This document shows positions 1 to 11,444 of a DNA stretch of 11,444 nt, piece by piece. This DNA comes from Eggerthellaceae bacterium (GTDB lineage Bacteria > Actinomycetota > Coriobacteriia > Coriobacteriales > Eggerthellaceae). The stretch is taken from NCBI GenBank assembly GCA_017533165.1, contig JAFXIM010000272.1, forward strand, positions 1 to 11,444, given 5' to 3'. Both the position numbers and the translations under genes were made by a program. Numbering within the stretch: the first letter of the stretch is position 1; each line of letters begins with the position of its first letter. The notes beneath the pieces are model-generated. The model was not told where the DNA came from. It saw only the letters and a program-made list of their open reading frames with translations, and made no database searches.

Positions 1-633
1 CGGGAGGCAGTTGAACGCGATGCGGTGGGCGAAGGCGCTCACGGTGAGCTCCTCGCCGTCGAGGAACTGCCGGGTCTGGTCGTAGAGCTCGGCCATGGCC
101 GGCGCGCCGGCGCCGGAAGCTGCCTGGTAGGTGGACACGACCACGCGCTTAATGCCCTTGCCGGCCTCATACAGCGGCTTCAAGGCAACGACCATCTGGA
201 TGGTGGAACAGTTGGGGTTGGCGATAACGCCGGAATGCCACTCGATGTCTTGCGGGTTCACCTCGGGCACCACCAGCGGCACGTCCTCGTCCATGCGAAA
301 CGCGCTCGAGTTGTCGATCATGACCGCGCCGGCAGCCACAACGGCCTCGCGCATGGCCTTGGACACGGACCCGCCGGCGGAGAACAGCGCGATGTCGACG
401 CCCTCGAAGGCCTCGGGGGTCATCTCCTGCACGGTAAGCTCGCCCGCTCGAACCTCACCGCAGCCCTTGAAGGGGATCTTCTTGCCCGCAGAGCGAGCGG
501 AAGCCAACGCGCGGACCTCGCTCGCCGGGAAGTTGAGGTCATGCAGCACCTCGAGGAATTCCTGGCCGACAGCGCCCGTAGCACCCGCAACAGCGACAAC
601 CGGATTTGCCGGCATTTCCTTAGTCCAAGCCAT
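1..633 (-). CDS. asd: Aspartate-semialdehyde dehydrogenase, 3' end cut off by window edge
   Basis: NADPH-dependent reduction of L-aspartyl-4-phosphate to aspartate semialdehyde, the branch point to lysine/diaminopimelate, threonine and methionine; cytoplasmic. 211 codons are present of a family length near 340-360, so the C-terminal dimerisation part is missing. Visible: the nucleotide-binding GATGAVG at residues 17-23, SAGGSVS near 85-91, DNSSAFR at 107-113, and the active-site NPNCSTIQ with the predicted catalytic Cys142. The ATG at 633 is chosen because a purine-rich AGGTAAG lies just upstream, inside the last codons of lysC, with only 5 nt between the lysC stop and this start. This implies an operon and probably translational coupling. 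Met7 is a less likely alternative start. Identity is secure from the motifs and the lysC partner. Confidence 0.95.
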   Translation of the reverse strand, partial: MAWTKEMPANPVVAVAGATGAVGQEFLEVLHDLNFPASEVRALASARSAGKKIPFKGCGEVRAGELTVQEMTPEAFEGVDIALFSAGGSVSKAMREAVVAAGAVMIDNSSAFRMDEDVPLVVPEVNPQDIEWHSGVIANPNCSTIQMVVALKPLYEAGKGIKRVVVSTYQAASGAGAPAMAELYDQTRQFLDGEELTVSAFAHRIAFNCLP

Positions 634-638
634 GGATC

Positions 639-1181
639 TTACCTGCCCTTCTTCATCTTCGCGGCGATCTCCTCCGCGGAAAGCTGCTTCTCTTCGAACA
701 CGCTGTCGGAGTCAAGTCCGAAAGCGGTGTGCAGGCAGCGAACCGCCTGCGTAGCCTGCGCGCCATCAACCACGACGGACAGGCGGATAGGCGACGTGGA
801 AATCGCCAGAATGTTGATCTCGTTTTCGCCAAGCGTAGCGAAAGCCTTCGCGGCAACGCCCGGGGAGGACTTCATACCCGTGCCCACCAGGCTTACCTTC
901 GCAATGGATTCCTCCACCACGTACTCGCCCGCCTGAATCTCCTCGACCACGCGGTCAAGCGTGCTCTTTGCGCGGGCCAGGTCGGCTCCGGGGCAGGTGA
1001 AACTGATGTCGGTGTAACCGTCGAGCGAAATGTTCTGGATGATCATGTCGACGCTCACGTTGTTGCCAGCCAGCGAGCCGAACAGACGAGCCGCAACGCC
1101 GGTGCTATCGGGCACGCGGCGAATGGTGACCTTCACCTCAGACGTATCGTGAGCGATGCCGGTGATGACCGCTTCCTCCAT
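639..1181 (-). CDS. Probable aspartate kinase beta subunit from internal in-frame start
   Basis: An in-frame ATG (Met246 of LysC) is preceded by AAGGAGG at 1190-1196 with an 8-nt spacer, a near-perfect Shine-Dalgarno that is clearly better than the one for the full-length start. The product would be 180 aa beginning MEEAVITGIA, containing only the two ACT regulatory domains. In Corynebacterium glutamicum and Bacillus subtilis, lysC encodes alpha and beta subunits by exactly this arrangement (alpha2beta2 enzyme), and the C. glutamicum beta subunit, as I recall, starts at the matching MEEAV site. The site and spacing are visible; that it is used here is inference from the family. Confidence 0.65.
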   Translation of the reverse strand: MEEAVITGIAHDTSEVKVTIRRVPDSTGVAARLFGSLAGNNVSVDMIIQNISLDGYTDISFTCPGADLARAKSTLDRVVEEIQAGEYVVEESIAKVSLVGTGMKSSPGVAAKAFATLGENEINILAISTSPIRLSVVVDGAQATQAVRCLHTAFGLDSDSVFEEKQLSAEEIAAKMKKGR

Positions 1182-1916
1182 GTCGGGATCCTCCTTGACG
1201 TAGGTACCTTCCGCATCGGAAAACGCGGAACGGGAATGAATGACAACGTTCCATTTGCGCGCGAACTCAACGGCGCGGCTCTGAAGTACGCCCGAACCAG
1301 CGCTTGCCAGCTCGAGCATATCGTCGTAGGAAATCTGATCGAGCTTCTTGGCGCGGGGGACGACGCGCGGATCACAGGTGTACACGCCCTCGACGTCGGA
1401 GTAGATCTCGCAAACGTCAGCCTGAATGCCCCAGGCAACCGCAACTGCCGTGGTGTCAGATCCGCCACGACCAAGCGTGGTGATGTCATCGTTTTTGTCA
1501 ATGCCCTGGAAACCCGCGATAACCGGAATGACGCCATCGTCAAGCGCGCGCATAATGCGCTCGTTGTCCACCTTGACGATCTTTGCCTTGTTGTGGGTTC
1601 CGTCGGTCTCGATGCCCGCCTGACGACCCGTAAAGCTCATAGAGCGATAGCCAAGAGCCTCGATGGCCATGGCCAGAAGCGTCATGGAAACGTGCTCGCC
1701 GGTCGAAAGCAAACGGTCGAGCTCGCGCGCGGGCGGATTGGCGTTGATGGCATTCGCCAGACCAACCAACTCGTCGGTGGTTTTTCCCATAGCGGACACA
1801 ACGGCGACCACCTGATGGCCCTCCTGCTTGAGCCTCACCAAACGCTTCGCAACGTTTTTGATGCGCTCGGGAGAGGCAACCGAAGTACCGCCGAACTTAG
1901 CTACGATTAGTGACAT
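639..1916 (-). CDS. lysC: Aspartate kinase (alpha subunit, full length)
   Basis: Phosphorylates L-aspartate to aspartyl-4-phosphate, the committed step to lysine/DAP, threonine and methionine. 425 aa, the usual length of monofunctional Gram-positive/actinobacterial enzymes. The kinase domain covers about residues 1-235: KFGGTSV at 7-13, STGEH at 71-75, GRGGSD at 149-154 and SDVEGVYTCDPR at 173-184. Two C-terminal ACT domains follow, about 263-335 (with VDMIIQNIS) and 342-410 (with KVSLVGTGMKS), where feedback by lysine and/or threonine would act in this family. Start ATG at 1916 gives the canonical N-terminus MSLIVAKFGG; the Shine-Dalgarno is weak (GAGGGG about 15 nt upstream, AAGAG nearer). 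It is followed at once by asd. A second, internal translation start is annotated separately. Confidence 0.97.
   Translation of the reverse strand: MSLIVAKFGGTSVASPERIKNVAKRLVRLKQEGHQVVAVVSAMGKTTDELVGLANAINANPPARELDRLLSTGEHVSMTLLAMAIEALGYRSMSFTGRQAGIETDGTHNKAKIVKVDNERIMRALDDGVIPVIAGFQGIDKNDDITTLGRGGSDTTAVAVAWGIQADVCEIYSDVEGVYTCDPRVVPRAKKLDQISYDDMLELASAGSGVLQSRAVEFARKWNVVIHSRSAFSDAEGTYVKEDPDMEEAVITGIAHDTSEVKVTIRRVPDSTGVAARLFGSLAGNNVSVDMIIQNISLDGYTDISFTCPGADLARAKSTLDRVVEEIQAGEYVVEESIAKVSLVGTGMKSSPGVAAKAFATLGENEINILAISTSPIRLSVVVDGAQATQAVRCLHTAFGLDSDSVFEEKQLSAEEIAAKMKKGR
1190..1196 (-). promoter_or_regulatory. Internal Shine-Dalgarno inside lysC
   Basis: AAGGAGG on the minus strand, 8 nt before the in-frame ATG at 1181-1179. 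It overlaps codons for Lys-Glu-Asp of LysC, so the protein sequence permits it, but the exact match and good spacing point to a working ribosome-binding site for the beta subunit. Confidence 0.65.
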
Positions 1917-2192
1917 GTCGTTCTCTTTATCCCCTCAAACTCGGTGACGCCTCACTATACCAAAGAAATGTCCCGGAACTTGTTTCTGGCCCTGTTAAAG
2001 ATGACGAGAGGGCACTTCGGCTTCGTCGCGAGCACCACGGGCGAGCAACGCTTCGACAACGCGCTGACGCGGGGCGTTCAAGATCAGCCGGAGCCTCTGT
2101 ATATTGGCGGAGAAGGTAAGCAAAACGCTCAGGAAAGGAGGTGGCTCACGCCCGATTCGCGCAGGAGAGCGGAGATGCGTCGAGCTCGGGGC
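1917..2192. other. Intergenic region between DUF1836 gene and lysC
   Basis: This 276-bp gap holds the candidate lysC -10 box and, next to the DUF1836 stop, the downstream copy of a 14-bp direct repeat. A strong Shine-Dalgarno-like AGGAAAGGAGG on the plus strand near 2131-2141 has no plausible gene behind it. I looked for a lysine riboswitch upstream of lysC and did not recognise its conserved boxes. No good Rho-independent terminator is visible after the DUF1836 gene. Confidence 0.5.
1954..1959 (-). promoter_or_regulatory. Candidate -10 box of the lysC-asd promoter
   Basis: Minus-strand TATAGT, with the expected transcription start near 1947 and a leader of about 30 nt before the lysC ATG. 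No convincing -35 hexamer is seen 16-18 nt upstream (best is CAAGTT), so this is a weak call. Read-through from the DUF1836 gene upstream on the same strand is the alternative. Confidence 0.35.
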
Positions 2193-2209
2193 CTAGTCGA
2201 GCTCGGGGC
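2179..2209. repeat. 14-bp direct repeat across the DUF1836 stop codon
   Basis: GTCGAGCTCGGGGC occurs at 2179-2192 and again at 2196-2209, a 17-bp period with the TAG stop of the DUF1836 gene between the copies. The second copy encodes the last residues (SPELD) and the first lies just downstream of the stop. It looks like a small tandem duplication of the gene's tail. Confidence 0.85.
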
Positions 2210-2741
2210 TTTCGGGATATGCGACATCGCCTTTGTCACGCACACCTTCGAAGCACTTGTTGAGGTAGACGACGTTGGTCATGGCTATCACGCAGTAGCG
2301 CAGCATGGCCTTTTCCTCGGACTCGGTAACGCCCGTATCCTCAAGCGCATCGATCAAACCGAAAGTGTAGCCGAGAGCCATCTCCATCTGGTCGCACAGG
2401 TAATCCCACGCCGTGGGCACATCGTAAGTCCTCTGCTGCATTTGGATGAACAGACGCAAGTTGTCGATGGTCAGAACGCTCTTCGCAAGGGACACAAACA
2501 TAAGGTAGGCGATCTGCTCCGCGAAGTAGCGCTTCTTGATCGGATTGGGAATAAGCCCTTGCTTGACATAGTTGCCAACCATGGAGGCTGTCAAAGAAGG
2601 CACGCCCAACTGCCCGAGGGAAGCGTTGACGTACTGGACAACTTGCTCGAGATACAAGCCGACATTGGGCAGCTCCCGATAGCGCGGAAGACGGAAATCT
2701 GCCATGGATTCAGCAATGTGTTGTCTCATGTTTATGTTCAT
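2193..2741 (-). CDS. DUF1836 family protein, probable transcriptional regulator
   Basis: 182 aa from the ATG at 2741. The DUF1836 signature is clear: FRLPRYRELPNVGLYLEQVV at residues 16-35, then SLTASMVGNYVKQGLIPNPIKKRY at 49-72, the part resembling a MerR-like DNA-recognition helix, followed by helical IAYLMFVSLAKSVLTIDNLR. Members (B. subtilis YkrK type) are small cytoplasmic proteins presumed to bind DNA; the ligand is unknown. The frame is open 18 codons further upstream, but that stretch contains a well-formed promoter whose start point falls on the chosen ATG, and it lacks a Shine-Dalgarno, so the upstream start is rejected. The mRNA is probably leaderless. The gene is divergent from degV, which could be its target, though nothing in the sequence proves this. 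The 3' end carries a short tandem duplication. Confidence 0.85.
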   Translation of the reverse strand: MNINMRQHIAESMADFRLPRYRELPNVGLYLEQVVQYVNASLGQLGVPSLTASMVGNYVKQGLIPNPIKKRYFAEQIAYLMFVSLAKSVLTIDNLRLFIQMQQRTYDVPTAWDYLCDQMEMALGYTFGLIDALEDTGVTESEEKAMLRYCVIAMTNVVYLNKCFEGVRDKGDVAYPESPELD

Positions 2742-2748
2742 GGGAAAA

Positions 2749-2777
2749 ATTGTAGTGTGAGGGACCAACTGATGCAA
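2749..2777 (-). promoter_or_regulatory. Sigma-70-type promoter of the DUF1836 gene (leaderless)
   Basis: Minus strand: -35 TTGCAT (2772-2777), 17-bp spacer, -10 TACAAT (2749-2754). The predicted start point, 2742 or 2741, coincides with the A of the DUF1836 ATG, which has no Shine-Dalgarno. This supports a leaderless transcript. Confidence 0.65.
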
Positions 2778-2818
2778 TATGGTTATTAGAAACATTTAAC
2801 AAGGTTTTTTAAACCCTG

Positions 2819-2853
2819 TATACACCTCTTCACCCGAGTGCTATATTTGGGTG
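2819..2853 (+). promoter_or_regulatory. Candidate degV promoter with inverted repeat around -10
   Basis: -35-like TATACA (2819-2824), 17-bp spacer, and extended -10 TGC-TATATT (TG at 2839-2840, hexamer 2842-2847). The inverted repeat CACCC (2831-2835) / GGGTG (2849-2853) brackets the -10 and is a plausible operator. Transcription would start near 2854, giving a leader of about 60 nt. Confidence 0.45.
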
Positions 2854-2913
2854 TGAGATAATCTTCGTCCGTTTGACTATCGGTAGGGTAAGAACTTTTA
2901 CCAGGAGCACACC

Positions 2914-3762
2914 ATGCAGTACGCAATCGTAACCGATTCTTCATCCGACCTGACCTACGCCAGCCAACTCGACCTCCCCGAGGAAATCGGCTTCGGCGTG
3001 GCCCCCCTCAAGATCGTCGCAGGCGAACGCGAGTGGATCGACGCCCCGGAAACCGACATCGTTGAGATGGTCGACTACCTTGCCGGCTACAGCGGCAAGT
3101 CGGGTACCGCCTGCCCCGGCACGGGCGATTGGATCAAAGCCTTCAATGGAGCTATGGAGGTTTTCGGTGCCACCATCACGAGCAAACTCTCCGGCAGCTA
3201 CAACTCCGCCATCGTCGCAAAGGACGTCTACGAGAAGGAGAACCCTGGCGCGCGCGTGCATATCGTAGACTCCCTTTCTACGGGTCCGCAGCTTTGGCTC
3301 ATTGCGGAAAAGCTCAAGGAGCTCATCGAAGCAGGCCTTCCCTTCGACACCATCCGCGACGAAATCGAAGCCTACCGCGACAACACTGAGCTCCTGTTCA
3401 GCCTCGAGTCACTCACCAACTTAGCCAACAACGGCCGCGTAAGCCCCGCTGTTGCCAAAATCGCCGACATGCTCAACATCCGCATTGTCGGCTTTGCCGT
3501 GGAGGGTCAACTTGACCCGGCCCATAAAGTGCGCGGCGAGAAGAAGATGTTTGCCACCATAGTGAAGCAGGTCGTCGAGAAGGGATGCAACGGCAAGAAG
3601 ATCCGCATTGCCCACGTCCTGAACGAAGCCGGCGCCATCAAGCTCAAGGGCATGCTGCAGGAAGTCTTCCCCGAGGCCCAGATCGAGCTGAACGCAACGC
3701 GTGCGCTTGACAGCTTCTATGCTGAGCGCGGCGGTCTGCTGGTTGCCTTCGAAACGAAATAA
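2914..3762 (+). CDS. DegV family protein (FakB-like fatty-acid-binding protein)
   Basis: 282 aa, the normal DegV length. DegV/FakB proteins bind a fatty acid and present it to the kinase FakA for acyl-phosphate formation and phospholipid synthesis; cytoplasmic. Visible: IVTDSSSDLT at residues 5-14, GKSGTACPGTGDW at 61-73 where the family has its Ser/Thr fatty-acid carboxylate site (classically TSQPS), SGSYNSA at 93-99, VDSLSTGPQ at 118-126, and LTNLANNGRVS at 167-177 (the conserved G-G-R-I/V region). The C-terminus RALDSFYAERGGLLVAFE replaces the H-x-GPGALG of classical members, as in a subfamily I associate with Firmicutes and Coriobacteria. AGGAG lies 8 nt before the ATG. No fakA is in the window. 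Divergent from the DUF1836 regulator and followed by a terminator. Confidence 0.9.
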   Translation: MQYAIVTDSSSDLTYASQLDLPEEIGFGVAPLKIVAGEREWIDAPETDIVEMVDYLAGYSGKSGTACPGTGDWIKAFNGAMEVFGATITSKLSGSYNSAIVAKDVYEKENPGARVHIVDSLSTGPQLWLIAEKLKELIEAGLPFDTIRDEIEAYRDNTELLFSLESLTNLANNGRVSPAVAKIADMLNIRIVGFAVEGQLDPAHKVRGEKKMFATIVKQVVEKGCNGKKIRIAHVLNEAGAIKLKGMLQEVFPEAQIELNATRALDSFYAERGGLLVAFETK

Positions 3763-3787
3763 GTTTCTCAAGGGGATTCGTCATCTG

Positions 3788-3816
3788 AGAGCCGGCTGCG
3801 TTCAGTCGGCTCTTTT
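3788..3816 (+). terminator. Rho-independent terminator after degV
   Basis: Stem AGAGCCGGCT / AGTCGGCTCT (one G-T wobble), 6-nt loop, then TTTT. It lies 25 nt past the degV stop and separates degV from murB. Confidence 0.85.
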
Positions 3817-3886
3817 AATTGCGACCCTAGCTGCACTTGATTGGTGCTTTTGCGCACCCCGATTACTGCGTCCAGTCGGCTCTTTT
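3796..3886. repeat. Duplicated 3' half of the degV terminator
   Basis: CTGCGTTCAGTCGGCTCTTT at 3796-3815 (plus one more T) recurs with one difference (T to C) at 3866-3886, 70 bp downstream. The second copy lacks the matching left stem arm, so it cannot form the same hairpin. It lies in the murB promoter region, just before the TATAAT box. Confidence 0.85.
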
Positions 3887-3895
3887 CCCATGTCC

Positions 3896-3901
3896 TATAA
3901 T
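3896..3901 (+). promoter_or_regulatory. -10 box of the murB promoter
   Basis: Perfect TATAAT 35 nt before the murB ATG. The -35 position, about 3873-3878, falls inside the duplicated terminator fragment and reads CAGTCG, a poor match, so activation or an upstream element may be needed. Transcription would start near 3908. Confidence 0.55.
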
Positions 3902-3935
3902 ATGCGTAAACACCAAGCCGATAACAAGGAGCCCC

Positions 3936-4976
3936 ATGAACCACGAAACGCTGCCCGAGCGAGACACCGCCTCACCCGAAGCGGAATTTGATCCCTGGGC
4001 TCAGCCGGAAATGCCTTCGGGCGTTTGCTGCAAAGATGGCGTATGCATGATGGTCGGCCCCGATGTGGGCGACCAGCTGCGTTTCTTTGCGGGCGCGGAA
4101 AACGTCTTCGAAAACGAACCCATGAGCAAGCACACCACGTTTGAGATCGGCGGCCCTGCCGACTGGTTGGTCACGCCGCAAGCTGTTAACGACGTTCGCT
4201 ACATCATCGATTGCGCTCGCGACCACGAGCTGCCCGTGCACATCATTGGCCTGGGCAGCGACCTTCTGATTTCCGACGAGGGTCTGCGCGGCGTTGTCGT
4301 TAAGTTCGCAGAAAACCTCTCCGCAATCACGATTGGAGGCACGCTTCTCACCGCTGAAGCCGGCGCATCAAATGAAGCGGTCGCCAAGGCCGCCATGGAG
4401 GCGGGTCTTGCCGGCTACGAGTTTGCAAGCGGAATCCCAGGCAGCATTGGCGGTGCAGCCATCATGAACGCTGGCGCCTATGACGGCGAGTTTGCACACG
4501 TGGCAATCTCTCTTTCCTGCCTTACGCCCGAAGGCGATATCGTGGAGGTCAGCCGCGCAGAGGCAGACTGGTCCTACCGTCACAGCATGATGGACGAATG
4601 CGGTTACGTGGTGCTGAGCGCCACCCTGCAGCTTGAGCCCGATGACAAGGACGCCATCTGGGCTCGCATGGAGGACCTGCGCATCCGCCGCGAAAGCAAG
4701 CAGCCCCTGGAGATGCCGAGCGCGGGCAGCACTTTCAAGCGCCCGACTGGCTATTTCGCAGGCAAGCTCATCCAGGACGCAGGCCTTATGGGGTACGCCG
4801 TCGGCGGTGCCCAGGTGTCAACCAAGCATGCCGGATTCGTCGTTAACGCTGGAGGCGCAACGGCAGCTGACGTTCGTCAGCTTATCGCCGATGTACAAGA
4901 TCGCATTTTCGAGGCACAGGGCGTTCGCCTTGAACCCGAAGTGCGCATGTGGGGTTTTGGTAACAAGTCGGTTTAA
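3936..4976 (+). CDS. murB: UDP-N-acetylenolpyruvoylglucosamine reductase (type II) with N-terminal extension
   Basis: FAD/NADPH enzyme reducing UDP-GlcNAc-enolpyruvate to UDP-MurNAc, the second committed step of peptidoglycan synthesis. 346 aa against about 300 for typical type II MurB. FAD-binding region: TFEIGGPADW (68-77), GLGSDLLISDEG (105-116), ASGIPGSIGGAAIMNAGAYDGE (164-185). Substrate domain: YRHS (214-217, catalytic-region Arg215), SAGSTFKRP (262-270) with the predicted proton-donor Ser265, and LEPEVRMWG (332-340) with predicted Glu335. The type I YLxxLA-type loop is absent. ATG at 3936 is chosen for AAGGAG 4 nt upstream and TATAAT before it; the frame extends upstream to a TTG at 3837, but that passes through the promoter. 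The first 45 or so residues are an acidic extension with CCKDGVC at 31-37, not part of the usual enzyme. Likely operon with the hydrolase 33 nt downstream. Confidence 0.95.
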   Translation: MNHETLPERDTASPEAEFDPWAQPEMPSGVCCKDGVCMMVGPDVGDQLRFFAGAENVFENEPMSKHTTFEIGGPADWLVTPQAVNDVRYIIDCARDHELPVHIIGLGSDLLISDEGLRGVVVKFAENLSAITIGGTLLTAEAGASNEAVAKAAMEAGLAGYEFASGIPGSIGGAAIMNAGAYDGEFAHVAISLSCLTPEGDIVEVSRAEADWSYRHSMMDECGYVVLSATLQLEPDDKDAIWARMEDLRIRRESKQPLEMPSAGSTFKRPTGYFAGKLIQDAGLMGYAVGGAQVSTKHAGFVVNAGGATAADVRQLIADVQDRIFEAQGVRLEPEVRMWGFGNKSV

Positions 4977-5009
4977 TGAAGCCGGCTTTTCCTAGGGAAA
5001 GGAATCTTC

Positions 5010-5864
5010 ATGGCAGTTGAGTACACTTTCGAGAGCTTCGATGGCATCAAGCTCTACGGCAAGACGGACGCCGTCGATGATCCGCGCGCCGTCATCGTGA
5101 TCGTGCACGGCCTGTGCGAGCATCAGGGTCGCTACGATTACCTCACCATGCGCTTGAACGCCCAGGGTTATTCGGTCTACCGCTTTGACCACCGCGGTCA
5201 TGGCCGCAGCGAGGGCCAGAAGATCTACTACTCCAACTTCGAGGAGATCGCCAAGGACGTCGACGTCGTCGTCGAGCGCGCGCTGGTGGAAAACCCCATG
5301 GCTCCCCTCTACATCATCGGCCACAGCATGGGCGGCTACGCTTCCGCTCTCTACGGCACCATGTTCCCGGGCAAGGTCGACGGCTACGTGCTCTCCGGCG
5401 CATGGACGCGCGACAACAAGGGCCTGACCAAGGCTGCCGTCGAAGCTGACGCACCCGATTTGGTCTACATTCCCAACGAGCTCGGCGATGGCGTTTGCTC
5501 CGACCCGGCAGTCGGCCGCGCCTATGAGGCAGACCCCTATGTCATCAAGGAAATGTCGCTTGGTCTGTTCCGCGCCGTCAACGCAGGTCAGAAGTGGATG
5601 AAGGAAAACGCCGAGCAGTTCGTCGAGCCCGTCATCTTACTGCACGGTGCCGATGACGCCCTGGTTGACGTTACCGACAGCCTTGAGTTCTTCCAGGAGA
5701 TCGGCAGCACCGACAAGAGCATGCGCATCTATGCTGGACTGATGCATGAGATTTTCAACGAGTACGACAAGGATGCCGTCATCGACGACGCCCTCGAGTG
5801 GCTGGCAGGACACGCCGACTTCATCGCTTACGCGTTCGACGCCGGCGAGGAGATCGACGAGTAA
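5010..5864 (+). CDS. Alpha/beta hydrolase, monoacylglycerol lipase-like
   Basis: 284 aa, cytoplasmic, no signal peptide. A serine hydrolase of the lysophospholipase/monoacylglycerol-lipase group (COG2267, Hydrolase_4 type). Oxyanion-side VHGLCEHQGRYDYL at residues 32-45, DHRGHGRSEG at 60-69, nucleophile elbow GHSMGGY at 104-110 (Ser106), acid in HGADDALVD (Asp216), and His246 in LMHEIFNE: a complete catalytic triad. A cap region of about 130-190 gives no specificity clue. AAAGGA sits about 8 nt before the ATG. It lies 33 nt after murB with no terminator between, so it is probably co-transcribed. Its role may be membrane-lipid turnover, but the substrate cannot be read from sequence. Transcription probably ends in the palindrome array downstream. 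Confidence 0.88.
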   Translation: MAVEYTFESFDGIKLYGKTDAVDDPRAVIVIVHGLCEHQGRYDYLTMRLNAQGYSVYRFDHRGHGRSEGQKIYYSNFEEIAKDVDVVVERALVENPMAPLYIIGHSMGGYASALYGTMFPGKVDGYVLSGAWTRDNKGLTKAAVEADAPDLVYIPNELGDGVCSDPAVGRAYEADPYVIKEMSLGLFRAVNAGQKWMKENAEQFVEPVILLHGADDALVDVTDSLEFFQEIGSTDKSMRIYAGLMHEIFNEYDKDAVIDDALEWLAGHADFIAYAFDAGEEIDE

Positions 5865-5880
5865 AGATCGCATTGGCAAT

Positions 5881-5899
5881 ATTGACCTCTTGGGTCAAT
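5881..5899. repeat. Inverted repeat ATTGACC/GGTCAAT
   Basis: Perfect 7-bp arms with a 5-nt loop (TCTTG), 17 nt after the hydrolase stop. It is the first member of the TTGACC-type palindrome array that fills the gap to ddl. Confidence 0.85.
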
Positions 5900-5913
5900 G
5901 AAACATAGGCAGA

Positions 5914-5951
5914 ATGTCAAAAGGACTGACCCAGGTCAGTCCTTTTGACAT
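5914..5951. terminator. Perfect 38-nt palindrome, probable bidirectional terminator
   Basis: Left arm ATGTCAAAAGGACTGACC (5914-5931), 2-nt centre CA, and an exactly complementary right arm (5934-5951). As RNA, either strand gives a GC-rich stem (GGACTGACC/GGTCAGTCC) flanked by A4 and T4, so it can end transcripts from both the hydrolase (plus) and ddl (minus), which converge here. The 18-bp perfect match and tiny loop exceed what termination needs, and the centre is shared with the next palindrome, so another role or a mobile origin is possible. Confidence 0.8.
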
Positions 5952-5973
5952 AACGAGACAGAAAACACATCTT

Positions 5974-6087
5974 GAACTGTCAAATACAAGTACTTGGGTC
6001 AAATAAATGGCATTTCGATTGACCCAGGTCAACCGAAATGCCACCACATCCGAATTGATTGACCCAAGCCGCCAAAATTGACAGTTC
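5974..6087. repeat. Three-level nested inverted repeat of TTGAC half-sites
   Basis: Outer arms GAACTGTCAA (5974-5983) / TTGACAGTTC (6078-6087), perfect 10 bp. Middle arms CTTGGGTCAA (5993-6002) / TTGACCCAAG (6059-6068), perfect 10 bp. Inner hairpin with 17-nt arms 6008-6024 and 6027-6043, one mismatch (A6018/C6033), centre CA, core TTGACCCAGGTCAA. The outer-to-middle gaps are 9 nt on both sides. The inner core matches that of the palindrome at 5914-5951. No gene or T-tract is seen here. Function unknown. Confidence 0.9.
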
Positions 6088-6110
6088 GTCGGCCTGGGCC
6101 CGCTTCCCTC

Positions 6111-7052
6111 CTAAAGACGGAGTGCGTTCTTCACCATGGTTGCACACAGCTCGTTGTAGGAGATGCCTACGGCGCGAGCCGCATCCGGCAGAAGCGATGT
6201 CGGGGTCATGCCCGGCAGGGTGTTGGTCTCAAGCACCCAGTACTCTCCGCTCGGCTCCACGATGAAGTCGGTGCGGGAGACGCCCATGCAGCCAAGCGCG
6301 TGGTGGGCACGGACCGCATCAGCCTGCATACGAGAAGCCAGATCCTCTTCGAGCTCGGCGGGACACACGTGCTTGGATCCACCGGGGGCGTACTTGGACT
6401 CGTAGTCATAGAAAGTGTTCTTCTGCGGAATAATCTCGATGACCGGGAAAGCGCGGGCGTCTTCGTTGCCGAAGACGGCAATGGTGAACTCGCGGCCGGA
6501 GATAAACTTCTCAACCACCACGATGTCATCATGCTCAAATGCGCTGGCGATACCGGGGGCAATTTCGGCGGCGGTCTCAGCCATGTAGATGCCGATGGTG
6601 CTACCCTCGTTTGCGGCCTTGATGACCACGTGCTCGCCCATGGCGGCAACGATGGCGTCAACGTCAATCTCATCACCCTTGACCAGAGTGAAAGACGGCG
6701 GGGTGGGAACGCCGGCGGTGGTGTAAGTGTCCTTAGCCTTAGCCTTGTTCATGGCAAGCGCGCTAGCGAGAACACCGGAACCCGTGTAGGGCAAGTCGAT
6801 GAGCTCGAGAAATCCCTGCAGCACGCCATCTTCGCCGTAACGACCATGCGTAACGAGGAAGGCAACGTCAAAGCCGCCATCGACAAGCTTCTTGAGATCA
6901 TCCTTCTCGGCCGGATCAAGCATGGTTACCTGGAAGCCCTCTTCCTCGAGCGCCGTAAAGACGCCTTTGCCGGAGGTCAAAGAAACCTCACGCTCGCCGC
7001 TGCGGCCACCAGCCAGCAACGCAACGCGGTAATCCTTCGGATTGAATTCCAT
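6111..7052 (-). CDS. ddl: D-alanine-D-alanine ligase
   Basis: ATP-grasp enzyme joining two D-alanines for the UDP-MurNAc-pentapeptide; cytoplasmic. 313 aa, normal for the DdlB type. Motifs: GGRSGEREVSL (15-25, Glu20 for the first D-Ala), THGRYGEDG (68-76), PYTGSGVLASALAMNK (88-103), KAANEGSTIGI (145-155), omega-loop YDYESKY (215-221), GVSRTDFIVE (257-266, Arg260 and Asp262) and ETNTLPGMTPTS (275-286, metal ligands Glu275 and Asn277). Tyr221 in the omega-loop is the residue kept in D-Ala-D-Ala ligases and replaced in D-Ala-D-Lac (VanA-type) enzymes, so ordinary D-Ala-D-Ala specificity is expected. ATG at 7052 is chosen for AGAGGGG at good distance and the MEFNPKDYRVALLAGG start; an ATG 69 bp upstream (7121) lies upstream of the promoter -10 and is rejected. 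The leader can form a GCGCGC-GAT-GCGCGC hairpin (7075-7089). Confidence 0.96.
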   Translation of the reverse strand: MEFNPKDYRVALLAGGRSGEREVSLTSGKGVFTALEEEGFQVTMLDPAEKDDLKKLVDGGFDVAFLVTHGRYGEDGVLQGFLELIDLPYTGSGVLASALAMNKAKAKDTYTTAGVPTPPSFTLVKGDEIDVDAIVAAMGEHVVIKAANEGSTIGIYMAETAAEIAPGIASAFEHDDIVVVEKFISGREFTIAVFGNEDARAFPVIEIIPQKNTFYDYESKYAPGGSKHVCPAELEEDLASRMQADAVRAHHALGCMGVSRTDFIVEPSGEYWVLETNTLPGMTPTSLLPDAARAVGISYNELCATMVKNALRL

Positions 7053-7107
7053 CAGTACATCCCCTCTTGTACGGGCGCGCGATGCGCGCGGGCTAACGAG
7101 CCAGACC

Positions 7108-7113
7108 ATTATA
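7108..7113 (-). promoter_or_regulatory. -10 box of the ddl promoter
   Basis: Perfect minus-strand TATAAT, with the start expected near 7101 and a leader of about 50 nt. The -35 region (TGCAAA at 17 bp) is a poor match. Confidence 0.6.
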
Positions 7114-7190
7114 CCGAACACCGCATGTCTTTTGCAGGCAAGCGCAATGAGCGCAAATGAACGAGCGCGCCTTCCGAATCTGAAGATAAG

Positions 7191-7219
7191 CTGAAACTAT
7201 GCGACACGGTTGATAGAAT
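7191..7219 (+). promoter_or_regulatory. Promoter of the MBL-fold hydrolase gene
   Basis: -35 CTGAAA (7191-7196), 17-bp spacer, -10 TAGAAT (7214-7219). Transcription would start near 7226, with a leader of about 33 nt containing AGAAGG 7 nt before the ATG. Confidence 0.5.
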
Positions 7220-7258
7220 GTTGGGCATTAACCAAGATCGTCGAAAGAAGGTTCGCCC

Positions 7259-8131
7259 ATGAAAATCACCGTGCTTCTCGAGAACGCCACACCCTCCGAT
7301 CGCTACTGCTCCAAGCATGGACTGAGCATGTTCATCGAAGCCGACTGCGGACGCATCCTCTTCGACATGGGACCCGACGGCTCCTTCATCGACAACGCAC
7401 GAGCACTTGGAATTGACGTGACCACGGCTGACCTGGCCGTCATTTCGCATGGCCATTTTGATCACGGCGGCGGTCTGCGGGCTTTCTTGGAAACGAGCGA
7501 GTCAGCTGGACGCAAAGTTCCCATCTACGTACACGAACGCGCCTTCGAGGAGCACCGCGCAAATACGCCCGTCGGCCTGAAAGACATCGGTATCGACCCC
7601 GAGCTGCTAGCCGCCTATCCCGATCGTTTCGTGCTCACTGGCGATGAGCGCACCATCAGCGAGGCCCTTGAGCTCTATGCGGCTGTCGAGATGGCAGAAC
7701 TTGCCCCCGCCTCGAACCGTGTCCTGCTCGAGCGCGTCGACGATGCAGCCGCCAACGCTACCGCAGCCGAGACGCCCACCTTCGCACCCGACTCCTTCGC
7801 CCACGAGCAGACGCTGTTGATCCACGAAGGTGATCGCACGGTGCTGGTAACCGGCTGCTCGCATTGCGGAATCGTGAACATCATGAAAAAGGCCGAGGAG
7901 CTCACCGGCGGACCTCTCGACGCCGTGGTGGCCGGGTTCCACCTGATGAATCCCTCATCGGGCGACGTGGAGGACCCCGCGGTGGTTGCCGCTGTGGCCG
8001 AGTTCATGGCGGCGCGCCCGACCAGGTACTACACGTTCCACTGCACGGGCCTTGCCGCCTACAGCATCCTGCGCGATACGCTGAACGACCGCGTCAACTA
8101 CCTGTACACCAGCAGCGTTATTGAGTTGTAG
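7259..8131 (+). CDS. MBL-fold metallo-hydrolase, COG1237 type
   Basis: 290 aa, cytoplasmic, no signal peptide. Metallo-beta-lactamase fold: ILFDMGPDGSFIDNARALGID at 33-53 (strand-turn typical of the family), metal-binding SHGHFDHGGGL at 63-73 (H64, H66, D68, H69), GCSHCGIVNI at 199-208 (H202), AGFHLMN at 225-231 and the C-terminal TFHCTGLAAY at 259-268 (H261). The layout VTGCSH then GFHL then HCTG matches COG1237, a group containing archaeal enzymes annotated as 7,8-dihydropterin-6-yl-methyl-4-(beta-D-ribofuranosyl)aminobenzene-5'-phosphate synthase. Bacterial members are mostly of unknown substrate, and I do not assign that reaction here. Monocistronic: own promoter, divergent from ddl, convergent with the FKBP genes. 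Confidence 0.85.
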   Translation: MKITVLLENATPSDRYCSKHGLSMFIEADCGRILFDMGPDGSFIDNARALGIDVTTADLAVISHGHFDHGGGLRAFLETSESAGRKVPIYVHERAFEEHRANTPVGLKDIGIDPELLAAYPDRFVLTGDERTISEALELYAAVEMAELAPASNRVLLERVDDAAANATAAETPTFAPDSFAHEQTLLIHEGDRTVLVTGCSHCGIVNIMKKAEELTGGPLDAVVAGFHLMNPSSGDVEDPAVVAAVAEFMAARPTRYYTFHCTGLAAYSILRDTLNDRVNYLYTSSVIEL

Positions 8132-8348
8132 GGCGGTAGGCTCGCGGCGGTCGTCGCGGGGTGGCCATTGCGGGCGGTCAGCTCGAAACGGACTTACGAG
8201 AGACCGCCATGGGCGTACGGCTCCAAGCAATCTCACGCAGCTTCGTTACGGAACCGTCAACCCAGAGCCATTACCGCAGAGACTTGCCGAAACAGTCGAT
8301 CGGGATATTGGCGCCGGGCAACTGCCCCTACGCGCGAAACGGTGGGCT
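8132..8348. other. Non-coding gap after the MBL gene, with one hairpin
   Basis: No open frame here resembles a known protein and none has a convincing ribosome-binding site. One structured element: GGCGGTC (8173-8179) pairs with GACCGCC (8202-8208), with an inner CTCG (8182-8185) / CGAG (8197-8200) stem. No T-tract follows, so it is a weak terminator candidate for the MBL gene at best. The rest shows nothing I can name. Confidence 0.5.
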
Positions 8349-8549
8349 ATATCCAAAAATCGCGCTCGAATCTGCGAGTAACTCCAGTGGTGTATAGGTT
8401 TTATCGCTGACAGAGATACCTCTCGCTCTATTTGCGCAGGTCAGAACGCCGAGCTATCCAAGCGGCGCCCTCAATGAGTGATATAAGCTATACACGACCG
8501 ACTTTACTCGCAGATTGAATGCGAAATTCTGGATCTGCGCAAAAGAGCG
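8349..8549. repeat. Two diverged inverted copies of an intergenic element
   Basis: The left copy (about 8349-8417) and right copy (about 8468-8535) are inverted. Exact anchors: AATCTGCGAGTAA (8369-8381) against TTACTCGCAGATT (8504-8516), and GTGTATAG (8390-8397) against CTATACAC (8488-8495), in perfect register. Weaker similarity extends both ways (ATATCCAAAAAT against AGATCCAGAATTT; TTTTATCGCT against TTATATCACT), giving arms near 70 nt. A second pair, CGCTCTATTTGCGCAG (8424-8439) against CTGCGCAAAAGAGCG (8535-8549), is also inverted. Together they fill the convergent gap before the FKBP stop. No transposase or coding capacity is seen; a REP/MITE-like element is one reading. Confidence 0.8.
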
Positions 8550-8564
8550 ACTTTATGGGTCGTT

Positions 8565-9158
8565 TTAGTGGCAACCGCAGCTGCAAGACTCACCATGGGA
8601 GTGCTCGTGATCGCGGTGGCCATCGTGATTGCGAGCGTGCTCCTCGTGGCCATGCGCGCCGTGACCGTCGCGCGCATGATCATGACAACCACAATCGCAA
8701 TCGTCGTCGTGAACGTGCTCGAAGGAGCCCGGTGCGGCAACTTCAACCAGCTCGATCTCAAAGTTGATGGGCTTACCCGCAAGGAAATGATTGTGGTCGA
8801 GGTAGACAACGCCATCTTCAACCTTGGAAACAAGCACTTGGATCTGCTGGCCGTTCTGAGCCTGCAGGACCACAGGCTCGCCAAGCGGAAGATCCTCCCA
8901 ATTCGGCAGATACTCGCACGGCACCGGCTCCACAAAATCGGAACGCCACTCACCGTAGGCCTCCTCAGGCGCAAGGCGCACGCTTCGCCTCTCGCCGACC
9001 TCCATTTCGGAAACGGCCTTGTCAAAACCCGTAATCATGTGGCCGCCGCCAATGACAAACTCGAGCATCTCACCCAGCTTGTAGCTGTTGTCGAACTCGG
9101 TGCCGTCATCAAACGTACCTACATAGTGAACTGAAACCTTGCTACCGACAGCAACCAT
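8565..9158 (-). CDS. SlyD-like FKBP peptidyl-prolyl isomerase with His/Cys metal-binding tail
   Basis: Prolyl cis-trans isomerase and chaperone, cytoplasmic. 197 aa: FKBP core about 1-70 (VSVHYVGTFDDGTEFD, ITGFDKAVSEMEVGE, APEEAYGE), IF chaperone insert about 71-120, FKBP return LDHNHFLAGKPINFEIELVEV (120-140), then a tail 148-197 with 14 His and 6 Cys. The tail begins with CDCGCH (154-159) and ends with CSCGCH (192-197). E. coli SlyD has a similar Ni/Zn-binding tail ending in CGCH and helps NiFe-hydrogenase maturation; no hydrogenase gene is in the window. The ATG at 9158 is preferred over the one at 9164: AGAAGGG lies 6 nt before it but abuts the other, and the resulting MVA start matches the neighbouring paralogue. 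A -10-like TACTAT lies at 9190-9195. Confidence 0.93.
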   Translation of the reverse strand: MVAVGSKVSVHYVGTFDDGTEFDNSYKLGEMLEFVIGGGHMITGFDKAVSEMEVGERRSVRLAPEEAYGEWRSDFVEPVPCEYLPNWEDLPLGEPVVLQAQNGQQIQVLVSKVEDGVVYLDHNHFLAGKPINFEIELVEVAAPGSFEHVHDDDCDCGCHDHARDGHGAHGHEEHARNHDGHRDHEHSHGESCSCGCH

Positions 9159-9197
9159 GCGCATCCCTTCTCGAAAAGTGCTTTCTCACATAGTACG

Positions 9198-9228
9198 AAA
9201 AATGCCGCCCCAGAGTAGGACGGCATTT
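9198..9228 (-). terminator. Terminator between the two FKBP genes
   Basis: Minus strand: AAATGCCG / CGGCATTT stem (9221-9228 with 9200-9207), extended by two more pairs past one A-C mismatch, 7-nt loop, then five T. It ends the upstream FKBP gene and implies the tailed FKBP has its own promoter. Confidence 0.8.
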
Positions 9229-9242
9229 CAAAAACAGGTGGA

Positions 9243-9331
9243 GAAGGTAAGCGCCACCGAAGGGAAATCGGGGTGATCTCGAAGGTGAGCTCTACTGAGC
9301 GGAGACCAGCTCAATCTCGAAGGTGAGCGCC
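9243..9331. repeat. 38-bp-period repeats over the FKBP2 3' end
   Basis: ATCTCGAAGGTGAGC occurs at 9276-9290 (downstream of the stop) and 9314-9328 (inside the gene, encoding LTFEI). GAAGGT(A/G)AGC recurs at 9243, 9281 and 9319, exactly 38 bp apart. The copies outside the gene are partly decayed, roughly two-thirds identical over the full 38 bp. This indicates tandem duplication of the coding tail. Confidence 0.75.
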
Positions 9332-9714
9332 TTGCCGGCAAGCTCGTGGTTGGTGTCGAAGAACAGCTTCTCGTCCTCGATCTTCAGGCAGGTTGCCTGC
9401 ATCGGCCCATAGGGAGTGGAAAGCATAACCGGCACGCCAACCGGAATCTGCTCCCAGTTCGGGAAGTTCGCACACGGGACCTGAATCACGCGAGCCTCGT
9501 CGTACTCGCCGTAAGCCTCTGCCGGCTCAAGGCGAACGGTGCGCTTCTCGCCAACCTCCATCTCAGCAACGGCAGCGTCGAAGCCGGGGATCATCTGACC
9601 GGCGCCTACGGTGAAACCGAGCGTTTCACCGCGGTCGTAGCTGCAGTCGAACTGCGTGCCGTCATCGAGCGTGCCACGATAGTGCACCTCAACCTTAGTG
9701 CCCTTTGCAACCAT
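9292..9714 (-). CDS. SlyD-like FKBP peptidyl-prolyl isomerase, tail-less paralogue
   Basis: 140 aa, cytoplasmic prolyl isomerase/chaperone. FKBP core MVAKGTKVEVHYRGTLDDGT (1-20), QMIPGFDAAVAEMEVGEKRTV (40-60), EPAEAYGEY (63-71), IF insert about 72-118 (IQVPCANFPNWEQIPVG), then FDTNHELAGKALTFEIELVSAQ (119-140). It stops right after the FKBP fold and has none of the His/Cys tail of its neighbour. Shared blocks and order (PNWE..P.G.PV.L, NH.LAGK...FEIELV) show the two are paralogues from local duplication, long diverged. AAGGAG lies 6 nt before the ATG. The leader has a GCGCC-CTCA-GGCGC hairpin (9730-9743) and a perfect palindrome GTTCGCGAAC (9754-9763). Followed by a terminator. Confidence 0.93.
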   Translation of the reverse strand: MVAKGTKVEVHYRGTLDDGTQFDCSYDRGETLGFTVGAGQMIPGFDAAVAEMEVGEKRTVRLEPAEAYGEYDEARVIQVPCANFPNWEQIPVGVPVMLSTPYGPMQATCLKIEDEKLFFDTNHELAGKALTFEIELVSAQ

Positions 9715-9777
9715 ATTAGTCTCCTTGCTGCGCCCTCAGGCGCGATCATTTACGTTCGCGAACTAGGATAACGCTTT

Positions 9778-9893
9778 TCGCCACTTCCTCCAAATGGCAC
9801 GCAGCACCGCAGCGCGACGGCATGAGCCAGGCGGCGGCGCGACGGCATAAGGCGTCGCGAGCAACACCAACCGCTACTTCCTCCAAATGGCGC
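9778..9893. repeat. Duplicated queD 3' end (direct repeat, 93-bp offset)
   Basis: ACTTCCTCCAAATGGC is identical at 9783-9798 and 9876-9891. The similarity extends to 20 of 23 bases (9778-9800 and 9871-9893), the three differences all C/T transitions. The right copy encodes the queD C-terminus AIWRK and part of its stop; the left lies downstream of the gene. Between them GCGCGACGGCAT is itself repeated (9812-9823, 9837-9848). Confidence 0.85.
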
Positions 9894-10293
9894 AATTGTT
9901 CGGTGTCTCGTACATATCAACCTGCGACACCGGCAGGCCTTGCTCCAACAATCGCTCAGCGAAGTAGCATGCCAGATTTTCCGCCGTCGTGCGGAATGGA
10001 AGTACCGACAGAGAAAAGCCCTCGCTCTCAAGCGCCTCGATGGTCGCCTGCTGCAAAGTGCCCTCTTCTACCAGGAAGGTGTGGTCAAGCTCTTCGGCTA
10101 GATCACGCACCGCACGCTTGAACACGCCAAAATCGAGAACCATGTCACGCATGGTGCCTTCGGTCTGCAGATCCTCCTGTTCGAGATACACCACGACACG
10201 CCATCGATGGCCATGAAGGTTTTCGCATTTTCCATAATAGTCGGCTAGAAAATGAGCCGAGTCAAAGGCGCTTTCGGTTTTAAGTCCGTACAT
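9874..10293 (-). CDS. queD: 6-carboxy-5,6,7,8-tetrahydropterin synthase / 6-pyruvoyl-tetrahydropterin synthase family
   Basis: Converts 7,8-dihydroneopterin triphosphate to 6-carboxytetrahydropterin, on the path to preQ0 and queuosine in tRNA; cytoplasmic Zn enzyme. 139 aa, normal size. Zn-binding His14 (FDSAHFL), His27 and His29 (CENLHGHRW); Cys23 in CENLHGH is the family catalytic cysteine; VLDFGVFK at 52-59; LDHTFL at 69-74 (Asp70, His71); TTAENLACYF at 102-111; ETPNNCAIW at 129-137 (Glu129, pterin anchoring). AGGAGG lies 6-7 nt before the ATG at 10293. No queC, queE or queF adjoins it, and the leader (about 60 nt) does not match a preQ1 riboswitch by eye. It is a single-gene unit, divergent from the lipoprotein gene. 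The QueD assignment over a related PTPS function is likely but rests on family alone. Confidence 0.9.
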   Translation of the reverse strand: MYGLKTESAFDSAHFLADYYGKCENLHGHRWRVVVYLEQEDLQTEGTMRDMVLDFGVFKRAVRDLAEELDHTFLVEEGTLQQATIEALESEGFSLSVLPFRTTAENLACYFAERLLEQGLPVSQVDMYETPNNCAIWRK

Positions 10294-10352
10294 TCAAAGC
10301 CTCCTGATCATCAAATTGACAAACGGGTTACAGCTGGTACCCCTTTCATCAA

Positions 10353-10369
10353 CGCGAATTATAATCGCG
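10353..10369. promoter_or_regulatory. Bidirectional -10 inside a CGCGA/TCGCG palindrome
   Basis: ATTATAAT reads TATAAT on both strands: minus at 10358-10363 (toward queD) and plus at 10360-10365 (toward the lipoprotein gene). It is enclosed by CGCGA (10353-10357) and TCGCG (10365-10369), so a dimeric regulator could cover both -10 boxes. Neither side has a convincing -35. A perfect TTGACA at 10316-10321 (plus) is too far upstream (38 bp) to pair with the plus -10. Confidence 0.55.
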
Positions 10370-10432
10370 AGGAGCGCGAACCCAGGCAAGCGCGCCACCA
10401 AGCGGTCCCACCCCCTCGAGAAAGCGGGCGAC

Positions 10433-11444
10433 ATGAAAGCTCGAAACACGCTCCGTTTTGCATACTCCCCCCTGACCCAGCTCCGCGCTGCATGCTCCCC
10501 CCTCACCCGGCTCCGCACTGCATGCATCGCCCTCGTATGCATGCTCCTTGCCATCAGCGCCATCTTACCTCTCAGTAGCTGCAGCGAAGCGAAGTCCGAG
10601 AAGGAACGCGTCACGGTATACCTGTGGAGCGTGGATCTGCTCGACAGCTTTGCGCCTTACGTGAGCGCGCAGCTCCCCGATGTCGAAATCGAATGGGTCG
10701 CAGGCAACAACGACCTCGACTTCTACGAGTTCATGTACGAGCACGGCGAACTGCCCGACATCATCACCAATCGTCGCTTCTCGGTCAACGACGCCGCAAA
10801 TCTGAACAGCGCCCTCGTCGACCTCAGCGGAACAGAAGTTGCCGCCTCCTTCTACACCACCTACCTCGAAAACTACCGCAACGCCGACGGAACCGTAAAC
10901 TGGCTTCCCGCCTGCGGCGAAGTCGACGGCTACATCGCCAACAAAGACCTCTTCGACCGCTACGGCATACCCCTGCCCACCGACTACCCCAGCTTCGTCT
11001 CAGCCTGCAAAGCCTTCGAGAGCAGGGCATTCACGGTTTCGCTAGTGACTTCACCTACGACTATACCTGCCTCGAGGTGCTTCAGGGCGCCTCCATCCCC
11101 CTCCTCAACTCACTTGATGGGCGCCTGTGGCGGCTCGATTACGAAAACGGCATCACCTCTAAGCTCGACGATGTCGTCTGGCCTCAGGTATTCAGCAACT
11201 TCGAAACCTTCATCGCGGACACCGGCCTAACCGCTGAAGACGCCTCGATGAACTACAGCGCCTGGCGCGCCGCCTTCGTGAACGAAGAGGTGGCCATCGT
11301 GCGCGGCACGGGCGTCGACGTTGGAACCATGGCTGAAAGCGGCTTGGATAACGTGGTCTTCCTCCCCTACTTCGGTCCCACCCCCGACGAGAACTGGGTC
11401 TTGACCTACCCCTCGTTCCACGTAGCTGTCAGCAGGGAGGCTGA
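10433..11444 (+). pseudogene. ABC-transporter solute-binding lipoprotein, frameshifted and cut by window edge
   Basis: Secreted, lipid-anchored binding protein of the family 1 extracellular type, which captures a solute (often sugar) for an ABC importer. From ATG 10433: a long basic N-region, hydrophobic CIALVCMLLAISAILPL, lipobox LSSC (Cys50), then a mature domain starting VTVYLWSVDLLDSFAPY. The frame reads sensibly to KAFES (197 codons, to 11023), then turns nonsensical and stops at 11228-11230. One frame back, from 11026, it resumes as GIHGFASDFTYDYTCLEVLQ and stays open to the window end with typical family sequence (WRAAFVNEEVAIVRGTG, FLPYFGPTPDENW). One base is missing at about 11024-11027. 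It may be a real mutation or a sequencing error. The Shine-Dalgarno before 10433 is weak. The substrate is unknown; no permease is in view. Confidence 0.82.
10460..10519 (+). repeat. 30-bp tandem duplication in the signal-peptide region
   Basis: Two adjacent 30-bp units (10460-10489, 10490-10519), 26 of 30 bases identical, both beginning GCAT(A/G)CTCCCCCCT. They encode AYSPLTQLRA and ACSPLTRLRT and lengthen the N-region of the lipoprotein signal peptide to about 30 residues, well beyond the usual size. The frame is kept, as expected for a 30-bp unit. Confidence 0.85.

Follow-up and report, generated by a model that had tools for sequence, protein, structure and literature searches.

Small non-autonomous mobile elements of the ERIC, REP and MITE types are generally known as short, intergenic, imperfect palindromes. 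Transposon ends bound by a transposase can hold repeated sites, as in IS21, each end of which carries two repeats according to the available part of a published account (PMC10122671). Stem-loops are enriched in the convergent gaps of the bacteria covered by a survey, as far as its accessible portion goes (PMC1590033), and compensatory changes that switch base pairs are described for intrinsic terminators in the accessible portion of another study (PMC5381666). The locus analyzed here shares features with each of these systems. It resembles bidirectional intrinsic terminators in its convergent position, in a stem flanked by an A-tract and a T-tract, and in hairpins near both gene ends, but differs from them in a shared core, seven units at 19 bp, nested outer stems and short T-runs. 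As in ERIC, REP and MITE elements, the locus includes an intergenic imperfect palindrome that is short, at about 114 bp, within an array of 220 bp in all; however, no second copy was found in the collections searched and no target duplication was seen. Several repeat copies lie close together, as in IS21-type ends, although the gap contains no transposase gene and no matching end was found.

The window, by which we mean the whole 11,444-nucleotide stretch of an Eggerthellaceae contig that was analyzed, contains a 246-bp gap (5865-6110) between two convergent genes, in agreement with the position given for the array in an earlier note on this DNA. The left gene (5010-5864, + strand) encodes an alpha/beta hydrolase of the lysophospholipase-like type (Pfam Hydrolase_4, E 1.4e-64), whose nearest named relatives among the matches listed are Eggerthellaceae MAG proteins; there are also metagenomic proteins with 96-99% identity to this hydrolase. 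The right gene (6111-7121, - strand) encodes a D-alanine--D-alanine ligase, ddl (Pfam Dala_Dala_lig_C, E 5.8e-51), the product of which is 88% identical to an Eggerthellaceae MAG protein over residues 10-336.

We found 12 half-sites of the form TGAC[CA]/[TG]GTCA between 5883 and 6083, close to the roughly twelve TTGAC-type half-sites of the earlier note. When the 246-bp gap was shuffled 2000 times with its dinucleotides kept, the mean count was 1.6 and the highest 7. The densest 205-bp stretches in 462 kb from two relatives contained 6 and 5 half-sites, against 12 here. The main regularity, which is absent from the earlier note, is a 19-bp register: the half-sites form seven units TGKCA-N14-GGTCA, starting at 5874+, 5915+, 5950-, 5978+, 6008+, 6043- and 6083-, all with an exact start-to-start spacing of 19 bp. 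These units take in 11 of the 12 half-sites together with three one-base variants (TGGCA/TGCCA), leaving the half-site at 5883 outside. A repeated site with a fixed half-site spacing is the arrangement looked for in a protein-binding array. The count of seven compares with a mean of 0.004 and a maximum of 1 in 2000 shuffles, a result that overstates the evidence, since the motif was defined post hoc, the shuffles do not keep palindromy, and palindromic partners are counted twice and are not independent, which leaves about four or five independent units. No such unit was present in the 462 kb of the two relatives. The leftmost unit, U1 (5874-5897, + strand, TGGCA-N14-GGTCA), overlaps a small hairpin, ATTGACC/GGTCAAT (5881-5899), the two arms of which (5881-5887 and 5893-5899) are the 7-bp inverted pair already reported.

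Four of the units make up two large palindromes. The first (5914-5951) consists of U2L (5915-5938, + strand) and U2R (5927-5950, - strand), which overlap on TGACCCAGGTCA. It had been described as a perfect 38-nt palindrome, and this is correct for its 18-nt arms but not for its 2-nt centre, CA, which is non-complementary. The second (6008-6043) consists of U4L (6008-6031, + strand) and U4R (6020-6043, - strand) around the same core, with 17-nt arms and one mismatch. The window contains TGACCCAGGTCA at two places only, with 0.03 matches expected when up to one mismatch is allowed, so the common centre reported for the two largest palindromes is real. Their arms, by contrast, are not unrelated as had been claimed: both palindromes have the form TGKCA-N7-TGACCCAGGTCA-N7-TGMCA, that is, two overlapping units each, with TGKCA and TGMCA set off from the core by exactly 7 bases. 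The ends of the arms are therefore related. Between U2 and U4, 2 of 7 positions agree in the seven-base arms. Of the 17 pairs that both palindromes share, 6 carried changes in both partners that preserve pairing, 10 were the same and 1 was broken; such paired changes would be expected for hairpins acting as RNA, although template switching could give the same result.

The second palindrome lies within a larger nested imperfect palindrome (5974-6087), composed of an outer stem, a 9x9 internal loop, a second stem and the inner palindrome. The nested structure had been proposed before and was recovered here, with the outer left arm GAACTGTCAA(N9)CTTGGGTCAA at 5974-6002 pairing with TTGACCCAAG(N9)TTGACAGTTC at 6059-6087. 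The folded strand showed a z score of -8.3, and none of 200 shuffles was equally stable. The outer arms contain U3 (5978-6001, + strand, left) and U5 (6060-6083, - strand, right). These two units sit in two identical 10-nt blocks, matching at 18 of 18 positions in the boxes scored, but only 1 of 9 in the intervening 9-nt spacer, a clustering of mismatches with a chance of about 4e-5 if mismatches were random. The spacers of U1 and U3 likewise match at 1/9 positions; not every spacer pair is unlike, as those of U1 and U5 match at 5/9. The half-sites are thus better kept than the spacers. The U3/U5 spacer lacks complementarity, so that the outer element is not accounted for by pairing alone, and the keeping of half-site blocks without the spacer pairing is what would be expected for DNA sites. 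Judged from these comparisons, the RNA-hairpin reading and the DNA-site reading both seem to apply.

A second large imperfect palindrome, with 47-nt arms that are 77% complementary, was observed in the next convergent gap of the window (8369-8516). Its sequence differs from that of the main array, and it is likewise made of matched blocks around unmatched spacers. The 201-nt fold gave a z score of -5.3, and weak short matches only were obtained, in 13 of 138 family genomes (best E 0.015).

The hairpins in the gap likely have a terminator role, as indicated by the gene-end hairpins of relatives, the form of the 38-nt palindrome and a U-rich tail on the ddl strand. The 38-nt palindrome begins 50 nt past the hydrolase stop. 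With AAAA and TTTT bordering its stem, it is terminator-like on both strands; by eye, TTTT is then followed by GACAT on both strands. The T-run after this stem comprises just four bases, which the predicted fold places in pairs. The U4 stem is followed by ATTTATTTGA, a U-rich tail, on the - strand (the ddl strand) only. A strict scan for intrinsic terminators returned none. When five orthologous gene ends of relatives were folded (hydrolase in G085, G110 and G103; ddl in G001 and G085), a hairpin was present within 170 nt in all five. The hydrolase end of G085 (AAAAGGTCCGGG..CCCGGACCTTTT) and the ddl end of G001 (AAAGGCCGC..GCGGCCTTT) showed A/T-flanked hairpins of the same form as the 38-nt palindrome, and the hydrolase end of G110 an imperfect stem followed by TTTT; the remaining two, the hydrolase end of G103 and the ddl end of G085, had no T-run. 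Long intergenic hairpins were common in relatives, 12 being counted over 191 kb in G085 and 13 over 120 kb in G001. In G110 (L138), TGACCCAAGCGTCAAC, located about 52 nt past the orthologous hydrolase stop, resembles one outer half-site, which may be chance.

A parallel to the shared core was found in relatives. In G085, long intergenic palindromes share TGTTTCACGTGAAACA, which we take to be the consensus of the ParB site parS, with different arms, and a simple ORF call places two of three in convergent gaps. Exact parS 14-mers numbered 33 in G085 and 3 to 7 in five other relatives, as compared with 0 for the reversed control. The 33 sites of G085 (L229, L280-L288), in a 2.4-Mb draft genome, exceed the highest examples, 20-23, given in the accessible part of a review (PMC7333895). 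Seven of the 33 form palindromes that reach at least 14 bp to either side of the centre (23 in the longest), and some are terminator-like. The orthologous murB and hydrolase genes of G085 lie on a parS-rich contig holding 15 of the 33 sites; in G110, G099, G103 and G100, the four other relatives whose hydrolase matches head the listing, hydrolase and parS are on different contigs. Six relatives yielded 128 palindromes, both within and between genes, over 536 kb; among these, parS was the commonest recurring core (19, 2 and 5 copies), a proportion that means little because 15 of 17 regions of one sample had been picked for parS matches; one other core was seen three times. The telling point of the survey is the existence of terminator-like palindromes with a shared core. 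A second repeated palindrome core in G085, AACAGCCCAGTGGGCTGTT, was observed at L225, L281 and L282, in two cases with similar upstream sequence.

The parS palindromes and the array are alike in having one palindromic core with different arms, some of them at gene 3' ends or in convergent gaps. They differ in that the core here is unrelated, its dyad centre is imperfect and extra outer half-sites are present. As parS was not found in the window within 3 mismatches, the parallel is one of design and not of membership. By analogy with parS, the most recurrent palindrome core in these relatives, the shared core suggests a protein site built into terminators. The same survey bears on the earlier note's argument that a common core would not be expected of one-off terminators: the core sharing is indeed beyond chance here, but the argument is weakened by terminator-like palindromes of relatives that share parS.

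The earlier note had proposed looking in relatives for the core flanked by variable arms; among 395 genomes from the order, no convincing copy came to light. With up to 2 mismatches allowed, the palindrome pattern was present in 6 of these genomes, in each case at exactly two mismatches, as compared with 3 for the reversed control, and the outer-unit pattern (up to 1 mismatch) in none. A structure model of the array with strict filters, for which there was no positive genome as control, gave no hit in 138 family genomes. BLAST of the gap returned nothing credible, with matches in 4 of the 395 genomes at E 0.01 or better. The best of these, 34 nt in G139, is ascribed to chance, as it sits in an open reading frame, presumably acpS; the other three were 19-25 nt long without an array in the surrounding 240 bases. 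In viral contigs, the palindrome pattern was absent and the outer-unit pattern occurred 40 times, and in none of 211 loci, a set in which 40 of 56 units were present by selection, did two units lie within 200 bp of each other. No copy of the array was obtained from the phage and plasmid records examined. Taken together, the pattern, structure-model, BLAST, phage and plasmid searches indicate that the array does not occur widely in the 395- and 138-genome sets, to which the host's genome does not belong. No description of such an array was found in the accessible parts of the literature searched.

Several other candidates were set aside. TTGACCCAGGTCAA as a dispersed core was present in at least 119 viral stretches, a number judged by estimate to be chance for a 14-mer. 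Nine of the 138 family genomes contained a match to TTGACCCAGGTCA, which was repeated only in G073, at five places; this was judged a coincidence, and the five places lie in an insertion-sequence-like repeat with other arms. The five copies of that repeat (L127, L132-L135), which we take to resemble an IS21-type left end, hold the hairpin CAGGCGTTGACCCAGGTCAACGCCTG, mostly followed by a T-run, with two changes in one copy. An integron attC site has a similar bipartite stem with an unpaired spacer, but inspection against the R-box consensus that we assumed showed no R-box, and the genes here are convergent. A Crp/Fnr-type box, taken by us as TTGAC-N4-GTCAA, fits the core at 6019-6032 and nearly fits the other core, but the remaining half-site pairs differ in centre spacing. 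A DNA-uptake signal was considered for TTGACCCA, which occurs four times in the window, all within the gap.

The earlier note had left three options, an operator cluster, a REP/MITE-like family and a structured RNA. Of these, the site cluster gains from the 19-bp register, REP/MITE gained no support from the genomes and records searched, and the RNA has only its fold. It is possible, if rather doubtful, that the gap holds ordinary convergent terminators and nothing more, the repeats having arisen by local duplication and the palindromes having been tidied by template switching, with no protein involved. The enrichment of stem-loops in convergent gaps, the compensatory pair switches known for intrinsic terminators, the gene-end hairpins of relatives and their abundant long hairpins all agree with this account, as do the same order of U1/U2 and U3/U4 and the partly matching spacers of U1 and U5. 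When the two halves of the array were aligned plainly, with half-sites unmasked, the score was 45, as compared with at most 41 for shuffles. Duplication predicts alike spacers, however, and those of U1 and U3 and the arms of U2 and U4 are unlike while the half-sites are near identical. Local duplication as the sole cause was among the readings set aside. The non-complementary U3/U5 spacer also speaks against terminators only.

In our view the array is unlikely to be what remains of a MITE-, REP- or ERIC-like mobile element, small and non-autonomous, whose inverted ends are bipartite and which may be present as two nested copies, although the form of the nested palindrome, the repeated sites known from transposon ends and the second large inverted repeat in the next convergent gap would fit such an origin. 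Related copies, expected of such elements, did not appear in the genomes of the order, among which the nearest species may be missing, and no target-site duplication was seen by eye. A stable structured non-coding RNA is highly improbable: the predicted fold is very stable, but it forms on both strands, as with any palindrome, no promoter-like site was found in 5600-6400, and the window gave no Rfam match at the gathering score, with three weak miRNA matches far under the cut-offs in 5800-8600 at a relaxed threshold.

Our tentative preference, in which we have limited confidence, is for convergent terminators built on a binding array of a putative DNA-binding protein. The gap would be the common 3' end of two convergent genes, with hairpins stopping transcription from both sides: the 38-nt palindrome would end hydrolase transcription, perhaps acting on both strands, while ddl transcription would stop at the 6008-6043 hairpin, which has the U-rich tail. 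These hairpins would rest on bipartite DNA sites, TGKCA-N14-GGTCA, whose half-sites share a strand and are separated by 19 bp, or roughly two turns of the helix. Read most simply, the array would be the binding array of a putative protein, for which parS inside terminator-like palindromes of relatives offers a parallel by analogy only. Such a protein array is plausible. Several points count against this reading: sites lying well away from a promoter would need a non-regulatory role, the searches yielded no second locus with the array, and the palindrome centre CA is not a perfect dyad. We consider it quite improbable, though worth stating, that the gap is one station of lineage-specific TGKCA-N14-GGTCA sites with the core TGACCCAGGTCA, serving an undescribed chromosome-organizing or partition-type protein and built into convergent terminators as parS is in relatives. 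The regularity of the array is unusual; the case for its being a new kind of system is thin. If a protein does bind here, terminators and protein sites would occupy the same DNA, tying chromosome organization to transcription ends. The parS survey provides a known case in which this can be tested, namely, whether ParB at a parS within a palindromic terminator affects termination.
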